Source: a virus. From it: a DNA stretch of 64,000 nt. Under the pieces are notes generated by a model. The model was not told where the DNA came from, did not search any database, and saw only the letters and a program-made list of their open reading frames with translations. Each line of letters starts with the position of its first letter. Positions within the stretch are counted from its first letter, which is position 1. Shown in pieces: positions 1 to 64,000 of the stretch. The stretch covers positions 1 through 64,000 of IMG/VR virus record IMGVR_UViG_3300037011_000606; one strand, written 5' to 3'. The position numbers and the translations under genes are program-made.

Positions 1-34
1 GAGGTTGTGTATGACTGAAGAAGGGCAAGCCTAG
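1..34 (+). CDS. 3' end of an upstream small gene (partial)
   Basis: The frame is open from the window edge to a TAG at 32-34. It may be only the tail of a gene lying to the left. An ATG at 11 preceded by GAGGT would otherwise give a 7-residue peptide. Nothing functional can be inferred. Confidence 0.25.
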   Translation, partial: RLCMTEEGQA

Positions 35-74
35 AAGTAATTGTCCGAAGGTTTATAGAGTTGGAGGCGTGTAG

Positions 75-275
75 ATGAAACATACATTGGCAGAGTTAGA
101 AGAGTATATAAATGTGCTGAAAGCGGATATAGGGAATAAGGATGGCCAGATCAAAGTTCTCAGAGAAGATGCTAGAGAACAAGCTCTCAACACCATTTCG
201 AAGTTACAGAATATTATAGCCATTTGCAATCAAGATATAAGAGTACAGATAGATATAATACAGCGGATGGAGTGA
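75..275 (+). CDS. Small helical / coiled-coil protein, 66 aa
   Basis: The protein is almost entirely charged and heptad-like, with Leu/Ile at regular spacing, and has no cysteine and no membrane segment. A GGAGG-type site (ggaggcg) lies just upstream of the ATG. It is the last gene before the promoter at 334, so it belongs to a unit that starts left of the window. A short helical oligomer is likely; the function is not recognisable. Confidence 0.6.
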   Translation: MKHTLAELEEYINVLKADIGNKDGQIKVLREDAREQALNTISKLQNIIAICNQDIRVQIDIIQRME

Positions 276-333
276 GATCTCTGGAAATTATACCTTTGTA
301 CCCGGCTACGCCGGCGAATGCGTCAACAGACTA

Positions 334-362
334 TTTATATACTTTAAAGGGTATATTATAAT
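334..362 (+). promoter_or_regulatory. TATA-box promoter for the 441 regulator gene
   Basis: TTTATATA at 334-341 lies in a gene-free stretch (276-440) after a small GC-rich inverted repeat near 301-314. An archaeal start site about 25-31 nt downstream would fall near 360-365, giving an 80-nt leader. The leader contains a strong AGGAGGTG site and a 17-codon ORF (380-433) that ends inside that site. Confidence 0.55.
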
Positions 363-440
363 GGTAACAGGTGAAAATCATGAATTTGAAGCTCATTAGA
401 ATAAAATTGAGGAAAGATTTCCTTAGGAGGTGAATACAAT

Positions 441-704
441 ATGAGTCCACTCAATGCATCCGAGTTCGAGGCCAAGGGAAAGGCTGTTGAGATCAAGGAG
501 CGCGTCGACCGCAAGAGTGAGGTTCTCGCATTTCTGGAGAAGAATGCGAAGGAGGCCTACACTCAGAAGGAGGTTGCCGACAAGCTCGCCATACAGCAGA
601 CCCAGGCTCGGAGCGTCTTAATGAACCTTATCGAAGAGGGTAAGGTGCGCAGGGCTGAAGTCCAGGTCGACGGCAAGCTCCACATCTACTACGCACTGGT
701 GTAA
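441..704 (+). CDS. Winged-helix DNA-binding regulator, 87 aa
   Basis: A winged helix-turn-helix covers about residues 24-87. A helix with YTQKEVADKL is followed by a recognition helix (QARSVLMNLIEEGKV) and a wing ending in YYALV. The N-terminus carries a short motif, SEFEAKGK, shared with the gene at 5803 and less closely with those at 3572 and 5117. Codon use is rich in C- and G-ending codons, unlike the neighbouring small genes, which suggests high expression. It sits alone behind its own promoter and a strong ribosome binding site, with a T-rich stretch after its stop. An abundant viral transcription factor or DNA-coating protein is the likely role (inference). Confidence 0.75.
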   Translation: MSPLNASEFEAKGKAVEIKERVDRKSEVLAFLEKNAKEAYTQKEVADKLAIQQTQARSVLMNLIEEGKVRRAEVQVDGKLHIYYALV

Positions 705-723
705 ATCAGTGGGTACCTCGCGT

Positions 724-742
724 AGGGTTTTGTTTTTGTTTA
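724..742 (+). terminator. T-rich terminator after the 441 gene
   Basis: The stretch ggttttgtttttgtttag lies 20 nt after the stop codon of the 441 gene and before the next promoter. Archaeal termination commonly uses such oligo-T runs. No strong hairpin precedes it. Confidence 0.4.
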
Positions 743-745
743 GTC

Positions 746-771
746 GAGAGTCCACCTTTTTTAGGACTCTC
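746..771 (+). promoter_or_regulatory. Inverted repeat GAGAGTCC / GGACTCTC, candidate operator
   Basis: A perfect 8-bp inverted repeat (746-753 and 764-771) with a 10-nt spacer lies upstream of the 807 TATA box. Two further copies of the half-site, GAGAGTC at 786-792 and AGAGTCC at 794-800, lie between it and the TATA box. The same half-site occurs near TATA boxes at about 16.09 kb and 50.49 kb. The arrangement suggests an operator or activator site. A terminator hairpin is less likely because no T-run follows. Confidence 0.5.
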
Positions 772-785
772 ATATAGTCATTATA

Positions 786-830
786 GAGAGTCAAGAGTCC
801 GAAAAGTATATATAGTTGTAAGGCGATAAT
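786..830 (+). promoter_or_regulatory. Promoter of the 879 operon (TATA box plus CGATA element)
   Basis: TATATATA at 807-814 is preceded by GAGAGTC and AGAGTCC half-sites. It is followed, 17 nt from its first T, by CGATAAT (824-830). The same TATA-to-CGATA spacing recurs at 5707/5724 and 16179/16196. The transcript would start near 835-840, about 40 nt before the ATG at 879, with an AGGAGG site in the leader. Confidence 0.6.
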
Positions 831-878
831 GAGATACAATCAGTTTCGCCAAGAGTAAAGAACCTAGGAGGATTTGTT

Positions 879-1244
879 ATGGAAACACAGTCGGTTCCTG
901 TAAGTGATTATGAAAAGATGGTAGTAGATCATTTGTCTCAGAACAAGGAAAAGGCGTACAATTATCTGGAGTTAGGAGTTTTACTCTCCGTATCCAGAAA
1001 ACGAGTAAAGAACATTATTCGTATTCTGAAACTCCAGGGAAAGATAGTCACCAAGCCAATGAAAGGCACAAGAAGGGTGAGGGCTGGGTATAAGAAGAGA
1101 CTGGAAGGATTGGTACCCGATATAAAGAACACCAAACCCGACTTTATTGATAAGGAGATGACTATCGCGTACGTAATGATAAATAAGTCGTGGTTGGATA
1201 GCCAAAAGCCCAAGGTGGAAAGTGTCCAACCACTAACTCCTTAG
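879..1244 (+). CDS. Winged-helix-like DNA-binding protein, 121 aa
   Basis: Residues 8-65 form a helix-turn-helix pattern (LELGVLLSVSRKRVKNIIRILKL) followed by a basic wing rich in K/R (KPMKGTRRVRAGYKK). The C-terminal 50 residues show no recognised fold. It heads a long run of overlapping early genes and follows the best-defined early promoter, so it may control the operon. It lacks the FEAKG motif of the other regulators. Confidence 0.6.
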   Translation: METQSVPVSDYEKMVVDHLSQNKEKAYNYLELGVLLSVSRKRVKNIIRILKLQGKIVTKPMKGTRRVRAGYKKRLEGLVPDIKNTKPDFIDKEMTIAYVMINKSWLDSQKPKVESVQPLTP

Positions 1245-1256
1245 GAAGGTGGAAAT

Positions 1257-1763
1257 GTGTTAATTACTTTTAAGTTTCCTGGGGAGTGGTACCATAATAA
1301 TAAAAAGGCCTTCGAGAAAGCTCGAAAGGCTTATGCTGATACTGTTCCTTTGGAGTTTAAGGGCTTTCAGGATATGGGATGGAAGTCACAGTTCGAGGAT
1401 ATTAAAGTCGATGCTGTGAGGGTAACTGATCCAAAGACAGGGAGAGAACATAGTGAATCTGTTACCATATATTGGGAGGGAGAGAGGGAGACAGAACTTC
1501 TCAAATGGATGAAGGTTAACTGGAAGGACTTCGAACTCAACCCCCTAGGAGAGAGGCTGAAGAAGTTTGATGAAGAGACTAGTGGAAAGGTTAAGAGGTG
1601 GAAGGAAAGCTTAAACAGACCTCCTGACTCTTTCCTAGAGGCCTATCTTAGAGATAGGACGGAGAAGAGAAAGTTGATAGAGGGTGGAGTGGAAGTTAAA
1701 GAGACACCTCCACCAACCACCGATGATGTAAGGGAGTGTGAGGAGAATGATGAGCCTTACTGA
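1257..1763 (+). CDS. Hypothetical protein, 168 aa
   Basis: It starts with GTG behind GGAAGGTGG; the overlapping ATG at 1255 is not in frame. The middle reads as an alpha/beta domain with many aromatic residues (GEWYHNNKKAF, VTIYWEGE). The last 40 residues are charged and proline-rich. No catalytic motif is visible. It is translationally linked to the tiny membrane protein starting inside its 3' end. Confidence 0.6.
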   Translation: MLITFKFPGEWYHNNKKAFEKARKAYADTVPLEFKGFQDMGWKSQFEDIKVDAVRVTDPKTGREHSESVTIYWEGERETELLKWMKVNWKDFELNPLGERLKKFDEETSGKVKRWKESLNRPPDSFLEAYLRDRTEKRKLIEGGVEVKETPPPTTDDVRECEENDEPY

Positions 1764-1851
1764 GGAGTGGTTATTTGTAGGTTTCTTTATAATGATGACC
1801 ACGGTTATGATTATTTATACTGTTATAGTATCTATGAAGGAGGGGGTATAA
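1750..1851 (+). CDS. Tiny single-pass membrane protein, 33 aa
   Basis: ATG at 1750 (or 1747) follows GAGGAG. The product has a short acidic N-terminus (SLTEEW) and one membrane helix at residues 8-28 (LFVGFFIMMTTVMIIYTVIV). It overlaps the 3' end of the 1257 gene by 14 nt, which is typical of translational coupling here. It is one of six such proteins in the left arm. Role unknown; candidates include membrane modification or interference with host signalling. Confidence 0.55.
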   Translation: MSLTEEWLFVGFFIMMTTVMIIYTVIVSMKEGV

Positions 1852-1862
1852 TAGTAGAGAAT

Positions 1863-2054
1863 TTGCAAGAGGGATTGGTCTATGAGCTCCGTCGCAATAG
1901 AGAATTATTGGAGCAGTATAAGGCGATAGGACCCGCCGGAATGATAGGAGCTTCTCTGATTAGGATAGATGTGGATAATGGGGATAAGGCTCTTGCATCC
2001 GGTGATGTTGAACTGATGATATCTGCATATCAAACGTTGAAAGGGAATAAGTGA
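1863..2054 (+). CDS. Hypothetical protein, 63 aa (TTG start)
   Basis: The frame is open further upstream, but that part overlaps the 1750 membrane protein. The AGGAGGGGG site at 1839-1846 points to a later start, and TTG at 1863 is the first usable codon. The product is a compact alpha/beta-type sequence (IRIDVDNGD) with no cysteine. Function not recognisable. Confidence 0.45.
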   Translation: MQEGLVYELRRNRELLEQYKAIGPAGMIGASLIRIDVDNGDKALASGDVELMISAYQTLKGNK

Positions 2055-2058
2055 TATT

Positions 2059-2340
2059 ATGGGAGATGAAATTATCACCTTCGAGGTAAGGATATACATT
2101 CAATCAAAACCAGGTGCACCTCAGCACTGGCTCAAAGAATGTAGCACTCTCGACGAAGTGGATAGTGTTATAAAGAGGATGAGGGTGGCTTATGAGGAAT
2201 ATAAGAAGAGGCCCATGCCCAAACAACCAGAGAGTTATGCCGAGTTAATAAGGTCAGAATATCCTGCGACTGAGTTCGCGTACACAGTTGTGAAGGTTAC
2301 AAGAGAAGTTATATCGGAACATGAAGAGAAGGTGGAATGA
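2059..2340 (+). CDS. Hypothetical protein, 93 aa
   Basis: A beta-alpha-beta pattern begins with TFEVRIYIQSK and is followed by a charged helix with KRMRVAYEEYKKR. The stop overlaps the next start (ATGATG), so it lies in the same coupled operon. No motif identifies a function. Confidence 0.6.
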   Translation: MGDEIITFEVRIYIQSKPGAPQHWLKECSTLDEVDSVIKRMRVAYEEYKKRPMPKQPESYAELIRSEYPATEFAYTVVKVTREVISEHEEKVE

Positions 2341-2735
2341 TGGGGTTTGTTTGTGCGCTGGCTAAAGCAGTCGGATATAGAGGTTGTGAGATCGACTGTC
2401 CAATGAACCACTGCCCTGTGTATATAGAGTTAATGAAAATTAGAGGATTGGTTCCTAAGGATAGGAATATGGTATTACATCCATTTACATTATTGCTAAA
2501 GGTATATAAGGATGGAAGAGATTGGTTTGTGCTGCAAGGCACCAATCTTCAGGAAGGAGTTGCTGGTATAGGCAAAACGATCCCCGATGCTCTCTTCTCA
2601 CTCTCAGAAGTGTGGGATAGCGAGTACTGTCCTAAGTGTGGAACGAAGCTTGGCAAAGTCCACTCTCCATATGAAGATGGAAAGTGTGTTGGAGTTTTCT
2701 GTAATGATTGTGATTATAAGGCAGGAGATGTTTAA
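2340..2735 (+). CDS. Zinc-ribbon protein with N-terminal Cys cluster, 131 aa
   Basis: Cysteines occur in two groups: an N-terminal set (C near 5, CEIDCPMNHC at about 16-25) and a C-terminal zinc ribbon CPKCG...CNDCD at about residues 101-126. The middle reads as an alpha/beta fold containing DWFVLQGTN. ATG at 2340 has better spacing to AAGGTGG than the adjacent ATG at 2337. Nucleic-acid or protein binding through zinc is likely; specific role unknown. Confidence 0.6.
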   Translation: MGFVCALAKAVGYRGCEIDCPMNHCPVYIELMKIRGLVPKDRNMVLHPFTLLLKVYKDGRDWFVLQGTNLQEGVAGIGKTIPDALFSLSEVWDSEYCPKCGTKLGKVHSPYEDGKCVGVFCNDCDYKAGDV

Positions 2736-2736
2736 C

Positions 2737-2967
2737 ATGGAGACTGAGGAAGAAAAGCAACATTATAGCGAGATGGTAGCCGGTGTTAGTAAGTTTAGCA
2801 CTGGACTAAGATTATCGAGAACGCAGTACAAAGCAAGATGTGGACTATGTGTATTCTTACATCAAGCTTGCCCTAGAGCTGGAACAGATAAAAAAGAAGT
2901 CTGCCCCAAGACTCATAACAGAGGGGTGTTGACTATGGCGTGCTTAACTGGAGAGAAGGTGAATTAA
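2737..2967 (+). CDS. Small four-cysteine protein, 76 aa
   Basis: AGGAGA eight bases upstream supports ATG at 2737. A CGLCVFLHQACP segment and a later CP make a probable metal-binding site in the C-terminal half. The stop overlaps the next start (TTAATGG). Function not recognisable. Confidence 0.55.
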   Translation: METEEEKQHYSEMVAGVSKFSTGLRLSRTQYKARCGLCVFLHQACPRAGTDKKEVCPKTHNRGVLTMACLTGEKVN

Positions 2968-3242
2968 TGGCGACTATCCTTAAGCTCACAAAGAAGATGT
3001 GGCTGGCAATGTCAGAAGATGGAGAGAAGGTGTATAATTGGACGACCGAGAGACCTTCTAAAGATAATGGAAATTTGCTAGAGGGCGCCATCTTAGTGTA
3101 TAAGAATACTTTCAAAGAGTGCAAGGTATTCACTGTTATAAATGACAGTACAATAGAACCAGAGTTCGAGATAAACGAGCTTAAGATCTTGTTGTACAAT
3201 GGAACGTTACAGATGATATGTGGGGGGTTTGAAGATGACTGA
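2967..3242 (+). CDS. Hypothetical protein, 91 aa
   Basis: The start at 2967 is chosen because AAGGTGA lies six bases upstream; the frame is open to 2940. It is a beta-rich sequence with a central strand-rich segment (AILVYKNTFKECKVFTVI) and an acidic C-terminus. It overlaps the next gene by 8 nt. No known family recognised. Confidence 0.5.
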   Translation: MATILKLTKKMWLAMSEDGEKVYNWTTERPSKDNGNLLEGAILVYKNTFKECKVFTVINDSTIEPEFEINELKILLYNGTLQMICGGFEDD

Positions 3243-3405
3243 AAAGATAAAATGTGGGAATTGTGGAGAGAGGAATGCTGTGATGGTGGATATTATGAAG
3301 AAGGGTATTCCACCTGAGATATTGAATGAGGGATCCTATTGCCCGGATTGCTATGCATTTATACCGATTGATGATATAGAAGAGGAAGAGGACGAGGAGG
3401 AATAG
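3235..3405 (+). CDS. Zinc-ribbon protein with acidic tail, 56 aa
   Basis: CGNCG near residue 8 and CPDC near residue 37 form a classic two-knuckle zinc ribbon. The last ten residues are almost all Glu/Asp. Such minimal ribbons often bind nucleic acid or transcription components; the partner is unknown. Confidence 0.6.
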   Translation: MTEKIKCGNCGERNAVMVDIMKKGIPPEILNEGSYCPDCYAFIPIDDIEEEEDEEE

Positions 3406-3407
3406 AC

Positions 3408-3575
3408 ATGGATAAGGAAATACTTGTAGAGTTTGAGAGAGATACCAAGAGGATGTATAGGTACAAGACACCAGCGGCCGACGGGGATCGTCAGCAGACG
3501 TTCTACTTCCCAAAGGAATGGTTTGGCAACACGCCCCCGAAGAGTCTGACCATTGTGGTAAAGATACCTGAGTGA
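3408..3575 (+). CDS. Small basic hypothetical protein, 55 aa
   Basis: ATG at 3408 follows GAGGAGG. The product has many charged residues and ends in two short strands (SLTIVVKIPE). It overlaps the GTG start of the next regulator by four bases. Codon use is relatively GC-rich in the second half. Function unknown. Confidence 0.55.
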   Translation: MDKEILVEFERDTKRMYRYKTPAADGDRQQTFYFPKEWFGNTPPKSLTIVVKIPE

Positions 3576-4060
3576 TCACTTTGGTCTTGGATATAAAGGA
3601 TTTTGAGAGTGGAGCCCAGGCTATCTCAACGAGAGGAGATGGGCACAATCAACGGAGAATATTGGAGATGCTAAGAAGTACTCCGCTGGTTGCTTATTCA
3701 CAAGGGGAAATACAAGAGGAGTTGGAAATTAAGTTCCCTAGCGCTGTGAATTCTGCACTACACTCTCTGCAATCTAAAGGATGTGTTGACGTTAAGATTG
3801 TCAATGGGATTCAATACTGGAGGTTCGTCCATGATATACCGCAAGCATCAATTTCAAACAGTGAAGCCACCAAGATGCCGGAAGTTACTCGAGGGGATAG
3901 AAGTGGCGAGGACTATAGTCCGCCACCATCAGATGATAGAAAAAGGTCCCCTAATGAGAATGGTAAGGGAAAGGTTGAGGGTGGAAATGTGGGAAGCGAA
4001 CAGAATAATAAACGCCGCGGTGGAAACAGGAAGAATCTCAAAGGTAAAGATGGCGAATGA
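3572..4060 (+). CDS. Winged-helix regulator with low-complexity tail, 162 aa
   Basis: It starts at GTG overlapping the previous stop. The N-terminus has LDIKDFESG, a variant of the FEAKG motif of the 441 and 5803 proteins. A winged helix follows at about residues 27-90 (YSQGEIQEELEIKFPSAV, then a wing ending in QYWRFV). From about residue 118 the frame turns into Lys/Gly/Asn-rich low complexity, while an overlapping frame encodes a good second winged helix (3933-4205). A one-base change in the A5 run at about 3939-3944 would fuse the two. Confidence 0.6.
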   Translation: MITLVLDIKDFESGAQAISTRGDGHNQRRILEMLRSTPLVAYSQGEIQEELEIKFPSAVNSALHSLQSKGCVDVKIVNGIQYWRFVHDIPQASISNSEATKMPEVTRGDRSGEDYSPPPSDDRKRSPNENGKGKVEGGNVGSEQNNKRRGGNRKNLKGKDGE

Positions 4061-4205
4061 GGTGAGAAAATGGGAGGAGAATCATGGAAGAGGAAGAAAA
4101 CCTTCGTGGTACATCGCCGGCCCGACTCTCAAGGAATACAAGAGGGAGCGTCCAGCTGGGTCGAGGGCCACTCTTAAACCTGCTCATAGGTTTAGTGTTG
4201 ATTAG
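3933..4205 (+). CDS. Second winged-helix ORF in an overlapping frame, 91 aa
   Basis: The product reads as a winged helix: RMVRERLRVEMWEANRIINA, then ETGRISKV and a wing GRGRKPSWYIAG. No ribosome binding site precedes ATG 3933. Removing one A from the run just after it joins this frame to the 3572 regulator. It may be a separate gene, the product of a frameshift, or a broken two-domain gene. Its 3' end overlaps the membrane protein frame at 4084. Confidence 0.4.
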   Translation: MIEKGPLMRMVRERLRVEMWEANRIINAAVETGRISKVKMANEVRKWEENHGRGRKPSWYIAGPTLKEYKRERPAGSRATLKPAHRFSVD

Positions 4206-4326
4206 CATAGTGTATGGGGTTCTGTATAGTGTGAGTGCTAGTATGGGAGGGTGGTTCTGCATGATAATGATGTTTATAATAATTGTTGCATTGATATACA
4301 ACATAGCTAAGGGGATGTTAAAATGA
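4084..4326 (+). CDS. Small membrane protein, two membrane helices, 80 aa or shorter
   Basis: Hydrophobic helices lie at about residues 30-50 (LLNLLIGLVLISIVYGVLY) and 55-75 (GWFCMIMMFIIIVALIY). The first 28 residues overlap the 3933 frame and look unlike a leader, so the real start may be an internal GTG or TTG. The stop overlaps the next ATG. No family recognised. Confidence 0.5.
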   Translation: MEEEENLRGTSPARLSRNTRGSVQLGRGPLLNLLIGLVLISIVYGVLYSVSASMGGWFCMIMMFIIIVALIYNIAKGMLK

Positions 4327-4580
4327 CGACTAAGTGTCAGATTGCAGTAGTAGTTAAGATGGTAGATGTGAATGCCAACCCACCAATTGCACAGGGACGA
4401 ATTACCGTCTTTGGTAAAGTGGCTAATTGGAAGGCCTCGATGGGTAAAGTGCCTATTGTGGAGATTGAAGGAGAGGTACCTAGATGGTCGATTCAAGCTT
4501 TAAAAGATGCTGTTCTGGGTGCAATTGGACGAGCCAACGTTCCCTGTGAATATCGCACGGTTATACAGGAGCCCCAGTAA
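4323..4580 (+). CDS. Hypothetical beta-rich protein, 85 aa
   Basis: The sequence alternates hydrophobic and polar residues (CQIAVVVKMVD, RITVFGKVANW) and reads as a small beta fold with a C-terminal helix (SIQALKDAVLGAIG). An OB- or ferredoxin-like domain is possible. No motif fixes the function. Confidence 0.55.
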   Translation: MTTKCQIAVVVKMVDVNANPPIAQGRITVFGKVANWKASMGKVPIVEIEGEVPRWSIQALKDAVLGAIGRANVPCEYRTVIQEPQ

Positions 4581-4623
4581 GAGGAATGAATCATGACCTA
4601 CCAGAAAGGCTCAGGTGGAACTC

Positions 4624-4878
4624 ATGCCAAAGAAACGTTGGAAGAAGGTTGATGAGGAAGAGAAACGATTAAAGGAAGAGGATGCTAGAAAAAAACGTCA
4701 GGAGATGTTTGAAAGGTGTTTGCAGTGTAGGTTTTTTGAAAGTGTCTCTGAAGGGGATGTTATAAAGAAACGTTGCATGAACAAGGAGATGAGAGGAAGG
4801 TTAAGTGATAATGATATCTGTCCCGGGTTTGTTAGGAGATGGCCAACTGGTATAAATCCCGTGGATTTATTGGAGTGA
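4624..4878 (+). CDS. Four-cysteine protein with basic helical N-terminus, 84 aa
   Basis: AGGTGG at about 4612-4617 favours ATG 4624 over the in-frame upstream codon at 4615. The N-terminal 30 residues are a Lys/Glu-rich helix. CLQCRFF, a later C and CPGF form a likely zinc site. Function unknown; it directly precedes the histone gene. Confidence 0.6.
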   Translation: MPKKRWKKVDEEEKRLKEEDARKKRQEMFERCLQCRFFESVSEGDVIKKRCMNKEMRGRLSDNDICPGFVRRWPTGINPVDLLE

Positions 4879-4882
4879 TGTT

Positions 4883-5116
4883 ATGACTTTGTTAAAGTTA
4901 ACAACGGTTAAGAATGTTATCATTGAGTGTGTAGCCAAGCAATCGGAGGACGCTAGAGTCTCTGAGAAGGGGGTAGTTGAGTTCTCCAGGGTGTTGGATG
5001 ATTTCTGCAGGGAGTTAGCTTTGAAATCTTGGCGAATGGCCCAGCACGCTCAACGAACGACGATTAAGCCAGAGGATATTCTTATGGCGATGGAGTTAAT
5101 GAGAGGGGGAAGGTAA
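4883..5116 (+). CDS. Archaeal-type histone-fold protein, 77 aa
   Basis: The length and pattern match a single histone fold: helix 1 (LTTVKNVIIECV), a loop with DARVSEKGV, a long middle helix (VEFSRVLDDFCRELALKSWR), then HAQRTTIKPEDILMAMELM. The T-I-K-P-E-D-I segment is characteristic of archaeal histones. It would form dimers or tetramers that wrap or bridge DNA. Its tight coupling to a winged-helix gene (stop TAA followed at once by ATG) suggests joint expression. Roles could include packaging viral DNA or remodelling host chromatin (inference). Confidence 0.8.
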   Translation: MTLLKLTTVKNVIIECVAKQSEDARVSEKGVVEFSRVLDDFCRELALKSWRMAQHAQRTTIKPEDILMAMELMRGGR

Positions 5117-5410
5117 ATGCCTATAGCTTTAAGTGAGTTTAGTGAAGGGGAAGTTCCTAAGAAGAAGATCATACAGAAGAATGTTGTTAGGATATTGCAA
5201 AGAAATCCACAGATGGCAATATCCTCGAGAGAGTTCGAGAATATATTGAATATTAGAAGGCAGGGTGTAAACCAAGCACTAAGGGCGTTAGAACGAAAGG
5301 GACTGATTAAAAGAGGAATGATTAAAGAGGGGAGTAGAAGTGTTGTCTATGCAAGTTTGACCAAGAAAGGAATGGCAATTATGGAAGGTGACATTGGTGG
5401 CGAAGAGTAA
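5117..5410 (+). CDS. Winged-helix regulator, MarR/PadR-like, 97 aa
   Basis: The winged helix covers about residues 18-92: MAISSREFENIL, then GVNQALRALERKGLIKRG and a wing running to YASLTKKG. The start LSEFSEGEV resembles the FEAKG motif of the other viral regulators. It starts directly after the histone stop and overlaps the next winged-helix gene by 14 nt, so it is the middle of a histone plus two-regulator unit. Confidence 0.7.
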   Translation: MPIALSEFSEGEVPKKKIIQKNVVRILQRNPQMAISSREFENILNIRRQGVNQALRALERKGLIKRGMIKEGSRSVVYASLTKKGMAIMEGDIGGEE

Positions 5411-5669
5411 AAAGGACAGGGTTTTAGATGTCGTAAGATCATTGGCAAGGCATAAGAAAAGAAAGGGATTGAGTGTTGGAGATATATGCGAGGTAAATGG
5501 CATGTTCCCAACGGATGTGGAGAGTATTTTGAAAGAGCTGCATGAGAGCGGTAGTGTGAAATGTTATATTTATAGGAAGAAGCTCTACGCTGTTTTTCAA
5601 GATAAATCGGCAAAAGATGCGATGAAGAAGAGGAGTGTTAAGGCTGTCGAGAACTCAATGTTCAGATGA
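5397..5669 (+). CDS. Winged-helix protein, 90 aa
   Basis: GTG at 5397 is five bases after AAGGTGA; an earlier GTG at 5388 is possible. The helix-turn-helix is GLSVGDICEVNGMFPTDVES followed by ILKELHESGSV and a wing with YIYRKKLYAVF. The C-terminus is basic. It is the last gene before the 5707 promoter. Confidence 0.6.
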   Translation: MAKSKKDRVLDVVRSLARHKKRKGLSVGDICEVNGMFPTDVESILKELHESGSVKCYIYRKKLYAVFQDKSAKDAMKKRSVKAVENSMFR

Positions 5670-5670
5670 C

Positions 5671-5730
5671 TGAGGACTCTTTGAGGATTTTTGATAGTCA
5701 GCAACATATAAATACTCAGAAAGCGATAAT
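5671..5730 (+). promoter_or_regulatory. Promoter of the 5803 regulator gene
   Basis: TATAAATA at 5707-5714 is followed by CGATAAT at 5724-5730, the same 17-nt spacing as at 807/824. A GGACTCT half-site lies at about 5673-5679. The leader downstream (TTTCGCAAGTAAGAA near 5773) resembles the leader of the 879 gene, so the two upstream regions look duplicated. Confidence 0.55.
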
Positions 5731-5802
5731 ACTATGCAAGTGACAGCACAAAGCCAATAGTTGGTGGAGTGCTTTCGCAAGTAAGAAAAGGAGGAATAAG
5801 AT

Positions 5803-6111
5803 ATGTGTCCGATAGACGTAAAAACGTTTGAGGCAAAGGGGGAGACCCCTTCGGGTAGGAAGGCAGGACAGACTCGACCGCAGATAGAGAAGTTCTTGTA
5901 CGATAACAAGAACCAGGCTTTCACGACCAGGGAGATCGCGGAGAAGGTCGGCGGAGTCAAGGCAACCGTCAACCACACCGTGAGGAAGCTCACTGAGTCT
6001 GGCAAGGTCGAGAGGAAGGAAGTCGATGGGCTGATATACAACCGCTGGGTGTCCGGCGAGCCCAACCTCACCCCCGATGACGAGGATGAGGAAGTCGACG
6101 ACGAGAAGTAG
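5803..6111 (+). CDS. Winged-helix DNA-binding protein with acidic tail, 102 aa
   Basis: It is a paralogue of the 441 protein. The N-terminus has VKTFEAKGE. The winged helix (about 25-88) contains FTTREIAEKVGGVKATVNHT, then KLTESGKVERKEVDG and YNRWVSG. The last 14 residues are nearly all Asp/Glu. Codon use is strongly GC-ending, as in 441 and the capsid gene, suggesting high expression. Its own promoter and a hairpin terminator flank it, so it is monocistronic. Confidence 0.75.
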   Translation: MCPIDVKTFEAKGETPSGRKAGQTRPQIEKFLYDNKNQAFTTREIAEKVGGVKATVNHTVRKLTESGKVERKEVDGLIYNRWVSGEPNLTPDDEDEEVDDEK

Positions 6112-6136
6112 GTAGGGATCTTTATCCCGTGGGTGG

Positions 6137-6153
6137 GTGGGAAGCATTCCCAC
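6137..6153 (+). terminator. Hairpin terminator after the 5803 gene
   Basis: GTGGGAA and TTCCCAC form a perfect 7-bp stem with a GCA loop, 26 nt after the stop codon. The following bases include a short A/T run (aaaattt). It separates the regulator gene from the tRNA-like pair. Confidence 0.5.
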
Positions 6154-6169
6154 TCTCCCTAAAATTTGT

Positions 6170-6304
6170 GTGTATTGTGGTGTAATGGTGCACACTCTCT
6201 CGGTAAATGGCTCCCAACCCCTCGTCCGATGGTCGCTTAATTCTTCCAAGCGCTCGTCTCCCAACCGATAGGAGAGAGGTGAGGTTCAAGTCCTCCAATA
6301 CGCA
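6170..6304 (+). tRNA. Intron-containing tRNA-like gene; possible Thr(GGT)
   Basis: Acceptor strands GTGTATT (6170-6176) and AATACGC (6297-6303) pair with one G-T. The TTCAAGT loop (6285-6291) is flanked by GAGG/CCTC. An anticodon stem CTCTC/GAGAG (6195-6199, 6272-6276) encloses a bulge-helix-bulge: TCGG (6200-6203) with CCGA (6265-6268) and bulges TAA and TAG. Removing 6206-6270 (65 nt) gives loop TCGGTAG, anticodon GGT, with the intron at the usual 37/38 site. Odd points: C instead of T at position 33, an extra base between acceptor and D stem, and a four-pair T stem. It may be a divergent tRNA or a mimic. Confidence 0.55.
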
Positions 6305-6308
6305 TTAT

Positions 6309-6447
6309 GGGCCGATAGCTCAGCCAGGTAGAGCGCGAGTACAAGTCATCCGACGGGATGACAAACCGTTGCTCGAGGTCGTGGATGGCAGGGTTCGCAG
6401 GACGCTGTGAGAAATGCCATTAGTGGGTTCAAATCCCACTCGGCCCA
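6309..6447 (+). tRNA. tRNA-like gene with two apparent insertions; anticodon unresolved
   Basis: GGGCCGA (6309-6315) pairs perfectly with TCGGCCC (6440-6446), with A next. The D arm is GCTC/GAGC (6318-6321, 6331-6334). The T arm is GTGGG/CCCAC around TTCAAAT. Between D and T arms lie 88 bases, far too many. They contain CGAG/CTCG (6336-6339, 6372-6375) followed by AGGTC, a hairpin GTCATCC-GACG-GGATGAC (6345-6362), and a second hairpin TTCGCAG-GACG-CTGTGAG (6394-6411) inside ATGGCA/TGCCAT. GTGG is repeated at 6381 and 6423, framing a possible 42-nt insertion at the T arm. No reading gave a loop with T33, so the isotype is left open. Confidence 0.5.
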
Positions 6448-6466
6448 ACAAGAGAAGGTGTAGTAG

Positions 6467-6892
6467 ATGAAAACCGACCCAAATTTTCCGAAATGTGCAG
6501 GATGTATAAGATCGAGTCACAATGCACACTGTGCTTGGGCGATTACAGGTAAGTGTGTAGATGGGAGTGAGTTTATGGTGAAAAATGGTATGCAAGAGAT
6601 GAGTTATGAGGAAAAGAGAAAGTATGTTGAATTGGCTGTGGCTATTGAACTCGCTAACCATTATGAGTTTGTGGCACAAAGTTATTTAGAGAAGGCTATG
6701 AGATTGAAGACAGAGTTTTGGAACTTGGTTAGAATGGGTCATAAGGTTACTACTCCGACGAGAATGGTAGTAAGTGAAGATATGCAGAGTGTGAAGCTAG
6801 AGAAGGCTGAGATTGTTAGGACGGAACTTTTGCCAAGAGTACCTAGAGAAGAGGATGGAAGTGTCAGGGATAAGGCTAGGGTGAAGAAATGA
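6467..6892 (+). CDS. Cys-rich N-terminus plus helical domain, 141 aa
   Basis: The N-terminal 30 residues hold CAGC, C and C with His (HNAHC), a likely metal site. The rest is predicted helical (EMSYEEKRKYVELAVAIE) with a charged tail. It follows the tRNA-like pair directly behind AAGGTG and overlaps the next gene by four bases. No family recognised. Confidence 0.6.
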   Translation: MKTDPNFPKCAGCIRSSHNAHCAWAITGKCVDGSEFMVKNGMQEMSYEEKRKYVELAVAIELANHYEFVAQSYLEKAMRLKTEFWNLVRMGHKVTTPTRMVVSEDMQSVKLEKAEIVRTELLPRVPREEDGSVRDKARVKK

Positions 6893-7137
6893 GCGGAACT
6901 GTTATTGCGATAGAGAAAGAGGACTACCATCCGAGTAAGAAGGTCAAGAAGATTGTTAGGAAGGTTGTTGTCCCCGAAGATCCTAAGTATAAGAAAGCGG
7001 ATAAAAATGGTAGGTGCAGGAAGTGTAAGGAATCTATGGAAGTTAAGCACGTCACTCCCATGGGGGAGTTGGATCATATTACTTATTGGTGTAGGAAATG
7101 TGGTAAGCCGAGAATTGGAATGGTGGTTAGAAAATGA
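6889..7137 (+). CDS. Zinc-ribbon protein, 82 aa
   Basis: CRKC near residue 42 and CRKCG near residue 68 form a zinc ribbon. The N-terminal 35 residues are Lys/Val-rich (KKVKKIVRKVVV). ATGA overlaps link it to both neighbours. A nucleic-acid-binding role is plausible but unproven. Confidence 0.6.
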   Translation: MSGTVIAIEKEDYHPSKKVKKIVRKVVVPEDPKYKKADKNGRCRKCKESMEVKHVTPMGELDHITYWCRKCGKPRIGMVVRK

Positions 7138-7535
7138 GAAAAGAGAGAAGGTTTACTGTACCAGATATGAGACCGCCTGCTCCTTGCGGTAGTGTTAAAG
7201 GTGTTTGGTGTTGCTGGAAGGAACCTAGCACTAAGCTAACGGCAGGAAGGAAGTATCCTAAGGATAGGGGGGAGGCGGAAAGGAAATTTCACTGTGGGGA
7301 TTGCGATAAGCAACTCGAGTGGAAGAATAATGTTAAGACTCCATGCCCCGGACCTAAATTCTATGAGGAATGGGATAAGGAAGCTATTATGGAAAGGTTC
7401 AATGGGAAGAATATTATGAATGAGGGAGAGGAGAAACATGAAACAGACACAAATGAAGGTGTTGGAGAGCCTAAGCAAGGAAACTTTGGAGGAGGAAGTA
7501 AATCAATTGCTTCAGGAGAAGTGGATAGTGATTAA
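7134..7535 (+). CDS. Cysteine-rich protein, 133 aa
   Basis: Cysteines lie at about 18, 26-27, 54 and 57 (CGDCD) and 70, in a basic aromatic-poor context. From about residue 100 the product is charged low complexity, and there the overlapping ORF at 7438 looks more protein-like. The functional part may therefore be the first 100 residues. Role unknown. Confidence 0.5.
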   Translation: MRKERRFTVPDMRPPAPCGSVKGVWCCWKEPSTKLTAGRKYPKDRGEAERKFHCGDCDKQLEWKNNVKTPCPGPKFYEEWDKEAIMERFNGKNIMNEGEEKHETDTNEGVGEPKQGNFGGGSKSIASGEVDSD

Positions 7536-7599
7536 TGGTGGGGTTTATGTTAATATGGTAGATGTTGTCTACTATGTGGTGATGGTATGTCAGATGTAA
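7438..7599 (+). CDS. Small DUF1737-like protein, 53 aa
   Basis: GAGGAG precedes ATG 7438. The product reads helix (MKVLESLSKETLEEEVNQLL), then QEKWIVINGGVYV and a short strand/helix. This resembles the small DUF1737-type pattern of an N-terminal helix followed by a GW-like turn and strand. It overlaps the 3' part of the 7134 gene and the 5' end of the next gene, as most genes here do. Confidence 0.5.
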   Translation: MKQTQMKVLESLSKETLEEEVNQLLQEKWIVINGGVYVNMVDVVYYVVMVCQM

Positions 7600-7943
7600 G
7601 ATTATCTCATATGTGTAAGAGGATGAAGGATGCCATAGATAATGGTAGTATTACCGTAAGGCACGACGACATCGATGAGAAGGGATTGGTACCCATAGTA
7701 CAGATACATTCTGCCGAGGCTAATCAGAAGGATAAGTTAATATACTTTTGTCCTTGGTGCGGAGTGTCGCTAGGTAATTGGTTGAAAGGCGATGATAAAT
7801 GTATAATAACCGATGTGACTGATGCTTTAGAACGTGCCGATGACTTAGCAATAGATAGAATGCATGAGGATGACGATAGTTCTTCTGATGATGATCTGCC
7901 AAATGAAGATGATGATGAGCATTTTGATAATGGGGAGGATTAG
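7587..7943 (+). CDS. CPWCG zinc-binding protein with acidic tail, 118 aa
   Basis: A CPWCG knuckle near residue 55 follows a strand-rich half (KGLVPIVQIHSAE). The last 30 residues are nearly all Asp/Glu/Ser. Acidic tails recur in this virus's regulators. No second CxxC is present, so metal binding may need a partner or a dimer. Confidence 0.55.
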   Translation: MSDVRLSHMCKRMKDAIDNGSITVRHDDIDEKGLVPIVQIHSAEANQKDKLIYFCPWCGVSLGNWLKGDDKCIITDVTDALERADDLAIDRMHEDDDSSSDDDLPNEDDDEHFDNGED

Positions 7944-8312
7944 ATGCAGAAGTGTCCCATTTGTAAGGGGGAGATAATTCTCTTCTTCGAGAGGGGTTTG
8001 GATGTTGATACCTTCAAAGTGGGAGTATCGGAGAAGGATGATAGTGAGGTTAATTCGTTGATTAAGGCTCTATTTTCTTATATCAACTGGTTGAATAATG
8101 GGAAGAAACCTTATGGTCCTGGCAAAGATGAACAGATGTATCATGACCAGTATCATAATGATATTGATCATGTGCAGGGTGTCCATTATACGTTTAATAT
8201 AAGGGTGTATGATTCGCCATCATTGGATATTTGGTGGAAGGGAGAGTTCAACTTAAATGGAGCAACGATTGAGATCACCGTGAGCGGATATAAGAGAGTG
8301 TCGAGCTCATGA
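7944..8312 (+). CDS. CxxC-start hypothetical protein, 122 aa
   Basis: The N-terminus is MQKCPICKGE, half of a zinc knuckle. The rest is a mixed fold with a Tyr/His-rich centre (MYHDQYHNDIDHVQGVHYTF) and C-terminal strands. It starts one base after the previous stop. No known family recognised. Confidence 0.55.
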   Translation: MQKCPICKGEIILFFERGLDVDTFKVGVSEKDDSEVNSLIKALFSYINWLNNGKKPYGPGKDEQMYHDQYHNDIDHVQGVHYTFNIRVYDSPSLDIWWKGEFNLNGATIEITVSGYKRVSSS

Positions 8313-8506
8313 AGATATTTGCTGGATTACACAGGACTGGTTGGTGGGTGGTATTTGATAGAGATACCGGAATGTTGCTAGGGAAGTATTTGTCGCCGGA
8401 GGAGTTGTTAGATAGGTGGGGAGGGGTGGAGGGAGCGGATTTATCATTGGTAGAGAATGTTATTAGCGAAGAGGTAGTGTTCACTAATCTTAAGAAGGAG
8501 GAGTAG
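8309..8506 (+). CDS. Hypothetical protein, 65 aa
   Basis: A short alpha/beta product with a Trp-rich strand (GLHRTGWWVVFDRDTG) followed by a helix (SPEELLDRWGGV). It overlaps the previous gene by four bases (ATGA) and the next starts after GGAGGAG. Function unknown. Confidence 0.55.
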   Translation: MKIFAGLHRTGWWVVFDRDTGMLLGKYLSPEELLDRWGGVEGADLSLVENVISEEVVFTNLKKEE

Positions 8507-8507
8507 T

Positions 8508-8897
8508 ATGTTAAGTGAGATTAAGGCTATTAGGATATGTAGAGATCTTTGGAAATGGTTGGCGGCTCATCCGAATATAACTAATAAGTCTAGCTGGCCC
8601 GGTTGGGATAAGTATGATGGTGGATATAACGCTTTTATGCATTTGTGCCCGCTATGTGAATATACTAAAAGGAATTGCTCTAAGTGTCCATTGTTACCTC
8701 TTTGGGGAAAGAGTTCATTCGATTTTGGAGTTAAGTGTGAAGCAAACCTTAAATCTCCTTGGAATCAATGGAGGGAGTCTCTAAATAAAGAGGGTAGAAA
8801 AGCAGCTGCAACTAAGATATGGAAGTATGCTGATAAGTTGTTAAAACGGAGGAAGAAATATGGTCGTAGAAGAGTTACAAAGAAAGTATCCCAATAA
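8508..8897 (+). CDS. Cys-cluster protein, 129 aa
   Basis: CPLCEY, CSKCP and a further C near residue 78 form a four- or five-cysteine site between a Trp-rich helix (CRDLWKWLAAHP) and a basic C-terminal helix with RRKKYGRRR. The layout (KxxWPxW, CPLCEY, CxxCPL) is one I associate with small phage proteins of unknown function. Metal binding is likely. Confidence 0.6.
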   Translation: MLSEIKAIRICRDLWKWLAAHPNITNKSSWPGWDKYDGGYNAFMHLCPLCEYTKRNCSKCPLLPLWGKSSFDFGVKCEANLKSPWNQWRESLNKEGRKAAATKIWKYADKLLKRRKKYGRRRVTKKVSQ

Positions 8898-9027
8898 GTA
8901 TATCGCAATTATCAACGATGATAGAGTAGTAGAAGTTGGCGATACTTATAATGAGGTATTGAATAAGTTAATGAAGTCTGGAATTTCATTAGCGGCGATA
9001 ACTATAAGGTTCATGAGGGTGAAGTAA
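8860..9027 (+). CDS. Small hypothetical protein, 55 aa
   Basis: GGAGGAAG lies just upstream of ATG 8860, inside the 3' end of the 8508 gene. The product reads helix-strand-strand-helix (KYIAIINDDRVVEVG, then YNEVLNKLMKSG), typical of small phage proteins that resemble half of a DUF5678-like fold. The similarity is from memory and not tested. Confidence 0.55.
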   Translation: MVVEELQRKYPNKYIAIINDDRVVEVGDTYNEVLNKLMKSGISLAAITIRFMRVK

Positions 9028-9153
9028 ATGGTCGATATAAAAGTGCCTATAGTGTTATGTAATTCGCCTAATACAGCTATGATACTTGGAGCTGTTCTTA
9101 GTGGTGGGGATGTAGTAGAGCTAGCTAAAGCTTTAGCAAAAGAGGCGAAGTAA
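9028..9153 (+). CDS. Tiny hypothetical protein, 41 aa
   Basis: Stop and start are adjacent on both sides (TAAATG). The product has a beta segment (IKVPIVLCNS) and a helix (VVELAKALAKEAK). It is short and supported mainly by its tight position in the operon. Confidence 0.4.
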   Translation: MVDIKVPIVLCNSPNTAMILGAVLSGGDVVELAKALAKEAK

Positions 9154-9258
9154 ATGACCTGGTGGGATATATCATTAGGGATGTTTGTAGGGTTGTTTAT
9201 GTATAGCTGCGTTGTAGTATTAGCTAAATTTATCTGGGCATTGATGACAGTTGATTAG
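9154..9258 (+). CDS. Tiny single-pass membrane protein, 34 aa
   Basis: Residues 8-31 form a membrane helix (LGMFVGLFMYSCVVVLAKFI). It begins directly after the previous stop and is followed by the 9271 gene behind GGAGGAG. It belongs to the set of tiny membrane proteins in this arm. Confidence 0.45.
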   Translation: MTWWDISLGMFVGLFMYSCVVVLAKFIWALMTVD

Positions 9259-9270
9259 TGGAGGAGTGTT

Positions 9271-10518
9271 ATGTCATATCCAGAACCGATACAATTCGAA
9301 TCTCAGGAAAATCTCTATAAGCAAGCGAAGTTCTTCTATGATGAGTATGAGAAGGAGAAGAAAAGGAATGCTGAGATGGTTATACAGAATAAGAATGATA
9401 GGTGTTTATTGGTCAATGAGCTCGCCGATCTTAAGAAGAAGTTCATAGAACAGCATAATACTCTAAAAGTGGAATCAGAAAGAGAAAGGCAGGAGTTAGA
9501 GACGAAGATTGCTGCCGTGGAGCACGCGTGTAATTGCTTCAAAACGGATTTGCGACAAACGGAGCAGGATGCTCGAGAGCGCATCGCCGAGCTTGAAGAT
9601 GCTAAAAGGGTTGCTGAACAGGAGAGAAGAGAATGGGATAACCAGCAGCGTGTAATTCTCAAGTTGAAAGAGTATATTATGAGGGAGCACAACTGTTATA
9701 TGGCTAGTATAAACAATCCCAGCCAATGTCTAAGTTGTAATCATCAAACATGTCCACTAGCTGTTGTTTATAAGCCCTCTGGTGACGAGAAAGGCAGCGA
9801 TTTGCAGTCAGCTGTGCCTAACGAGGGTGGCGTTGAACACCCTTCACCTGCCCTCGAAACATCAAAGGAGCCCTCTGATGACGGGAAATTGGGTGCGAAT
9901 AGTACGCAGGGAGAACCTGCGGCAGTTGCTTCCTCGGAGTCTAGTGTAAGCTCTGAGGTTCAGACCTCATTAAACACCCACCTGAAATCATCAGAGGGTA
10001 AGTATGGGACGGTTTATGGATTAACGCCGATGAACCACAAAGTAGAAAAGATGTATGTGTGTAGAAGTGCGAAGCTCTGCCCTAATATAGAATGCCATCA
10101 CTACACAGAACATCCGCAAAATGAGTTGTGTAAGGAAGTGTGTGGTCAATGTGGTAGTAGTGTAAAGTGTATAAAAGTTAAATATTGTACCTGTGAATCA
10201 TCTCCACCGGGAGTTTTGCTTAGAGATGGCACTTGTGGAGGTTGCGGAGGGATTGTTAATCAGCCAGAGAGTCTACACAACGTCTGTAGGCATTGTGGTA
10301 GTGTCATAATGCCAGTTGTGAAGAAGACTTATAATAACGCTTGTAAATGTGTTATTGTATATACGAATAGTGCAGAAGATTCTCGCTTGAGTAGTTTAGA
10401 GAAAAAGGGAAAGGAGTTTGCTCTCCCATTCATAAAAGATTTGTTCGAGGATGGGAGGGATTGGATACCTGACGCTGATTGTAAGTTTTGTAATGGTACA
10501 GGATTTGTGGAGAAGTAG
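9271..10518 (+). CDS. Coiled-coil protein with multi-knuckle zinc C-terminus, 415 aa
   Basis: This is the longest early gene. Residues 10-140 form a coiled coil rich in Glu/Lys/Arg. A CLSCNHQTC site follows near 158. Residues 170-245 are Ser/Pro/Glu-rich and disordered. The C-terminal 150 residues carry at least six CxxC or CxxxC knuckles (CGQCG, CGGCG, CRHCG, CKFCNG). A multi-domain scaffold that binds several partners fits, but no enzyme signature is seen. The Pro/Ser linker resembles the tail of the 13351 protein. Confidence 0.65.
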   Translation: MSYPEPIQFESQENLYKQAKFFYDEYEKEKKRNAEMVIQNKNDRCLLVNELADLKKKFIEQHNTLKVESERERQELETKIAAVEHACNCFKTDLRQTEQDARERIAELEDAKRVAEQERREWDNQQRVILKLKEYIMREHNCYMASINNPSQCLSCNHQTCPLAVVYKPSGDEKGSDLQSAVPNEGGVEHPSPALETSKEPSDDGKLGANSTQGEPAAVASSESSVSSEVQTSLNTHLKSSEGKYGTVYGLTPMNHKVEKMYVCRSAKLCPNIECHHYTEHPQNELCKEVCGQCGSSVKCIKVKYCTCESSPPGVLLRDGTCGGCGGIVNQPESLHNVCRHCGSVIMPVVKKTYNNACKCVIVYTNSAEDSRLSSLEKKGKEFALPFIKDLFEDGRDWIPDADCKFCNGTGFVEK

Positions 10519-10534
10519 TTATGGAAGTGATTAT

Positions 10535-10645
10535 ATGACAGATAGACATAAGCTATATATCCTATATGCATCGTTAGCTGGAGCTGTTGTATGGGGATTA
10601 GGCGCTACGATATTTCTATACTTACATGAGCTGGGATTAATATGA
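10535..10645 (+). CDS. Tiny single-pass membrane protein, 36 aa
   Basis: ATG 10535 gives a short charged N-terminus (TDRHK) and a membrane helix at about residues 8-30 (YASLAGAVVWGLGATIFLYL). The in-frame upstream part overlaps the 9271 gene and is unlikely to be used. It overlaps the next start by four bases. Confidence 0.5.
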   Translation: MTDRHKLYILYASLAGAVVWGLGATIFLYLHELGLI

Positions 10646-11136
10646 ATGATGAACTAAAGGCCTTTCTTAGGAAGGTTAATCAAGCGGATATATCTATTAG
10701 GCCCTGTATGTTTGTACAACATTTCAATATGCAGAGATTAGATGACCATACAAGAATGTTCATGACTACTAGTAATGTGGTTATACCTGGTGAGTCTACC
10801 TATGAGTGTACGAAGTGTGGGTATTGCTGCTCGAATGAACATATTAAATTGCCCAAAGAATTTGTAAGAGATGATGGTAAAGGGTGTAAGCACCTAGTAA
10901 ATAATCTATGTAGTATAGATGATGCTAAAAGCCATATATGTAAACAATTTCCTTTCAGGGTGTTGAAATTTCGAACTAAGGATAGCGTACTGAAGTTGTT
11001 ATGTATAAGTGTACATTGTAGAGGGCAGGTTATTGGTGGTCCGATCATTGATGACATAAACTATGAGAAATTGTTAGAGATATGCTCAAGAGCTCCTGAA
11101 GATATAGTACAGACGAGGAATTTCAATGAAGTGTAG
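10642..11136 (+). CDS. YkgJ/UPF0153-type metal-chelating protein, 164 aa
   Basis: CTKCGYCCSN at about residues 54-63, followed by a C near 80, a C near 88 in NNLCSI and CKQFPFRV at about 98, matches the CxxCxxCC...C...C..FPF pattern of the YkgJ-like putative zinc/iron-chelating family. The N-terminal 50 residues are extra and mixed in structure. The function of the family is not established; a redox or metal-transfer role is possible. Confidence 0.65.
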   Translation: MNDELKAFLRKVNQADISIRPCMFVQHFNMQRLDDHTRMFMTTSNVVIPGESTYECTKCGYCCSNEHIKLPKEFVRDDGKGCKHLVNNLCSIDDAKSHICKQFPFRVLKFRTKDSVLKLLCISVHCRGQVIGGPIIDDINYEKLLEICSRAPEDIVQTRNFNEV

Positions 11137-11506
11137 ATTTTGTGGGTTTAGAATGTGGCCCTGGCAACACAGAGTAGATGTTAGTGGAAGTCCGGTACAT
11201 CGCAGTTGTTACTCGACCTCTATGCATGTACTCTATGTGGGGTATAATGCTCTAATATCTCATGACAAGATAATATTCACTAAGAATTTGTTAGCTAAGT
11301 CTTGGAATACAGGTCAATGGCTATTAGACGATTGGCAAAGAGGACAGTTAAAAGTTGATAAGGATATAAGAATGGAAGAGGTGATACCTGATGCATTACG
11401 AGTTGGTAAGGGAAGAGGGAGAGATACCGAAACACAGATTGGTATTGACGATGAGCCAGAAAGATTGGAAGAAGATATCGAGAGATGGAAAGAGGATCAC
11501 TATTGA
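11126..11506 (+). CDS. Zinc-knuckle hypothetical protein, 126 aa
   Basis: CRFCGF at residue 3 and an H...C pair (HRSC near 26-29) form a probable zinc site. The middle has aromatic helices (SWNTGQWLLDDWQRG) and the C-terminus is charged. It overlaps the previous gene by 11 bases. Confidence 0.55.
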   Translation: MKCRFCGFRMWPWQHRVDVSGSPVHRSCYSTSMHVLYVGYNALISHDKIIFTKNLLAKSWNTGQWLLDDWQRGQLKVDKDIRMEEVIPDALRVGKGRGRDTETQIGIDDEPERLEEDIERWKEDHY

Positions 11507-11507
11507 C

Positions 11508-11810
11508 ATGAAAACGATCACTGATCATATAGTCGATAATTTGGTGGAGGTGACTGTTGTTGCCAGAAGAGGAGAAGAGCGAATCGTCCCTCATTCCAAA
11601 GAGGCGTTGGCCGACAGGCAGCGAGCTAAGAGAGCAGAAGCTGCGAGAGCAAAAGGAGATGCCCTACCTGATGGAGAGAGAGAGAAAGGAGAAGGAGCTG
11701 GAGAAGAAGCATCGAGCTCTGGGAGAAGCATCCCAGAGAAGGCGCCACCAAGTGGAGAAGGAGATAAGGGAAGTGAGATCGGGGGAGAGGCCAAAGCCAA
11801 CGATAATTGA
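11508..11810 (+). CDS. Hypothetical charged protein, 100 aa, overlapping frame
   Basis: ATG 11508 opens with a plausible folded start (TDHIVDNLVEVTVVARRG) and then becomes Ala/Lys/Gly/Glu-rich. From 11557 it shares DNA with another frame that has a better ribosome binding site and a Cys-rich end. Either may be the true product, or both. Confidence 0.35.
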   Translation: MKTITDHIVDNLVEVTVVARRGEERIVPHSKEALADRQRAKRAEAARAKGDALPDGEREKGEGAGEEASSSGRSIPEKAPPSGEGDKGSEIGGEAKANDN

Positions 11811-11979
11811 ATCTTGTACCTATTACCATGGAGAATGTCATTTCGTAAGGAATGATCCAGGTGAGTGTAATGGCATTTGTCCCAATTGGAAGACGTGGAA
11901 TAGAGTGTTTGCTATAATGATCGGATATAAAGGCGATATGCCAATGGATTGGTTTGATCTAAGGAAGTTGATGAAATGA
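11557..11979 (+). CDS. Helical protein with C-terminal Cys motif, 140 aa
   Basis: TTG 11557 lies five bases after GGAGGTG. Residues 20-75 form a highly charged helix (REQKLREQKEMPYLMERERK). The end has CTYYHGECHF and CNGICPNW, a likely zinc site, followed by an aromatic helix. It couples to the next gene (ATGA). Confidence 0.55.
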   Translation: MLPEEEKSESSLIPKRRWPTGSELREQKLREQKEMPYLMERERKEKELEKKHRALGEASQRRRHQVEKEIREVRSGERPKPTIIESCTYYHGECHFVRNDPGECNGICPNWKTWNRVFAIMIGYKGDMPMDWFDLRKLMK

Positions 11980-12170
11980 AAGATAGGTTATTCGAAGTTA
12001 TATGTCAATCAGGGTATAGGAGATTGATATGGGGGGTTAGTCCACAAGAAGCTCTAGAGCAAATGAGGCTTCATAGAAGGGAGAAGAGCTATAATGTATT
12101 TGAGGTGGATCTAAATCCGCACAATCAGGATACATTTGCCAAGTCAATATTGGTGTTGCAGGGGGCTTAA
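11976..12170 (+). CDS. Hypothetical protein, 64 aa
   Basis: Compact alpha/beta sequence: FEVICQSGYRRLIWGVS, helix PQEALEQMRLHRRE, strand NVFEVDL. It reads like a small ferredoxin-like fold. No motif gives a function. Confidence 0.5.
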   Translation: MKDRLFEVICQSGYRRLIWGVSPQEALEQMRLHRREKSYNVFEVDLNPHNQDTFAKSILVLQGA

Positions 12171-12172
12171 TT

Positions 12173-12436
12173 ATGAAGAAACCCGAAGTGAAATTTACGA
12201 TAATGGGAACGCGAAGAACTTTCGAGAAACTTACCGACAATATTTGGAGAGAGACTGTTGAATCTTACTATAATAATCCTGGTGAGAGATTCTATGTAAA
12301 GAAGATGTGGCCTGATGGCAAATATTGGTTTTTAGAAGCTGGTTGCAGGATGGAAGCAATTAGACTTCTAGGTAAGAGGCAATTAAATGTGTTGAAGAGA
12401 GCTATGAGAGGATGTACCAGTTGTAGGTGTGGATGA
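12173..12436 (+). CDS. Hypothetical protein with C-terminal CxxCxC, 87 aa
   Basis: Strands (VKFTIMGTRRTFEKL, RFYVKKMWPDG) precede a helix, and the last residues are CTSCRCG. A terminal Cys cluster suggests metal or redox chemistry. It is followed within five bases by a tiny membrane protein. Confidence 0.5.
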   Translation: MKKPEVKFTIMGTRRTFEKLTDNIWRETVESYYNNPGERFYVKKMWPDGKYWFLEAGCRMEAIRLLGKRQLNVLKRAMRGCTSCRCG

Positions 12437-12441
12437 TTAAA

Positions 12442-12525
12442 ATGTCTTGGAAAGAGGACGTATACTGGTCACTATTCGGATGGATTTGCTTCTGGGTAGG
12501 ATTATTCATAGGTGTGTGGTTATAA
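12442..12525 (+). CDS. Tiny membrane protein, 27 aa
   Basis: Nearly the whole product after residue 8 is hydrophobic and aromatic (SLFGWICFWVGLFIGVWL). Its TAA overlaps the ATG of the next gene. It is very short, so support rests on the operon spacing and the recurrence of such proteins. Confidence 0.4.
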   Translation: MSWKEDVYWSLFGWICFWVGLFIGVWL

Positions 12526-12938
12526 TGACCGATGAAGAAGTAGAACGATTGTGGAAGTGGATAGACCGCCCACTACCCGATGAGTTCTTCACAGAGAGGA
12601 TACCTGAAGGGGAACATCAGAAGAGGATAGATGAGATACCCGTGGAGTATAGAGAGTTAGCACAAACCATCTATGAGTTAGCTGTTTGGCACCGTAAGAT
12701 AGGAAGAGATAGCAAAGCTCCTGGAAGTTGCCAAGAATTCAGGCAACTACTCTTCATCGCTGTGAAGAAGTTAGAAGAGAAGGGGTTTAAGGTAATCTTA
12801 CCTAGTTATTGGTACACAGATGGCGTGATGATAGAACCCGAGTGGATAGTTCGACTTACAAATGGTATGGTAAAATGGGTTTGTGACTCTAGTAAACATG
12901 ACTGTGGATTGTGGGGGGAGTGCAGGTTTAGCAAATGA
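12525..12938 (+). CDS. Hypothetical protein, 137 aa
   Basis: ATG 12525 overlaps the preceding stop; the upstream open frame covers the tiny membrane gene. The N-terminal helix is acidic (TDEEVERLWKWI), the middle helical (YRELAQTIYELAVWHRKIG), and the end has strands and CGLWGEC. No family recognised. Confidence 0.55.
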   Translation: MTDEEVERLWKWIDRPLPDEFFTERIPEGEHQKRIDEIPVEYRELAQTIYELAVWHRKIGRDSKAPGSCQEFRQLLFIAVKKLEEKGFKVILPSYWYTDGVMIEPEWIVRLTNGMVKWVCDSSKHDCGLWGECRFSK

Positions 12939-13075
12939 GATTCAGAGATAGTGAAGAGAGAGTAGTAGACGATAACCTTAAGAGTGATTTACATTGGTGT
13001 AAATATGGCGGGTTGTATGGGTTTGTATTGGGGATAATAGCTGGAATTTACTTAGGGATGTTAATAAGTGGGTGA
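12935..13075 (+). CDS. Tiny single-pass membrane protein, 46 aa
   Basis: ATGA overlap with the previous stop. The N-terminal 22 residues are charged and the membrane helix runs from about 25 to 45 (GGLYGFVLGIIAGIYLGMLI), glycine-rich. It is the last of the six tiny membrane proteins in the left arm. Confidence 0.5.
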   Translation: MRFRDSEERVVDDNLKSDLHWCKYGGLYGFVLGIIAGIYLGMLISG

Positions 13076-13079
13076 TTTT

Positions 13080-13346
13080 ATGAAACCAGAAAATACTTTC
13101 GAATATAAAGTGGAAGAGATTGTAGGTGATGAACTTGTTCAAAAGAGTAGAATGGATAGGGAGATAGGCGATCGTTGTGAGATTTGCCACGAGTTCGTGG
13201 GCGATCAGGATGCTGTGGTGTTAGAGTGTCCTGAAGATTTTGCCAATACTCATATACATAATGATAGGGTTAACTTGGTTAAGGTATGGCATAGAACATG
13301 TTTCGAGAGGGAGTATAAGATAACGTTACCTGTATTTAGGGTGTGA
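13080..13346 (+). CDS. Zinc-binding hypothetical protein, 88 aa
   Basis: CEICHEFVG near residue 32, a later C, and HRTCFEREY at about 71-79 give a C2-HC type site. ATG 13080 follows GTGGGTGA. The arrangement resembles small treble-clef proteins. Role unknown. Confidence 0.55.
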   Translation: MKPENTFEYKVEEIVGDELVQKSRMDREIGDRCEICHEFVGDQDAVVLECPEDFANTHIHNDRVNLVKVWHRTCFEREYKITLPVFRV

Positions 13347-13350
13347 TTAT

Positions 13351-13854
13351 ATGGATAAGTCTATGGAAAATGCTTGGAATGAACATGATAAGAACTCGAT
13401 TAATTTTGGCTGTGAGAAAGAGAAGGATTATAATGAGAGTTTGGGACATTCGCATTATAATGAGGCTTGCAAGAGAAGGGTATTTATCTACGCAAGAGAC
13501 CATAGAGTAGAATCTAAGAGGGTGACTATAGACTTACCAATAATACCTAAGAAGATACCTTGTACTCATTGCAAGAAGAGATTCCTTCAAGATGAGCTTA
13601 ATAAGGTTATTGATCGGGTAGAAGGTCCGCTGAATAGAACCTTCGAATACTACCTTTGTGAAAAGTGCTCGGAAAAGAAGCTAAAGGGAAACTACCACAA
13701 GGTTATTCCTCAAGCACAAGCACCCGAGTCCGCGGACGCCCACCCTTCACCGGAGTGTCATTCACAAACTGAATCCGCCCCTGGCGCTGAAGATTCAAAA
13801 TCACCTCAGAAGACTGTTGATAAGTCATCCCAAGATCCGTCAGCCTCCTCTTAA
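13351..13854 (+). CDS. Zinc-ribbon protein with disordered tail, 167 aa
   Basis: CTHCKKRF near residue 71 and CEKCSEK near 101 form a zinc ribbon. From about residue 118 the tail is Ala/Pro/Ser/Glu-rich. This tail, about 50 residues, is encoded antisense to the C-terminal winged helix of the 13703 helicase. The gene is the last of the rightward early block. Confidence 0.55.
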   Translation: MDKSMENAWNEHDKNSINFGCEKEKDYNESLGHSHYNEACKRRVFIYARDHRVESKRVTIDLPIIPKKIPCTHCKKRFLQDELNKVIDRVEGPLNRTFEYYLCEKCSEKKLKGNYHKVIPQAQAPESADAHPSPECHSQTESAPGAEDSKSPQKTVDKSSQDPSASS

Positions 13855-14866
13855 TATCGCTAACACCCGCTCCGTTCATCTCCTTGACAATCTGGTAGAC
13901 CTGCGAGGTATCTGCGCCTTTCTTAATCTCGCCTCTCCAATCATTGGCTATCTTATACAGTCCGCGGAGCTCTTCGGTCATTCTAACATGAAGGTTGCCA
14001 TCGGCTGTCGCACCATTACACTTCGATATGGTATAACCAATAGCCATCCTCTCATATAATACCTCTTCAAAATGTGGAACATTTAACTCGTCCAAAGTCT
14101 TAAAAACATCCTCGCTGAAGGTGATATTTTGAATCTTCCCACAGTTACTAACAATTTCTTCAACATCCCGCCTAACCTTATCCAAAAGAGTCAAATCGGG
14201 TTTCAGACTCTTGGCTTTCCTTCTCATCTCACGAATGAGTTCCTCTTCTTTATACGAGGGTATAAACCATATATAAATGAACCTCCTACCCAGACCACTC
14301 GTGAGGTTAAATCTCATAGGCTGACTACCGGTGAACAGAGTCAACTGCGTTATATATTGTATCTTGCCCAACGCCAACCTCTTAGTCAGATAACCTGTAT
14401 CCAAAGCGGTCAGCATCGAATTATCAAGATTTACACTATGTTCCTGTCGCATGCTATTGGTCAAAGCGGCAAATTCATCGACGCCCATAATACCCAATCT
14501 ACTATCGAAAGCGGCCCCTTTAACCTCGATCGGATCACCATTAACCACTTTCACAGTTCCAGTGAAGGCTGCTTCAGTCATGCTCCCTTCAAACCCACAA
14601 TTTATCAACTGCGAACATCCAACAATAGAAGTGTTCCCTCGGAGAAACTTCTCAAGATACAACGTCTTAGTGAATCCTGGTGGTGCGCACATGAAAACAT
14701 GCGTTCTGAGATTAGCTACCTTTCCATGCTCAAAATAAAACTCCCTCTTCTGATTCTCCAGATTAACAACATGGTTACACACCCCCATGATATAATAGGG
14801 TGCGAACTTCTCGGCAAGGGCAACGTAACAGTTGCTCAGGTGATTAAGAGCATCCTCAAAAAACAC
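13703..14866 (-). CDS. MCM-like AAA+ ATPase with C-terminal winged helix, 387 aa
   Basis: Walker A is APPGFTKT near residues 60-67, in the MCM-like GxPGxxKS style; Walker B is LGIMGVDEFAAL near 125-136. A sensor-type TGSQPMRFNLTSGLGRRF follows and an arginine pair is present. The C-terminal 80 residues form a winged helix (SDIKRRLTDLGMTYQQSSEV). It is shorter than host MCM (about 600-700 aa) and lacks the N-terminal zinc/OB region, so it would be a minimal helicase or helicase loader. GTG start directly after the stop of the nuclease gene. Operon with ERCC4 nuclease and kinase. Confidence 0.65.
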   Translation of the reverse strand: MFFEDALNHLSNCYVALAEKFAPYYIMGVCNHVVNLENQKREFYFEHGKVANLRTHVFMCAPPGFTKTLYLEKFLRGNTSIVGCSQLINCGFEGSMTEAAFTGTVKVVNGDPIEVKGAAFDSRLGIMGVDEFAALTNSMRQEHSVNLDNSMLTALDTGYLTKRLALGKIQYITQLTLFTGSQPMRFNLTSGLGRRFIYIWFIPSYKEEELIREMRRKAKSLKPDLTLLDKVRRDVEEIVSNCGKIQNITFSEDVFKTLDELNVPHFEEVLYERMAIGYTISKCNGATADGNLHVRMTEELRGLYKIANDWRGEIKKGADTSQVYQIVKEMNGAGVSDIKRRLTDLGMTYQQSSEVILNLQRQGRIQFVNDTPVKGGRPRTRVLVLEE

Positions 14867-15553
14867 TTAAATCCCCTTGTGAAAGAGCTGGAATACCAAT
14901 GCGGAAGTCTCAGGTCCCAAAACAGTCTGCAATTGCGTGAGCTCTGCCATAGCAACACCTTTCAAACTGCCAAAGGTAGTCATCAGCAACTTAGCCTTCT
15001 CCAAAGAGACTCCTGGTACATGACTTCTCAAAACCTTCATTGGATCGAACATCTCATACTTAGGTTCCAAATTTCTCTCCTCCCCCCACTTGCCCTCTGC
15101 GATCTTAACACATATTCTATAAGCCATCTCCACCAGAGCGTTATCATTGGGGAACCACATCACATTCAACCTATCCCGGACAATCATCGATGCCAAGGAA
15201 CCATAAATGACTGGCTTGTGCAAAGTCATATTCATATATTGAAGTTTCGCCTCATGATCCTCAAGACTACCACTAATGAACAAGAAACAAATCTGATGAT
15301 TGTGCTTCAACTTGGGAATCTGGTCAAATATCCTTTTGCTCGAAATACTCTGTACCAAATCCGCGACTGCCTTCCTCTCAATACCAACGACATCTTGCAT
15401 TACATCTCCAACCTTCCTCAAAACAAAGTCAGCATTGAGAGCATCAACCTCATGATCAATACCCTTTCGCTTAACAAGTTCCTTCATCTTACTCTTCTCT
15501 CTACTATCCAACATAAACTTATAGCCCTTAGGCATCGGTGTTATATCCGCCAA
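14867..15553 (-). CDS. ERCC4 (XPF/Hef-type) structure-specific nuclease, 228 aa
   Basis: LDSREKSK at residue 15 and VGIERKAVADL near 52-62 form the ERCC4 active site (D and ERKxxxD). The C-terminus carries a helix-hairpin-helix (SHVPGVSLEKAKLLMTTFGS). This matches archaeal XPF/Hef nuclease cores, which cut branched DNA at forks, flaps or junctions. In the virus it could process replication forks or resolve branched DNA before packaging. It overlaps the kinase gene by 13 bases. Confidence 0.85.
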   Translation of the reverse strand: MADITPMPKGYKFMLDSREKSKMKELVKRKGIDHEVDALNADFVLRKVGDVMQDVVGIERKAVADLVQSISSKRIFDQIPKLKHNHQICFLFISGSLEDHEAKLQYMNMTLHKPVIYGSLASMIVRDRLNVMWFPNDNALVEMAYRICVKIAEGKWGEERNLEPKYEMFDPMKVLRSHVPGVSLEKAKLLMTTFGSLKGVAMAELTQLQTVLGPETSALVFQLFHKGI

Positions 15554-16050
15554 GTTTGCACAACTCCAAAGTTATATACTCTCTGCTTAACCATCCTATA
15601 TCCGAATTTCCTAATCTCCTTATCATATAACATTGACAATAAACCAACATCATCGGATGTATATGCTTTTCTCGGTCTAGCTAACTCTTTCTTAGGAACA
15701 AAAAGCAATATCTCCTTAGGCTTGAAAATAACCGAATTCCACCACCCACAAATTCTTCCATACCACTTCGTCTTAAATTTCTCATCCCAAAATCTAGCAT
15801 ACACAGCTCCAGCTAAGAAACACCTGTCCATTATAACATTATCCTTACTTCTCCTAGCCTTACTACTATTCCAACATCTCTCCATTCCCATTACAAACTC
15901 CGCGAAGAGACCACCGATAAACGTTTCTCTAACACTCCATCTCCTAGAGAAGGGAATCATATGAATATACCTATACTTCGGCCCGCTATGCTCAGCCCAA
16001 TAGGTCTTCCCAGAGCCATCGGGTCCATCAATGCAGAGAATGGTTCTCAT
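15541..16050 (-). CDS. Deoxynucleoside monophosphate kinase (thymidylate-kinase-like), 169 aa
   Basis: P-loop CIDGPDGSGKTYW is at residues 6-18 from ATG 16050. A DR motif (VIMDRCFLAG) and a C-terminal lid-like region follow, as in the thymidylate/dNMP kinase fold. The open frame reaches 16107, but that part is the TATA box, so ATG 16050 is chosen; the predicted transcript start falls on or next to it, making the gene leaderless. It would phosphorylate dNMPs to dNDPs, with specificity unknown. Confidence 0.7.
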   Translation of the reverse strand: MRTILCIDGPDGSGKTYWAEHSGPKYRYIHMIPFSRRWSVRETFIGGLFAEFVMGMERCWNSSKARRSKDNVIMDRCFLAGAVYARFWDEKFKTKWYGRICGWWNSVIFKPKEILLFVPKKELARPRKAYTSDDVGLLSMLYDKEIRKFGYRMVKQRVYNFGVVQTWRI

Positions 16051-16096
16051 CGCACTATATATAGGTTTCCTATATATATATACTTTTGTGACTCTC
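16050..16096 (-). promoter_or_regulatory. Leftward promoter of the kinase-nuclease-helicase operon
   Basis: On the minus strand, GAGAGTC (16096-16090) is followed after seven bases by TATATATATATAGG (from 16082). A start about 31 nt after the first T falls near 16051, adjacent to ATG 16050. A second TATATATA lies at 16063-16056. The GAGAGTC box beside the TATA box matches the promoters at 807 and about 50.47 kb. Confidence 0.6.
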
Positions 16097-16122
16097 TTTC
16101 TATGCACATGATAGTTATCCCT

Positions 16123-16200
16123 GACTCTATAAATGGACTACTGACAATCATGAAGAGGAGACCCGACAGTCAGGTAACTATATATAGTAATAACCCGATA
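16123..16200 (+). promoter_or_regulatory. Rightward promoter of the replication block
   Basis: TATATATA at 16179-16186 is followed by CGATA at 16196-16200, the same 17-nt spacing as the early promoters. A GACTCTA half-site is at 16123-16129, and a partial CCTGAC/GTCAGG symmetry (16120-16125, 16169-16174) surrounds the region. With the leftward promoter it makes a divergent control region between the two replication operons. Confidence 0.6.
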
Positions 16201-16244
16201 CTAAATATAATCCCAAAGACACAAAATCAGAAGGAGGTGTGAAT

Positions 16245-16493
16245 ATGGGAATGGAACCGACGCCGGAGAGACCTCCACCTGATGGCTTCGTACGAGAGAT
16301 TTTTGACTCGTCGATAGCTCAAAATACCCAAATAACCGTGAAGAAAGAGATAAGGGATAGATTAGGAATAATGAAAGGAGACATTCTATTTGTGCAGATA
16401 TTAAAGGTATTGTCTCCTGAGGGAGAAACAAAGTATCAGTGGAGGGGAGAAAAGCCCTCCAAGGAAGACACTCCGGCAAGTGAAGAAGAGTAA
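16245..16493 (+). CDS. SpoVT-AbrB-type DNA-binding protein, 82 aa
   Basis: Residues 22-60 match the swapped-hairpin AbrB fold: NTQITVKKEIRDRLGIMKGD followed by ILFVQILKV. A proline-rich N-terminus and acidic C-terminus flank it. ATG 16245 follows GGAGGTG. As first gene behind the divergent control region it probably regulates that region (inference). Confidence 0.7.
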   Translation: MGMEPTPERPPPDGFVREIFDSSIAQNTQITVKKEIRDRLGIMKGDILFVQILKVLSPEGETKYQWRGEKPSKEDTPASEEE

Positions 16494-16505
16494 GGAGGAT
16501 ATAAG

Positions 16506-17597
16506 ATGGCAGATGATATAAGTAAGGAAACGAAGAAGCAATTGGACGACCTAGCAAGCAAGTGCTCGAAGAAGCTGGGAATCTCGACTGACACCATCGT
16601 GAAGCACTTCATGGATGACCTCGCAAGGGTCAAGAAGCAGCTTCCAGACCTGGATAAGAAAGTCCAGGAGATGCGTGCATTCGTTACGACCCAGTCTCAC
16701 TACAAGCAGGAGCTCAGGTCACCAGCTGTCTTCTTCGAAGGAGTTGTGCTAGGTGCTTCGGAACCGTTCGATATGGTTGCGAAGCGGAGGAGTGAGGCAA
16801 GGAAGCTGTTCGTCGAAGATCCGAAGAAGGCGATCGTCGAGGGATACACCGATGAGAAGGGTACTCCGCTGGATAGCAAGGAGACCTACGGTGATGGATC
16901 CGCGAATAGGAACTTCGGGAAGCCTCTTCCTGAGACGGATATGCTGCAGAATATCATAGGTATCTGTAGGGAGAAGCCTGGAGCCGCGTTCAGGATGTTC
17001 ATCATGCAGTTTGGTGATAACCTGGCGGGAAAGGTCAATATCCCGATGTTCGTACCCACGAAGTTCCGCGCTAATCCTAAGGCGAAGCAGGGCGATCCTG
17101 ATGAGCTGGCTTTGAACCCGTACAGCAAGATTGAGTTCACACTCTTCAAGGTAGAGGGATTCAATCTGTTGGAAGTTCTGCCGACCATCAAGGGCCTGAA
17201 CAAGATGCACACCGAGCTCGGAGAGATCGAAGCCTTCCATGCAAAGAGAGAGAGTCTCCCGATGCCCAAGAGGCTGATGATCACCGAGGCCGATATACAG
17301 CATATCGCTGGTGAGCCCAACCAGAAGACGGGGAATATAATGATTGTGCTGAGCGACCCGTCCTTGCCTGAGGACTCTGAGGGAATAACCTGCTGGCTAC
17401 CGGAGACGCTCCATCAGCTGATAGACTTCGGAGCTGGTTCTAGGGTTCTCGTTCTGGGAACGACGCAGAAGTCGAATTTCCAGGAGAAGGAGAACCACTT
17501 GATGAACCTCTGGGGGATATATGCTGATCCGAAGCTCAAGATGAGCAAGGATGAAGGCGGCCCTGCGGTCACACGCGGACCGAAGAGCGCAAAGTAA
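16506..17597 (+). CDS. Putative ssDNA-binding protein, OB-fold type, 363 aa
   Basis: The N-terminal 60 residues are helical; residues 70-340 are strand-rich with OB-like segments (SPAVFFEGVVLGAS, SRVLVLGTTQKS). The C-terminus is short and charged. GC-ending codon bias is strong, indicating high expression, and a hairpin terminator follows. Its position between regulator and RecA-like gene at the head of the replication block, and its abundance signal, fit a single-strand binding protein. No motif proves this; a structural or tail function is less likely here. Confidence 0.5.
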   Translation: MADDISKETKKQLDDLASKCSKKLGISTDTIVKHFMDDLARVKKQLPDLDKKVQEMRAFVTTQSHYKQELRSPAVFFEGVVLGASEPFDMVAKRRSEARKLFVEDPKKAIVEGYTDEKGTPLDSKETYGDGSANRNFGKPLPETDMLQNIIGICREKPGAAFRMFIMQFGDNLAGKVNIPMFVPTKFRANPKAKQGDPDELALNPYSKIEFTLFKVEGFNLLEVLPTIKGLNKMHTELGEIEAFHAKRESLPMPKRLMITEADIQHIAGEPNQKTGNIMIVLSDPSLPEDSEGITCWLPETLHQLIDFGAGSRVLVLGTTQKSNFQEKENHLMNLWGIYADPKLKMSKDEGGPAVTRGPKSAK

Positions 17598-17605
17598 AGT
17601 GTTTA

Positions 17606-17640
17606 AGAGAGGGGTGAAAGCCCCTCTCTATAGTTTTTTG
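17606..17640 (+). terminator. Hairpin plus T-run terminator
   Basis: GAGAGGGG (17607-17614) pairs with CCCCTCTC (17621-17628) around TGAAAG, extended by one A-T pair. TATAGTTTTTTG follows. It ends the highly expressed 16506 transcript, with presumed read-through into the RecA-like gene. Confidence 0.7.
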
Positions 17641-17664
17641 ATTTAACTATAGGAGGTGAAATCG

Positions 17665-18564
17665 ATGGTTGGTTGGGGTAAGGAAGTTACTGACGAGGAT
17701 AAAGAAGCAAAGCCACAGGTATTTACGGATGCTGACGTTAAAGGCTGGTTTGACGAAAAGAAGCCCGGCGCTTCTTCTATATGTATGGCTTTTTATGGAT
17801 TTGATGGTGTGTGCAAGACTGGAGTTGCTATGGATTGTTATGCAAAGAACAAAAATGGTACTCCGGTGGAACCTGAGAAGTCTATCGTGATATTTGATAT
17901 GGATGGATCCGCGGATCCAATAAGGAATGCTTATCATCCACTTCACCCGAAGATGATTGTATTTGATCCGATAGAAATTGGGCCGAACAATGAGATTGAT
18001 TATGTAACGTCGTATAATAAGGTATTGAGCGCAGTTAAGTATCTTGTACAGCATGAGAAGGAAATGAATCTCCACGCAGTTATATTCGATGGTCTGGATC
18101 TTTTGCTGAAGTGCTGCGAGTATGTGATGAGGTTTGAAGATCTGAAGATGGACCCCGATACTCAAATGAAAGATTCCTGGCAATGGGCAAGGAGAAATCG
18201 TAGGTATTTGACTCCTGTACTCAATCTCAAGCGGTTGAAGTGTGCGAAGTTCTTTACGACGCACTTCAAAGAGTTGAAGGAGTGGAAAGCAGAACAATCA
18301 GGCGGACAGTCGAGAAGAGTATTGTCTACTAGAGAGATAATACCTGATTGGGAGAAGAGTACTCCTGGGATTATGTACCAGAAGGTTTTGTTAGAAAGAG
18401 TAGAGGTAGAGGGTGTGACTACCTTTGAGGCAACTGTACAAAAGGCCAAGGGCAAGCTAGAATTGGAAGGTAGAAAGTATACTTTGGCAAAGGTACAGGG
18501 CGGTAGGACTGAGTGGACGGGGTTGTCTGCTCTATACAAAGAGCTTGGACTTATCAAGGAGTGA
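17665..18564 (+). CDS. RecA-superfamily ATPase, Sak4-like, 299 aa
   Basis: A RecA-like core is suggested by a P-loop-like segment MAFYGFDGVCKTG (about 40-52), a strand with VIFDMDGSAD, and Walker B LHAVIFDGLD (about 138-147). The second P-loop glycine is replaced by Cys (GxxGVCKT), which is unusual. A C-terminal strand region (TFEATVQKAKGKLELEGRKY) follows. Sak4-like proteins act as single-strand annealing or recombination mediators. The start at 17665 follows GGAGGTG; the gene precedes the DNA transglycosylase and polymerase. Confidence 0.6.
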   Translation: MVGWGKEVTDEDKEAKPQVFTDADVKGWFDEKKPGASSICMAFYGFDGVCKTGVAMDCYAKNKNGTPVEPEKSIVIFDMDGSADPIRNAYHPLHPKMIVFDPIEIGPNNEIDYVTSYNKVLSAVKYLVQHEKEMNLHAVIFDGLDLLLKCCEYVMRFEDLKMDPDTQMKDSWQWARRNRRYLTPVLNLKRLKCAKFFTTHFKELKEWKAEQSGGQSRRVLSTREIIPDWEKSTPGIMYQKVLLERVEVEGVTTFEATVQKAKGKLELEGRKYTLAKVQGGRTEWTGLSALYKELGLIKE

Positions 18565-18568
18565 TTCC

Positions 18569-19330
18569 ATGCTTTATTATTGTATAGCGCCTATACGCTA
18601 CTTAGACATGGTGGTAGATGAGCCTCGCCACTTAGTTATAGCCCAGCATCTTAAGAACAACCCTAAGGTGTTGGAGTTTTTTATTAGGCAGAGAGAACGA
18701 GGGCATGAAATTATTCTCGACAATGGAGCTTATGAGTTCGGCGAACCGATGAAGATGTCAACCTACTTCTCTTTGATAGAGGCCCTCAAACCACAGATCG
18801 TCGTATCACCTGACTCCTGGAAGAATACCAATGTGACCATTGATCTGGTGAAGGAATTCTCCGACAGGAAGGCAGCTGCTGGATATAGTAAGAGTGAAGA
18901 GGATCATGGAGAGTATACTTTCACCTCGATGTATGTTCCGCAGGGGCAAAATCTCCATGAGTATATTAGATGTTGCATGGTAACGAGTATAGATTCTGGA
19001 GTAGATAGTATAATGGGCGTGTCTGTTGGAACTTGGAAAGATGCAACAGGGATTGTTAGACCGTTCATTGTTAGGAATTTGGGAGGAGGACACATATTCC
19101 ACTTGTTAGGATTGTGGAATATGGCAGAACTTCTTAAGCATAAGGTTAATGGAGCTTTCCCCAGGAATTTGAGAAGCATTGATACCAGTTGGCCTTTTAA
19201 AATGGCCGTAGACCCAGCGAACCCGACAGCTAAAATGGACTTCGAAATGAATATGACTGTTGAACAGGAAAATGCGGCAAAGATAAACCTTAAGGAACTA
19301 AGGAGATTTATTGAGAATGAACACCTATAG
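18569..19330 (+). CDS. dpdA: DpdA-like DNA 7-deazaguanine transglycosylase, 253 aa
   Basis: The sequence follows the TGT/DpdA TIM-barrel plan. EIILDNGAYEF (about 47-57, D51) corresponds to the substrate-binding DSGGF-type loop; VVSPDSWKN (D82), MGVSVGTWKD and HIFHLLG (175-181) match TGT landmarks; SIDTSWP (D205) is a candidate nucleophile. Established knowledge: phage DpdA enzymes exchange guanine in DNA for preQ0 or derivatives. The window also encodes FolE2, QueD, QueE and QueC, the whole preQ0 route, which supports DNA rather than tRNA as target. It overlaps the polymerase gene by 14 bases. The 253-aa length is short compared with tRNA TGTs, as for viral DpdA. Confidence 0.75.
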   Translation: MLYYCIAPIRYLDMVVDEPRHLVIAQHLKNNPKVLEFFIRQRERGHEIILDNGAYEFGEPMKMSTYFSLIEALKPQIVVSPDSWKNTNVTIDLVKEFSDRKAAAGYSKSEEDHGEYTFTSMYVPQGQNLHEYIRCCMVTSIDSGVDSIMGVSVGTWKDATGIVRPFIVRNLGGGHIFHLLGLWNMAELLKHKVNGAFPRNLRSIDTSWPFKMAVDPANPTAKMDFEMNMTVEQENAAKINLKELRRFIENEHL

Positions 19331-21671
19331 ATTAGTTGCGGCGGACTACAAGGTCCAAGATGGCAGACCATATGTCTGGCTATTTGGTAGAGATTCCTTA
19401 GGTAATAAGGAAGTGTTCTCTATAGCTCATACTCCCTATGCTTATGTGCCACAGGAGGAAGCTAATAGTGACTATCCTCCGGTGAAGGCGATTGATGGTA
19501 GGATGGTTAAGAGAGTCGATACTCGCTTACCCAATGAGATAGCAGAGTTTGAGAAGAAGTACACGAGAGTGTATGAGGATAAGGTACTCTTCCCAATGAG
19601 GTTTTTAGTCGATAGGGGGATTAGATATGCGTTCACGATGGATGGCGGAGTTATAAGGGCCGCCACAGAGGAAGAAGAGAGAGAGGTAGAGAATGTTAAA
19701 TTGGTTACTGCTTACGTAGATACTGAGAGTGAGATTGTATTTAATGAGACTGAGAAGACTTGGTCGACGATACAAGACGTACAGAAAGGGAAGAATCTCA
19801 CATTATGTGTGACTACGGCTTTCTCAAATGATAAACAGTTGATTACCTATGAGGCAAGTGATGAGAGACAAGAGAAGGTTATGTGGAAGTATTGGATTGA
19901 TTTAATGGTGAAGAGAGATCCAGATATTATCGCTGGGTGGAATATAGCTGGACACGATCTCCGTGTATTCTATGAGAGGTGTTTAAGATTAAAGCTCAAC
20001 CCGAATATGTTGTCGCCCATGGGTTATATGTCATTAAGGGAGCATAAGGGAGCGATTGAAGGGAGAGTTAATGGAATTAACACCTTTGAAATGAGAGATG
20101 CATTTAAGAAGTTCTTCCAAGGAAGAACGTTTGATTCCTACGCATTAAAACCTGTAGCCGCTGATAAGCAGCTCTTCGGAGAGTTTGCTATAGAGGAAGA
20201 GGATTTCAAAGATTTGAATGTTCCGCACATAGAAGAAGTGGTTAAGTATAATAGAAGAGATGTTCAGAGGTTAATTAATATTGAAGAAGTGTTACATCTC
20301 ACTGACCAGTTTGACGGTATATCGAAGGTAGCTGGGTGTTTACTATCAGAGACTATAGATACAAGCAAATACTCAGATGCACTGTTTATGAGAGAGTTTC
20401 ATGATAAGTTCGTTCTGGGTACTAAGCAATATCATAAGAGAGAGAAGTATCAGGGCGCGATGGTATTAACACCACAGAGAGGAATATATGAGAATGTGGT
20501 CGCGCTAGACTTTTCAGGTATGTATCCTACGATAATCATGTCTTATAATATGAGTCCCGAGACATTGGTCATCGGAACAGCAAACGAAGCAGATATACAT
20601 AATATTGGGGGAGTGTATTTTAGAAAGAAGCCCTTTGGCATTGTACCCAATAGTATCAGGCGCATGATGACTTTCAGAAAGAGTATTAAGAAACAGATGA
20701 AGGGTTATGAAGTGGGGACTTTAGCTTATAAGGTACTGGACTATAGGCAATATGGTATTAAGCAGATGATAGCTGCGATGTATGGTTATTTCGCATTTCC
20801 CATGGGAAGGATGTACTATCCGCAAATCTCAAGCTCAGTTACCTTCTGTGGAAGGAAGAATATCATGAGCTGTGTAAACTTTATACAGGGGTTAGGATAT
20901 AAGGTACTATATGGTGATACTGACTCAATGCTCATTCAAGTAGATGACATCAGTAAGGGAGAAGAGCTAGAGAGTAAGGTCAACGGATTCCTAGTAGAGC
21001 TTGCTCAAAGAGAAGGGTTAACTGAACCACCAACCATTGAATATGAGATTGGTTATAAGAGACTGTTACTTGGTAAGAAGAAGAGATATGCTGGGTTGTG
21101 TACTCATTATAAGGGAAGGGAGTCTGACCTGGTTATCATTAAGGGATTTGAAGCAAAGAGATCGGACTCAGCGAAATTCTCAAGGAATTTGCAAACCGGA
21201 ATTCTAGGCAAAATTCTCCGAGGAGCTGAAGATAAGGAAATTTGTGAAGATGTTAAGAAGGTTTGGAAGGAGTTTAATATTAATGACTATCCATGGTGGG
21301 AGTTAGGCATACCACACAAGTTATCGAGAGCTCCGGAATTCTATCCTCATGCAGGTGCCGGATACCTAGCTGAAATCTACGCGAATACCTTCTTGGGAAA
21401 GAAGTTCGTAGAGGGAACTAGGCCGTTCATCTATTGGATAAGGAGAGTATTAGATGGGCTTCCTCCTAGAATATATCATAATGGGAAGTGGAAACCGTTA
21501 GAGAGGATAGCTTTGGATACTGAAGAAGATTTCAGAAAGTGGGTACCATATATAGATTGGAGTATGCAAAAACACAAGATAATAGAGAGAAAGTTAGAAC
21601 TTATCCTAAGTGCCTGGGGTAAGTCTCTAGGTGAGATAGTGAGTGATCAGAAGCAACAGACGTTATTCTAA
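19317..21671 (+). CDS. polB: Family B DNA polymerase, 784 aa
   Basis: All core motifs are present. Exonuclease: VDTESE (I), AGWNIAGHDL (II), YNRRDV (III). Polymerase: LDFSGMYPTIIM (motif A), KQMIAAMYGYF (motif B) and YGDTDSML (motif C). Motif B has A-A-M-Y-G in place of the more usual N-S-x-Y-G. Length fits archaeal/viral PolB with proofreading. ATG 19317 lies within the 3' end of dpdA behind AGGAGA. It is the replicative polymerase of the virus and would copy DNA carrying modified guanine. Confidence 0.95.
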   Translation: MNTYRLVAADYKVQDGRPYVWLFGRDSLGNKEVFSIAHTPYAYVPQEEANSDYPPVKAIDGRMVKRVDTRLPNEIAEFEKKYTRVYEDKVLFPMRFLVDRGIRYAFTMDGGVIRAATEEEEREVENVKLVTAYVDTESEIVFNETEKTWSTIQDVQKGKNLTLCVTTAFSNDKQLITYEASDERQEKVMWKYWIDLMVKRDPDIIAGWNIAGHDLRVFYERCLRLKLNPNMLSPMGYMSLREHKGAIEGRVNGINTFEMRDAFKKFFQGRTFDSYALKPVAADKQLFGEFAIEEEDFKDLNVPHIEEVVKYNRRDVQRLINIEEVLHLTDQFDGISKVAGCLLSETIDTSKYSDALFMREFHDKFVLGTKQYHKREKYQGAMVLTPQRGIYENVVALDFSGMYPTIIMSYNMSPETLVIGTANEADIHNIGGVYFRKKPFGIVPNSIRRMMTFRKSIKKQMKGYEVGTLAYKVLDYRQYGIKQMIAAMYGYFAFPMGRMYYPQISSSVTFCGRKNIMSCVNFIQGLGYKVLYGDTDSMLIQVDDISKGEELESKVNGFLVELAQREGLTEPPTIEYEIGYKRLLLGKKKRYAGLCTHYKGRESDLVIIKGFEAKRSDSAKFSRNLQTGILGKILRGAEDKEICEDVKKVWKEFNINDYPWWELGIPHKLSRAPEFYPHAGAGYLAEIYANTFLGKKFVEGTRPFIYWIRRVLDGLPPRIYHNGKWKPLERIALDTEEDFRKWVPYIDWSMQKHKIIERKLELILSAWGKSLGEIVSDQKQQTLF

Positions 21672-21682
21672 GGAGGTATACG

Positions 21683-22186
21683 ATGCAGAAGGAAAAGTCG
21701 GTACAGATGCCATTGGAAGAGCATATTGTCTATGATAAGGATATGTTGTCTGATATGTTCATGAGAAATAAGAAATTTACGGACTTTGCCAGGGAACATA
21801 GTCCAAGGGGATTAGGTTTACCAGAGAGTGCAATAAAGACGTCTAATATCATTGGCAGTGGATATAAGCAACCGATGATCGAAGAAATACGTTCGATGAG
21901 GGTAGCTTTAGCCATGATGGACGAGTTATCAGAGTATATAACTCAGCTACCGTTTAAGTGGTGGGGGAGGGGCGCCCAAGAAGTAGATAAGAAGAAAGCG
22001 TTGGAGGAGCTCATTGACCTGTTGCACTTCTTCTTCGTGGCAGTGGATGATCTTGGATTTAATGCAAAGGATATATACGATATGTATGTGTTGAAGAACA
22101 ATCATAATTGGAAGAGGTTCACGGATAAGATAGGCTGGGGAAAGACTAGATTAGAACATGATGATCATCCAGAGGTATTGAAATGA
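21683..22186 (+). CDS. All-alpha NTP pyrophosphatase, dimeric dUTPase-like, 167 aa
   Basis: The segment MRVALAMMDELSEYITQLPF (about 73-92) supplies the first ExxE-like helix, KWWGR follows, and EELIDLLHFFFVAVDDLGF (about 107-125) resembles the EIVDxLHF helix of dimeric dUTPases (MazG-like superfamily). A later helix with NNHNWKRF is also typical. It would hydrolyse dUTP to dUMP, complementing the uracil glycosylase. AAGGAGG precedes ATG 21683. Confidence 0.7.
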   Translation: MQKEKSVQMPLEEHIVYDKDMLSDMFMRNKKFTDFAREHSPRGLGLPESAIKTSNIIGSGYKQPMIEEIRSMRVALAMMDELSEYITQLPFKWWGRGAQEVDKKKALEELIDLLHFFFVAVDDLGFNAKDIYDMYVLKNNHNWKRFTDKIGWGKTRLEHDDHPEVLK

Positions 22187-22395
22187 TATATGTGATATCT
22201 GGTAATTATGCACAGTTTCTCAAGTTCTGTAGTGAAAGAAATATATCTTCTAGGGATGCTATCTATATTGATAGTGCCTATAAGCTCAAAGGAAAAATTA
22301 TAACGAAGGATGATGAAGTGGTATACTATGGAACTTGGAGTGAACGTAAGGATATAGATTTAATACAACGCGAATTGAGGATAGTGACAAGATGA
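22183..22395 (+). CDS. Hypothetical protein, 70 aa
   Basis: A small alpha/beta product (MIYVISGNYAQFLKFCSERN) with a Rossmann-like beta-alpha start, coupled on both sides by ATGA overlaps between the dUTPase-like and RNR genes. Similar small proteins of unknown role are common beside viral nucleotide-metabolism genes. Confidence 0.6.
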   Translation: MIYVISGNYAQFLKFCSERNISSRDAIYIDSAYKLKGKIITKDDEVVYYGTWSERKDIDLIQRELRIVTR

Positions 22396-24503
22396 ATGAC
22401 TTTTCTATGAGTGTATTAAGAGAGCGATGCTTTATTCGCAATGAGAAAGGGGAGACGACTGAAAATGTTGAACAGATGTTTAGAAGAGTAGCGAAAGCAG
22501 TAGCAGCAGCAGAAAAAGTACAGTTGAGACAAAAGTGGGAGGAGGAGTTCTACAAAGTAATGATAGCGATGGATTTCCTCCCTGGAAGTCCAACTTTGGT
22601 TAACGCTGGTAGAAAGAACCAAATGTTAAGCAGTTGCTTCGTAGTTCCTATCGAAGATTCTATGGAGGGGATCTTTGGGAAATTGACTGAAGCGGCTACT
22701 ATCCAGAAGATGGGTGGTGGAACCGGTTTCTCGTTCTCTAAACTTCGACCCAAAGGTGATGTGGTCAGTTCGACGATGGGTGTGGCAAGTGGTCCGGTGT
22801 CTTTCCTTTCAGCCTTCGACGGTGTATCTGAAGCTATAAAGCAAGGTGGTGTTCGCAGAGGAGCCAATATGGGGATTTTGAAAGTAGATCACCCAGACAT
22901 AGTGGAATTTATAACTTGCAAGGATAAGGAGGGAGTATTGGCTAACTTTAATCTGAGCGTCGCTCTAACGGACGAATTTATGGAGTTAGTGATGAGGGAT
23001 GGTGGAGTACTATCACTAATCAATCCTAGAAATAAGATACGGCAATCAACGATCGAAGCTCGCCGACTGTTTGAGATGATAGCTGATCAGATGTGGAAGA
23101 ATGGAGAGCCAGGAGTTATCTTCATAGATACGATTAATAAGAAGCATACCATCAATGCAGAGATAGAATCAACAAACCCTTGTGGAGAACAGCCATTATT
23201 GCCCTATGAATCTTGTAACTTAGGTTCGATTAACCTGGCGAATATGGTAGAGAAGGGAGTTTTCTCTGAAGAGAAGCTGATAGGTGTAGTTCAGGTGGCT
23301 ATTAGATTCTTGGATAATGTTATTGATGTGAATCACTATCCGTTGGAGAAGATTAAAGTAGCTACTTTAGCTAATAGGAAGATAGGTATGGGTGTTATGG
23401 GTTGGCATGACTTCCTAATCAAGATAGGTGTGCCTTATGATTCAGACCAAGCTATAGAATACATACATAAGGTAATGGATATCATAAGAGAGACTGCAGT
23501 AGAGACCTCAGTTGAATTAGCTGAAGAGAAGGGTGTCTTCCCTAATGTCAAGAATAGTATCTATGCGAATGTAACTCATCCACCGAGAAATGCTGAAAGG
23601 ATAACCATAGCTCCGACGGGAACGATATCCTCCATAGCTGGATGCTCAAGCGGAATAGAACCACATTTCGCATTAGCATATAAGAGAAGGGTGTTAGATT
23701 CGGAATTTGATATAACAGTAGAGTCATTAGAAGATATGATGAAGAGATATGAGTTCACTTGGAGCGATGTGATTAAGAATAATGGAACTCTTCATGGTAT
23801 TGGAGTCCCACCCGATATTCGAAGGATCTATCAAACATCATTAGAGATATCTCCTCACTGGCATATTATGCACCAGGTTATCTTCCAAAGATATACAGAC
23901 GCGGCAGTAAGCAAAACGATCAATGTACCCAATAGGACGACCAAAGAGGAAATAGCTAAGGTGGTGTTGGGAGCTTGGAAGGAAGGTTGCAAGGGTCTAA
24001 CAATCTATAGAGATGGCAGCCGAGCCGAGCAAGTATTATCCACAGGTTCTAAGAAACTCCTCCCAGCAAATAGGCCCGAGGTTATAGATTGTAAGGCAAT
24101 TAAAATCAAAACTGGTTGTGGCAGTATGTACACCACCGTTGGGATGATAGAAGGGAGAGTATATGAGGTATTAACATCGGTAGGAAAAGCTGGTGGGTGT
24201 ACCAATGCGATGATGGAAGCGGTATGTAGATTAATCTCAGTTAGTTTAAGGAAAGGGGTATCGGTCGATGAGATAATCGACCAGTTGGAAGGGATTAGAT
24301 GTCCGCATCCAACACCTGTGCTGCCGGGAGGAAAGGGTGTGTTAAGCTGTCCTGATGGTATAGTAAAAGCTATTAAGACACAGTTGTCAGAGAGCCATGT
24401 CTCTAAACATGAGATGTTTAGTCCGTGTCCTAGATGTGGAGAGAAGATCATTAACTCAGAAGGTTGCGAAAAATGTTCGGTGTGTACTTGGACGAGGTGT
24501 TAA
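22392..24503 (+). CDS. nrdJ: Ribonucleotide reductase, class II (cobalamin-dependent), 703 aa
   Basis: Class II landmarks: FLPGSPTLVNAG, SSCFVVPI with an active-site Cys, GGGTGFSFSKLRP, VRRGANMG, NPCGEQPLLPYESCNLG, and the C-terminal APTGTISSIAGCSSGIEP. The end carries two Cys knuckles (CPRCGEK, CEKCSVC), the mobile thiol/zinc tail of archaeal NrdJ proteins. No small subunit gene is nearby, as expected for class II. It makes dNTP precursors and would need host adenosylcobalamin. An oxygen-independent class fits an anaerobic or low-oxygen host (inference). Confidence 0.93.
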   Translation: MNDFSMSVLRERCFIRNEKGETTENVEQMFRRVAKAVAAAEKVQLRQKWEEEFYKVMIAMDFLPGSPTLVNAGRKNQMLSSCFVVPIEDSMEGIFGKLTEAATIQKMGGGTGFSFSKLRPKGDVVSSTMGVASGPVSFLSAFDGVSEAIKQGGVRRGANMGILKVDHPDIVEFITCKDKEGVLANFNLSVALTDEFMELVMRDGGVLSLINPRNKIRQSTIEARRLFEMIADQMWKNGEPGVIFIDTINKKHTINAEIESTNPCGEQPLLPYESCNLGSINLANMVEKGVFSEEKLIGVVQVAIRFLDNVIDVNHYPLEKIKVATLANRKIGMGVMGWHDFLIKIGVPYDSDQAIEYIHKVMDIIRETAVETSVELAEEKGVFPNVKNSIYANVTHPPRNAERITIAPTGTISSIAGCSSGIEPHFALAYKRRVLDSEFDITVESLEDMMKRYEFTWSDVIKNNGTLHGIGVPPDIRRIYQTSLEISPHWHIMHQVIFQRYTDAAVSKTINVPNRTTKEEIAKVVLGAWKEGCKGLTIYRDGSRAEQVLSTGSKKLLPANRPEVIDCKAIKIKTGCGSMYTTVGMIEGRVYEVLTSVGKAGGCTNAMMEAVCRLISVSLRKGVSVDEIIDQLEGIRCPHPTPVLPGGKGVLSCPDGIVKAIKTQLSESHVSKHEMFSPCPRCGEKIINSEGCEKCSVCTWTRC

Positions 24504-24504
24504 G

Positions 24505-24663
24505 ATGGAACAAAGTTTAGTGTTGCATATATGGAAGTGTAAGAGATGTGAGTACTGGGTTCCGACCAATAATAAAGGCAGACCTGAACCAGCAATGGAC
24601 TGTCCTGTTTGTAAAGGCAAATTTGAACATAAGTCAATTAGAGTGGATAATCAGGGGGTGTAA
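24505..24663 (+). CDS. Rubredoxin-like zinc ribbon, 52 aa
   Basis: CKRCEYWV at residue 12 and CPVCKGKF at 33 form a rubredoxin/zinc-ribbon pair with the right spacing. It starts two bases after RNR and could act as an electron donor or zinc protein for it (inference from position). Upstream in-frame codons overlap RNR and are not used. Confidence 0.6.
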   Translation: MEQSLVLHIWKCKRCEYWVPTNNKGRPEPAMDCPVCKGKFEHKSIRVDNQGV

Positions 24664-24665
24664 GA

Positions 24666-24821
24666 ATGCCTGATCTGCCGAAGAGACCCGATGTACAACC
24701 TGGCGACACAATCATAATGCAGGTGGTTAAGATGTCATTGGGAGGGGATGGAAAAACGTATGTTACCCTAGCCAACCCTGACGTCTTTGTTAACACCGCA
24801 ACGGTGATGTTGAAGAGGTGA
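24666..24821 (+). CDS. Small beta-rich protein, 51 aa
   Basis: ATG 24666 follows the preceding stop after two bases. The sequence PGDTIIMQVVKMSLGGDGKTYVTLANPDVF alternates like a small barrel. It reads as an SH3/OB-like mini-domain. Function unknown. Confidence 0.5.
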   Translation: MPDLPKRPDVQPGDTIIMQVVKMSLGGDGKTYVTLANPDVFVNTATVMLKR

Positions 24822-24825
24822 TAGG

Positions 24826-25500
24826 ATGAAGCTGCACGCCGTCAATAATCTAGAAGAAGGGTTAATATGGATGAAGAGTAAGATAGATGAGTTCTTGCCT
24901 AAGGAGCTTGATGACAATTTGAATGAATCTGTTAAGTTCTTTATGGAGAGGTATTGGAAGGATTTGGCCCCATTGCCGGCGAGCTCAACGGGAAGGTATC
25001 ATCACTCAACGGAGAATGTTAAGCCGTTTGGATTAATAAACCATACTCTAAGAGTTGTGTGGTTTACGAAAGAGATAGGCATTGAAGAGACGGGGTATCC
25101 TGCAGGATATGATAAGTGGAAGGGAATTAAGAAGATAAGAGAAGCCATAGCTGCCGCTTTCCTGCACGACTTTGGAAAAGTGGAATCTTTTAAGGCGGAT
25201 CATGGTAAGGAGTCAGCTAGGATGGTGTCTAGTACATCTATCTATGGTATTAGCCCAAGTAAAGAGCAATTGGAGGAGTTTAATGATATTGCACTATCGC
25301 CAGAGGTTTGCAATATGATCAGACGACATATGCACAACTGGTCGTTTATACATTGCGTAGAGATGTGGGATAGAATAGTAGCATATGCAGATTATCTGGC
25401 AAGCAGGCCAACAGTACATCTGTCAGATGTAACTTATTTGGTGATGGAGGGACAACAAAATGTTTTCAGACCCACTGGAACCACGAGCAATAATCAATGA
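24826..25500 (+). CDS. HD-domain phosphohydrolase, 224 aa
   Basis: HD superfamily pattern: GLINHTLRVVWF (H), FLHDFGKVESF (HD), a helix with DHGKESARMV, RRHMHNW (H) and AYADYLASR (D). The metal-binding residues H...HD...H/D are therefore present. Possible substrates are dNTPs, dNMPs or a signalling nucleotide. In the nucleotide block, a role in shaping the dNTP pool is the simplest idea. It overlaps the next gene by 41 bases. Confidence 0.75.
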   Translation: MKLHAVNNLEEGLIWMKSKIDEFLPKELDDNLNESVKFFMERYWKDLAPLPASSTGRYHHSTENVKPFGLINHTLRVVWFTKEIGIEETGYPAGYDKWKGIKKIREAIAAAFLHDFGKVESFKADHGKESARMVSSTSIYGISPSKEQLEEFNDIALSPEVCNMIRRHMHNWSFIHCVEMWDRIVAYADYLASRPTVHLSDVTYLVMEGQQNVFRPTGTTSNNQ

Positions 25501-25873
25501 TATAATAAGAAAGAGCCTACGTTCGATGAGGTTCGAGGAACGTATAGCCTATGGGCTCGCCAACTGTATCGAAGGTAAGATATGGGAGGAGTTTCTTAGT
25601 AATAAGAAGGTGGGTAATATAGAATTGGATTTCAGACTCATCTTCGAGGATGTTAGTAGAGAGGGGGAGAAGAGAGAGTTTAATGTAGTGATTAAGAGTT
25701 TAGTGAATGGAAAAGAAGTCAGCGAATCTATGGTGAGGGAAGCTATGAAAATGATAGAGGAGTCTGAACCTAGAGTTACTCCCGCTGACTATTGCTCATG
25801 CGAACCACACTTCTTTGATAGTGATAAGGAACATTGCGTATATTGCGGGAAGGTGATTAAGAATGCCGGATAG
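25460..25873 (+). CDS. Hypothetical protein with C-terminal zinc knuckle, 137 aa
   Basis: The N-terminal 50 residues are helical (RAIINDIIRKSLRSMRFEER), the middle beta-rich, and the end has CSCEPHFFDSDKEHCVYCGK, a four-Cys site. It bridges the HD protein and the Cas4-like nuclease with overlaps on both sides. Confidence 0.6.
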   Translation: MFSDPLEPRAIINDIIRKSLRSMRFEERIAYGLANCIEGKIWEEFLSNKKVGNIELDFRLIFEDVSREGEKREFNVVIKSLVNGKEVSESMVREAMKMIEESEPRVTPADYCSCEPHFFDSDKEHCVYCGKVIKNAG

Positions 25874-26606
25874 ACAATCAGTGCCTTGGGATTTTACAAC
25901 GATGCCCCTGAGTAAGTCTGCATGTCAGACATATGAACAATGCAGATATAGGTTTAAGTTGCAGGTTATAGATAAGCATCACGAGGAGAGGGGAGATCAG
26001 CTAATTAAAGGCTCTATGTGGCATGAGTTACTATACAACTTATATGGTCTAGTTAATAGGGATAATATAATGAAGTCTAGGAAGGTAGATGAGGAATATA
26101 GGAAACATTTGCCAGAGAGTAACATTACGGATAATTTCATTAGTATAGAAAATGAGAGACTGAACCACTTCATAGAGATGGGGAAGCATGAATACTTTTG
26201 GCCGATATTACTCGAGCAGTTCTACCATGACCCAAAGTGGCAGTACTTCGGGACACTAGACCGATTGGATAAGGACCCTGAAGGTTTCTATGTGGTTATA
26301 GATTATAAGACAGGGAAGTATCATGATTATGCTTTGTCGAAGTATAGAAGCGAACTGGCGGGGTATAAGCATTTGGTAGAGGCTAACACTAAGATGAAGG
26401 TGAAGGCTGGATGTATATTCTTCTTAGAGGAGAAGAAGTTGCTCTATGAGGAAATCAAATCGGTAACGATTGACGCATTTTATAAGAAGTTACTTAGGAT
26501 AAGGGATAGAGTTAAAGGCGGACACTTTGAGAAGAATATCAATCAGCTCTGTGATTATTGTCCATTTGCTATAGATTGTCTCTCGGAAATGGATCCGGTG
26601 GTGTAA
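25863..26606 (+). CDS. Cas4/RecB-like PD-(D/E)XK nuclease, 247 aa
   Basis: A RecB-family start (LSKSACQTYEQCRYRFKL) is followed by KGSMWHELLY (His motif), GTLDRLDKDPEGFYVVIDYKTGK (D, then DxK) and an SELAGYKHL helix (QhxxY-like). The end has CDYCPFAIDC. Four Cys (one near 20, others at the end) could hold the 4Fe-4S cluster of Cas4/AddB-type nucleases. It would be a 5'-3' or end-processing exonuclease. There are no CRISPR genes nearby, so this is a replication/recombination nuclease. Confidence 0.8.
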   Translation: MPDRQSVPWDFTTMPLSKSACQTYEQCRYRFKLQVIDKHHEERGDQLIKGSMWHELLYNLYGLVNRDNIMKSRKVDEEYRKHLPESNITDNFISIENERLNHFIEMGKHEYFWPILLEQFYHDPKWQYFGTLDRLDKDPEGFYVVIDYKTGKYHDYALSKYRSELAGYKHLVEANTKMKVKAGCIFFLEEKKLLYEEIKSVTIDAFYKKLLRIRDRVKGGHFEKNINQLCDYCPFAIDCLSEMDPVV

Positions 26607-26813
26607 ATGTATTTGTCTATTGGAGATAGGTTAGATGGGCAAATGATCGTCGGAAAAGGAGCTCGCGGGAATATGTTTGTTAAGCATAGAGGGATAATAG
26701 TGTTTATCAAGGGGCCGCCGGAAGCTATCAAGAATTTGAAAGAGGGAGATAAGGTAAGTATAAAGATTATTGAGACTCAGAAGAACTTCGCAGAGGCAGA
26801 GGTGTTAGTGTGA
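26607..26813 (+). CDS. TRAM-domain protein, 68 aa
   Basis: The whole protein matches a TRAM domain: SIGDRLDGQMIVGKGARGN, IIVFIKGPPEAIK, EGDKVSIKIIETQKNFAEAEV. Archaeal stand-alone TRAM proteins bind RNA and act as RNA chaperones. It starts right after the nuclease stop. Confidence 0.75.
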   Translation: MYLSIGDRLDGQMIVGKGARGNMFVKHRGIIVFIKGPPEAIKNLKEGDKVSIKIIETQKNFAEAEVLV

Positions 26814-26815
26814 AT

Positions 26816-27028
26816 ATGTTTAAAGGGAGATGTCCATACTGCCAACGAATCACCCCTGTGGGTAAGAGTCAATGGTATACCTCAGTTAAATGTCAATGGT
26901 GTGGTATGAAGTTCGTACCATTTGCAACTGAGAGGAAGGACATAACGACCAGTGATATTTATAAGAAGAATGTGGCGAAGAGTTTGGAAGGAGCTAAAGT
27001 AAAATTCCTACCAAGGCAGGTGATTTGA
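26816..27028 (+). CDS. Zinc-ribbon protein, 70 aa
   Basis: CPYCQRITPVG and CQWCGMKFVP form a zinc ribbon in the first 32 residues. A basic C-terminus follows. It directly follows the TRAM gene, so an RNA-related partner role is possible. Confidence 0.6.
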   Translation: MFKGRCPYCQRITPVGKSQWYTSVKCQWCGMKFVPFATERKDITTSDIYKKNVAKSLEGAKVKFLPRQVI

Positions 27029-27273
27029 TGAGGCATTTATGCAAGTGTAGACAATCTTTGATGGAGAGTACGAAAGACTTAATCGTGGATATGGAGAATG
27101 GAAAGAAAGTAAAGTTAATGTTGTTGAATTGTCATAAGTGTGGGGGTTTCGAATGCTTGCCCTTAGAAGATTTCGAAAGGGTAATGCTCCATGCCGCTCC
27201 AGACTCGAAGAAAGAGCTAAAGGAGAAGTTTGAAATAGATTGTGATGTAATATTAGAGGAGATGAAAAAATGA
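27028..27273 (+). CDS. Zinc-binding hypothetical protein, 81 aa
   Basis: CKCRQSL at the N-terminus and CHKCGGFECL at about 35-44 provide four or five Cys. The rest is a charged helix (KKELKEKFEID). ATGA overlaps connect it with QueD. Confidence 0.55.
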   Translation: MRHLCKCRQSLMESTKDLIVDMENGKKVKLMLLNCHKCGGFECLPLEDFERVMLHAAPDSKKELKEKFEIDCDVILEEMKK

Positions 27274-27770
27274 GAATAGTGACTGAACAAGAGATAGCGG
27301 GCGCCCACTTCCTACCCAACTACGATGGGAAGTGTAAGAATCTGCATGGACACAACTGGCTGGTTAAAGTGGCTTTGGAAGGAATCCCATTGGATGATGG
27401 ACCCAATCAAGGGATGCTGCTTGACTTCTCAACCATTAAGAATACGATTAATGAGTTTGATCATAAGAGCTTGAATGATGTATTAGAGAACCCGACCGCT
27501 GAGAATATCTCCATATTGCTGTGCAGAAAGCTTATGGAAGTAGTGGATGATAATATAGCAAGGATCACGGTTCGGGTTTACGAGACCTCTAAAGGCTACG
27601 CGGAAATATGCAGTGATGATAAGATCATAATGGCGAGGGAAGAGGAAGAAGAAGAAGAGGCCGCGGCAGTTGAAGCTGTTCAGAAGGCAAGAGAGGCGGA
27701 TAAGGATATAGAGAGGGAAGGTGAAGAGGAAGAGGGAGGCGACAATAATGACGATGCTGAAAGTGAATGA
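27270..27770 (+). CDS. queD: QueD, 6-carboxy-tetrahydropterin synthase, 166 aa
   Basis: The PTPS fold is clear: AHFLPNYDGKCKNLHGHNW contains the zinc-binding histidines and the catalytic Cys region; LLDFSTIKN, DHKSLND, NPTAENIS and VYETSKGYAEI complete the family pattern. It converts dihydroneopterin triphosphate to CPH4 in preQ0 synthesis. The last 45 residues are an extra acidic tail (E/D-rich), absent in typical QueD (about 120 aa). It overlaps queE. Confidence 0.92.
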   Translation: MRIVTEQEIAGAHFLPNYDGKCKNLHGHNWLVKVALEGIPLDDGPNQGMLLDFSTIKNTINEFDHKSLNDVLENPTAENISILLCRKLMEVVDDNIARITVRVYETSKGYAEICSDDKIIMAREEEEEEEAAAVEAVQKAREADKDIEREGEEEEGGDNNDDAESE

Positions 27771-28494
27771 GATATTCAAGTCGGTACAGGGAGAATCTAC
27801 ATTGGCGGGACAACAGACCATATTCGTCAGGTTGTCTGGGTGTAATCTCAACTGTACTTGGTGTGATACTAAGTATGCGAAGGTAGGACGTTTGATGACT
27901 GTTAAAGAGATAATGAAAGAGATGGCAGAGGTTGGCTACACTGGATTTGTCTGCGTAACTGGAGGAGAGCCCCTGACTCAAGATATTCAGTTGTTAGTCA
28001 ATACTCTAAGAATAGAGGAGAATCAATATATTAGTGTGGAGACTAATGGAAGTCAGTCTCTAGTACCTAATTGTAGGATGGTTTGCGCACAGAAGATGGT
28101 AGTAGATTGTAAGGGGCCGTCGAGTTTCAAGACGCCTAAGCTCAAGTGGGACTATGATGCGAGATTCTCAAAGGTGGTAGATGAATTAAGAACCCGCCAA
28201 AACTATCCGGAGTTTCATGATGAGATAAAGTTCGTTATCGCTGATAGAAAGGATTATGACTCCGCGAAGGCTTGGCTAAAGTACATTGCAACTAAGTTAA
28301 GATATATAGAGAAGGAGGGCTGCTTCATACCCAATATTCTCTTTTCGCCGGTTATAGTTAAAGGCAAAGATAGAAAGATAGTGAGGAAGTTGGCCGAGTG
28401 GATGGTGGCTGATATAGATAATAAGGAGTTGACACCCAAGTATCAACTGCAACTGCATAAGTACATTTGGCCAGAGGTTAAGCGAGGGGTTTAG
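27748..28494 (+). CDS. queE: QueE, 7-carboxy-7-deazaguanine synthase, 248 aa
   Basis: Radical-SAM enzyme with CNLNCTWCDTKY (CxxxC..C cluster motif), N-terminal SVQGEST, VTGGEPLTQ and SVETNGSQ. These are hallmark QueE segments. It converts CPH4 to CDG. ATG 27748 is chosen because GGAGGCG precedes it; the start of the frame at 27721 lies in the QueD tail. Confidence 0.92.
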   Translation: MTMLKVNEIFKSVQGESTLAGQQTIFVRLSGCNLNCTWCDTKYAKVGRLMTVKEIMKEMAEVGYTGFVCVTGGEPLTQDIQLLVNTLRIEENQYISVETNGSQSLVPNCRMVCAQKMVVDCKGPSSFKTPKLKWDYDARFSKVVDELRTRQNYPEFHDEIKFVIADRKDYDSAKAWLKYIATKLRYIEKEGCFIPNILFSPVIVKGKDRKIVRKLAEWMVADIDNKELTPKYQLQLHKYIWPEVKRGV

Positions 28495-28893
28495 ATGAAG
28501 TTAAGCTGGCTCGATGTACAACAGTCAATAGATAGACTAACCAAGTACTTGGAGCTAAGACACGCCAGTGAATCTCTACATAAGCATACTATCCTTGGAG
28601 TAGTAAGAGGGGGTTTGATCCCCGCGGTAATGTTATCGCATAGACTAACCGATACCTTCTTCGATACTATAATCGTGGAAGATCATAATGAGCTTAAGGG
28701 TAGGTATATAGTTGTAGATGATATATGTGATACTGGGAAGACGTTCCGATCTCTTAAGAGAAGGTTGCCGAATGAGGATAATATATTTTGTTGCTTGGTG
28801 TATAAACAGCATAGTAAGTTTGTACCAGACTTTTCTGGTATTGTGACTAATTCAAAGGAATGGGTTGTATTTCCGTGGGAGGAAGATAAATGA
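28495..28893 (+). CDS. Purine-type phosphoribosyltransferase, 132 aa
   Basis: GVVRGGLIPAVMLSHRL and the PRPP-binding motif YIVVDDICDTGKTF identify a type I PRTase of the Gpt/Hpt kind. It lies between queE and folE2 with no gaps. It might salvage guanine or xanthine to feed GTP, or act on a deazapurine base; the second is speculative. Confidence 0.8.
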   Translation: MKLSWLDVQQSIDRLTKYLELRHASESLHKHTILGVVRGGLIPAVMLSHRLTDTFFDTIIVEDHNELKGRYIVVDDICDTGKTFRSLKRRLPNEDNIFCCLVYKQHSKFVPDFSGIVTNSKEWVVFPWEEDK

Positions 28894-29699
28894 ACACGCC
28901 AGATGTACAGAGTAGAGAGGATAAGAGAGAATTAAATATTGATATGGTGGGTGTAAAGGGAGTCGAGTGGCCGATTAAGCTGAAAGATAAAACTTTAGGG
29001 ATTCAGTATACCTCGGGCAAGTTCAACATGTATGTGAGTTTGCCCAAGTCGCAGAAAGGTACTCATATGAGTAGGTTTGTGGAGGCCTTAGCCAAATTCA
29101 CGAAGGAGGAGAGTTTCTTTTCGATGGATGTTATGGTCGATGAGATCGCTCCGTATATAAGAGAGTTGCTGGAGTCTTTGACTGTTTATCTGGAATGTGA
29201 ATTTACGTATTTTATCAATGTAACATCTCCAGAGACGTTAATAGGAAGCAAGCTACCCATTCGATGTTGCTTCGTTACGGAAGGGAGCAAAGATCACTCG
29301 AGAAAGGTAGTTGAGGTCAAGGTCCCGGTAAATACTCTATGTCCCTGCTCTCAAGAGATGAGTGAGAATCCACATAATCAAAGAGGGATTGTGACGATAC
29401 AAGCGGATGTTAACGCTTTCGTCTGGATAGAGGAACTTGTAGAGATTGCACAGAGAGCTGGCTCATGCGAAATATATCCACTTCTCAAGCGACCCGATGA
29501 AAAGTGGGTGATGGATAAGTCAGCTACGAGGCCAAGGTTTGTAGAAGATGTGGTAAGAGAAGCCTCTCTAGAGCTAATCAAAGATAAAAGGATCGATATT
29601 TTTAACGTTGAATGTGAGAATATGGAGAGTATACATCCGCATAGCGCATTTGCAAGTATTGAATGGCGGAGGTTTATGCATGAGGGAAAAGAACAGTAG
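28890..29699 (+). CDS. folE2: GTP cyclohydrolase IB (FolE2/MptA-type), 269 aa
   Basis: Family pattern: PDVQSREDKRELNIDMVGVKG at the start, KGTHMSRF, VPVNTLCPCSQEMSENPHNQRG with the catalytic Cys, and RPDEKWVMDKSATRPRFVED near the end. It makes the first pathway intermediate from GTP. FolE2 versus MptA cannot be decided by eye; with QueD present, dihydroneopterin triphosphate as product is expected. It overlaps the uracil glycosylase gene by 20 bases. Confidence 0.88.
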   Translation: MNTPDVQSREDKRELNIDMVGVKGVEWPIKLKDKTLGIQYTSGKFNMYVSLPKSQKGTHMSRFVEALAKFTKEESFFSMDVMVDEIAPYIRELLESLTVYLECEFTYFINVTSPETLIGSKLPIRCCFVTEGSKDHSRKVVEVKVPVNTLCPCSQEMSENPHNQRGIVTIQADVNAFVWIEELVEIAQRAGSCEIYPLLKRPDEKWVMDKSATRPRFVEDVVREASLELIKDKRIDIFNVECENMESIHPHSAFASIEWRRFMHEGKEQ

Positions 29700-30297
29700 C
29701 TGTGAAACATGCACTCTGAATAAAGAGTGTTGGGTCCCATCCGAAGGAGTTATTCCTAATGACATAATGTTTGTAGGTGAGGCTCCTGGAGAAAGGGAAA
29801 TACAATTGGGTAAACCTTTCGTTGGAAATGCAGGAAGGATGTTAGCAGATATATTTCTAAGGTTGAATATTAATAGATCAGAGGTCTATATAACAAACTC
29901 ATGTATGTGTAGGCCACCTCATAATAGAACGCCAAGTCCATTAGAGGTAGCATGTTGTAGAGAGTCATTGTATGCGGAAATAATCAAAGTGAACCCTATA
30001 GTGATAGTTGCTCTCGGCCGAACAGCATACACATCGATTATGAATGTTGGTCAAGCAATAACACCAACGCTCGAAGAAAATCATGGATATATATATCCTG
30101 TCATGATCGGCGAACCGAGGAAGTTGCTGTATACCTACCACCCCCAGGCTTGCAGCTACTCTATCATAAGTAAAGAGAGATGTAAGGACGATTTGAGAAG
30201 ACTACCTAAGATATTAGACCTCCCTAGAGATATGGTGATTGTGGATAATCGAAGAGGTGACACTCATGGACAAGTTCGCCAAGACCGAATTGACTAG
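29680..30297 (+). CDS. Uracil-DNA glycosylase, family 4 (Fe-S), 205 aa
   Basis: The N-terminal CETCTLNKECW is part of the Fe-S site; GEAPGEREIQLGKPFVGNAG is the family 4 active-site motif; CMCRPPHNRTPSP supplies another Cys region; YTYHPQAC is the HPxx motif. It removes uracil from DNA. ATG 29680 follows GGAGG. With the dUTPase-like enzyme it keeps uracil out of viral DNA. Confidence 0.9.
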   Translation: MREKNSSCETCTLNKECWVPSEGVIPNDIMFVGEAPGEREIQLGKPFVGNAGRMLADIFLRLNINRSEVYITNSCMCRPPHNRTPSPLEVACCRESLYAEIIKVNPIVIVALGRTAYTSIMNVGQAITPTLEENHGYIYPVMIGEPRKLLYTYHPQACSYSIISKERCKDDLRRLPKILDLPRDMVIVDNRRGDTHGQVRQDRID

Positions 30298-30505
30298 GAG
30301 AATGCGAGAGGTGTTTGGGAATAGGCAGAGATTCGCCTGCCAACGTACCCAGTGCAATCATAATAAGAAAGAGGTTTGTTATAGCAAGCTCGATTATCCA
30401 TGTAGAGAGGTTCTGCCCACCTATCTCTTACAGATGTTTGACAGGGCAGTAGAAATAGCAGAGAAGGATGACGATCCAATTCAAAAGAAGTTGGGGGAGT
30501 TCTAA
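30266..30505 (+). CDS. Small Cys-containing protein, 79 aa
   Basis: GAGGTGA precedes ATG 30266. Four Cys occur: CQRTQC, a single C in EVCYSK, and one in PCREV. The rest is helical. A small Fe-S or zinc site is possible. It overlaps the glycosylase gene by 32 bases. Confidence 0.55.
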   Translation: MDKFAKTELTRRMREVFGNRQRFACQRTQCNHNKKEVCYSKLDYPCREVLPTYLLQMFDRAVEIAEKDDDPIQKKLGEF

Positions 30506-30705
30506 TGGGAGGGTATTATGTCATTGGGTATAAGGTATATGATAATTTCACCGGGGGAAGAGACCCTATATTAGTCGGTCCATTTAACGATGCTAGGGAA
30601 GCACATCATTGGTGTTTTAATCATGGACATAAGGTAGAGTTCGAACAGTTTTCGCCAAAGGAAATTGTAGAAGCGATAGATCCTAAGACTATTAAAGGTG
30701 ATTAG
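30505..30705 (+). CDS. Hypothetical protein, 66 aa
   Basis: A compact alpha/beta product (YYVIGYKVYDNFTGG, VGPFNDAREAHHWCFNHGH). Stop and start overlap with the neighbours. No function recognised. Confidence 0.55.
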   Translation: MGGYYVIGYKVYDNFTGGRDPILVGPFNDAREAHHWCFNHGHKVEFEQFSPKEIVEAIDPKTIKGD

Positions 30706-30867
30706 ATGACGAGGAACGTTAGAATTTGGATTGATGTAGGAGATAGACCAGTTGATGGACCTAAGGGAACGATAGCTATACACGATATTATAAACAAGGC
30801 TATGAAGAAGGCGGGCTTTGTTAAGAATAAGGATTACACCGATGGAAATGATGTTGACGATAGGTGA
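30706..30867 (+). CDS. Small hypothetical protein, 53 aa
   Basis: ATG 30706 follows the previous TAG directly. The product has strand NVRIWIDVGD and helix IHDIINKAMKKAG. It overlaps the next gene. Found by reading the gap; support is from spacing and protein-like composition. Confidence 0.5.
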   Translation: MTRNVRIWIDVGDRPVDGPKGTIAIHDIINKAMKKAGFVKNKDYTDGNDVDDR

Positions 30868-31168
30868 TCTTGTGAAGATATTCTCTGAGACTGTGATAAA
30901 GGTCCAAATACCTTTACCAAGGGAAAATGTTATAGATAGTATATTGCATGCATGTAATAAGCTAGTTGAGCTAATGAATGAGGATCCTGATATTATTGCC
31001 ATATCTCCACAGGTGTATGAGGAATTTTGTCGTAGTCAGTGGAGCAGCATATATAAATTCATGACAATAGTCGGAGATAGTGTAGCCGGCATACCTATCA
31101 AGGTAGATAAGGGTGTAGAGAATAACACCGTGGAGATAAGATCAAAGCCAAAGAGAGTGGATTTATGA
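30842..31168 (+). CDS. Hypothetical protein, 108 aa
   Basis: The start near 30842-30848 (MEMMLTIGDL) is chosen over the upstream in-frame codon, which overlaps the 30706 gene more. An N-terminal helix, a central helical section (DSILHACNKLVELMNED) and C-terminal strands follow. The pattern (QVYEEFCRSQW, GIPIKVDKG) recalls small capsid-like or head-associated folds, but the context is nucleotide metabolism. Function unknown. Confidence 0.5.
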   Translation: MEMMLTIGDLVKIFSETVIKVQIPLPRENVIDSILHACNKLVELMNEDPDIIAISPQVYEEFCRSQWSSIYKFMTIVGDSVAGIPIKVDKGVENNTVEIRSKPKRVDL

Positions 31169-31323
31169 GTTCGGCGAACCTAGTCCAAAGCTGTATGGGC
31201 TGCCCATACTTCTATGTGGATATGATAGTTGCATCTAATTTCACGGCTATACCTTACTGCCACTTACCCATCGGTACAATGTGTCCGAAGGTCACTCTCA
31301 TATATAAGGAGGATGGAATATGA
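31165..31323 (+). CDS. Four-cysteine small protein, 52 aa
   Basis: CMGCPYFY at residue 10, CHLP at 32 and MCPKV at 40 form a CxxC...C...C site. ATGA overlap with queC suggests coupled translation. A small Fe-S or zinc accessory protein is possible. Confidence 0.55.
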   Translation: MSSANLVQSCMGCPYFYVDMIVASNFTAIPYCHLPIGTMCPKVTLIYKEDGI

Positions 31324-32036
31324 AACCAAAGAGCAAGATAAGCAGTGCAATATGTCTTATATCTGGTGGGCTGGATTCCGCGACCGTTTTAGGGATACTG
31401 TTAGAACAAGGGTACAAGGTCTACCCGCGGACTTTCGATTACGGCCAGCTTCACAAGAGAGAGATTCAAAGTGCAAAGAACATAGTATCATACTACAAAG
31501 ACAAGTATCCTGGTCACCTGTTGCCTGTGGGGGTAGTAGAGCTGGGCGTCCTCAAGACGATCGGCGGATCGGCGCTCACTAACCACAACATAACCGTCCC
31601 TACCCAAAGAGACAATAGCGAGATGTCTTCCCATATTCCAGTGACCTACGTCCCAGGACGCAACACCATCCTATTATCCATAGCATTGTCCATCGCCGAA
31701 ACAGTAGACGCTGACCTTGTGGGCATAGGTGTTAACCATCTCGACTACTCCGGCTACCCAGACTGTCGCCCAGAGTATATAGAAGCGTTTAACAACTTAG
31801 CTAGACTGTCGAGCAAGCGCGCTGTAGAAGGTCATCCAATTAGAATCTACGCACCCTTACTCAAGCTCACAAAATCCGAAATTATAAAAAGGGGCACGGA
31901 GATCGGAGTTCCTTACCACCTGACGTGGTCCTGTTATCAGGGAGGAGGTAAACCCTGTGGAGTGTGCGACTCCTGTATACTCCGTGCCCAGGGCTTCAAA
32001 GAGGCAGGACTTGAAGACCCCGCAATTCGACCTTAA
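31320..32036 (+). CDS. queC: QueC, 7-cyano-7-deazaguanine (preQ0) synthase, 238 aa
   Basis: The PP-loop LISGGLDSATVL, the FDYGQLHKREI strand, YVPGRNT and GYPDCRPEYI are QueC hallmarks. The zinc-binding set is CYQGGGKPCGVCDSC near the C-terminus. It converts CDG plus ammonia and ATP to preQ0, completing the pathway started by FolE2. No glutaminase domain is fused, so it does not show the Gat-QueC architecture linked to archaeosine-type DNA bases. Codon use is clearly richer in C-ending codons than in neighbouring genes. It is the last rightward gene. Confidence 0.92.
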   Translation: MKPKSKISSAICLISGGLDSATVLGILLEQGYKVYPRTFDYGQLHKREIQSAKNIVSYYKDKYPGHLLPVGVVELGVLKTIGGSALTNHNITVPTQRDNSEMSSHIPVTYVPGRNTILLSIALSIAETVDADLVGIGVNHLDYSGYPDCRPEYIEAFNNLARLSSKRAVEGHPIRIYAPLLKLTKSEIIKRGTEIGVPYHLTWSCYQGGGKPCGVCDSCILRAQGFKEAGLEDPAIRP

Positions 32037-32092
32037 ACCAGTGAAACATACCAAACTTCCATCCCTCTTCGGTTTGTACTATCGGGCCTAAC

Positions 32093-32371
32093 TCATCCGC
32101 CATTTATCGTGCGGGCAAGTTCTTCAGGTGTTGGGGGTTCATCAACATACTCCCAATACCTTCCATATGCGGTATGTGGCGGATTCTTATGACTAACGCT
32201 GTTAGCTCGTTCAATCTGGCGACCGAACGAATCAGTCTTTGCTAAGTCCAAACTAACATATACCAGATTAATACAAGCAAATCTATCGTCACCATGAACC
32301 GCTGTAACGATAGCATTATTGCTCTTACTATATTCATCCACATATATTACCGCATCTCCGATTTTTGGCAT
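32093..32371 (-). CDS. Hypothetical protein, 92 aa
   Basis: AGGAGGTGG six bases upstream fixes ATG 32371. A beta-rich start (GDAVIYVDEYSKSNNAIVTA) reads like an SH3-like barrel. It ends the late operon, 56 bases from the convergent queC stop. Role unknown. Confidence 0.55.
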   Translation of the reverse strand: MPKIGDAVIYVDEYSKSNNAIVTAVHGDDRFACINLVYVSLDLAKTDSFGRQIERANSVSHKNPPHTAYGRYWEYVDEPPTPEELARTINGG

Positions 32372-32397
32372 GTTCCACCTCCTGTCCATTAAGGACC

Positions 32398-33513
32398 TTA
32401 AACCGGCGTCAACGTCAATGCCACATTAGCCACGCTACCAGAGGCCTTCTCCGCGACCCCCATAGCTATGTTCGACGTACCAGTGGGTGGACTCACTATC
32501 CCAATCTTCAAATTAGTGATATCCACCATCCACCCACCACTAACCCCATCGGTCTCTTCAGCATCATAGATACTATCTATGACCTTCATATACAATACAT
32601 CATCTCCAGCAGACAAACTGTTCAAATACGCTACTATCGAACTCTTTATCAAGTTCGCTGCATCTGCAGGTACTCCTGAATTTACAGTCACCGTCAATAG
32701 AACATATACCACTACGCCAGATACTCCATACCAAGTGACCGCAATCCCCGCGGGCCTAACATCATCGATCGCATCATCTACAACAGTATCCGGAGGAGTC
32801 TTCCCATCTATATAGGCTGTAACTGTGTGCAAAGTAGTATTCTCAGTTACCACACATCCCAATACTCCCACCACATCTAATATGGCTGCCCTTATCGCAG
32901 CTAACGTTCCGCCTGCAGTCTCTGTCAATCTATTCTTAGCTCTAATCCTATACGCTCCATCCTCTTCAATATCCTCGCCATCTTCAGCTGCAGCGATATT
33001 CGTTATGCTATTCACCCCAACAATGGGCACCTTAACCACGGTAATAGTCCCTGCTCCCACATTGCCAAACTCCCCATATACTGTGCAGGTACAATCAATA
33101 TCTATATACCCCCCTCCAGGTATTATTCCGCCATCATCCGTGGTAAACATCACTGGATCATCGCCAGATGTCTGAACTACAGTATCCTCAGGTATACTTG
33201 TTGCAGCAACTCCAGTGAATCTGACAACTACTGTTGCCACAGCGGCTGGGTGTCTAGTCACTCCTAGCAAAGCGCAAACACTATCGAGTGAGTTCCCTGT
33301 GGCGAAGTCCACATACCCATTATAATAGATAGCTTCAGCCATCTCCCATAGTTCCGCTTCTTCCAAAGCCTGAACTTCTAATAGCTTGAGCAAAGGCGAG
33401 GTCTCAGTCAAATCAACACTACTTCCAAAAAGCTCCATGGCTCTATTCTTCTTATCATTCAAAATCGCATCGTACGGTTTCGGATTAAAACCAGTCTGCA
33501 CTATTCCATACAT
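32398..33513 (-). CDS. Baseplate J-like (gp47-type) protein, 371 aa
   Basis: Baseplate J features: an N-terminal helical region (LTETSPLLKLLEVQALEEAEL), GYVDFATGNSLDSVCALLGV, then the beta-rich centre with RFTGVAATSIPEDTVVQT and a middle segment RLTETAGGTLAAIRAAILDV followed by GVLGCVVTENTT. It forms the wedge ring of a contractile-tail baseplate. It follows the gp25-like gene with no gap. Confidence 0.85.
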   Translation of the reverse strand: MYGIVQTGFNPKPYDAILNDKKNRAMELFGSSVDLTETSPLLKLLEVQALEEAELWEMAEAIYYNGYVDFATGNSLDSVCALLGVTRHPAAVATVVVRFTGVAATSIPEDTVVQTSGDDPVMFTTDDGGIIPGGGYIDIDCTCTVYGEFGNVGAGTITVVKVPIVGVNSITNIAAAEDGEDIEEDGAYRIRAKNRLTETAGGTLAAIRAAILDVVGVLGCVVTENTTLHTVTAYIDGKTPPDTVVDDAIDDVRPAGIAVTWYGVSGVVVYVLLTVTVNSGVPADAANLIKSSIVAYLNSLSAGDDVLYMKVIDSIYDAEETDGVSGGWMVDITNLKIGIVSPPTGTSNIAMGVAEKASGSVANVALTLTPV

Positions 33514-34491
33514 CTAAACACCTCCAAACTTCATCTGAATTTCTTCTCCACTCAACAACGTTATACTCAAATCCCAATATAACATCCTATCTTCCATCCT
33601 ATTATACTTCCCACTAACATACTTTGTAAACCTATACATCATGATCGCAGTCTGTATATTCTTAGCTATTAAGCTAGGCTCGGTACTTTGCATAGCGCTC
33701 TCTGCGTCGAACCCAAATGCCAAATGAAAGATGTCATCCCCTAACCCAGTTCTCATTAACACCTCAATATCCTGCTTCACCTTATCCACACCATACATCA
33801 TCATTAACCTATTCGATCCATCAAAGACCAAATCCATCTTGGTATCCAGCTTCAACGTCTTTCCGTATATCCCCTCATCTACCACCCTATCACCAATTGG
33901 CAGATCGGGCATGTTATAAGTAACCTCAAGAATAGGCTCTTGTCCGGGTACTGAAGGATTTCCCAAAGTCACATACTCATCGTTACCAAAGACAGGAGCG
34001 TCGCCAGAGATATCCCTGCTAGACATAATACATAGCTTAGTCCAACCACCTTTATTAATCCAGCTAATCCCCGTAGCATTCAACACAATATCATTATACA
34101 CACCAATATTAACAGCCGCGGCACTCAATGAGCCGCCATTGCCAGAATACAACGTCCTATCATAGTCTCCCAATACCACCGGATCATGTGGATAGTCTGG
34201 CTGCCCATTTAACACCACAACATTAAACCCAGCTCCTATCATGGCAGCTTGACCTAACAATTGAAGCTTAACCCCAGATATAATTGCGCCGGTAGGAATC
34301 GTTGAAGTATCAAATATCAACTCTCCACGATAAGTATAATACATCGGTGCGATAGTTACATATTGACCCACTTGAATATTCGCATAGATAGCCCATCCCA
34401 ATGCTGCAGTTCTGCAAGTTGGATAGTCCATATCTCTATTACAAAGAGTCTTACCCTTGCTCAAATTATCCTTAACAATTAATACGGTCAT
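33514..34491 (-). CDS. gp25-like baseplate wedge protein with extra N-terminal beta domain, 325 aa
   Basis: Residues about 215-325 match the W/gp25 family: KLDTKMDLVFDGSNRLMMMY, VKQDIEVLMRTGLGDDIFHL, FGFD. Ordinary gp25 proteins are about 120 aa. The first 200 residues are a separate beta-sandwich (GELIFDTSTIPTGAIISGVK, a DNRLRE-like adhesion module pattern). This fused domain could decorate the baseplate and bind the host surface (inference). Confidence 0.7.
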   Translation of the reverse strand: MTVLIVKDNLSKGKTLCNRDMDYPTCRTAALGWAIYANIQVGQYVTIAPMYYTYRGELIFDTSTIPTGAIISGVKLQLLGQAAMIGAGFNVVVLNGQPDYPHDPVVLGDYDRTLYSGNGGSLSAAAVNIGVYNDIVLNATGISWINKGGWTKLCIMSSRDISGDAPVFGNDEYVTLGNPSVPGQEPILEVTYNMPDLPIGDRVVDEGIYGKTLKLDTKMDLVFDGSNRLMMMYGVDKVKQDIEVLMRTGLGDDIFHLAFGFDAESAMQSTEPSLIAKNIQTAIMMYRFTKYVSGKYNRMEDRMLYWDLSITLLSGEEIQMKFGGV

Positions 34492-36620
34492 TACATCACC
34501 TCTATCGCAATTAGCCTCGCCGACATAGATCCACCTGCAGAAGATAAATACTCAAACTCCCCAGCTATATCCTCTACAATCGGAGTTGAAGTACCACTCG
34601 CAACTAAATAAACCTTCACCTTAACATTCAAATTGGCTGTTACCGCGAGCCCATTATCAAAGTTACTATTAGTTAATATCGTAATTCCATTCGTAGTTAT
34701 ATTTCCGCTATATGTAGTTAGCACACTATCATCACTCGCTTTCAACACCTCTATCTTATCTACATAGTCATTCACAGAGCACCCCGACGTCGTGATAGCT
34801 AGACTCTTTAGCTTAGCCCCAGCGGTCATCGTCTGAGATGCTGATTTCCAATCCCCAGAGGTGTTATACGGTAACACAGTCATATTCGTAAAGTCAACAT
34901 TACAACTGCTTCCTAAAGTCCCCGCGATATTATTTAAGTGAGCTGTAGGATATCCTGGCAAGAGTGTAACTCCCATACCATATATTATATATGCCGGCGC
35001 CCCAGAGAACCCAGCTGGTCTAGCTCTAGTATCTATCTGCGTCCAAGATGTACCATTAGTACCATAATAACTCGTTATATTACTCGCATCCAATACCACT
35101 TTGTAATAATACCAAGTTCCAGTAGTTGGGCTTCCAGTCATAGTCCCAGAGAAAGCTCCAGCTATATTTCTCACATTCTCATGCTTCAACCCACCGTTAG
35201 TACCAATGCCCGCGCCATAGTAATTACTCGTATCCCAATATAAACATACCTGTGGCAACCAGCTATTACCAACAGCCACATCGGTCTTCATTCTTCCAAT
35301 AATGGTTACATTATCTACTGCCCAAGTTCTTTGAAAGTGACAATACCAATACAAATCACTATTTATCCTAACATATCCCGTGTTATCAGTAATCGTAGAA
35401 GTTGAATATTTATCATCCGTCCAACCAGCTATTCTACTTCCTCCGCTGACCCTATCACAAAGTAACGGTGCGCTGCCGATAGCATCCGCAGCTATTAAAT
35501 AATTATCCGTAACCGTTTCCGTATTACTCTTACTCCCACTATCAAAGTCCGCCGTAGTTGTTATTACAAATCCGCCAGGTCCACTTACCCAACCATCTAA
35601 TGCTTCTAATATAATAGACGATGAATTATCCCCAACAAAGTAAACCTTCAACTTAACATCAACATTATAAGTGCAATCGAATCCATTATCAAAATTCGCG
35701 GAATATAATGATGTAGTCCCACTCGAAGTTATATTCCCACTGTAAGTAGATAATACTACACTGTCGCTAGCCCTTAAAACTTCCACCTTATCAATATAAT
35801 TATTAGCATCTGCCGAACTCACAGTAAAGTCCAACTTGTACAACTTCTTTCCAGACATGCGTATTGTAGCAGACGCCCAATTACCTGTGGTATTATATGG
35901 TAGCAAGGTCAAATCAGACATCCTCCATTCATAGGAGGTTGAGCTACCCGCATCGCTATTTAAATGATACCCAGTATATGTGGGTAGTAGAGAAACTCCA
36001 CTCCCCCATATTACATAAGCTGGCGCCCCGGAAAACCCAGCTGGCCTAGAACCCCAGGCCTGTATCAACGTCCAAGAACTTCCATCACTACTATAATACC
36101 CCTTAACATCCCCAGCAGATAACACAATCTTATAATAGTAGTATGTGCTATAAGAAGGTGTTCCAGTCATAGTAGTAGCCCAAGCGCCAGCTACAACATG
36201 ATTACACTCATGCTTTAAATTAGTACTCCCACCATCGGCTCCAAGCCCACACCCCCACCAATTATCCCTATCCCAATATAACGCCACCAATGGAAACCAG
36301 CTATTCCCTATCAAATTAAGCATCACATTAATCTTACCTATAATAGTCACATTATCAGTACTATTGCTTCTTTGTACATGCATATACTTATATCTATCGG
36401 TGGAAAAGTACAAATTATCAGTATCATCCACTATAGTATTACTTCCACTTACATCGACCGTCCACCCACTCTTTCTAGCCCCACCACTTATCCTATCACA
36501 TACCAAAGGAGCTAATCCTATAGCATTCGCGGCTATCAAGTAATTGTCAGTCACTGTCTCTGTATCAGACTTTGACCCATTGTCAAAATCCGCGGTAGAT
36601 GTAAACGAAAAATCAGCCAT
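34491..36620 (-). CDS. Duplicated lectin-like (concanavalin/LamG-type) virion protein, 709 aa
   Basis: Two copies of a roughly 345-residue unit make up nearly the whole protein. Each begins with TADFD(N/S)GSKS(D/N)TETVTDNYL, continues with a jelly-roll lectin-like domain (RPAGFSGAPAY, LLP-Y, HLN) and ends with a second beta module (YIDKVEVLRAS or DKIEVLKAS, TYSGNIT). A C-terminal tag of about 15 residues differs. It is likely a receptor-binding fibre or baseplate-attached adhesin. The duplication has diverged, so it is not recent. Confidence 0.7.
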   Translation of the reverse strand: MADFSFTSTADFDNGSKSDTETVTDNYLIAANAIGLAPLVCDRISGGARKSGWTVDVSGSNTIVDDTDNLYFSTDRYKYMHVQRSNSTDNVTIIGKINVMLNLIGNSWFPLVALYWDRDNWWGCGLGADGGSTNLKHECNHVVAGAWATTMTGTPSYSTYYYYKIVLSAGDVKGYYSSDGSSWTLIQAWGSRPAGFSGAPAYVIWGSGVSLLPTYTGYHLNSDAGSSTSYEWRMSDLTLLPYNTTGNWASATIRMSGKKLYKLDFTVSSADANNYIDKVEVLRASDSVVLSTYSGNITSSGTTSLYSANFDNGFDCTYNVDVKLKVYFVGDNSSSIILEALDGWVSGPGGFVITTTADFDSGSKSNTETVTDNYLIAADAIGSAPLLCDRVSGGSRIAGWTDDKYSTSTITDNTGYVRINSDLYWYCHFQRTWAVDNVTIIGRMKTDVAVGNSWLPQVCLYWDTSNYYGAGIGTNGGLKHENVRNIAGAFSGTMTGSPTTGTWYYYKVVLDASNITSYYGTNGTSWTQIDTRARPAGFSGAPAYIIYGMGVTLLPGYPTAHLNNIAGTLGSSCNVDFTNMTVLPYNTSGDWKSASQTMTAGAKLKSLAITTSGCSVNDYVDKIEVLKASDDSVLTTYSGNITTNGITILTNSNFDNGLAVTANLNVKVKVYLVASGTSTPIVEDIAGEFEYLSSAGGSMSARLIAIEVM

Positions 36621-36894
36621 CTGTAACCTCTATAACTATATCCCCACCACTCCTTTCGTAAGCTGCAACTACCACCCCAGCAGCTTTATTCTTAGCCTTG
36701 CCATCCTCTCCCAACAGTTTGGTATCAACTACCTTGTCCACCCTCTCTAGCGGAGTAACTGTAATTATGACCTTATCATCCTTAATCACCTGACTAACAC
36801 TGTAATCAGTGACATGAACGTCCGCCGCCACCATAGCTTCGTGTACTAAATTTAAAGCGTTAGCCTTCTCCTTCCACCCCTTAATAACTACCAT
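36613..36894 (-). CDS. Small baseplate-region protein, 93 aa
   Basis: An alpha/beta product (VHEAMVAADVHVTDYSVSQV, DDKVIITVTPLERVD) located between the fibre-type genes. It overlaps the lectin-like gene by eight bases. It may be a chaperone or connector for it; no family recognised. Confidence 0.5.
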   Translation of the reverse strand: MVVIKGWKEKANALNLVHEAMVAADVHVTDYSVSQVIKDDKVIITVTPLERVDKVVDTKLLGEDGKAKNKAAGVVVAAYERSGGDIVIEVTDG

Positions 36895-36898
36895 CTCC

Positions 36899-37354
36899 TC
36901 ACCCCAGATAAAATCTCAACCCAACCTTAACATCATGAAGCAACAAACTATCATAATCAGTCAGGGCATTTGTCCACTGAAACTCATAAGTTGCATCCTC
37001 CGCATCCACAGTAGACTTAACATCTATCGACCCAACTATAGCATCTCCAGGCCCATCTGAAGAACCCCCAACCTTCAGCTCATCGTCTACGAACTTAATA
37101 GCATTAGTTAAGGATCCTCCACTCTTCTTCACCTGTATGTATTGAGTCCCGCTGAGCTTATTCGTACTACTATTGCTATTCTCCACCTTTCTAAACATTA
37201 CAATAGCTTCAACCCTCTTCAACACCAATCCCGTGGGAAAGAAGCCAGGAAGCACAACTACAGAGGGCAAGGTCGGATCCAAACTACCAGAGGTTGTTAG
37301 AGTTACTGTAGCCTGAGGTTCAGAGAACTGCGTCAATACTACTTGCTTCTTCAT
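36899..37354 (-). CDS. Beta-rich minor virion protein, 151 aa
   Basis: The sequence is Val/Thr/Ser-rich with alternating strands (SLDPTLPSVVVLPGFFPTGL, ATYEFQWTNALTDYDSL). It resembles the C-terminal head domain of the preceding spike gene (37363), which is also about 125 aa of jelly-roll type. ATG 37354 is taken; an overlapping TTG at 37366 is possible. Probably a baseplate accessory or receptor-binding protein. Confidence 0.5.
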   Translation of the reverse strand: MKKQVVLTQFSEPQATVTLTTSGSLDPTLPSVVVLPGFFPTGLVLKRVEAIVMFRKVENSNSSTNKLSGTQYIQVKKSGGSLTNAIKFVDDELKVGGSSDGPGDAIVGSIDVKSTVDAEDATYEFQWTNALTDYDSLLLHDVKVGLRFYLG

Positions 37355-37362
37355 ATACGTCG

Positions 37363-38562
37363 TCAAGTATACACCACCATTATAATAATTGAAAAGTCCG
37401 AGGGTAATAAAGCTGCATCATCCGACACCGCATCCGTATCTACAGTTAACCTATCATTCTGCGCCAAGGAAACTATGTCAGGTATTCCACTAGCCGCATA
37501 AGCTTCTCCCCCACCGGCTGTCGCAGTAATCGTCGGCCTATTAGCTTGAGTAGTAAATATAGTAACACCATTTTTATTCACATCCCAAATACTACTAGTC
37601 ACCCCTCCCCCATTCTTTCCTCTCTCTTTAACATCAGCTACCACTCTAGAGATTGTACATGCAGCTGGAGCTATCCAAGCACCATCAACCCTAGTATCTA
37701 TAATAAACTCTCCAGTGCCCACAAACCTAATAGTCTCCTGTGGTGAAGCACCCGCTGGAGCAGCTGGGGTACCATGAGTATGATCTCCTTTTGAGAATGT
37801 AGCCGCTGTTCCTGCATTTGAAGCTTGTCCAAATGAAGTCTCAGTAGTCACCGTTGTAGCTGCCACCGGAATAGTAGGTGCAGCGGGTGTTCCATGAGTA
37901 TGATCGCCCCTAGAGAAGGCAGTGGCTACCCCTGCACTTGGAGCCTGGCCAAATGCTATCTCACTAACTACCGTACCTGATGGCGAAGATCCAGAACCAC
38001 TACTCAACTCTATAGTAACCCCATTAACCCTAACCTTAATCTTAGTCCCATTCCTCCAGATCATCCCATCTACAGGGGTCGTAGGATCCGCACTAAGGTC
38101 CTGTAAAGCTAACTCCTTCTCTACCCCCACCCTTCCAGTTAACATCATCTGTCCAACTGGCCAATTAATATTGGTCTCATTAGCTAACACAAACCCCGCT
38201 AAAACTATAGCATACTCCCTATTGAAATACTCCTCACTATCAATATCCCTTTGAACCACCTGAGTATTAGTAATAAGCGTATCTAGGTTAAACTTCGAAA
38301 ATCCGACCAATACCACATCGCCCACAGCTACAGGCAACAACACCATCGATGTTCCCCCTCTGGGAAACACCATTGGCACATCTTCCAACTCCAAATAAGG
38401 GTTGTCAATCCTTTCAATCTTAATCTTAACCCCAACGGTCATCCCACTGTTAACCTTAGTGATAACCCCCGGACACAAAGTCCAGACCCCTCTAACCAAC
38501 TCCAATATCATATTGCGAGTGTGGTCAGGAATGCTGACTGGCTCGTCATTAACTGCTTGCAT
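37363..38562 (-). CDS. Baseplate spike, Gp138/gpV-like OB domain plus HTHG repeats and head domain, 399 aa
   Basis: Residues 10-135 resemble the N-terminal OB domain of Gp138-type spikes (PGVITKVNSGMTVGV, LEDVPMVFPRGG, VAVGDVVLVGFSK). Residues 205-270 contain two near-identical units with FSRGDHTHGTPAAP and FSKGDHTHGTPAAP; HxH motifs bind metal in trimeric tail tips. The last 125 residues form a jelly-roll-like head. It would be the central, membrane- or surface-contacting spike below the tail tube. Confidence 0.7.
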   Translation of the reverse strand: MQAVNDEPVSIPDHTRNMILELVRGVWTLCPGVITKVNSGMTVGVKIKIERIDNPYLELEDVPMVFPRGGTSMVLLPVAVGDVVLVGFSKFNLDTLITNTQVVQRDIDSEEYFNREYAIVLAGFVLANETNINWPVGQMMLTGRVGVEKELALQDLSADPTTPVDGMIWRNGTKIKVRVNGVTIELSSGSGSSPSGTVVSEIAFGQAPSAGVATAFSRGDHTHGTPAAPTIPVAATTVTTETSFGQASNAGTAATFSKGDHTHGTPAAPAGASPQETIRFVGTGEFIIDTRVDGAWIAPAACTISRVVADVKERGKNGGGVTSSIWDVNKNGVTIFTTQANRPTITATAGGGEAYAASGIPDIVSLAQNDRLTVDTDAVSDDAALLPSDFSIIIMVVYT

Positions 38563-39752
38563 TATCCACTCTCCGGTGGGAACAAACTTTCATCATATCC
38601 ATACTCATACTCATTCTCCAAATCTCCCTCCAAACTAACATCCTCAGAGGGCAATACTAATATAGGCTCGGAGTTTATAACACTCTGTGTAGCTTTTAGC
38701 AATCTGCAGTTCATCTCAACATAATGATCAGATGCACTGCTTACAAACCTAACATCATCAGCTATGTAATACCTCACATGTTGGCGATATTCTACCTGTA
38801 TAACCGAACTCCTAAACATGCGCCAATCCAACAGTACTTTAATAGTATACTTAGAATCAGAGGTATTCCCCTTATCATCTCTACTCTGTTCAACAGACAT
38901 CAATCCTGTCTTCTCATTAAACACTAGCCCAGTTGGCATGCCCAAATTCTTCCTCATACAATAAAATCTGCCTTGCCTCATGAACCAGTGCATTGGATAT
39001 TGTACTCTCTTCCCTTCAGTGGGAGATGTTGTAGAGGTCGATACCCATACCCCCTGATGAAAAGCCCGATCAACAATCTCCGATAACCAATACTTAAAAG
39101 TGTGGTCAGTGTTTAGTGCAAAATTCTGCAACATACACTCATCTAAAACTTCCTTATCCAAAAACCCAATTACAACATTAGTTAACTGCAACATATCTTC
39201 AATAACCGTAGTGTACTTTGTTCCCTTTATCCATCGCTGACTACCAACCCTCTGTAGAAACGTCGTTTGATCTTCTACACATTCCAAAGTCAAACAATCA
39301 TCATTATCTGACCTACTCCAGGACATAGATTGCACTTTGCCTAAGAAAATAACCCCATAGTTCGACAACCTACCTGCCATAACAGAAACATATGACCCCT
39401 TGCCATACTGCTTCAATAATCCAAAATGATTAACATTATACAACTTCACTGTACAATCACTTGGTTGAACATTCTTCCCATATTTAATATCAATATCTAT
39501 ATCCACCCCTTTTACCCACCTACCACCCTCATGCCTCCCCGTATGATATTTCGCCCCATACTTCCCTATCTCCTCCTCAGATTTTCCTTCCTTCGCCCAA
39601 GCTTCTACCTGAGCTTTAATACTACCCAAAGCACTTACTATACTTGGGGCTGGAGCTATAGCTACCTCTATATATTTACAATCAAAAGGCTTAGCTAAGT
39701 TCAACTCCTGAATACTTTTTAACGGGGGTATTGTAGGTGGAATTACGACCAT
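38562..39752 (-). CDS. Baseplate hub protein (gp27/gpD/XkdQ-like), 396 aa
   Basis: The position after tape measure and Dit-like genes and before the spike fits a hub. Sequence features fit too: VDIDIDIKYGKNVQPSDCTVKLYN, GSYVSVMAGR, VIFLGKVQSMSWSR and DDCLTLECVEDQ, as in late-control D/hub proteins. It would form the trimeric adaptor between tube and spike. Confidence 0.7.
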   Translation of the reverse strand: MVVIPPTIPPLKSIQELNLAKPFDCKYIEVAIAPAPSIVSALGSIKAQVEAWAKEGKSEEEIGKYGAKYHTGRHEGGRWVKGVDIDIDIKYGKNVQPSDCTVKLYNVNHFGLLKQYGKGSYVSVMAGRLSNYGVIFLGKVQSMSWSRSDNDDCLTLECVEDQTTFLQRVGSQRWIKGTKYTTVIEDMLQLTNVVIGFLDKEVLDECMLQNFALNTDHTFKYWLSEIVDRAFHQGVWVSTSTTSPTEGKRVQYPMHWFMRQGRFYCMRKNLGMPTGLVFNEKTGLMSVEQSRDDKGNTSDSKYTIKVLLDWRMFRSSVIQVEYRQHVRYYIADDVRFVSSASDHYVEMNCRLLKATQSVINSEPILVLPSEDVSLEGDLENEYEYGYDESLFPPESG

Positions 39753-40063
39753 GGGATAAACAACCTAATATCTACATTATCTTCACTTATCTCTTCCGCG
39801 GTTAATAGACCTATCTCTATGCCATTGGTAGGACTCTTTATCGGAATGAAACACCCCTCGCTTAACCTCCCTTGAAAAACAACTGTACCATCACCCATCT
39901 TCCAAGTGAGTATTAACGAATCATCATAGGAGTTAAACCTATAGGTAAAGCTAAACAACATCTTATCAATCTCTGCAAATACTATCTGCGGAAACCCAGC
40001 TAGATAATTCACAGGAAATGCTACATAATCCATACTTGTCATATTCTCACTTCCAATATTCAT
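39743..40063 (-). CDS. Baseplate plug-like protein, 106 aa
   Basis: FPVNYLAGFPQIVFAEIDKM and FSFTYRFNSYDDSLILTWKM follow the pattern of small baseplate plug proteins found beside hub genes in contractile phages. It overlaps both neighbours by a few bases. The precise start is uncertain because several Met codons follow within 20 residues. Confidence 0.55.
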   Translation of the reverse strand: MNIGSENMTSMDYVAFPVNYLAGFPQIVFAEIDKMLFSFTYRFNSYDDSLILTWKMGDGTVVFQGRLSEGCFIPIKSPTNGIEIGLLTAEEISEDNVDIRLFIPWS

Positions 40064-40673
40064 TCCAACCTTTAACCAAAGGTCTATCTGCTAACCAATC
40101 ATAAGATGCTTCCCACCACTCCTTATTCTTCGAAGTGGTTGCCGGTTTAATCAAGGTCACCTTATCATAATCTCCAACTGGCGTAAGTCCAATCACCGTG
40201 CCATCAGAGTCCACAATATATTGAAAGGTCGCTGCTTCAAAACTCACAACATTCAGTTGCTTAATCGATAGGGATGCTTCAAAAGATGACTTCGAAGCAC
40301 TAGATTCTTTAGTACTCAACCCAGTGATTATCATATTTTCAAATGAACCCAAATCACAGACAAACTTAAACATCATCTTATTGTCCCAGAGCCAAGCCAA
40401 ATAGTTATACTGCTCAACTCTATTAAATACACCTTTTGCACTATAATTCCCACCTATAGGATAAGCTTCATCAGAACTCTGATAATTAGGATTAGTCACA
40501 TCTTCATAGAAGGTTATATCCAACTCAAAAGCCACTGGATCATTTGTTATATGAAAATCAACATATACGCCCTCTTCAAGAGCCGCCTGAGTAGTGCTGG
40601 CAGACAGATTGAGCGTAACCGACTTGCACCCCTTATATGTATACGTTCCTATTCTAACATTAGTATTCTTCAT
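40047..40673 (-). CDS. Dit-like / distal tail adaptor protein, 208 aa
   Basis: Beta-rich with FELDITFYEDVTNPNY and a central strand/helix region. Its place directly after the tape measure fits a distal tail or baseplate adaptor. The C-terminus is Trp-rich (EWWEASYDWLADRP). Family assignment is by position and pattern only. Confidence 0.5.
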   Translation of the reverse strand: MKNTNVRIGTYTYKGCKSVTLNLSASTTQAALEEGVYVDFHITNDPVAFELDITFYEDVTNPNYQSSDEAYPIGGNYSAKGVFNRVEQYNYLAWLWDNKMMFKFVCDLGSFENMIITGLSTKESSASKSSFEASLSIKQLNVVSFEAATFQYIVDSDGTVIGLTPVGDYDKVTLIKPATTSKNKEWWEASYDWLADRPLVKGWNEYWK

Positions 40674-43256
40674 TTAACCCACCGAGCCTCTATACTGATT
40701 GCTCAACCTCTTCATAGACTCATCGGCAGCATCCACAATAGTGCTCTTTAACTTCCTCTCTGACATAGCACCATGTATCTGTGTTCCAGACACATTAACA
40801 TTAACCACTGGAGCAAAAGCTCTCCCACTCCTCGCATTAACACTCCCTTCAAAAGAACTCCTAACACCAAATCCAACCCTTCCTTTTCCCCCTCTCAAAT
40901 TGTTAATCCCCTCACCTAGAGAGTTAACGGAATCTAGAGCAGCCTCAGAATCTAACTGCATATCATGGAAGAAGGGCGAATGAGATCCACTGTTCTCATA
41001 ACTATCTCCAGTTGCCCCAAAAGCTTGAGCCAGCGAGGCCAAAGCACCAACAACTACCATTATCGAAGCGGCAATCAATATCAGAGGGTTAGCCCATAAG
41101 GCAGCATTCAACGCCCACATTACTATAATCACTCCACCAATTATCGAAGCCAACCATCCAAGCCCACTAGCCACCAACATAATTAAGCTTGCAAACAGCA
41201 TCAATGGACTTATTCTCATAACAAAGTTCATAATTCTCTGGGCATTCGAAACTGCATTAGTCGCAAACAAATACACCCAAAGTTTTTGTGCGGCTAATAC
41301 TAAAGCATCTCCATGACCCTTTAGACTAATTGCTGAAGCCCATGACCAAAATGCATGCATTTTATCAGCTGCCGCCGCAGCCCAAGCAGCAGCAGCCTTT
41401 TTAGTAAACCCAGCAGCAACCAGCTTCGACCTCACCCACAATAAGAACAATGCTGAGGCTAATATCATTACCGTAGTAGCTAATATCTTCATAGCTGTAT
41501 TACCAGTATGATAAGCCTTAATCAATAGGATAAACGACGCAAACATCAATGTGAAGTATATAGTGCATATCATTAAGGGAGCTACAACTCTCCACAATGA
41601 AGCCGCCAACATATTGGCAGACTTAGCCAACAACTTATAACTCTCTTTCATAAGAGAAGCATTATTTATCATCGCTTGCCTTCCCAATATAGCATTTGTC
41701 GATTCAATCTGAGTATTCACGACTGATTGTGCTGCTGCAACCAACACCAATGTACCTACGAAGGTCATTAGCTGACCGCCCACTTTAGCAAGAGTAGAAC
41801 CCACTAACAACGAAACAGCCACCACTTGCTTAAATGCAGGAGGCAACTGATTAACTAACTTAACCAACTCCGTTAACAGACTATTCATATCCTTAAACAT
41901 GGGAGCCAAACTCTCGCCAAAGGACGCATACAATGTATTAATAGTTGCATTCAATATATCTGTCGTCCCTTTCAACGTCTTTAATCTCTCATCTACTATC
42001 TCCCCAGCCACCGAAGCTTGTTTAACAACATCTATCCACTTCTCAGAGGTACTAGTCAACACCTTAATAATATTCTCCACACTATCTGCAGAAATACCCA
42101 TCTGCCCTAACTGTATTCTCAGATCATTAATGTCCACAGTTCTATTTTTTAGCTGCTCCTTCCACCCCATTAACACCTTAGTAACATCCCCGCCGAACTT
42201 AACCATCAATGCTTCCTTCGCTCCTACTGCCGCGAGCCCCAACTCTGTATCTCTCAAATCCTTAACATTTGAGCTATAGAGCGCTGACCATAAGGTCAAA
42301 GCTTCAGTTCCAAATATAGATTGCAAAGCAGCATTCCTCTGAACAGTAGACAGATCCTTTAGCTTATCCTGCAACTCCTCTACTATATCAGCCATCCCTT
42401 TGAGCGACCCATCTGTTTTAAGAATCTCTAACCCATACATCTTAACAGTAGCCGCTCCACCAGCTATTGTTCCCTGAGATGCTGCAGCAATCTTCTGCAA
42501 ATTGACCAATGAAATTCTTAACGCCCTACCTGCTATGCCCGCCCTAATCATATTATCTCCAGCGGTCATCAATACGGTCATAGTCTCTTCGAATGACCAA
42601 TGTGCCAAATCAGCAGCAGCTGCTACATACTTAAATGCCTCTCCCAGACTCTGAACCGTAACCACCGAAGAATTTGCAGCATATGCCAACTCTCCAGTTA
42701 TGCCAGACATAGTCTGCATAATACTATTAGCATCTCTCGCTTTCATCGAAAACCCATTAAATACACCTACCGCAAGGTCAGTGGCCTCTTGAACACTAAT
42801 CATGCCAACTCTGGCCAAATCCAAAACACCCTTCGTCGCAGCCATCGTCTCAGTGAGATTAAAGCCTGCCATAGCTAAGGACTGCATAGCCTGGCCAACT
42901 TCCTTAGCAGTAAATCCAGTCTGTACGCTAAGGGCCAACATCTCCTCAGTTACCTTCCTAGTCTGTTCAGCAGTAGCCCCCAATACAGTCCCTACTATAG
43001 AAGCTTGATACTCCACATCTGAAAATGCACTAGTCATCTGACTAACTACTTTCCCAACCGTATTCCCAATCCTATTTAAAACTCCACCCGCTGCCATTAA
43101 TCCAAAAGCCATATAAAGAAACGTGGTTCTCGACTGACTCATCTTAACGCCAGTCTCATCAAGTACATTACCAACCTGTTTAAATTGTTGCTGAGCCTGC
43201 GAGGTATTAGATGTGACTAATATATGGGCGTGCCCTGTAACACTGCTATCTGCCAT
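40674..43256 (-). CDS. Tail tape measure protein, 860 aa
   Basis: Classic tape measure composition: N-terminal helical region with SNTSQAQQQFKQVGNVLDE, a TMP-domain with SAFSDVEYQASIVGTVLGAT and SVQTGFTAKEVGQAMQSLAM, GFSMKARDANSIMQTM, then long Ala-rich helices and several hydrophobic segments (590-760). The C-terminal tail binds the tip complex. By the usual rule of about 0.15 nm per residue, the tail would be roughly 120-130 nm long. ATG 43256 overlaps the stop of the frameshift product. Confidence 0.92.
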   Translation of the reverse strand: MADSSVTGHAHILVTSNTSQAQQQFKQVGNVLDETGVKMSQSRTTFLYMAFGLMAAGGVLNRIGNTVGKVVSQMTSAFSDVEYQASIVGTVLGATAEQTRKVTEEMLALSVQTGFTAKEVGQAMQSLAMAGFNLTETMAATKGVLDLARVGMISVQEATDLAVGVFNGFSMKARDANSIMQTMSGITGELAYAANSSVVTVQSLGEAFKYVAAAADLAHWSFEETMTVLMTAGDNMIRAGIAGRALRISLVNLQKIAAASQGTIAGGAATVKMYGLEILKTDGSLKGMADIVEELQDKLKDLSTVQRNAALQSIFGTEALTLWSALYSSNVKDLRDTELGLAAVGAKEALMVKFGGDVTKVLMGWKEQLKNRTVDINDLRIQLGQMGISADSVENIIKVLTSTSEKWIDVVKQASVAGEIVDERLKTLKGTTDILNATINTLYASFGESLAPMFKDMNSLLTELVKLVNQLPPAFKQVVAVSLLVGSTLAKVGGQLMTFVGTLVLVAAAQSVVNTQIESTNAILGRQAMINNASLMKESYKLLAKSANMLAASLWRVVAPLMICTIYFTLMFASFILLIKAYHTGNTAMKILATTVMILASALFLLWVRSKLVAAGFTKKAAAAWAAAAADKMHAFWSWASAISLKGHGDALVLAAQKLWVYLFATNAVSNAQRIMNFVMRISPLMLFASLIMLVASGLGWLASIIGGVIIVMWALNAALWANPLILIAASIMVVVGALASLAQAFGATGDSYENSGSHSPFFHDMQLDSEAALDSVNSLGEGINNLRGGKGRVGFGVRSSFEGSVNARSGRAFAPVVNVNVSGTQIHGAMSERKLKSTIVDAADESMKRLSNQYRGSVG

Positions 43257-43797
43257 CAATCCATCTCCATAAATTGAAACCTGTTAAGATGATTACCGTG
43301 AGAACCACTCATTTGTTTAAACTGTCCTGACTGCATCTCATACCATTTGGTTAAGGCCAAAGCATACCTCATTGTCTTTCTTATGGGCCATGCTCTGACC
43401 TCTTCCACATCTTTATTAAACTCTTTTGCTATGAGATAGAAGTCGTATTCATCTTCTACCTCTAACTCTGCTTTTTTCGAGCCATCTCCGTCAGGCCGAG
43501 TAACTCCTCGACTTCACCAACGAGAGTAATCCTAACCACTCCTCTCAGATCTCTCGACCAGTCAATCTTTGGCTCGATAATAACCGCCTTGAGCAACTCC
43601 TTAGCATAAGTCTCTTGATCCATCTTTCCATCCTTATCTGTTGCTGACCTAGTCAATGCGAATATTTCCGCGCCGCCTATGTCTCTGCACTTAAACTGTA
43701 TACCGAAGGCCTCGAAGGTAAAAAATTCCTCCTTATAATACAGCTTCTCGAGATCGGGCTTCGATCCCTCTGCCTCTGGGGTTTTCCCAACTACCAT
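43256..43797 (-). CDS. Tail assembly chaperone, -1 frameshift long form (GT-like), about 180 aa
   Basis: Slippage by -1 on A AAA AAG (43477-43471) continues the chaperone in a frame open for 71 more codons: AELEVEDEYDFYLIAKEFNK, then WPIRKTMRYALALTKWYEM, ending at TGA 43258-43256. The extension has a helical, aromatic composition like known T domains. The stop overlaps the tape measure ATG. Without the shift, 43259-43461 would be an unexplained gap. Confidence 0.8.
43462..43797 (-). CDS. Tail assembly chaperone, short form (G-like), 111 aa
   Basis: Located between tube and tape measure genes, where tail chaperones always lie. LYYKEEFFTFEAFGIQFKCR and EELLGLTEMARKKQS are its ends. The last codons contain the heptamer A AAA AAG at 43477-43471, after which the zero frame stops within nine bases. 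AGGAGGAAGG precedes ATG 43797. It helps polymerise the tail around the tape measure. Confidence 0.8.
   Translation of the reverse strand: MVVGKTPEAEGSKPDLEKLYYKEEFFTFEAFGIQFKCRDIGGAEIFALTRSATDKDGKMDQETYAKELLKAVIIEPKIDWSRDLRGVVRITLVGEVEELLGLTEMARKKQS
43471..43477 (-). promoter_or_regulatory. Programmed -1 ribosomal frameshift site (A AAA AAG)
   Basis: On the coding strand the codons read CGA AAA AAG CAG AGT TAG. The heptamer AAAAAAG is the canonical X XXY YYZ slippery sequence used for G/GT chaperones in many tailed phages. The zero-frame stop lies six bases beyond it. No stem-loop was verified by eye downstream. Confidence 0.8.
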
Positions 43798-43823
43798 ATT
43801 CCTTCCTCCTAATTATTGAGCGT

Positions 43824-43872
43824 GAAAAAAGAAAAAAGATACTACGAGATTAATTCGTATTCTCGTAGTATC
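43824..43872 (-). terminator. Strong hairpin plus T-run after the tail tube gene
   Basis: On the minus strand, GATACTACGAGA and TCTCGTAGTATC form a perfect 12-bp stem (43872-43861 and 43849-43838) with an 11-nt loop, then TTTTTTCTTTTTT. The stem overlaps the last codons of the tube gene. It would end most tube/sheath transcripts before the chaperone gene. Confidence 0.85.
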
Positions 43873-44287
43873 CATATCCCGAAAACTTATACACGTACAC
43901 CGGAGCGTTCTTCTTGTCGGTCTTGAACTCTGGGAAGCCCTGCGGCATCGCAAAGTGCATACCCTTTACTTTGAAGCCATACGCTTTTTCAAAGTCGCTC
44001 TCTACAGAGATGACAAACGTCACCGGAGTCAACGATCCTTCCTTTGCCTGTTCTATCAATCCTCTCAGGTAATCATTCTCAGGCGAAGAAGCGTTCAGTG
44101 CGATTGTTGCCTCGGCCTTAGTAGAGGTATCAACGTTGAACCCCACTTCACTGACCAATCCATCAATCACAGAGGACTCGCTCGCTGGAGTTATTCCGAA
44201 ACCCTCAGGAGCCACTCCCGTCATAGGTTTGCCACCTATCGTGCACTTTACCTTCTTTATGTTGAACACTTGCGCTGTATCAGCCAT
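43850..44287 (-). CDS. Major tail tube protein, 145 aa
   Basis: Directly downstream of the sheath gene, with GC-ending codon bias. The fold pattern (VKCTIGGKPMTGVAPEGFGI, TKAEATIALNASSPENDYL, DFEKAYGFKVKGMHF) suits tube proteins of contractile tails. It stacks as hexamers to form the inner tube. A strong terminator overlaps its end. Confidence 0.8.
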   Translation of the reverse strand: MADTAQVFNIKKVKCTIGGKPMTGVAPEGFGITPASESSVIDGLVSEVGFNVDTSTKAEATIALNASSPENDYLRGLIEQAKEGSLTPVTFVISVESDFEKAYGFKVKGMHFAMPQGFPEFKTDKKNAPVYVYKFSGYGYYENTN

Positions 44288-44297
44288 TTACATCACC

Positions 44298-45620
44298 TCA
44301 CACCGAGATCGCCAAGTTAATGGTGATCGACTCTATATGCCCAGTCAGATATACGGTGACATAGATGTTGTCCAGCAACCTCGCGGTCTTATCTCCCGCG
44401 GTAATATCATCGTAGTCAGGCATATTGACAACGAACCCCTTTCTGAATGTTCCATTATCCATAAAGGGCTGTTTCAGGGCGCCCAACTCGACCGCATTCT
44501 GCAAGGTCTGCTCTATGCAAGCCTTAACCGTATCTATTCCGGACTTGTCAAACGGCACAGGGTTGTTCGCTATCAGCGTCTCCAAATCCCAGATGATATT
44601 CTCCTCGAGGTAGTATCTCGTTCTCGTCACATCTATGAACTTGTACGCCGATGACCCACCAGCCATCGACAAACCATCTGACGGTCTCCACATGCTCTGC
44701 TTCAGGATAAGTGCATTCTCGGATGCGGCTTCGAATGCGGTTACCTGAGACTTTGTGAACTGACTGATGCTAGCATCATGCAATCCAAGCAAGGTCTTCC
44801 ACATTATCTTATCCCAAGGTTCTGTCACAGCTATCCTACCAGCCAATACCGCACCTACATCATCAGCCGCATTCGTATCCAGGTGCGCTATAGTTATGAC
44901 ATTCCTCGAAGTGTAGGACAGCTTGGCATCCGTCTTAAGATCCTTCAGCTGCGTTGCCGCAACTTCATCTCCCCTGCCGCATATGGGCATTATCCACGCA
45001 TAGGTGTCCGCAATGTCCGCTATATTGGCGAGTATTCCCCAATCCTGAGGACCAGCTCCACCGTTGCCTCCAGTGCCATCAGTATACGCGCAAAAGTAGA
45101 TGATATCTACTAATCGCTCGTAGTCCTTAACGGCTGTTATAAACGTAGACATAACATAGTAGTCGTAGGCAACATCTTTGGCGACAGCACCATTGATAAA
45201 TATCTGAGTTCCCTCAGTACCTATCTGTGCCTTGCTTGCTCCTGGATCCTCCGGCGGGCCTTTGTAGTCATACTCTATGGTAAAGGCAGCAATTGCCACC
45301 GTTCCACCTTTCACAGGTCCGAAGTCCAGCGTGTGTGCAGCCCCAGCAGCAGTGTTCTCAACAGCCACCGTGGTCTTGTTTATCTTAACCGCATAGAAGT
45401 AATCTACCCCTTGTGCGATCAGATTCACGGCTGCCTTGTACACCTTGCTAGAGTTCAGGAAGTCCGTTGCTAGGTCCGCGAGGTTAGTATATCGGGTGAC
45501 AGTATTCACACCCAATACCCCGCCCTCATTCTCACCTACCAGGAGAACACTCCCCCAGCTTGGCTGAACTTCTCCAGCTGCCAGAATCGTCGTATCAACA
45601 GTTATTGGATCAACCGGCAT
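44298..45620 (-). CDS. Tail sheath protein, 440 aa
   Basis: Sheath features: N-terminal ITVDTTILAAGEVQPSWGSV, a central domain with DYERLVDIIYFCAYTD and WIMPICGRGDEVA, and the conserved C-terminal part SSAYKFIDVTRTRYYLEENI, LIANNPVPFD, LKQPFMDNGTFRKGFVVNM, VYLTGHIESITINLAISV. It contracts to drive the tube through the host envelope. GC-ending codon bias marks it as highly expressed. Confidence 0.92.
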   Translation of the reverse strand: MPVDPITVDTTILAAGEVQPSWGSVLLVGENEGGVLGVNTVTRYTNLADLATDFLNSSKVYKAAVNLIAQGVDYFYAVKINKTTVAVENTAAGAAHTLDFGPVKGGTVAIAAFTIEYDYKGPPEDPGASKAQIGTEGTQIFINGAVAKDVAYDYYVMSTFITAVKDYERLVDIIYFCAYTDGTGGNGGAGPQDWGILANIADIADTYAWIMPICGRGDEVAATQLKDLKTDAKLSYTSRNVITIAHLDTNAADDVGAVLAGRIAVTEPWDKIMWKTLLGLHDASISQFTKSQVTAFEAASENALILKQSMWRPSDGLSMAGGSSAYKFIDVTRTRYYLEENIIWDLETLIANNPVPFDKSGIDTVKACIEQTLQNAVELGALKQPFMDNGTFRKGFVVNMPDYDDITAGDKTARLLDNIYVTVYLTGHIESITINLAISV

Positions 45621-45625
45621 CTAAA

Positions 45626-45979
45626 TCACCCCAGCTTAGGAGACTCTACTTTCGGCGTTCCATTCCTCTTCTGATCTACAAGCTTCTTCAGCTCGGCCGC
45701 GGACAACTTCAAGTAGTCTTTTATGCCTAGGTTTTTGGCCGCCATTCTCAGCTTCATGTCCGTAGCGTCGGGCTTGCTAGCCTCAACACTCGGAACCGAC
45801 GGCTTATCTCCTTCCTTAGGCTCGACGTACTCCTTGTAGTCTATTAGGCCGATCCTCATAGCCTTCTTCATCTCATCCGTTTCCTTGTCGACAATGCACG
45901 ACTCCCCAGACATCAAGATTTTCTTTCCTGAGTTGAGCAGCTGTACATTTCGCTTCGCTGTTATTTCATACCTAACCAT
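45626..45979 (-). CDS. Neck/tail-region protein with SAP-like C-terminus, 117 aa
   Basis: GAGGTG seven bases upstream fixes ATG 45979. The N-terminal half is a small beta domain (VRYEITAKRNVQLLNSGKKI); a linker with Pro/Ser follows, and the end AAKNLGIKDYLKLSAAELKKLV resembles a SAP or Rho-N helix pair. GC-ending codons match sheath and tube, with which it forms a unit. Possibly a tail-completion or DNA-contacting neck protein. Confidence 0.5.
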   Translation of the reverse strand: MVRYEITAKRNVQLLNSGKKILMSGESCIVDKETDEMKKAMRIGLIDYKEYVEPKEGDKPSVPSVEASKPDATDMKLRMAAKNLGIKDYLKLSAAELKKLVDQKRNGTPKVESPKLG

Positions 45980-45992
45980 TTCAAACACCTCA

Positions 45993-46778
45993 CTAATTCA
46001 TCGTCATATCTTCAACTACTATTGTCTCTATTGCTTCCTTCTCTGTCAGTTCGAACAACTCTGTATACCAAACATCCATAGTGATTTGGCGTCGCCTAAC
46101 CTCCTCCCCAACCACCTGAAAGTCCAAATCAGCAATATTAGATATACCTACCAGAGCAAACAAACAACCTGTAATATCTTCAGCATTATACTTGAAGAAC
46201 TTCCACACATCCATAGCCAGCTGATCAGCTATTAATATCCCATTTAATTGAGCTTTAGGCAATGGTGTGCTTGACTCTGTATCCTTCGTCCAAATATTAA
46301 CTACTAATGTATCAGAGAACATCCCACCGACGTATCTCCTAACCCATGCGTGGTGATAAGTGACACTAACATCTGTATTAGTATCTGGATATGTGGGCCC
46401 TAGAAACTTAATACTCGTATGATATGGATGAGTTCCACCTGCCAACTCATACCATATTGGGTTAAGTGTAGTTACCACTCCACCTACCAACCCAACTACC
46501 TCATCTATTTCCATTGCATAATCCATTTCTAAAACATAGGTTGAAGTTCCAGTCAAGTAGTGAACGATGCTTGTAGAATGATCTACGTGCTTAAAATTAT
46601 TATCCAAAGTTCCAGGCTTCTCCACCTGATGATTAGTATATTCTAGCGTAATCGCCGGAAATTGTTCATAGGTATACTGATTAACATACCTCTTAACTAC
46701 AGTCAGCGTCTTACCGCTAACCACGACTGAGGTTGGCAACCCCTGATATATTATCCTTTTCTGTGCTGCACTTAACAT
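45993..46778 (-). CDS. Tail terminator/completion-type protein, 261 aa
   Basis: Its position before sheath genes and the alpha/beta composition (RYVNQYTYEQFPAITLEYTN, VNIWTKDTESSTP, LNGILIADQLAMDVWKFF) fit a tail terminator protein, which caps the sheath and tube. It is longer than most. Assignment rests on gene order. Confidence 0.5.
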   Translation of the reverse strand: MLSAAQKRIIYQGLPTSVVVSGKTLTVVKRYVNQYTYEQFPAITLEYTNHQVEKPGTLDNNFKHVDHSTSIVHYLTGTSTYVLEMDYAMEIDEVVGLVGGVVTTLNPIWYELAGGTHPYHTSIKFLGPTYPDTNTDVSVTYHHAWVRRYVGGMFSDTLVVNIWTKDTESSTPLPKAQLNGILIADQLAMDVWKFFKYNAEDITGCLFALVGISNIADLDFQVVGEEVRRRQITMDVWYTELFELTEKEAIETIVVEDMTMN

Positions 46779-47161
46779 TAATCCACCTTCGACACACCAT
46801 ATAACATAACATTGAAGCTAGAATATTCCTCAATGCTATGTATCTTCCAAATTATTCCAGCAGCATCTCTCACTTTATCCCCTATCTTAAACGTTGGCAA
46901 ATCATCTCCATCCTCATCTGTTTGCCCCAGCCTATAATACAATACCGAATCTCCAGTATACTTCATTCCATTTGTGCCCAAAGTCAAATTCTGGTTAAAT
47001 TGAGCCACGCCAAGGGGCGTTTGGAATGAAGCTTTGAAATCTACTTCAGTCGCGGGATCCTTAACCACATACCCATCAGCATCTACAGTATCAGGGTCGT
47101 CTATTATCAAAGTGAAATCCTTTTCGAAAGGAATGAATGCGCTGCCCATATCTCCAAACAT
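46778..47161 (-). CDS. Head-tail joining (stopper-like) protein, 127 aa
   Basis: A small beta-barrel pattern (FKASFQTPLGVAQFNQNLTL, YYRLGQTDEDGDDLPTFKIG, DAAGIIWKIHSIEEYSSF) like head-completion/stopper proteins. It lies between the connector-type and tail-terminator-type genes, overlapping the latter by one base. AGGATGATT-type spacing precedes the ATG. Confidence 0.55.
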   Translation of the reverse strand: MFGDMGSAFIPFEKDFTLIIDDPDTVDADGYVVKDPATEVDFKASFQTPLGVAQFNQNLTLGTNGMKYTGDSVLYYRLGQTDEDGDDLPTFKIGDKVRDAAGIIWKIHSIEEYSSFNVMLYGVSKVD

Positions 47162-47172
47162 TTAATCATCCT

Positions 47173-48231
47173 CTAATATTCTCTCCAGCCATACTCATGA
47201 AATGCTGGATTAGTCATATTAAACCCGCGGCTTGGATTATAAGAATGTCCCACATCCTGTAGATAGTTCATCTTCGAAGTATTCACCCACTTCTGATAAT
47301 CCATCATACTCCACTCGCCGGTCTTAAGCTTAACATCAGCTGCTTTAGACCTTATAGATTGCAGCACATAAGCTGGCTCGCGTCTATAACCTCTATCTCT
47401 ATTCATTATTGCGCATTCTTTCTCCCACTCTTTAATTATAGAAGGCAATACCTTATCTAACTCCTTCATAATGGCCCCTATAATAGGCCTTCTAGGAATA
47501 TGAATCCACTTCTTCTCCATAGCTATATGCCATCCAATACTATGCAGAAAATTCCTCATCTTCGGAGTAACACCTATATCCATACCATTCTCATGTATGC
47601 ATACTAAGTCGGGCCTATTAAACACAACGTCAAATGCGGGTTCACTCCCCTCTACACCGACAATCGTTGGAGGAGTAGACAACCCACCCGATTGTACCAA
47701 CACATGACTCATACTCTCTACATTCTTACCGAAGTTATAATCAGCAACCTCATTCGGATCAGCATACGCCCAAACAGCTCTCGCCCAAGGTTTCGGGAAA
47801 GGATTCTGATACATACTATCACTATGTTCCCCTCTGCCCTTAGGTCGCAAGTTTCTATCGGGCAGATTAGTAAGGGCATACTCTAAAGTACCAACATTCG
47901 ACAACTCAATCCTTTGAGATTTAATAGATATCGTTACCCTACACAACCTATCCCACTGTGTATCTCCTAACCTTCCATCCTTAAACAAATCTATATGCAT
48001 TCGGCGAATTCTATCAGCTATCTTATACAACAACCCCTTCACATTATCGAAGGTATTCTCATCAACCAAAGGTTTCTTATCAGCCGGCTTATCAGCATGA
48101 TCTGTTGAAACGAAACCATTAATCAAATCGTAGAAAAATCCGGTCCTGGTCAAACTATCTACAGTTTCAACATTGCCTGTAGTGTATACTTGCGTTGACC
48201 ATGATGCGGTACCTAGCATTGCGCCAGCCAT
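47173..48231 (-). CDS. Virion morphogenesis protein, HK97 gp10-like C-terminus, 352 aa
   Basis: The segment MEKKWIHIPRRPIIGAIMKE (about 235-255) has the PxRPFL-type signature of gp10/gpG virion morphogenesis proteins, followed by a long helix. The N-terminal 200 residues are extra. It would act at the head-tail junction. The start may instead be the Met five codons later. Confidence 0.5.
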   Translation of the reverse strand: MAGAMLGTASWSTQVYTTGNVETVDSLTRTGFFYDLINGFVSTDHADKPADKKPLVDENTFDNVKGLLYKIADRIRRMHIDLFKDGRLGDTQWDRLCRVTISIKSQRIELSNVGTLEYALTNLPDRNLRPKGRGEHSDSMYQNPFPKPWARAVWAYADPNEVADYNFGKNVESMSHVLVQSGGLSTPPTIVGVEGSEPAFDVVFNRPDLVCIHENGMDIGVTPKMRNFLHSIGWHIAMEKKWIHIPRRPIIGAIMKELDKVLPSIIKEWEKECAIMNRDRGYRREPAYVLQSIRSKAADVKLKTGEWSMMDYQKWVNTSKMNYLQDVGHSYNPSRGFNMTNPAFHEYGWREY

Positions 48232-48265
48232 TTGGCATCCCTCGAGGGTATTCCTCTCGGAATAA

Positions 48266-48664
48266 CTACTCTAGATTATCATCTTCTCCACTTTCTATCG
48301 GATCTTCTGGCCTATCATCAAACATAGGCGTTGAAGTACTTATAAAGACGCCACTTCCAATTATTTCGGCCCATGCGTCATCAGCGTCAGCTTTTAACTC
48401 ATTCAACTTCAATTCCCACTCATTCTTAACCTGCAAGTCACCCTGCTTTAACATTGAATACGTCTTACTTATTGCAAAAGATCGCAAGGCGGCCGTTGCC
48501 CTAATAAAACGACGAGCTCCTCTAGAAGTAACCTCATATCCCTGATCTTCCATCCAACCTTGTACATCTTCTATCTTCTGTAGGATGGTATCGTCAGTTA
48601 CCTCTCCAGTACTAATGTTGTTGAGAGCAACTCTCACTTCGTTTATTGTTACATCGGTCGCCAT
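48266..48664 (-). CDS. Head-tail connector (gp6-like adaptor), 132 aa
   Basis: Helical protein with ATDVTINEVRVALNNISTGE at the start, GYEVTSRGARRFIRATAALR and KQGDLQVKNEWELKLNELKA. The all-alpha layout and position just after the capsid gene match adaptor proteins that bind the portal. Most capsid transcripts should end before it because of the terminator at 48674. Confidence 0.6.
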   Translation of the reverse strand: MATDVTINEVRVALNNISTGEVTDDTILQKIEDVQGWMEDQGYEVTSRGARRFIRATAALRSFAISKTYSMLKQGDLQVKNEWELKLNELKADADDAWAEIIGSGVFISTSTPMFDDRPEDPIESGEDDNLE

Positions 48665-48673
48665 GCAAGCACC

Positions 48674-48707
48674 AAAATAAAAAATAAGAGGACTAGTGAG
48701 TCCCCTT
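48674..48707 (-). terminator. Hairpin plus T-run after the major capsid gene
   Basis: On the minus strand, AAGGGGACT pairs with AGTCCTCTT (one G-T) around a 4-nt loop, directly after the capsid stop codon, followed by ATTTTTTATTTT. It mirrors the terminator after the tube gene. Confidence 0.8.
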
Positions 48708-49524
48708 ACGTCAGCAGTCCAGTCAATTCCCTGCCCGCAGCTGAAACTCCCAGCAGCGGCTGCTGGAACTTCGCGACGGCATAGCCCTTGTTGAACTTGG
48801 CTCCACCATCGTACTGGCTCACTATGGTCGGCCCATCCGCGAGCGTAACGAAAGACGCCTTCCTATCTCCGATGATTGCCGTTGCGGCAACCAACGCTGC
48901 ATCTCTCATTATCTCGAGATCGCCAATCATAGTTATGGCACCCGGCAGCACAGTCCTTCCTTCAGGATACGCGCCCCTCACATATGTGTTCGCAAGGAAG
49001 CTCGCATATACCGAGGACTGCATGCATATGACATCAGGCGAGTAACCAAGCTCTTCGAGCGTAGCCACCACCGGCATGATATCATCCATCGGGTTCGTGG
49101 CCGAAGCCTTCCAATTGCCGCCAGACACATCGATCAGTCCAACGAGTACCTCTCCTATCTGCTTGTTCTCCATCCTAGCGAGATCCCTGGCACCATCAGA
49201 TACCTGAACCTGCATCAGATTAAACTTCGACTTGAGCGAAGCCTCATCCGACATGACTATGTGGATGACATTCTTCCAGCACTCGAAGTCCAGATCAGTG
49301 AAAGCAGCTGCATTGATTGCCCCTTCCACATTCTCAGGCACCTTCTCCTGACCAGCCATTACAGTCCCAATCGGGATGTGTGCTATGATCTCATTACCAA
49401 GGTCAAAGACCCGGCAGAGCTTCCTCAGGTTGTACTGTGGCCTGGCCAATCCCAAGATCTCCTCTACGAAGACCTGGGCCTTCATCGCATCCGTAACATT
49501 ATCCTTAATAATTATACCAGCCAT
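48706..49524 (-). CDS. Major capsid protein, HK97 fold, 272 aa
   Basis: GAGGTG upstream fixes ATG 49524; an upstream GTG is less likely. The fold follows HK97 patterns: a short N-arm (IIIKDNVTDAMKAQVF), the E-loop/P-domain region with AAFTDLDFECWKNVIHIVMS, a spine-helix region (MQVQVSDGARDLARMENKQI) and the A-domain with LEELGYSPDVICMQSSVYA. No long delta domain is fused, since a separate scaffold gene precedes it. GC-ending codon bias and its own terminator mark it as the most abundant virion protein. Confidence 0.85.
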   Translation of the reverse strand: MAGIIIKDNVTDAMKAQVFVEEILGLARPQYNLRKLCRVFDLGNEIIAHIPIGTVMAGQEKVPENVEGAINAAAFTDLDFECWKNVIHIVMSDEASLKSKFNLMQVQVSDGARDLARMENKQIGEVLVGLIDVSGGNWKASATNPMDDIMPVVATLEELGYSPDVICMQSSVYASFLANTYVRGAYPEGRTVLPGAITMIGDLEIMRDAALVAATAIIGDRKASFVTLADGPTIVSQYDGGAKFNKGYAVAKFQQPLLGVSAAGRELTGLLT

Positions 49525-49534
49525 GTGTATCACC

Positions 49535-49924
49535 TCACTGCAGAAGCAGTACCTCAGTCTCTGTCGCGGCCTTCACCGCATCCACCATAACGGTTCCTAC
49601 AATGCTCATCAGGGTATCCTTATCCTGAGTAAGCAGAGCAGCAGCCGTTGCATTCCACTTGACGGACTGTCCCTGGAGCTGTATCTCGTTAGCCTTGGCG
49701 ATTATGACACATCCCCTCAGCATAACGCGCAGCTCAACCTGTCCGGCACCTGTAGCTGCGTTCATTGCAACCCCATGGGGCCCAACGCCAGCATCACCAC
49801 AGACATTCCATCCATCAGTATCGAAGATGACAACTTGTCCCTTCGTTACAGTCACACCGGTCTTCGTAAGACCCTTCACGATCAAATACGGAAATCCATC
49901 TCTTGTTATTTCACCTACTGCCAT
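49535..49924 (-). CDS. Head decoration protein, DUF2190-like, 129 aa
   Basis: Small beta-tulip pattern: GLTKTGVTVTKGQVVIFDTD, then PHGVAMNAATGAGQVELRVM and CVIIAKA. This matches the DUF2190/decoration type that sits on capsid surfaces. It lies between scaffold and capsid genes with GC-ending codons. Start follows AGGTGATTTGA. Confidence 0.65.
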   Translation of the reverse strand: MAVGEITRDGFPYLIVKGLTKTGVTVTKGQVVIFDTDGWNVCGDAGVGPHGVAMNAATGAGQVELRVMLRGCVIIAKANEIQLQGQSVKWNATAAALLTQDKDTLMSIVGTVMVDAVKAATETEVLLLQ

Positions 49925-49935
49925 TCAAATCACCT

Positions 49936-50430
49936 CTACTTGAGAGCATCCTCATGCCCAAAGTATTCCTTTCGGATAGTGCGCCTCTTCGCTTCCATCT
50001 CAGAGAGGTTTCTCTCCGCTTCTGTCGGCTGAACTCCAGCAGTCTTCGGCTTGGGGTCGCCAACCGGAGGCTGAACAGACAGCTTCTCAATATCTTCCTT
50101 GAGAACTGTAAGCTCGGTCTTCGAAAGCTTAGTAAGTCGCTCTATATCCTTGGTCTTATCCTCCACTTTGGAGAGTCCCTTCGCAATGCGACCATCAACA
50201 ATGGAATTGAGGAGCTTATCCACTTCCATCTTGTCGATAGCTGCAAGCTGCTTGGACAACTCGTCCACTTTCTGCATAAGGGACGCCTTCTCCTTCTCCA
50301 AAGTCGCCTTCTCCGCCTTTAGAGAATCTATCTCCTGGGCAAGAGTCGCCAACTTCGGGTCGGGCTGCGACCCTGCAGTTGCCGGAGGATACGCTGCATT
50401 ATCAACCTTCTTTTCATCTGTTTCCGGCAT
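49936..50430 (-). CDS. Capsid scaffold protein, 164 aa
   Basis: Residues 25-100 form a long coiled coil (KLATLAQEIDSLKAEKATLE, SLMQKVDELSKQLAAIDKME), followed by a charged C-terminus. This and its place just before the capsid gene are typical of scaffolds. ATG 50430 sits at the start of the transcript from the promoter at 50.47 kb, behind AGGTG. The open frame runs further up but through the TATA region. Confidence 0.75.
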   Translation of the reverse strand: MPETDEKKVDNAAYPPATAGSQPDPKLATLAQEIDSLKAEKATLEKEKASLMQKVDELSKQLAAIDKMEVDKLLNSIVDGRIAKGLSKVEDKTKDIERLTKLSKTELTVLKEDIEKLSVQPPVGDPKPKTAGVQPTEAERNLSEMEAKRRTIRKEYFGHEDALK

Positions 50431-50436
50431 TGAATT

Positions 50437-50498
50437 ACACCTATATATATATATCTCGTACAAAGAATATATACAGGCAGGGAGGGGTATTGACTCTC
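50437..50498 (-). promoter_or_regulatory. Promoter of the scaffold-decoration-capsid unit
   Basis: On the minus strand GAGAGTC (50498-50492) lies about 18 bases before TATATATT (from 50473), followed by CGAGATAT 15 bases later and a further TATATATATATAGG. The GAGAGTC box, TATA box and CGA-ATA element echo the early promoters. The unit is closed by the terminator at 48674. Confidence 0.6.
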
Positions 50499-50868
50499 AA
50501 TTTTCCATGAGCAGCTGAATAATCTCCTCAGTGGATATTCTTAGCTTACTATTCTTTGGGTATGGCCTACTTTGTAATATAGCCAACACCCCTTTCTTAG
50601 TCAAATGTTCCCCATTCTTAAACCTAACCATCACTTCTAAAAACCATTTCTTATCGATGAACCTAGTCATCGTAGAACAATTCTCTATACCATTTATTCT
50701 TACAAACTCTGGCCTAATGGCACAAGTTACACTAATCTCCAATAAGTCCTCTTGTAATCTTCTCAATTGATAAAACCCTCCCCTCACCTCACAGTAAGGG
50801 CAGAGTCTTATCTTCCTCCCTCTTTTGGAGACCTGCACTCCACATATAACCCTATCTAACAACACCAT
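50497..50868 (-). CDS. Hypothetical protein with CPYC motif, 123 aa
   Basis: CPYCEVRGGFYQL near residue 23 and further Cys at about 49 and 64 suggest a metal site; the C-terminal part is a helical domain (HLTKKGVLAILQSRP, STEEIIQLLMEN) that looks like a winged helix. ATG 50868 lies just after the stop of the protease fusion. It may be a late regulator rather than a virion part, since the capsid promoter begins at its 3' end (inference). Confidence 0.5.
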   Translation of the reverse strand: MVLLDRVICGVQVSKRGRKIRLCPYCEVRGGFYQLRRLQEDLLEISVTCAIRPEFVRINGIENCSTMTRFIDKKWFLEVMVRFKNGEHLTKKGVLAILQSRPYPKNSKLRISTEEIIQLLMEN

Positions 50869-50872
50869 ACTA

Positions 50873-53698
50873 CTATGCGATATTGTCAATTCTACATACC
50901 TCACAGGCAGGATTCGCTACTATATTCACTCTATCATATTTCAATATCTTCTTAATTATACTCCGGACAGAGTCCACCAGTACCTCTATCTCAACCGAGA
51001 ACCCCACATACGTCCCTTCCTCGATCTCTTTCTGCTTATCAACATTTGTAATAACCGTATCTATCATTATGGTATCATTCACAAAGTTAACACTAGCTAC
51101 ACTCCCATCCATATCCTCAAGATAATGGGGCCCCACACATACAGATATACCCATCATCCTTTCGGGCCTGTCCCTAACAACCTCTGGTGAGAACCATTCT
51201 CCATTCCACACTCCATAGGAGAAAGCGGCCCCTCCCACATGGAAAAGACCATCTGGCCCCTTACCAAACTTACTAACGCTCATCATCATCCTACTCTTAA
51301 CAATCTGCTCCCCCTTCTCCAAAGATAACTTGGACACTTCTACCTTACTCCACTTCCAATAATTAACCTCAGGAGAACTTCTCACCGCTTCATAAGTCCC
51401 CTGCAGTACTCCACCCAGGAAGTTATACCTCTTACACAAGGGCGTATCATCCAACACTATTACTTTTCCTGAATCCTTACGCTCAGTCCAAGACATCATA
51501 TCCTTGGTCTTATTACCAGGCGACCCCGGAGGTAAGAACTCAGGCCCTTCCTTACCCCTTTGAGAGAAGTCCTTGGCATAAGGCTTCCTAATAGCTCCCT
51601 CTGACTTACCCACAGGATCCTCAGTCAGCACCATCATATTATCCTCTATAAACAAATCCCAATGCTTGGTGCTCTCCTTCCACCAGTGGTAACTCAGTAC
51701 AAACTCTCTAACCTCACATCCAACCTTCTCCAAGTGGCTAATCTCTAAGAAGCTAAGCTGTTTAGCATCCTCCTTAGATGTCACTGCGAAGTAATGCTTG
51801 CCAAACCTTTCAACCAAATAAGACCTCTTATCATACTTTGACACCACCGTAAAGATGGTATCTAGAGCATAAACATACTTATCCCTGATCTCCATCCTTT
51901 TATCCTTATTCTCGAACTCCCAATATCTATACTCCTTAGGAATAGTATCCTTAACTCTCTGAGGTAAGGCGCTAATCCCCATCTGTGGTATATATTCACT
52001 CTTCTTCAGAACAAGGGGTCTGTCCTCAGTGCTCTTAGTAACCCATTTTCCATCCAGCTTTTTCATCTCGAACATCTGAGGATATCCTTCTAACCAAAAC
52101 TCCTTATAATCTTCCAATTGAGCGCCCCACTCTACTATTCCTTGTTCTGAAAGCTGCGCAACACCCTCAATATCCTCGCTACCATTTTCTCCGTCCACGG
52201 TCAACACCCCATTATTAACCCTATACTGATACACTCTTTCCACAGTATCATTCATCTTAAAATACATACCAGGTATCTTCCTAGCACTCTCCAAAATACT
52301 CTTGAGCCTATCTACCTCATCCTTACATACTCTACCAACACTCAACCCCACCATCCTTACCTTCTCACCATACTGATATACCCTGCGGGCTGTTAACTCT
52401 ACACCATCTCCCACAGCCAACTTCAACCCACTATTAACCTTCCCTATAAATACAAACACACCATCAAATACATCCTCTTTAGGAGTATCTATTCTTGCAT
52501 CTCCACCCAACCCCACATAATACTCATTATTTCCTAACTCTTTAACCACCATTCCAACAAATTCCAACGTATTACTATAGACAAAGTACCCCTTCCCCTC
52601 AATCTCTCTTATCAATACGGGCCTAGTCTCCTTCATCAAATATCTCTCTAGGGTTAGCTCATCATCTATATAAGTCGTCCATCCGGCCATACAGCAAGGA
52701 TAACCTTCAAATTGACGCTCGACTCGACTAATCCTCTCATTAAACACCATACTGCTAAGGTTCTCATCCCACCAATGGACATCTGTCAATTGCACCTGAT
52801 ACTTGAGATCCTCTCCCTTAACTAGAGTACTTGCCCCTCTTAAGAATCCTTCTACCCTCATCTCAGGATCCTTAGAAACAATAATACCCTCCAGCATTAT
52901 CTCCTTGACATCTTTTGCTTTGAGCATGCCGGTAAAACAAGGAAGCCTTCTAGACACATCCATCCCATTGTCCATTATCACAAACACTTCGCCATCTACC
53001 TTATGCACCTGCACTCTCACTCCTTTAGAAAGCCGTTGTACCGAAACAGGGAATTTCAACAACTGTCCAGCTAGAGAGCTCAGCCCGTATAGGACAGTTG
53101 AAACTTCCTTAGGCTTAAAGTACTTCCCTGGTCTCGTGATGCCTTTATCCGACACCATAAACATCGGGTTAGGACTCTCTGATATATAGTTGGAGCTATA
53201 CACAGGTATATAACTCCCATCAGGCTGAGCAGTATGCAAAACCACTCTACTCGCATACTTCCCCATCAACTCATTTATATTACCTTCAGGCCCCTTAACC
53301 ACAATATCTATATTTCCTTTAGTCCTTCCCTTAGTTACAATCTCTCCAGTTAGAGATAAGGACCCACTCACATTAAATGGTAGCAGAAGCTCTAGAGCCT
53401 TCGTCAGAGTAATCTCTTCATTGGAGCTCTCTTCCATCTTCTTAGTATCCTCTACCCTTCCTAACGTTAACCTATCCAATTCATCCTTGATTCCATGATC
53501 CAGCCCCAACTCTTTCAACCTCTCAACAAGGAGTTTATGTGTATTGTAGAAATCCTCCTTCGTCCAAACATACCCATCGGTAACAAACTCTCCACTTTTC
53601 CACTGGGCGAAAGCCTCATGCAATTTATGATGTATCATTAACACCTCACTCTCACCCAGCTTACCGACAGTCTCCACTAATCCCATATTTAACTTCAT
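50873..53698 (-). CDS. Nucleotidyltransferase-like + DNA-ligase-like + prohead protease fusion, 941 aa
   Basis: Residues 100-136 resemble a Pol-beta-type nucleotidyltransferase (SLTGEIVTKGRTKGNIDIVV), with Asn where the first catalytic Asp of DxD is expected. Residues 215-390 follow the ATP-dependent DNA ligase core: QRLSKGVRVQVHK in place of KxDGxRxQ (no Lys at the adenylation site), NGMDVSRRLP, MLEGIIV, FNERISRVE and VGMVVKE. Residues about 795-941 match an XkdF/S78-type prohead protease: VWNGEWFSPEVV, VGPHYLED (His), DGSVASV, VGFSVEIE (Ser), VNIVANPACEVC. Position between portal and scaffold fits the maturation protease. The enzyme-like parts look inactive and may bind DNA or nucleotides. 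About 400 residues in the middle (390-790) are unassigned. Confidence 0.7.
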   Translation of the reverse strand: MKLNMGLVETVGKLGESEVLMIHHKLHEAFAQWKSGEFVTDGYVWTKEDFYNTHKLLVERLKELGLDHGIKDELDRLTLGRVEDTKKMEESSNEEITLTKALELLLPFNVSGSLSLTGEIVTKGRTKGNIDIVVKGPEGNINELMGKYASRVVLHTAQPDGSYIPVYSSNYISESPNPMFMVSDKGITRPGKYFKPKEVSTVLYGLSSLAGQLLKFPVSVQRLSKGVRVQVHKVDGEVFVIMDNGMDVSRRLPCFTGMLKAKDVKEIMLEGIIVSKDPEMRVEGFLRGASTLVKGEDLKYQVQLTDVHWWDENLSSMVFNERISRVERQFEGYPCCMAGWTTYIDDELTLERYLMKETRPVLIREIEGKGYFVYSNTLEFVGMVVKELGNNEYYVGLGGDARIDTPKEDVFDGVFVFIGKVNSGLKLAVGDGVELTARRVYQYGEKVRMVGLSVGRVCKDEVDRLKSILESARKIPGMYFKMNDTVERVYQYRVNNGVLTVDGENGSEDIEGVAQLSEQGIVEWGAQLEDYKEFWLEGYPQMFEMKKLDGKWVTKSTEDRPLVLKKSEYIPQMGISALPQRVKDTIPKEYRYWEFENKDKRMEIRDKYVYALDTIFTVVSKYDKRSYLVERFGKHYFAVTSKEDAKQLSFLEISHLEKVGCEVREFVLSYHWWKESTKHWDLFIEDNMMVLTEDPVGKSEGAIRKPYAKDFSQRGKEGPEFLPPGSPGNKTKDMMSWTERKDSGKVIVLDDTPLCKRYNFLGGVLQGTYEAVRSSPEVNYWKWSKVEVSKLSLEKGEQIVKSRMMMSVSKFGKGPDGLFHVGGAAFSYGVWNGEWFSPEVVRDRPERMMGISVCVGPHYLEDMDGSVASVNFVNDTIMIDTVITNVDKQKEIEEGTYVGFSVEIEVLVDSVRSIIKKILKYDRVNIVANPACEVCRIDNIA

Positions 53699-55014
53699 TG
53701 AGACTCCTCCTCATCATCTGTATCATCTGTAGAACCCCCAGGTTCATCATCCACAGGCCCAGCCGGAGTTTTATCCGTACTCGGTAATCCGCCTTCCGGA
53801 GTTCCTGGCATTGCTCCGCCACCAGTCTTCGGAGGCATTATCTGTGCATCCAACATATACTGTTCAATATCCAAGATCCTGAACATCTCGCGCTTGGTCA
53901 TGGTACCATTTGCCACCGCATATGTACAAGCTCTTAACAGCTGATAGTCTATTGGCGCAGCCTCAACCCACTGGTGCTTCACCCTGTAAACAAATGGGTC
54001 CTGCCCCATCGACCTAACAATGTTATCATACCACTGCTTCTCCAAATTCCTTCTCATAAACAACTGTTCCCAACCAACTGGGCCTTGATACAACGCTAGT
54101 AAAGCCGCATCCAAAGTGGCCCTTGTCGTAGTCTTCTCCCTACCTAGCAAAGTCTTAGGTATCCCCCAATTGCCTATGATCTCTTCATCACACTTCTCAA
54201 TCGAACGGATAATCGCCATCAAATCTGGCTTAAGATCAATGACCTTCGCCTCAATCTTCTTATTATATATAACCGACTGCCCGGGCTTCAACTGATCCCT
54301 AAAAGAATTCATTGCTGTCGCTTTTTCTGCCTGTCCTCTAATATCTGACGTGTCCATGCAGAACAGTCCTATCGGCGCCCAATGCCTCTTGGAAGACTCT
54401 TTGAGATCCCTCTCATACAACAACTTCGACTTGATGGGGCTCATGACCGTTGCTATCGAAGAAATACCCGTCTTATCTACTTCCATTGAGTCTAGAGCGA
54501 AGTACAACACCTCATTAGGTTTTAATATTCTCTCCCCACCAACTGTTCTATATATATAATAATTAATCTCCAGAGTCTTCTCATTAACCACTGGAGTAAT
54601 ATTACTGGAGATTAACGGAACCAAACTAGCTATATTCCCTTCACTATCTTTGGCTATCTCCCAGCCACAAGCACCATAAATATGTCGCTTAATAACAGTG
54701 GTATACAGCGCATTATCCATATTAACCAATCTATTAATCAGATCCACCTTTTCTTTGATCTTCTTACATATATCTGCACTAGGCCCCGTTACCGAGGTTC
54801 TAAAACCCTTCCTCACAGTATAATACCCAACAGAGTTAATGCTCCTCCTAACAATAGACACCTTCTTATAACCATCATATAACGTATTAACCGTAATATC
54901 ATCATTTTCAATCGTGAGCATGCTCTCCACATTCCAGATAGTAGACAATGCCCTACCATTATCTGGATACTTTCCCGTCAATCTCTGCCCTAGCGTTCTC
55001 CTTACAGCTTCCAT
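53695..55014 (-). CDS. Portal protein, 439 aa
   Basis: Follows the large terminase gene and precedes the protease. Portal-like segments: SINSVGYYTVRKGFRTSV, IYGACGWEIAKDSEG, LKPNEVLYFALDSME, then WGIPKTLLGREKTTTRATLD, a wing/stem region found in most portals. The C-terminal 55 residues are acidic and Pro/Gly-rich. It forms the dodecameric DNA gate. Confidence 0.85.
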   Translation of the reverse strand: MEAVRRTLGQRLTGKYPDNGRALSTIWNVESMLTIENDDITVNTLYDGYKKVSIVRRSINSVGYYTVRKGFRTSVTGPSADICKKIKEKVDLINRLVNMDNALYTTVIKRHIYGACGWEIAKDSEGNIASLVPLISSNITPVVNEKTLEINYYIYRTVGGERILKPNEVLYFALDSMEVDKTGISSIATVMSPIKSKLLYERDLKESSKRHWAPIGLFCMDTSDIRGQAEKATAMNSFRDQLKPGQSVIYNKKIEAKVIDLKPDLMAIIRSIEKCDEEIIGNWGIPKTLLGREKTTTRATLDAALLALYQGPVGWEQLFMRRNLEKQWYDNIVRSMGQDPFVYRVKHQWVEAAPIDYQLLRACTYAVANGTMTKREMFRILDIEQYMLDAQIMPPKTGGGAMPGTPEGGLPSTDKTPAGPVDDEPGGSTDDTDDEEESQ

Positions 55015-55025
55015 TTTAACACCTC

Positions 55026-56489
55026 TTAAAACGTTACGTATACTGGCACTTCTCTAACACCCTCAAGTGTATTCTCCGGCTTTAAATGCCAAACCAAATT
55101 AACAACTGCATCAGCTACATCCTTAGATCCAGTTTTAGGATGATCTATCTTCTGCCCTCTGATCAATTCCACGGACTTTAACTCTTCTAACAACTTCTCG
55201 TAGTTCACAAACTCTAACTTACCACTGTAAGCAGATTCCTTAAAGGATGTATACTCCTTAACAGTAACATGATTCTGTATTATCTCTACTCCCTTTTCTC
55301 TGATAGATTGCAACGTCTCTGGATAGTTCCATATATCAGTTACAAAGATATCCAACTCACATCTCGTTGTCAAGTCAAATATAAAATCGGCAACCTCTTT
55401 AGCATCAATCTCTTTAATCTCATCAACATTTTTGAAAGGCTTGAACTCATGTATTATATCCACTATCGGTATATCTTTGTTCGGATCCAAATGACCAACA
55501 GCAAGACCAAAACTATCATTCTTAACTGCGGGGTCACCAGCGGCAAAGTACTTTACCCCCGGCAACCCCCTCCAATCCGGATTAATTCTCCACCGACCAT
55601 CCGTTCCCTCATACGTTGGATTTTTAGCTCTTGAAATACAATTATCCAGCTTATACCCTTCCTTAAAGAACGTCTCAATAGCCGCGCTAGGTATAGCTCC
55701 CCAGTCCCTCCAAGCTGTTTCTGGATCCTTATCAAACTCATCTTCTAACATCTCAAACGTAATATTGGGATTCATCTCCCAAGTCGGCCAGCGCTTACAA
55801 TACCATCCAGGCTTGCCCTTGAACTGATTATATAACTCCATCGCATAGTCCTTTACATACATTGGCGAGGTGATAATAACCTTCCTACCATCCTTTCCAA
55901 ATGTCTTAACACTCCTGGACAGAGTATCATAGACCATCGCCGCCGAAGAATTGCCACCAGTATCCTTAAACCTAGACAACTCATCGAAACTAACGCAGAT
56001 GATAGTCTTCCCTGCTAGAGAGGCGCTATTACTATGCTCACTTCGAAGTATAACTTTGCCATCCCTCGTCGGGAAGATATACTCATTATAATGTTCTATG
56101 TACTTCTGCTCCTGGAACCAAGGGCTATTAGCTATTCTCGCTTTAACATGGGCGAAAACAGTATCCTTCGCCTGTCTATCAGACGTAGCTACATTAATAA
56201 TAAAGATTTCGGTCCCTGCAGGCAACCCATAGTACTTGCATGGAGTCCCTCTAGATATCATCTTAAAAGCCTCATAGCAGGTTATTATAGAGGCCGTAGT
56301 AGTTTTGCCACTCCTCATCCCACATATTAACACGGTGTTCTGAATTCCTGGTTTGTAAAACTCAGTCAATACTTCTATTTGCTTTGGCCAAAGCCATCCA
56401 ATTCCCAGGTGCTTCTTGACGAAATATAAAACGTCATCGTACGCCTTCATATCATCAATCATCCGCCCTGAGAGAGGATTATCCATCAT
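55026..56489 (-). CDS. terL: Large terminase subunit, 487 aa
   Basis: ATPase domain: Walker A VLICGMRSGKTTTAS (about 52-66) and Walker B TIICVSFDELSRF. RNase H-like nuclease domain: FAAGDPAVKNDSFGLAVGH (first Asp), IFVTDIWNYPET (second) and GSKDVADAVVNLV (third). It cuts concatemers and pumps DNA into the head. No small terminase gene was recognised nearby. Confidence 0.93.
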   Translation of the reverse strand: MMDNPLSGRMIDDMKAYDDVLYFVKKHLGIGWLWPKQIEVLTEFYKPGIQNTVLICGMRSGKTTTASIITCYEAFKMISRGTPCKYYGLPAGTEIFIINVATSDRQAKDTVFAHVKARIANSPWFQEQKYIEHYNEYIFPTRDGKVILRSEHSNSASLAGKTIICVSFDELSRFKDTGGNSSAAMVYDTLSRSVKTFGKDGRKVIITSPMYVKDYAMELYNQFKGKPGWYCKRWPTWEMNPNITFEMLEDEFDKDPETAWRDWGAIPSAAIETFFKEGYKLDNCISRAKNPTYEGTDGRWRINPDWRGLPGVKYFAAGDPAVKNDSFGLAVGHLDPNKDIPIVDIIHEFKPFKNVDEIKEIDAKEVADFIFDLTTRCELDIFVTDIWNYPETLQSIREKGVEIIQNHVTVKEYTSFKESAYSGKLEFVNYEKLLEELKSVELIRGQKIDHPKTGSKDVADAVVNLVWHLKPENTLEGVREVPVYVTF

Positions 56490-57769
56490 TACACCGTACC
56501 AGTATTCGCACTATCCTGTGAGCCAGCCCCAGTCTTATTTATAGTATTTGTCCCCGCGCCATGGGAAGTATTCCCTACTATATGGTTCTTCGAACCAGAT
56601 TCATCGACAGCATACTTATGTACAGTTGCTCCAGAGGCTGTTACATGGTTACCAGTCGCTGAACAATATGTACAAGTATTCATATTTATACCACTATATG
56701 TATTGCTAGCATCTTGGCTGCAATCCACTATAGAATTACCACTAATCAATACCTCATTCGACGTTGCCAAGTTTATACCATGCGCCCCTACCTTCTCGAT
56801 ATGATTACCTGTGATAACACCATTCCCTGTAGATGCATTAATCCCCAGATTATCCGCATTGTATATCTCATTACCAGAGACCACAAACCTTTCCACTACA
56901 GATATGCCATTATAACAAGTATTAATCACATTTCCCTTTACAACAGTATCAAACCACTTGGCCCATATAGCAGACAACACCCCAGTGTGATTATTTATAC
57001 CATTCCCAGATATCACACAATTAGATGGAGAATTAGTCGTCCATATTACAGCAATAGCTACGCTGGTAGAAGCAGACATATCTATCTGATTACCATTCAC
57101 AAACGCATATCCACACGAAGTATTCCTACAATCTATAACCACTCCGGAATACCCCTGACCGTTCATCTCATTATCAGTAATATGCACATTCACTATATCA
57201 TTAGTGGAATAGTACAAGTACACACAGTGCTGATTCGCGTTATAGAAGTAATTATCCTCTATCCACACATTCTTCGAGTCATAGTCACCGTTACCAATAG
57301 CATTCAGATATGCATCATAGAAGTAACAGTTGCTAATAACTAAATCATTAGCACTAACTATCTTTAGATCCTCAGTTCCACCAGTCTGATTAGCTTTGTT
57401 TCCATCGAAGGATATACCTCTAATTACTATATGATTCCGTTGAGTAGCCACTTCTCCTATATCCAATACACTATCATCAAGGCCATTCGCTTTCTTTACA
57501 ATGGCTCCTTTCTCTCCGACCAACGCGATATTATGTCCTTGAATAGTCCAACTAGCAGCTACGGTATAAGTACCTGCCATAAGGAAGACAGTTCCTCCAC
57601 CATCAGCCTCGCACTGATCTATTGCAGCTTGTACCGTAGTAAAATCACCATAAAGACCAGCCGGATCCACATGGTAAACCCTACCCCTAATTCCTTGTTC
57701 CATCCGGTTCATATCTTCATCGGTTATTATTTCGGCTGCCCATGTCTTAAACGAATAATTCGCTACCAT
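56489..57769 (-). CDS. Right-handed beta-helix tail spike (pectate-lyase-like), 426 aa
   Basis: The N-terminal part has GDFTTVQAAIDQCEADGGGT and VFLMAGTYTV, the standard entry to a beta-helix spike. From about 110 to 400 the sequence repeats short Asn-rich coils (ISGNGINNHTG, VISNCYFYDAYLNAIGNGDY, VLISGNSIVDCSQ). The C-terminus is short. It probably binds or degrades surface polysaccharide. It overlaps the terminase start by one base. Confidence 0.8.
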   Translation of the reverse strand: MVANYSFKTWAAEIITDEDMNRMEQGIRGRVYHVDPAGLYGDFTTVQAAIDQCEADGGGTVFLMAGTYTVAASWTIQGHNIALVGEKGAIVKKANGLDDSVLDIGEVATQRNHIVIRGISFDGNKANQTGGTEDLKIVSANDLVISNCYFYDAYLNAIGNGDYDSKNVWIEDNYFYNANQHCVYLYYSTNDIVNVHITDNEMNGQGYSGVVIDCRNTSCGYAFVNGNQIDMSASTSVAIAVIWTTNSPSNCVISGNGINNHTGVLSAIWAKWFDTVVKGNVINTCYNGISVVERFVVSGNEIYNADNLGINASTGNGVITGNHIEKVGAHGINLATSNEVLISGNSIVDCSQDASNTYSGINMNTCTYCSATGNHVTASGATVHKYAVDESGSKNHIVGNTSHGAGTNTINKTGAGSQDSANTGTV

Positions 57770-58222
57770 TTACACCACCTCGAAATCGAAATCCCATATT
57801 ATATGAAGCGCATCTGGCGCTCCTTTAACTATTGGCCCTATTACTACCCTCGCGGCGCACTTCCTCGCCCCCTTCACAGCGTTTTTATCTGCTATTACAG
57901 ACTCCTTGATCGTCCCGGTACCTACTCCTGCACCAAATTCAAAATAGCAACGGCATCTATGACCTACTCTTGCATTAGTACAAGATCCTCTAGCCATCTC
58001 CGCACCTTGTAGATCTGTTTGAGAGATATCAACTGCTGTATCGCTATCCCCAATAGATATGCATTTCAGATTGGTCGGAACGCCTATCCCACCCAATCTA
58101 TCTATTATAATCTCATACCCATCTTCCAAGAGTAAATTGTGACGTTCCCCACTATCAATTACCTTACCATCTCGACGCAGTTCCCAAATTACATTAGCCT
58201 TAACACCAATCTTCATTTCCAT
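57770..58222 (-). CDS. Fibre-associated beta-sandwich protein, 150 aa
   Basis: WELRRDGKVIDSGERHNLLLEDGYEIII and ISIGDSDTAVDISQTDL resemble small phage fibre-linked domains with a GxGxT/A turn. It lies between the gpI-like protein and the beta-helix spike and may attach the spike to the baseplate (inference). It overlaps the gpI-like gene by ten bases. Confidence 0.55.
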   Translation of the reverse strand: MEMKIGVKANVIWELRRDGKVIDSGERHNLLLEDGYEIIIDRLGGIGVPTNLKCISIGDSDTAVDISQTDLQGAEMARGSCTNARVGHRCRCYFEFGAGVGTGTIKESVIADKNAVKGARKCAARVVIGPIVKGAPDALHIIWDFDFEVV

Positions 58223-58938
58223 GTTTGCGCCCCCGTTGTTACATTCAGCGACTCCGTTTTAGTTATTCCAGTAACATGAAAGTTACCACCTATACAATCT
58301 ACAGTGATATCATTCTCTAACTGGTTAGAAAACCCATCAAACATAACTCCAGCTGCCTTCTTTTCATTTACTGTAGTGACAGCCAAATCCCACCTCTCAT
58401 CGGATATTAATGTAGCATCATGATTAATCACACACGCATTGAAATGACCATAAGCTGCATCTCTAAGATAACCATCATTTATCTGGAGCTCTGCTTCCAC
58501 AATCCCCAATATTGATGCGAGAGCTTGCCTCAACGCGGGAATAGTTCCTCCACCATAGAGTGTTGGTACTATATTCTTAATTCGTAATCTAAATGAGGTG
58601 TCCGTCTCATCAGTCATCCTATAGCAACCTACCAAACTGCCTATATTTTCTAACCCAACCCCTTCAGCATCATCCACCCAATGCTGCTCCTCTATAACCC
58701 CTATCATACTTTGAATTAGGCACAATTGCTCCGCCTCAATCCCCACCACCTTATAAATATTACCATCGCTATCTAGATAATACAACCAAGGAAACCTATC
58801 AAGTATCCTCTCTCTAATAGAGCAGGGTGAAAATAGAGAATTAACCCTTAGTATTGGGAGTTGGTGACCTATTCCTATCACACTATGAAACTTCGAGAGA
58901 TGTACTCCATCTCCACTGATCAGCTTATACGGTATCAA
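58213..58938 (-). CDS. Baseplate gpI/wedge-like protein, 241 aa
   Basis: The pattern WLYYLDSDGNIYKVVGIEAE, then IEEQHWVDDAEGVGLENIGS, DETDTSFRLRIKNIVPTLYG and GGTIPALRQALASILG is that of tail protein I/gp53-like wedge proteins that connect baseplate and fibres. It is separated from the J and gp25 genes by most of the late region, an unusual split of baseplate wedge genes. Confidence 0.7.
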   Translation of the reverse strand: MIPYKLISGDGVHLSKFHSVIGIGHQLPILRVNSLFSPCSIRERILDRFPWLYYLDSDGNIYKVVGIEAEQLCLIQSMIGVIEEQHWVDDAEGVGLENIGSLVGCYRMTDETDTSFRLRIKNIVPTLYGGGTIPALRQALASILGIVEAELQINDGYLRDAAYGHFNACVINHDATLISDERWDLAVTTVNEKKAAGVMFDGFSNQLENDITVDCIGGNFHVTGITKTESLNVTTGAQTWK

Positions 58939-58958
58939 GTCACCAACTCCTGTTTGAT

Positions 58959-59273
58959 CTACTTCGGCTTCTCCCCTTCTTTCTTATCTACTTCCTCTGG
59001 CGTCTTTGTATCCAAAGGCTTAACATCTTCATCATCTTTCTCTTCTACTTTCTCTTCCTTCGGCGGGATCGCCTTCTCTATATACAGATATAGCACCCCA
59101 CATACTATGCCCACGATCAGCATACCCAAGCCCTCTGCCCAAGCCACCATATCTGCCGACCCGATATTATCTTTCAACACGCTCACACCCAAAGGTATCA
59201 TCACAACTGCTATCATCAGCAGAAGTGCTTCTACCTTCTTAATTCCTTCATCATCCCTAAACTGTACTTTCAT
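58959..59273 (-). CDS. Two-helix membrane protein, holin-like, 104 aa
   Basis: GAGGTG precedes ATG 59273, just after the stop of the XhlA-like gene. Membrane helices lie at about residues 13-34 (VEALLLMIAVVMIPLGVSVL) and 42-64 (WAEGLGMLIVGIVCGVLYLY). The last 40 residues are a Glu/Lys/Asp tail. The size, topology and partner gene suggest a holin-type lysis protein, though archaeal lysis systems are poorly known. Confidence 0.5.
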   Translation of the reverse strand: MKVQFRDDEGIKKVEALLLMIAVVMIPLGVSVLKDNIGSADMVAWAEGLGMLIVGIVCGVLYLYIEKAIPPKEEKVEEKDDEDVKPLDTKTPEEVDKKEGEKPK

Positions 59274-59278
59274 ATCTT

Positions 59279-59548
59279 TCACCTCACAAACAACGCTATC
59301 AACGCACTTATCGCAGTTATAATCAATCCCCATATAGCTATCTTGGTATTCACACTATCCTTACTGTCATCTTTCTGCTTTTCGTAATTCTCTATCCAAT
59401 TTTGCACTTTAGATGTTGCCATTTCCGCAGCATTCAATCTCTTGAATATCTCACTAGAGTCAGTTGAGAACTTCTCCACATTCTCTCTTATTACGGACAG
59501 GCACCCTTTGATCTCCCCAATTTCCCTGTCAATACTTTCCTTTGCCAC
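59279..59548 (-). CDS. XhlA-like coiled-coil membrane protein, 89 aa
   Basis: GTG start behind GAGGAGG. A coiled coil at residues 5-60 (IGEIKGCLSVIRENVEKFST) precedes one C-terminal membrane helix (AIWGLIITAISALIALFV). This is the layout of PBSX XhlA hemolysin-like proteins that work with holins. It lies directly before the two-helix membrane protein. Confidence 0.6.
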   Translation of the reverse strand: MAKESIDREIGEIKGCLSVIRENVEKFSTDSSEIFKRLNAAEMATSKVQNWIENYEKQKDDSKDSVNTKIAIWGLIITAISALIALFVR

Positions 59549-59658
59549 TTTTCAACCTCCTCAGTGTCAACATCAGCTATCCCACCATTATGATTAGCAT
59601 ACTCTATCTTCTTAATATTCCTTTCAATTATATCCAAGCAATCTGTGATTAAGCACAT
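59491..59658 (-). CDS. Small hypothetical protein, 55 aa
   Basis: GGAGGACG precedes ATG 59658. The product starts CLITDCLDIIERNIKKIEYA and overlaps the XhlA-like gene by 58 bases in another frame. It fills the gap before the BppU-like gene. Function unknown. Confidence 0.5.
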   Translation of the reverse strand: MCLITDCLDIIERNIKKIEYANHNGGIADVDTEEVEKWQRKVLTGKLGRSKGACP

Positions 59659-59667
59659 CGTCCTCCC

Positions 59668-59979
59668 TCACAGGATATTCTCCCAAACTCTAAATGAGCC
59701 AATCTCCGTCTTCCAAGATCCTCCAGTAATGGCTATCTTCGCTTGAATCTTCCACATGCCCTCTATATCAAGATCACCTGCGGCAGAAGTTGTCCAATAG
59801 ATCTTCCCATCCGTACCATCAGTCTCGAAGGAAGCGGTCTTAGTCAGCGTAGTACCATCCGGCTTCTCAAAGTATATCTCCTTAACCGTCGCGGATGATA
59901 TATCAACAACAACACCGTCATTCTTAACGGTGATAAGGAACTTAGTTCCAACATCCCCGATATGTATCTCTTCTGTCAT
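59668..59979 (-). CDS. BppU N-terminal-like / Ig-like baseplate protein, 103 aa
   Basis: IGDVGTKFLITVKNDGVVVD, ATVKEIYFEKPDGT, GKIYWTTSAAGDLDIEGMWK and IAITGGSWKTEIGSFRVWE follow the beta-sandwich of phage BppU N-terminal (DUF2479-type) domains. It probably anchors receptor-binding proteins. It overlaps the 833-aa fibre gene by four bases. Confidence 0.65.
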   Translation of the reverse strand: MTEEIHIGDVGTKFLITVKNDGVVVDISSATVKEIYFEKPDGTTLTKTASFETDGTDGKIYWTTSAAGDLDIEGMWKIQAKIAITGGSWKTEIGSFRVWENIL

Positions 59980-62477
59980 AGTTCAAATTCCTCCGTATCT
60001 TCCTCTTCAATATTAAGCGCAAATTCTACTTTGTGCGGAATTAAGGTTACTGTACCTTGCAATACGTAGAATGGTATATCAGTTCCAGCAGGCGTTGTAT
60101 CGTACCAAACACCGTTATATTTATAGAGAGAACTTCCTAACAAATATCCATTTCCACCATATGCTATCCTTCCAGCCCCCACAGGATCATCAGTCCCCAT
60201 TATGACTATATACATATTACCAGGAACTAATGCTGGACATCCTGTTAAATTGAATATTGCCCAGTTACCATTATCCGAAAGTCCAGCCTTTCCGAAGGTT
60301 TCCTTGAATATAGGCGGTTCAACGGGCGCGCCGCCACTTGTTTCATATATCTCTATAAACTCAGATACAGGATCAATATACCCAACTCTCTTTTTCACAT
60401 ACATTTTAACCCTAGCAACTGGGTCAGCAGTCACCGCTATAAATCTCTGCCCCCATTTTAAATTAGATGCAAACCAACTCCAAGAACAACCAGTTATCGT
60501 TAGATATGATATAACAGTTCCTGAAGTTTGTAGTTCACCCATTGCTACATCCAACTCTATAGAAGCATCCTTACAGATAACTCCATTATTTCTTATCATC
60601 TTCGAATTAGCATCAGCTTGCCATATATGTATCTTCTTTAAACATTCACTATACCCCGACCATGTAAGACCTTGATTAGTTGATCTAGTTTCTGTACCAT
60701 GATGATAATAACATGGCTGTACATTATGATGCCAATAATTATAGTTACTCTGACTAGGAGCAACGGATGTAACTACAAAGCCATATCTTACATCAGGCAT
60801 TAGCCAACCCTTTGTAGTGAATTCGAAAGTTCTCCATTTATCAGACCATCCACCACTACCATATGGTATATCATCCTTTGTGAGTTCCCTTCTAGCTATA
60901 ACAACATTCAAATCGGGAGTATCGTCTGGTTTCAACGGGCATATCATAACTACGAGAGGCGTGACTGGAGGTCTACTATCACTTGTAACAGCCACATTTG
61001 TTTCAAACCACTGTGCTTCAAATATATGTTCTACTTCAAATCGTTGACACCACCAGCTGTTTAACCATATAGCAGAGCCCCCACCCATACCTGTAGTTCT
61101 ATACCAATACTCTCCTCTTACACCTTCTGCTATCTCTCCTAACTCCAAGTCAATCTCCCTTAGAGAGTCGACATCTAACCCAATCTCATGGATATCTGGC
61201 GCAACACTCTCGTCTATTAACTCCAGCTCAAATTCCTTTGTAACTCCTATCTCAGAGACCAGCCACTCCTCGAAAAGAGCATCCCAAGTATACAAAAACT
61301 TCCAACTCCCACCAGTATACTCACAAGCTCTCCCTCCAAGATATGGACCGGTGGCATTCATCTTCCAACTACGGTTGCCACTAACTTGTACCTCACTTAC
61401 AAACGCATACATTGTTCCAGCTTGTAATACAGCAACCTCACCATTGAAATTGACATAATGATCAGGAGCTTCCCAACCCCTAGTATAATTAGTATACACC
61501 CAGGAAGATATACGAGTGTTTGGTAGCCCACCCACCGTATTATATATAGCCCATCTTATATAATTAGGCGCGCTGTAATTCCACGCACCACCCATATTCA
61601 TTCTCCATAACCCACCTGTAATCGATGGAGTAAAGGTTTGTGCGAGCATAAGCCCAGTACTCGAAATCGAAGGTGGAGGATGAATCATTTGTTGCTGATC
61701 TATGCCTCCAACAGCTACCATATGAACATTGTCCAAATCCAAATTAACCAGCTGAGTCTTCTCCCTATCAAGTATAAATCTCTCAACACCCTGCAATATA
61801 TTAGACTCGACAATAAATCCGAAAGGTAAGTCATATTGAGTAATCTTCCTCCAAACAGGTGGTGACCTATTCGAATACACAAACTCTCCGCCAGGATAGC
61901 TCGCAGGATACAAATGGTTTAAGCTTATCTTCCACTTACTAGCGATCTCATCGGACCTATACATAAACCCATACTTTACCCCAACTGTCAACACCAAGGG
62001 GCTAGCGAAGTCATAAATCTCCCAAGTATCCACTGTTGATGGTGCATCAGCCGGGTCAATTAATATTTGAGCTAAGGTCGCGCCAGTTGGCCAGCCCAAT
62101 CCATCTAGCTCCTTTATCTCTATAATAAAGGGCAATGTTGGCGGATTTGCAACATTCTTATATATAGGAACATTCACCCCAGTTATGATAACCGGATCAG
62201 TGAGAGTAAACTGCTGACACCAAAGGTATATACCCCCACAATCCATTCCATAACCTATACCCGGAGGATAGTATCCAACTCTAACATCCCTCTTCTCCAA
62301 ATCAGCTTCCAACTCAAAATCTACTACATTCTCGAAGCTCGACTCCAGTTCAAATGGAGCTAGGTTCTCAGTCTCCAACTCAATATTCACTATCTCATGA
62401 GTTACATCTCCATCAGTATACCCATAACCCAATGTTACCAGGGCGCCTTCCCCAAAGCCATGTGTAACTATCGTCAT
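59976..62477 (-). CDS. Multi-module tail fibre protein, 833 aa
   Basis: Four similar beta-sandwich modules of about 160-190 residues (roughly 70-225, 245-420, 445-625, 645-810) each carry an AQTF/CQQF/CQRF-like strand, a W-rich region, a VKYGFMY/MYAFVS/VRYGFVV-type strand and a Trp/Asn end. Short linkers with alternating Glu/Leu separate them (NIELETENLAPFELES, SIELDVAMGELQ, FALNIEEED). The modules resemble carbohydrate-binding jelly rolls. It is likely a long adhesive fibre. Confidence 0.7.
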   Translation of the reverse strand: MTIVTHGFGEGALVTLGYGYTDGDVTHEIVNIELETENLAPFELESSFENVVDFELEADLEKRDVRVGYYPPGIGYGMDCGGIYLWCQQFTLTDPVIITGVNVPIYKNVANPPTLPFIIEIKELDGLGWPTGATLAQILIDPADAPSTVDTWEIYDFASPLVLTVGVKYGFMYRSDEIASKWKISLNHLYPASYPGGEFVYSNRSPPVWRKITQYDLPFGFIVESNILQGVERFILDREKTQLVNLDLDNVHMVAVGGIDQQQMIHPPPSISSTGLMLAQTFTPSITGGLWRMNMGGAWNYSAPNYIRWAIYNTVGGLPNTRISSWVYTNYTRGWEAPDHYVNFNGEVAVLQAGTMYAFVSEVQVSGNRSWKMNATGPYLGGRACEYTGGSWKFLYTWDALFEEWLVSEIGVTKEFELELIDESVAPDIHEIGLDVDSLREIDLELGEIAEGVRGEYWYRTTGMGGGSAIWLNSWWCQRFEVEHIFEAQWFETNVAVTSDSRPPVTPLVVMICPLKPDDTPDLNVVIARRELTKDDIPYGSGGWSDKWRTFEFTTKGWLMPDVRYGFVVTSVAPSQSNYNYWHHNVQPCYYHHGTETRSTNQGLTWSGYSECLKKIHIWQADANSKMIRNNGVICKDASIELDVAMGELQTSGTVISYLTITGCSWSWFASNLKWGQRFIAVTADPVARVKMYVKKRVGYIDPVSEFIEIYETSGGAPVEPPIFKETFGKAGLSDNGNWAIFNLTGCPALVPGNMYIVIMGTDDPVGAGRIAYGGNGYLLGSSLYKYNGVWYDTTPAGTDIPFYVLQGTVTLIPHKVEFALNIEEEDTEEFEL

Positions 62478-63028
62478 ACCACTCTATTCCTTTGAGCTAT
62501 TGCCCCTGCAGATAACACCACAGGATTATCGAACTTATCCATAATAACCATATTATACAACACTGCATCCCCAGCATCATTCCAAATCTGATAGCGACTG
62601 TTTAACTCATCCCAGGTCATTTTATTAGTCAAGAACCTTTTCATAAAGGTTAAGTCATCAGCACTTACGCCTATCATTGTCGCCGAAGACGATTGCGATA
62701 TCACTGTATTTGTATAAGCGGCCGGATATATCGGATCATAAGTTGCTACCAGATTCCCACCTCTAACATAACAATTCGTCCAGGTAGGTCCAGCTCTATC
62801 TGCAAATTTCAACTTCCAGCCATACCTAAACTCTAACGTTATCCCTACGTAAGATCCCGCGCCCAACCCTTGCTTACCACTGGGCAGGATAAAATCCTCA
62901 ATATCCAAGTTATCTTGTTCATCCTGCCAATCTCTAACAGCATCCACAATCTGCTGTATAGTAACCTCCTCGGTAGGTAAATCTACCACAAGCCACTTAT
63001 TAACTTCATCAAATGTGAAGGTTACCAT
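62474..63028 (-). CDS. Virion fibre-region protein, 184 aa
   Basis: N-terminal helix with TIQQIVDAVRDWQDEQDNLD, a beta domain with GSYVGITLEFRYGWKLKFAD and a C-terminal segment ending in MDKFDNPVVLSAGAIAQRNR. The last part is a pattern seen in several phage virion proteins. It is coupled to the 833-aa fibre (ATGA overlap). Confidence 0.55.
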   Translation of the reverse strand: MVTFTFDEVNKWLVVDLPTEEVTIQQIVDAVRDWQDEQDNLDIEDFILPSGKQGLGAGSYVGITLEFRYGWKLKFADRAGPTWTNCYVRGGNLVATYDPIYPAAYTNTVISQSSSATMIGVSADDLTFMKRFLTNKMTWDELNSRYQIWNDAGDAVLYNMVIMDKFDNPVVLSAGAIAQRNRVV

Positions 63029-63037
63029 ACATCCACC

Positions 63038-64000
63038 CTACGTTACTATTGTATCAGTGGTCCTAATCGCAGACACAGATAAGCCGGTAGTAACCACCTG
63101 TCCAGTCGTCTCAAAGGGTATAATCCCTTTCTTCCTAACCCTTATCAACACATCTCTATCACTGGCATATACTACTATAACAGATACACTGGTGCTTATA
63201 GCCTCCTCATCTATAAACGGAACATAAGCTTTATCTGTTCCATCATAAGTCCTATCCAGAGTTCCAACCAGTGTAAATATCTTACCCGTCCAAGATGAAT
63301 ACTCATAGCGCTGTTCCGTCGCCGTAGACGTATCCACAGTTCTTAAGAAGCCAGTATCTGGTGTATCTGAATCTATATTAGCTTGCACTTCGAAAGTCCC
63401 ACTGCCCAATGTATTATTAGTTGCATGTGAGGTGTAGGTCGCCTTATCTATAACTCCAACTAACGTTCTATACACGCCTACCCGATCTCCAGCAACAACA
63501 CTGCTTATAGTTATAGTTGATACTGTGGGCGGGTCCCTGGTAGTTCCGCTAGAGTCTATAAGCTGATAACTCATCGCATCATCTACATCCATATCCTCTA
63601 GCCATATACCTTGAGCCCCGAAGAATATACCACCAGCAAAACTACCGAAAGGTGCTGCCTTAATTGGCGTATACCCAGTGTATGCTATCTGGTAACAATT
63701 ACCAGTCAACACTGTTATTACCCCACCAACCACAGTGTACATATTATAAGCAGATCCGGACCTAGCCACAAACTTCAAATACTCATAGACTTGTGACACA
63801 GTCCTGCCATCACAATCCACAACTACATCATAGTCGTGTGTTACTGGATCCCTAGGGAATGCCTTAGGTGTAGTGTGGGCAGATACCAAATCCGCAGAAG
63901 CTACGGTAGTAGCACCAGAAACACTTCCCAATATGGTTTTAGTATTAATCAACGTAGAGGAACAATTGCCCAAAGTCATAGTCCCCGACGTCTCCTTAAT
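63038..64000 (-). CDS. Virion beta-rich protein, 5' end cut off by the window
   Basis: The frame is open up to the window edge (seven codons before Met 63979), so the true start probably lies beyond 64000. The visible part has strand-rich segments with Thr/Val/Ser (VVVDCDGRTVSQVYEYLKF, GIWLEDMDVDDAMSYQLID) and a C-terminal VSVIVVYASDRDVLIRVRKK. It belongs to the fibre gene group. Function not recognised. Confidence 0.6.
   Translation of the reverse strand: MKETSGTMTLGNCSSTLINTKTILGSVSGATTVASADLVSAHTTPKAFPRDPVTHDYDVVVDCDGRTVSQVYEYLKFVARSGSAYNMYTVVGGVITVLTGNCYQIAYTGYTPIKAAPFGSFAGGIFFGAQGIWLEDMDVDDAMSYQLIDSSGTTRDPPTVSTITISSVVAGDRVGVYRTLVGVIDKATYTSHATNNTLGSGTFEVQANIDSDTPDTGFLRTVDTSTATEQRYEYSSWTGKIFTLVGTLDRTYDGTDKAYVPFIDEEAISTSVSVIVVYASDRDVLIRVRKKGIIPFETTGQVVTTGLSVSAIRTTDTIVT

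What the first reader, a model, noticed from the sequence alone, without database searches (positions are those of the whole stretch)
6170..6447. Two adjacent tRNA-like genes with 60-65 nt internal insertions and odd anticodon loops
Both have good acceptor and T-arm pairing but are about 135-139 bp. The first has a recognisable bulge-helix-bulge and would splice to a GGT anticodon, yet with C at position 33 and an 8+4 acceptor/T-arm layout. The second seems to carry two insertions, each holding a 7-bp hairpin with the same GACG loop, and no reading yields a normal anticodon loop. Intron-bearing viral tRNAs are unusual; these may be intron-dependent tRNAs, splicing-endonuclease decoys, or tRNA mimics.
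Basis: partly seen in the sequence, partly recalled or inferred. Interest (0 to 1): 0.65.

Follow-up and report, generated by a model that had tools for sequence, protein, structure and literature searches.

The report
Archaeal virus tRNA genes with inserts
A virus that most likely infects Bathyarchaeia, a group of sediment archaea, carries two back-to-back tRNA-like genes: one holds an intron of the kind archaea cut out of their own tRNAs, and the other holds two very stable hairpins at places where host tRNAs have introns but without the cutting signal, so it may stay uncut.

Summary
Window 6170-6304 and 6309-6447 are two tandem tRNA-like genes, the only ones in the 95-kb virus genome. All nine MCP relatives found in cellular genomes lie in Bathyarchaeota MAGs, so the host is very probably archaeal. 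Such hosts have the splicing endonuclease and many intron-bearing tRNAs.

[quoted passage not shown] 10 of 5000 intron shuffles did as well. The mature body is odd: 8/4 acceptor/T layout, no U33. It reads Thr(GGU)+C33, or Tyr-like(GUA)+G33 in the other register.

tRNA2 has an intact tRNA body (Rfam 41.2 bits) plus two GACG-capped hairpin inserts, in the anticodon arm (about 23 nt) and variable region (42 nt). Host tRNA-Lys genes carry introns at the same sites. tRNA2's inserts form no usable BHB, although the same procedure solved 10 of 12 control genes; they fold far better than chance (z = -5.1).

BHB-intron tRNAs in archaeal viruses are not new: HGTV-1 has one annotated, and a relative of this virus carries a textbook tRNA-Pro. 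The unsettled part is tRNA2, possibly a non-spliceable tRNA mimic.

The parts
6170..6304 (+). tRNA1: intron-bearing tRNA-like gene; 8-bp acceptor (6170-6177/6296-6303), D stem 6180-6183/6190-6193, anticodon stem 6195-6199/6272-6276, T arm 6281-6295, discriminator A6304, no encoded CCA
   Evidence: sequence; ARAGORN with introns; 1 false hit per 60 shuffled genomes; mature forms
6206..6270 (+). tRNA1 intron, register A (65 nt; loop UCGGUAG, anticodon GGU, C33); register B is 6207-6269 (63 nt; loop CGGUAAA). BHB: h1 CTCTC(T)/(G)GAGAG, core TCGG/CCGA or CGGT/ACCG, 3-nt bulges, h2 TGG/CCA
   Evidence: 10/5000 shuffles; core pair probability 0.12-0.16, above four spliceable controls at 0-0.03
6309..6447 (+). 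tRNA2: tRNA-like gene; 7-bp acceptor GGGCCGA/TCGGCCC (6309-6315/6440-6446), D arm 6318-6334, T arm GTGGG-TTCAAAT-CCCAC 6423-6439, A73
   Evidence: Rfam tRNA 41.2 bits; ends match host tRNAs at 90-100%; fold z -5.12
6336..6375 (+). tRNA2 anticodon-arm region (40 nt where 17 are normal): CGAG(T)/(G)CTCG stem with the hairpin GTCATCC-GACG-GGATGAC (6345-6362) inserted
   Evidence: (hairpin z -3.04; no BHB solution)
6381..6422 (+). tRNA2 variable-region/T-stem insert (42 nt, ends ambiguous by up to 4 nt because of the GTGG repeat): GATGGCA/TGCCATT, 3x3 loop GGG/AAA, hairpin TTCGCAG-GACG-CTGTGAG (6394-6411)
   Evidence: (z -4.84, 0/200 shuffles); removing it restores AGGTC-GTGGG as in host tRNAs (L176)
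48706..49533 (-). Probable major capsid protein (identified by position and conservation; inference), used to infer the host
   Evidence: (9/9 cellular relatives in Bathyarchaeota MAGs)
5803..6111 (+). Upstream gene (winged-helix-like), same strand, 58 nt before tRNA1; co-transcription inferred
   Evidence: (TrmB-like domain, below cut-off)
6467..6892 (+). Downstream gene of unknown function, same strand, 19 nt after tRNA2

Best explanation
The pair belongs to a tailed virus of Bathyarchaeia and is probably read from one operon transcript (inferred). tRNA1 is an intron-bearing tRNA gene: host splicing endonuclease would cut its BHB at about position 37/38, ligase would join the halves, and a small tRNA with an 8/4 acceptor/T layout, most likely anticodon GGU, would result. 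tRNA2 is a host-tRNA-derived RNA with the same two-insert layout as host tRNA-Lys(UUU), but its inserts are rigid hairpins without a BHB. The most likely outcome is that it is not spliced and stays a tRNA-shaped RNA with two extra arms, acting as a mimic or decoy rather than in decoding. Shown: sequence features, host link by capsid relatives, BHB in tRNA1, no BHB in tRNA2, stable folding of tRNA2. Inferred: transcription, actual splicing, and function.
For: Host: 9/9 cellular MCP relatives are Bathyarchaeota; PF01974 endonuclease in 7/7 such genomes, two copies in four of them. tRNA1 BHB; 10/5000 shuffles; its core pairs are likelier in the fold ensemble than in four spliceable controls. Compared with host Thr(GGT) L137 the core pair at position 33 changes from T-A to C-G, which keeps the helix. 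Viral relative G013 has a BHB tRNA-Pro. tRNA2 layout: host L195 tRNA-Lys(UUU) has introns at 37/38 and in the variable region, and host tRNA-Lys(CUU) genes of 130-145 nt carry two to three introns. tRNA2 fold z -5.12, 0/200 shuffles. The BHB solver gave a proper mature tRNA for 10 of 12 control genes, while tRNA2 is no better than shuffles (106/200 reach its score).
Against: No register of tRNA1 gives U33, and A21 is missing, so it may not decode. The solver score of tRNA1 by itself is reached by 116/1500 intron shuffles; only the strict BHB criterion is rare. No direct homologue of either gene was found, so there is no covariation test. Host assignment rests on 34-40% identity of one capsid protein. 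The solver also missed two host genes (L171, three introns, two of them found by hand; L182), so a relaxed motif in tRNA2 cannot be excluded. No expression data.
Confidence: 0.6

Rival explanations
1. Both are ordinary translation tRNAs with archaeal introns. tRNA2 is also spliced, by a broad-specificity two-subunit endonuclease that accepts relaxed motifs, and the anticodon loops have merely drifted (C33) to escape anticodon-loop nucleases.
For: Host has two PF01974 copies in several genomes and multi-intron tRNAs at the same sites. Phage tRNAs with altered anticodon loops that evade host nucleases are described (PMC10264068, abstract).
Against: No splice of tRNA2 tested, BHB-based or simple excision, gives U33 with a purine at 37; its solver score is shuffle-level.
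Confidence: 0.25
2. Decaying tRNA pseudogenes picked up from a host, with chance inserts.
For: No U33 in any reading; A21 missing in tRNA1; no close relatives found.
Against: All acceptor, D and T stems are intact in both; tRNA2 folds far better than chance with two matching 7-bp GACG hairpins; tRNA1 keeps a strict BHB.
Confidence: 0.12
3. They belong to the structured tRNA inserts of bacterial phages (the 'enigmatic introns' of Lak phages and similar inserts in IMG/VR phages).
For: Same gene length and insert site; many phage tRNA-like genes have 30-60-nt inserts without BHB.
Against: A model built from the shared phage insert motif does not match the window (best forward-strand hit 2.1 bits); the host is archaeal; tRNA1 has a BHB.
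Confidence: 0.03

Closest known systems
Halovirus HGTV-1 tRNA-Ala(TGC) + intron (NC_021328, 49226-49328)
   Same: Archaeal tailed virus tRNA with a BHB intron at 37/38 (31 nt; h1 CTTGC/GCAAG, core TTTG/CAAA)
   Different: Normal 7/5 body and normal anticodon loop; short intron; member of a set of more than 30 tRNAs
tRNA-Pro(UGG) of related virus IMGVR_UViG_3300028920_000005 (L155, complement 232-364)
   Same: Virus with related capsid protein (42%); BHB intron of similar length (59 nt) at 37/38; missed by Rfam, found by ARAGORN
   Different: Canonical mature tRNA (loop TTTGGGA, 7/5 layout)
Bathyarchaeia tRNA-Lys(UUU) and tRNA-Lys(CUU) with one to three introns (L195, L183, L180, L181, L188)
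   Same: Same size class; introns in anticodon arm and variable region, the two insert sites of tRNA2; 5' end 93-96% like tRNA2
   Different: Most introns form BHB motifs that restore a normal anticodon loop; tRNA2 inserts do not
Lak megaphage tRNA introns (PMC6784885)
   Same: Viral tRNA genes with short inserts and no known removal route
   Different: Bacterial host; the window does not match a model of similar phage inserts
8/4 allo-tRNAs (reviewed in PMC7609411)
   Same: 12-bp acceptor/T branch split 8+4, as in tRNA1
   Different: Bacterial, serine-type; tRNA1 has a 4-nt variable loop and an archaeal intron

Membership tests
Archaeal BHB intron-bearing tRNA (tRNA1) | 4-bp core helix flanked by two 3-nt bulges, exon and intron helices | tested here: met
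   (10/5000 shuffles)
Archaeal BHB intron-bearing tRNA (tRNA1) | Excision yields cloverleaf with 7-nt loop, U33 and purine 37 | tested here: not met
   C33 (register A) or G33 (register B); purine 37 is met
Archaeal BHB intron-bearing tRNA (tRNA1) | Host has splicing endonuclease | tested here: met
   PF01974 in 7/7 Bathyarchaeia genomes; none in the virus
Archaeal BHB intron-bearing tRNA (tRNA2) | BHB at each insert that yields a proper tRNA | tested here: not met
   (score 24, reached by 106/200 shuffles; 10 of 12 controls solved at 27-28)
tRNA (Rfam RF00005), tRNA2 | Covariance model score above cut-off | tested here: met
   41.2 bits vs 29 in a small stretch; not reported by the whole-window and whole-record runs with fast filters
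tRNA (Rfam RF00005), tRNA1 | Covariance model score above cut-off | tested here: not met
   15.2 bits, partial; the well-formed viral tRNA-Pro also fails, so this test is weak for intron-bearing genes
Phage tRNA-insert class (model R1) | Shared insert motif NCGYTTTTTCCC-hairpin-GGTGACG | tested here: not met
8/4 allo-tRNA | 8+4 acceptor/T branch | tested here: met
   for tRNA1
8/4 allo-tRNA | Serine identity elements | not tested
   tRNA1 has a 4-nt variable loop (sequence); the other elements were not compared
Splicing-endonuclease decoy or tRNA mimic | Binds or titrates a tRNA-handling enzyme without decoding | not testable with these tools
   needs binding and cleavage assays

The most novel reading that the evidence does not exclude
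tRNA2 is an intron-locked tRNA mimic: a viral RNA that keeps a complete acceptor/D/T body and places two rigid GACG hairpins at the sites where host tRNAs carry introns, so that host tRNA-processing or defence enzymes bind it but cannot turn it into a decoding tRNA. tRNA1 beside it keeps a BHB while losing U33.
Probability: 0.25. Interest if true: 0.7.

Novelty: new variant of a known kind. Interest (0 to 1): 0.45.

Why it matters
Archaeal viruses were known to carry at least one BHB-intron tRNA (HGTV-1). This adds a probable Bathyarchaeia virus pair in which one gene keeps the splicing signal but has an abnormal mature form, and the other keeps the tRNA body while the splicing signal is absent. 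If tRNA2 is really not spliced, it would be a natural tRNA-shaped RNA made by a virus for something other than decoding, testable with one purified endonuclease.

Tried and rejected
Exact-pattern scans for tRNA2 in IMG/VR and GTDB genomes: nothing. blastn against phage records: nothing. Neighbour protein 5803-6108 and DNA polymerase as baits in viral contigs: no relatives. Sister fragments found by tail sheath (63% identity) cover only the late region plus a few nucleotide-metabolism genes such as FolE2, and hold no tRNA. Splicing endonuclease in the virus: none. Further tRNAs in the remaining 31 kb: none. The tRNA of relative G012 (L157 c4079-4155) is intronless. ARAGORN's own readings, Ile(GAT) for tRNA1 and Ala(GGC) for tRNA2, were rejected because they ignore the BHB or distort the arms. 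Reading tRNA2 as a three-exon Arg(CCG) or a Met(CAT) was considered by hand and dropped: it needs a 7-nt intron or an unpaired stem, and no BHB supports it. A mirror-image bulge order in tRNA2 insert 1 was noted; both strands have the bulge before the helix, the reverse of a BHB. The absence of the BHB from the MFE of tRNA1 was considered as evidence against, but four spliceable controls show lower BHB probabilities. Large mixed alignments A2 and A3 were made only to scan many proteins at once.

Full report
What is there. The window is 64 kb of a 95,097-bp linear virus record. Its genes include a family B DNA polymerase whose best full-length match is that of haloarchaeal virus HGTV-1 (23% identity), a tail sheath, tape measure protein, portal, ribonucleotide reductase and a 7-deazaguanine set (FolE2, QueC, a QueD-like PTPS, a radical SAM protein). 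At 6170-6304 and 6309-6447 lie two tRNA-like genes, four bases apart, on the same strand as the genes 58 nt upstream and 19 nt downstream. With introns allowed, ARAGORN finds these two and no others in the whole genome; in 60 shuffled genomes it found one hit in all.

Host. The probable capsid protein at 48706-49533 has 34-40% identical relatives in nine cellular genomes, and all nine are Candidatus Bathyarchaeota. The one hit in the phage collection is a Methanomicrobiales virus. The host is therefore very probably a bathyarchaeon, where BHB splicing is expected; seven of seven such genomes carry the endonuclease family PF01974, four of them twice. The virus has none.

tRNA1. The strict motif (6-bp outer helix with a closing G-U, 4-bp core CGGT/ACCG, two 3-nt bulges, 3-bp inner helix) defines a 63-nt intron. 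Shuffling the intron while keeping the exons reproduces a motif of this quality in 10 of 5000 trials. A neighbouring register with core TCGG/CCGA, the one that corresponds to the host tRNA-Thr(GGT) intron L137 (TTGG/CCAA), gives a 65-nt intron and a normal 5-bp stem with loop UCGGUAG, that is, anticodon GGU with C33. The two are equal in predicted energy and cannot be told apart here. Relative to the host gene, the core pair at position 33 is C-G in place of T-A, so the helix is kept while U33 is lost (a comparison of two sequences, not a test). The mature body has an 8-bp acceptor and a 4-bp T stem; that reading also puts T at position 8, A at 14 and an A15-U48 pair in place (from the sequence).

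tRNA2. Rfam's tRNA model matches it end to end with 41.2 bits. Its first 26-28 bases and its last 25-30 match Bathyarchaeia tRNAs at 90-100%, while the inserts match nothing. Removing 42 bases (6381-6422) restores AGGTC-GTGGG as in host tRNAs, so an insert at that point is clear even though its exact ends are ambiguous. The anticodon arm holds about 23 extra bases. Both inserts contain a 7-bp stem closed by GACG and followed by AAA. The whole RNA folds 20 kcal/mol better than shuffles (z -5.12, 0/200), and the inserts score z -3.0 and -4.8 on their own.

Host parallels. Bathyarchaeia tRNA-Lys(CUU) genes of 130-145 nt carry two or three introns (L180, L181, L183), and L195 tRNA-Lys(UUU) has exactly two, at 37/38 and in the variable region, the layout of tRNA2. 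A recursive search that removes only BHB introns turned 10 of 12 control genes (eleven host genes and the viral tRNA-Pro) into proper tRNAs with U33 and a purine at 37. It missed host L171, where two of three introns were then found by hand, and L182. For tRNA2 the best product scores 24, without U33, and 106 of 200 shuffles do as well. The inserts of tRNA2 are thus at intron sites but are not BHB introns by this test.

Viral parallels. The related virus G013 carries a tRNA-Pro(UGG) with a textbook BHB intron; Rfam misses it, so a failed Rfam match says little about tRNA1. HGTV-1 has an annotated tRNA-Ala + intron with a canonical BHB. A scan of IMG/VR for tRNAs with long inserts returned 64 loci; about half are two adjacent tRNAs and more than 20 are single tRNA-like genes with inserts, mostly without BHB. 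A model of the motif shared by several of them does not match the window. Lak megaphage tRNA introns are a published case (PMC6784885).

Mechanism. For tRNA1, host splicing at the BHB is the best-supported step; whether the product decodes is doubtful because U33 is absent. For tRNA2, the simplest reading of a conserved tRNA body, strong folding and no splicing signal is a tRNA-shaped RNA that is processed at its ends but not spliced. A decoy or mimic role is inference. The main rival is that both are real, divergent decoding tRNAs, with tRNA2 cut through a relaxed motif.

Limits. No orthologue of either gene was found, so neither covariation nor conservation could be tested; no transcript data were available; the host call rests on one protein family.

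Noticed in passing
L017 complement 7954-8087 and 7647-7785; L020 complement 10760-10893 and 10362-10499; L019, L050, L073, L044: tRNA-like genes of phages (large phages, several samples) carry 40-60-nt anticodon-arm inserts that share a motif (NCGYTTTTTCCC-hairpin-GGTGACG...TTACTT) across different tRNA bodies, have no BHB and no Rfam match other than tRNA. They may be a small intron class like the Lak phage introns.
   Followed up: partly
L016 complement 3467-3606; L026 4413-4533: Phage tRNA-like genes with a normal-looking anticodon arm but about 60 nt with two extra hairpins in the variable region.
   Followed up: no
L155 complement 232-364 (IMGVR_UViG_3300028920_000005): Related virus with a BHB-intron tRNA-Pro(UGG), 59-nt intron, missed by the Rfam tRNA model.
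   Followed up: yes
L168, L180, L181, L182, L183, L185, L195: Bathyarchaeia tRNA-Lys genes with two to three introns at 30/31, 37/38 and the variable region.
   Followed up: partly
window 28890-29699 and neighbouring genes: 7-deazaguanine pathway genes (FolE2, QueC, PTPS/QueD-like, radical SAM) in the virus, suggesting modified DNA. tRNA2 has G15, the archaeosine site; tRNA1 has A15.
   Followed up: no
L004 1428-8285 (minus), genome position about 65.4-72.3 kb: A giant open reading frame of about 2285 codons.
   Followed up: no
window 6137-6153: Perfect 7-bp hairpin GTGGGAA-GCA-TTCCCAC just upstream of tRNA1; role unknown.
   Followed up: no
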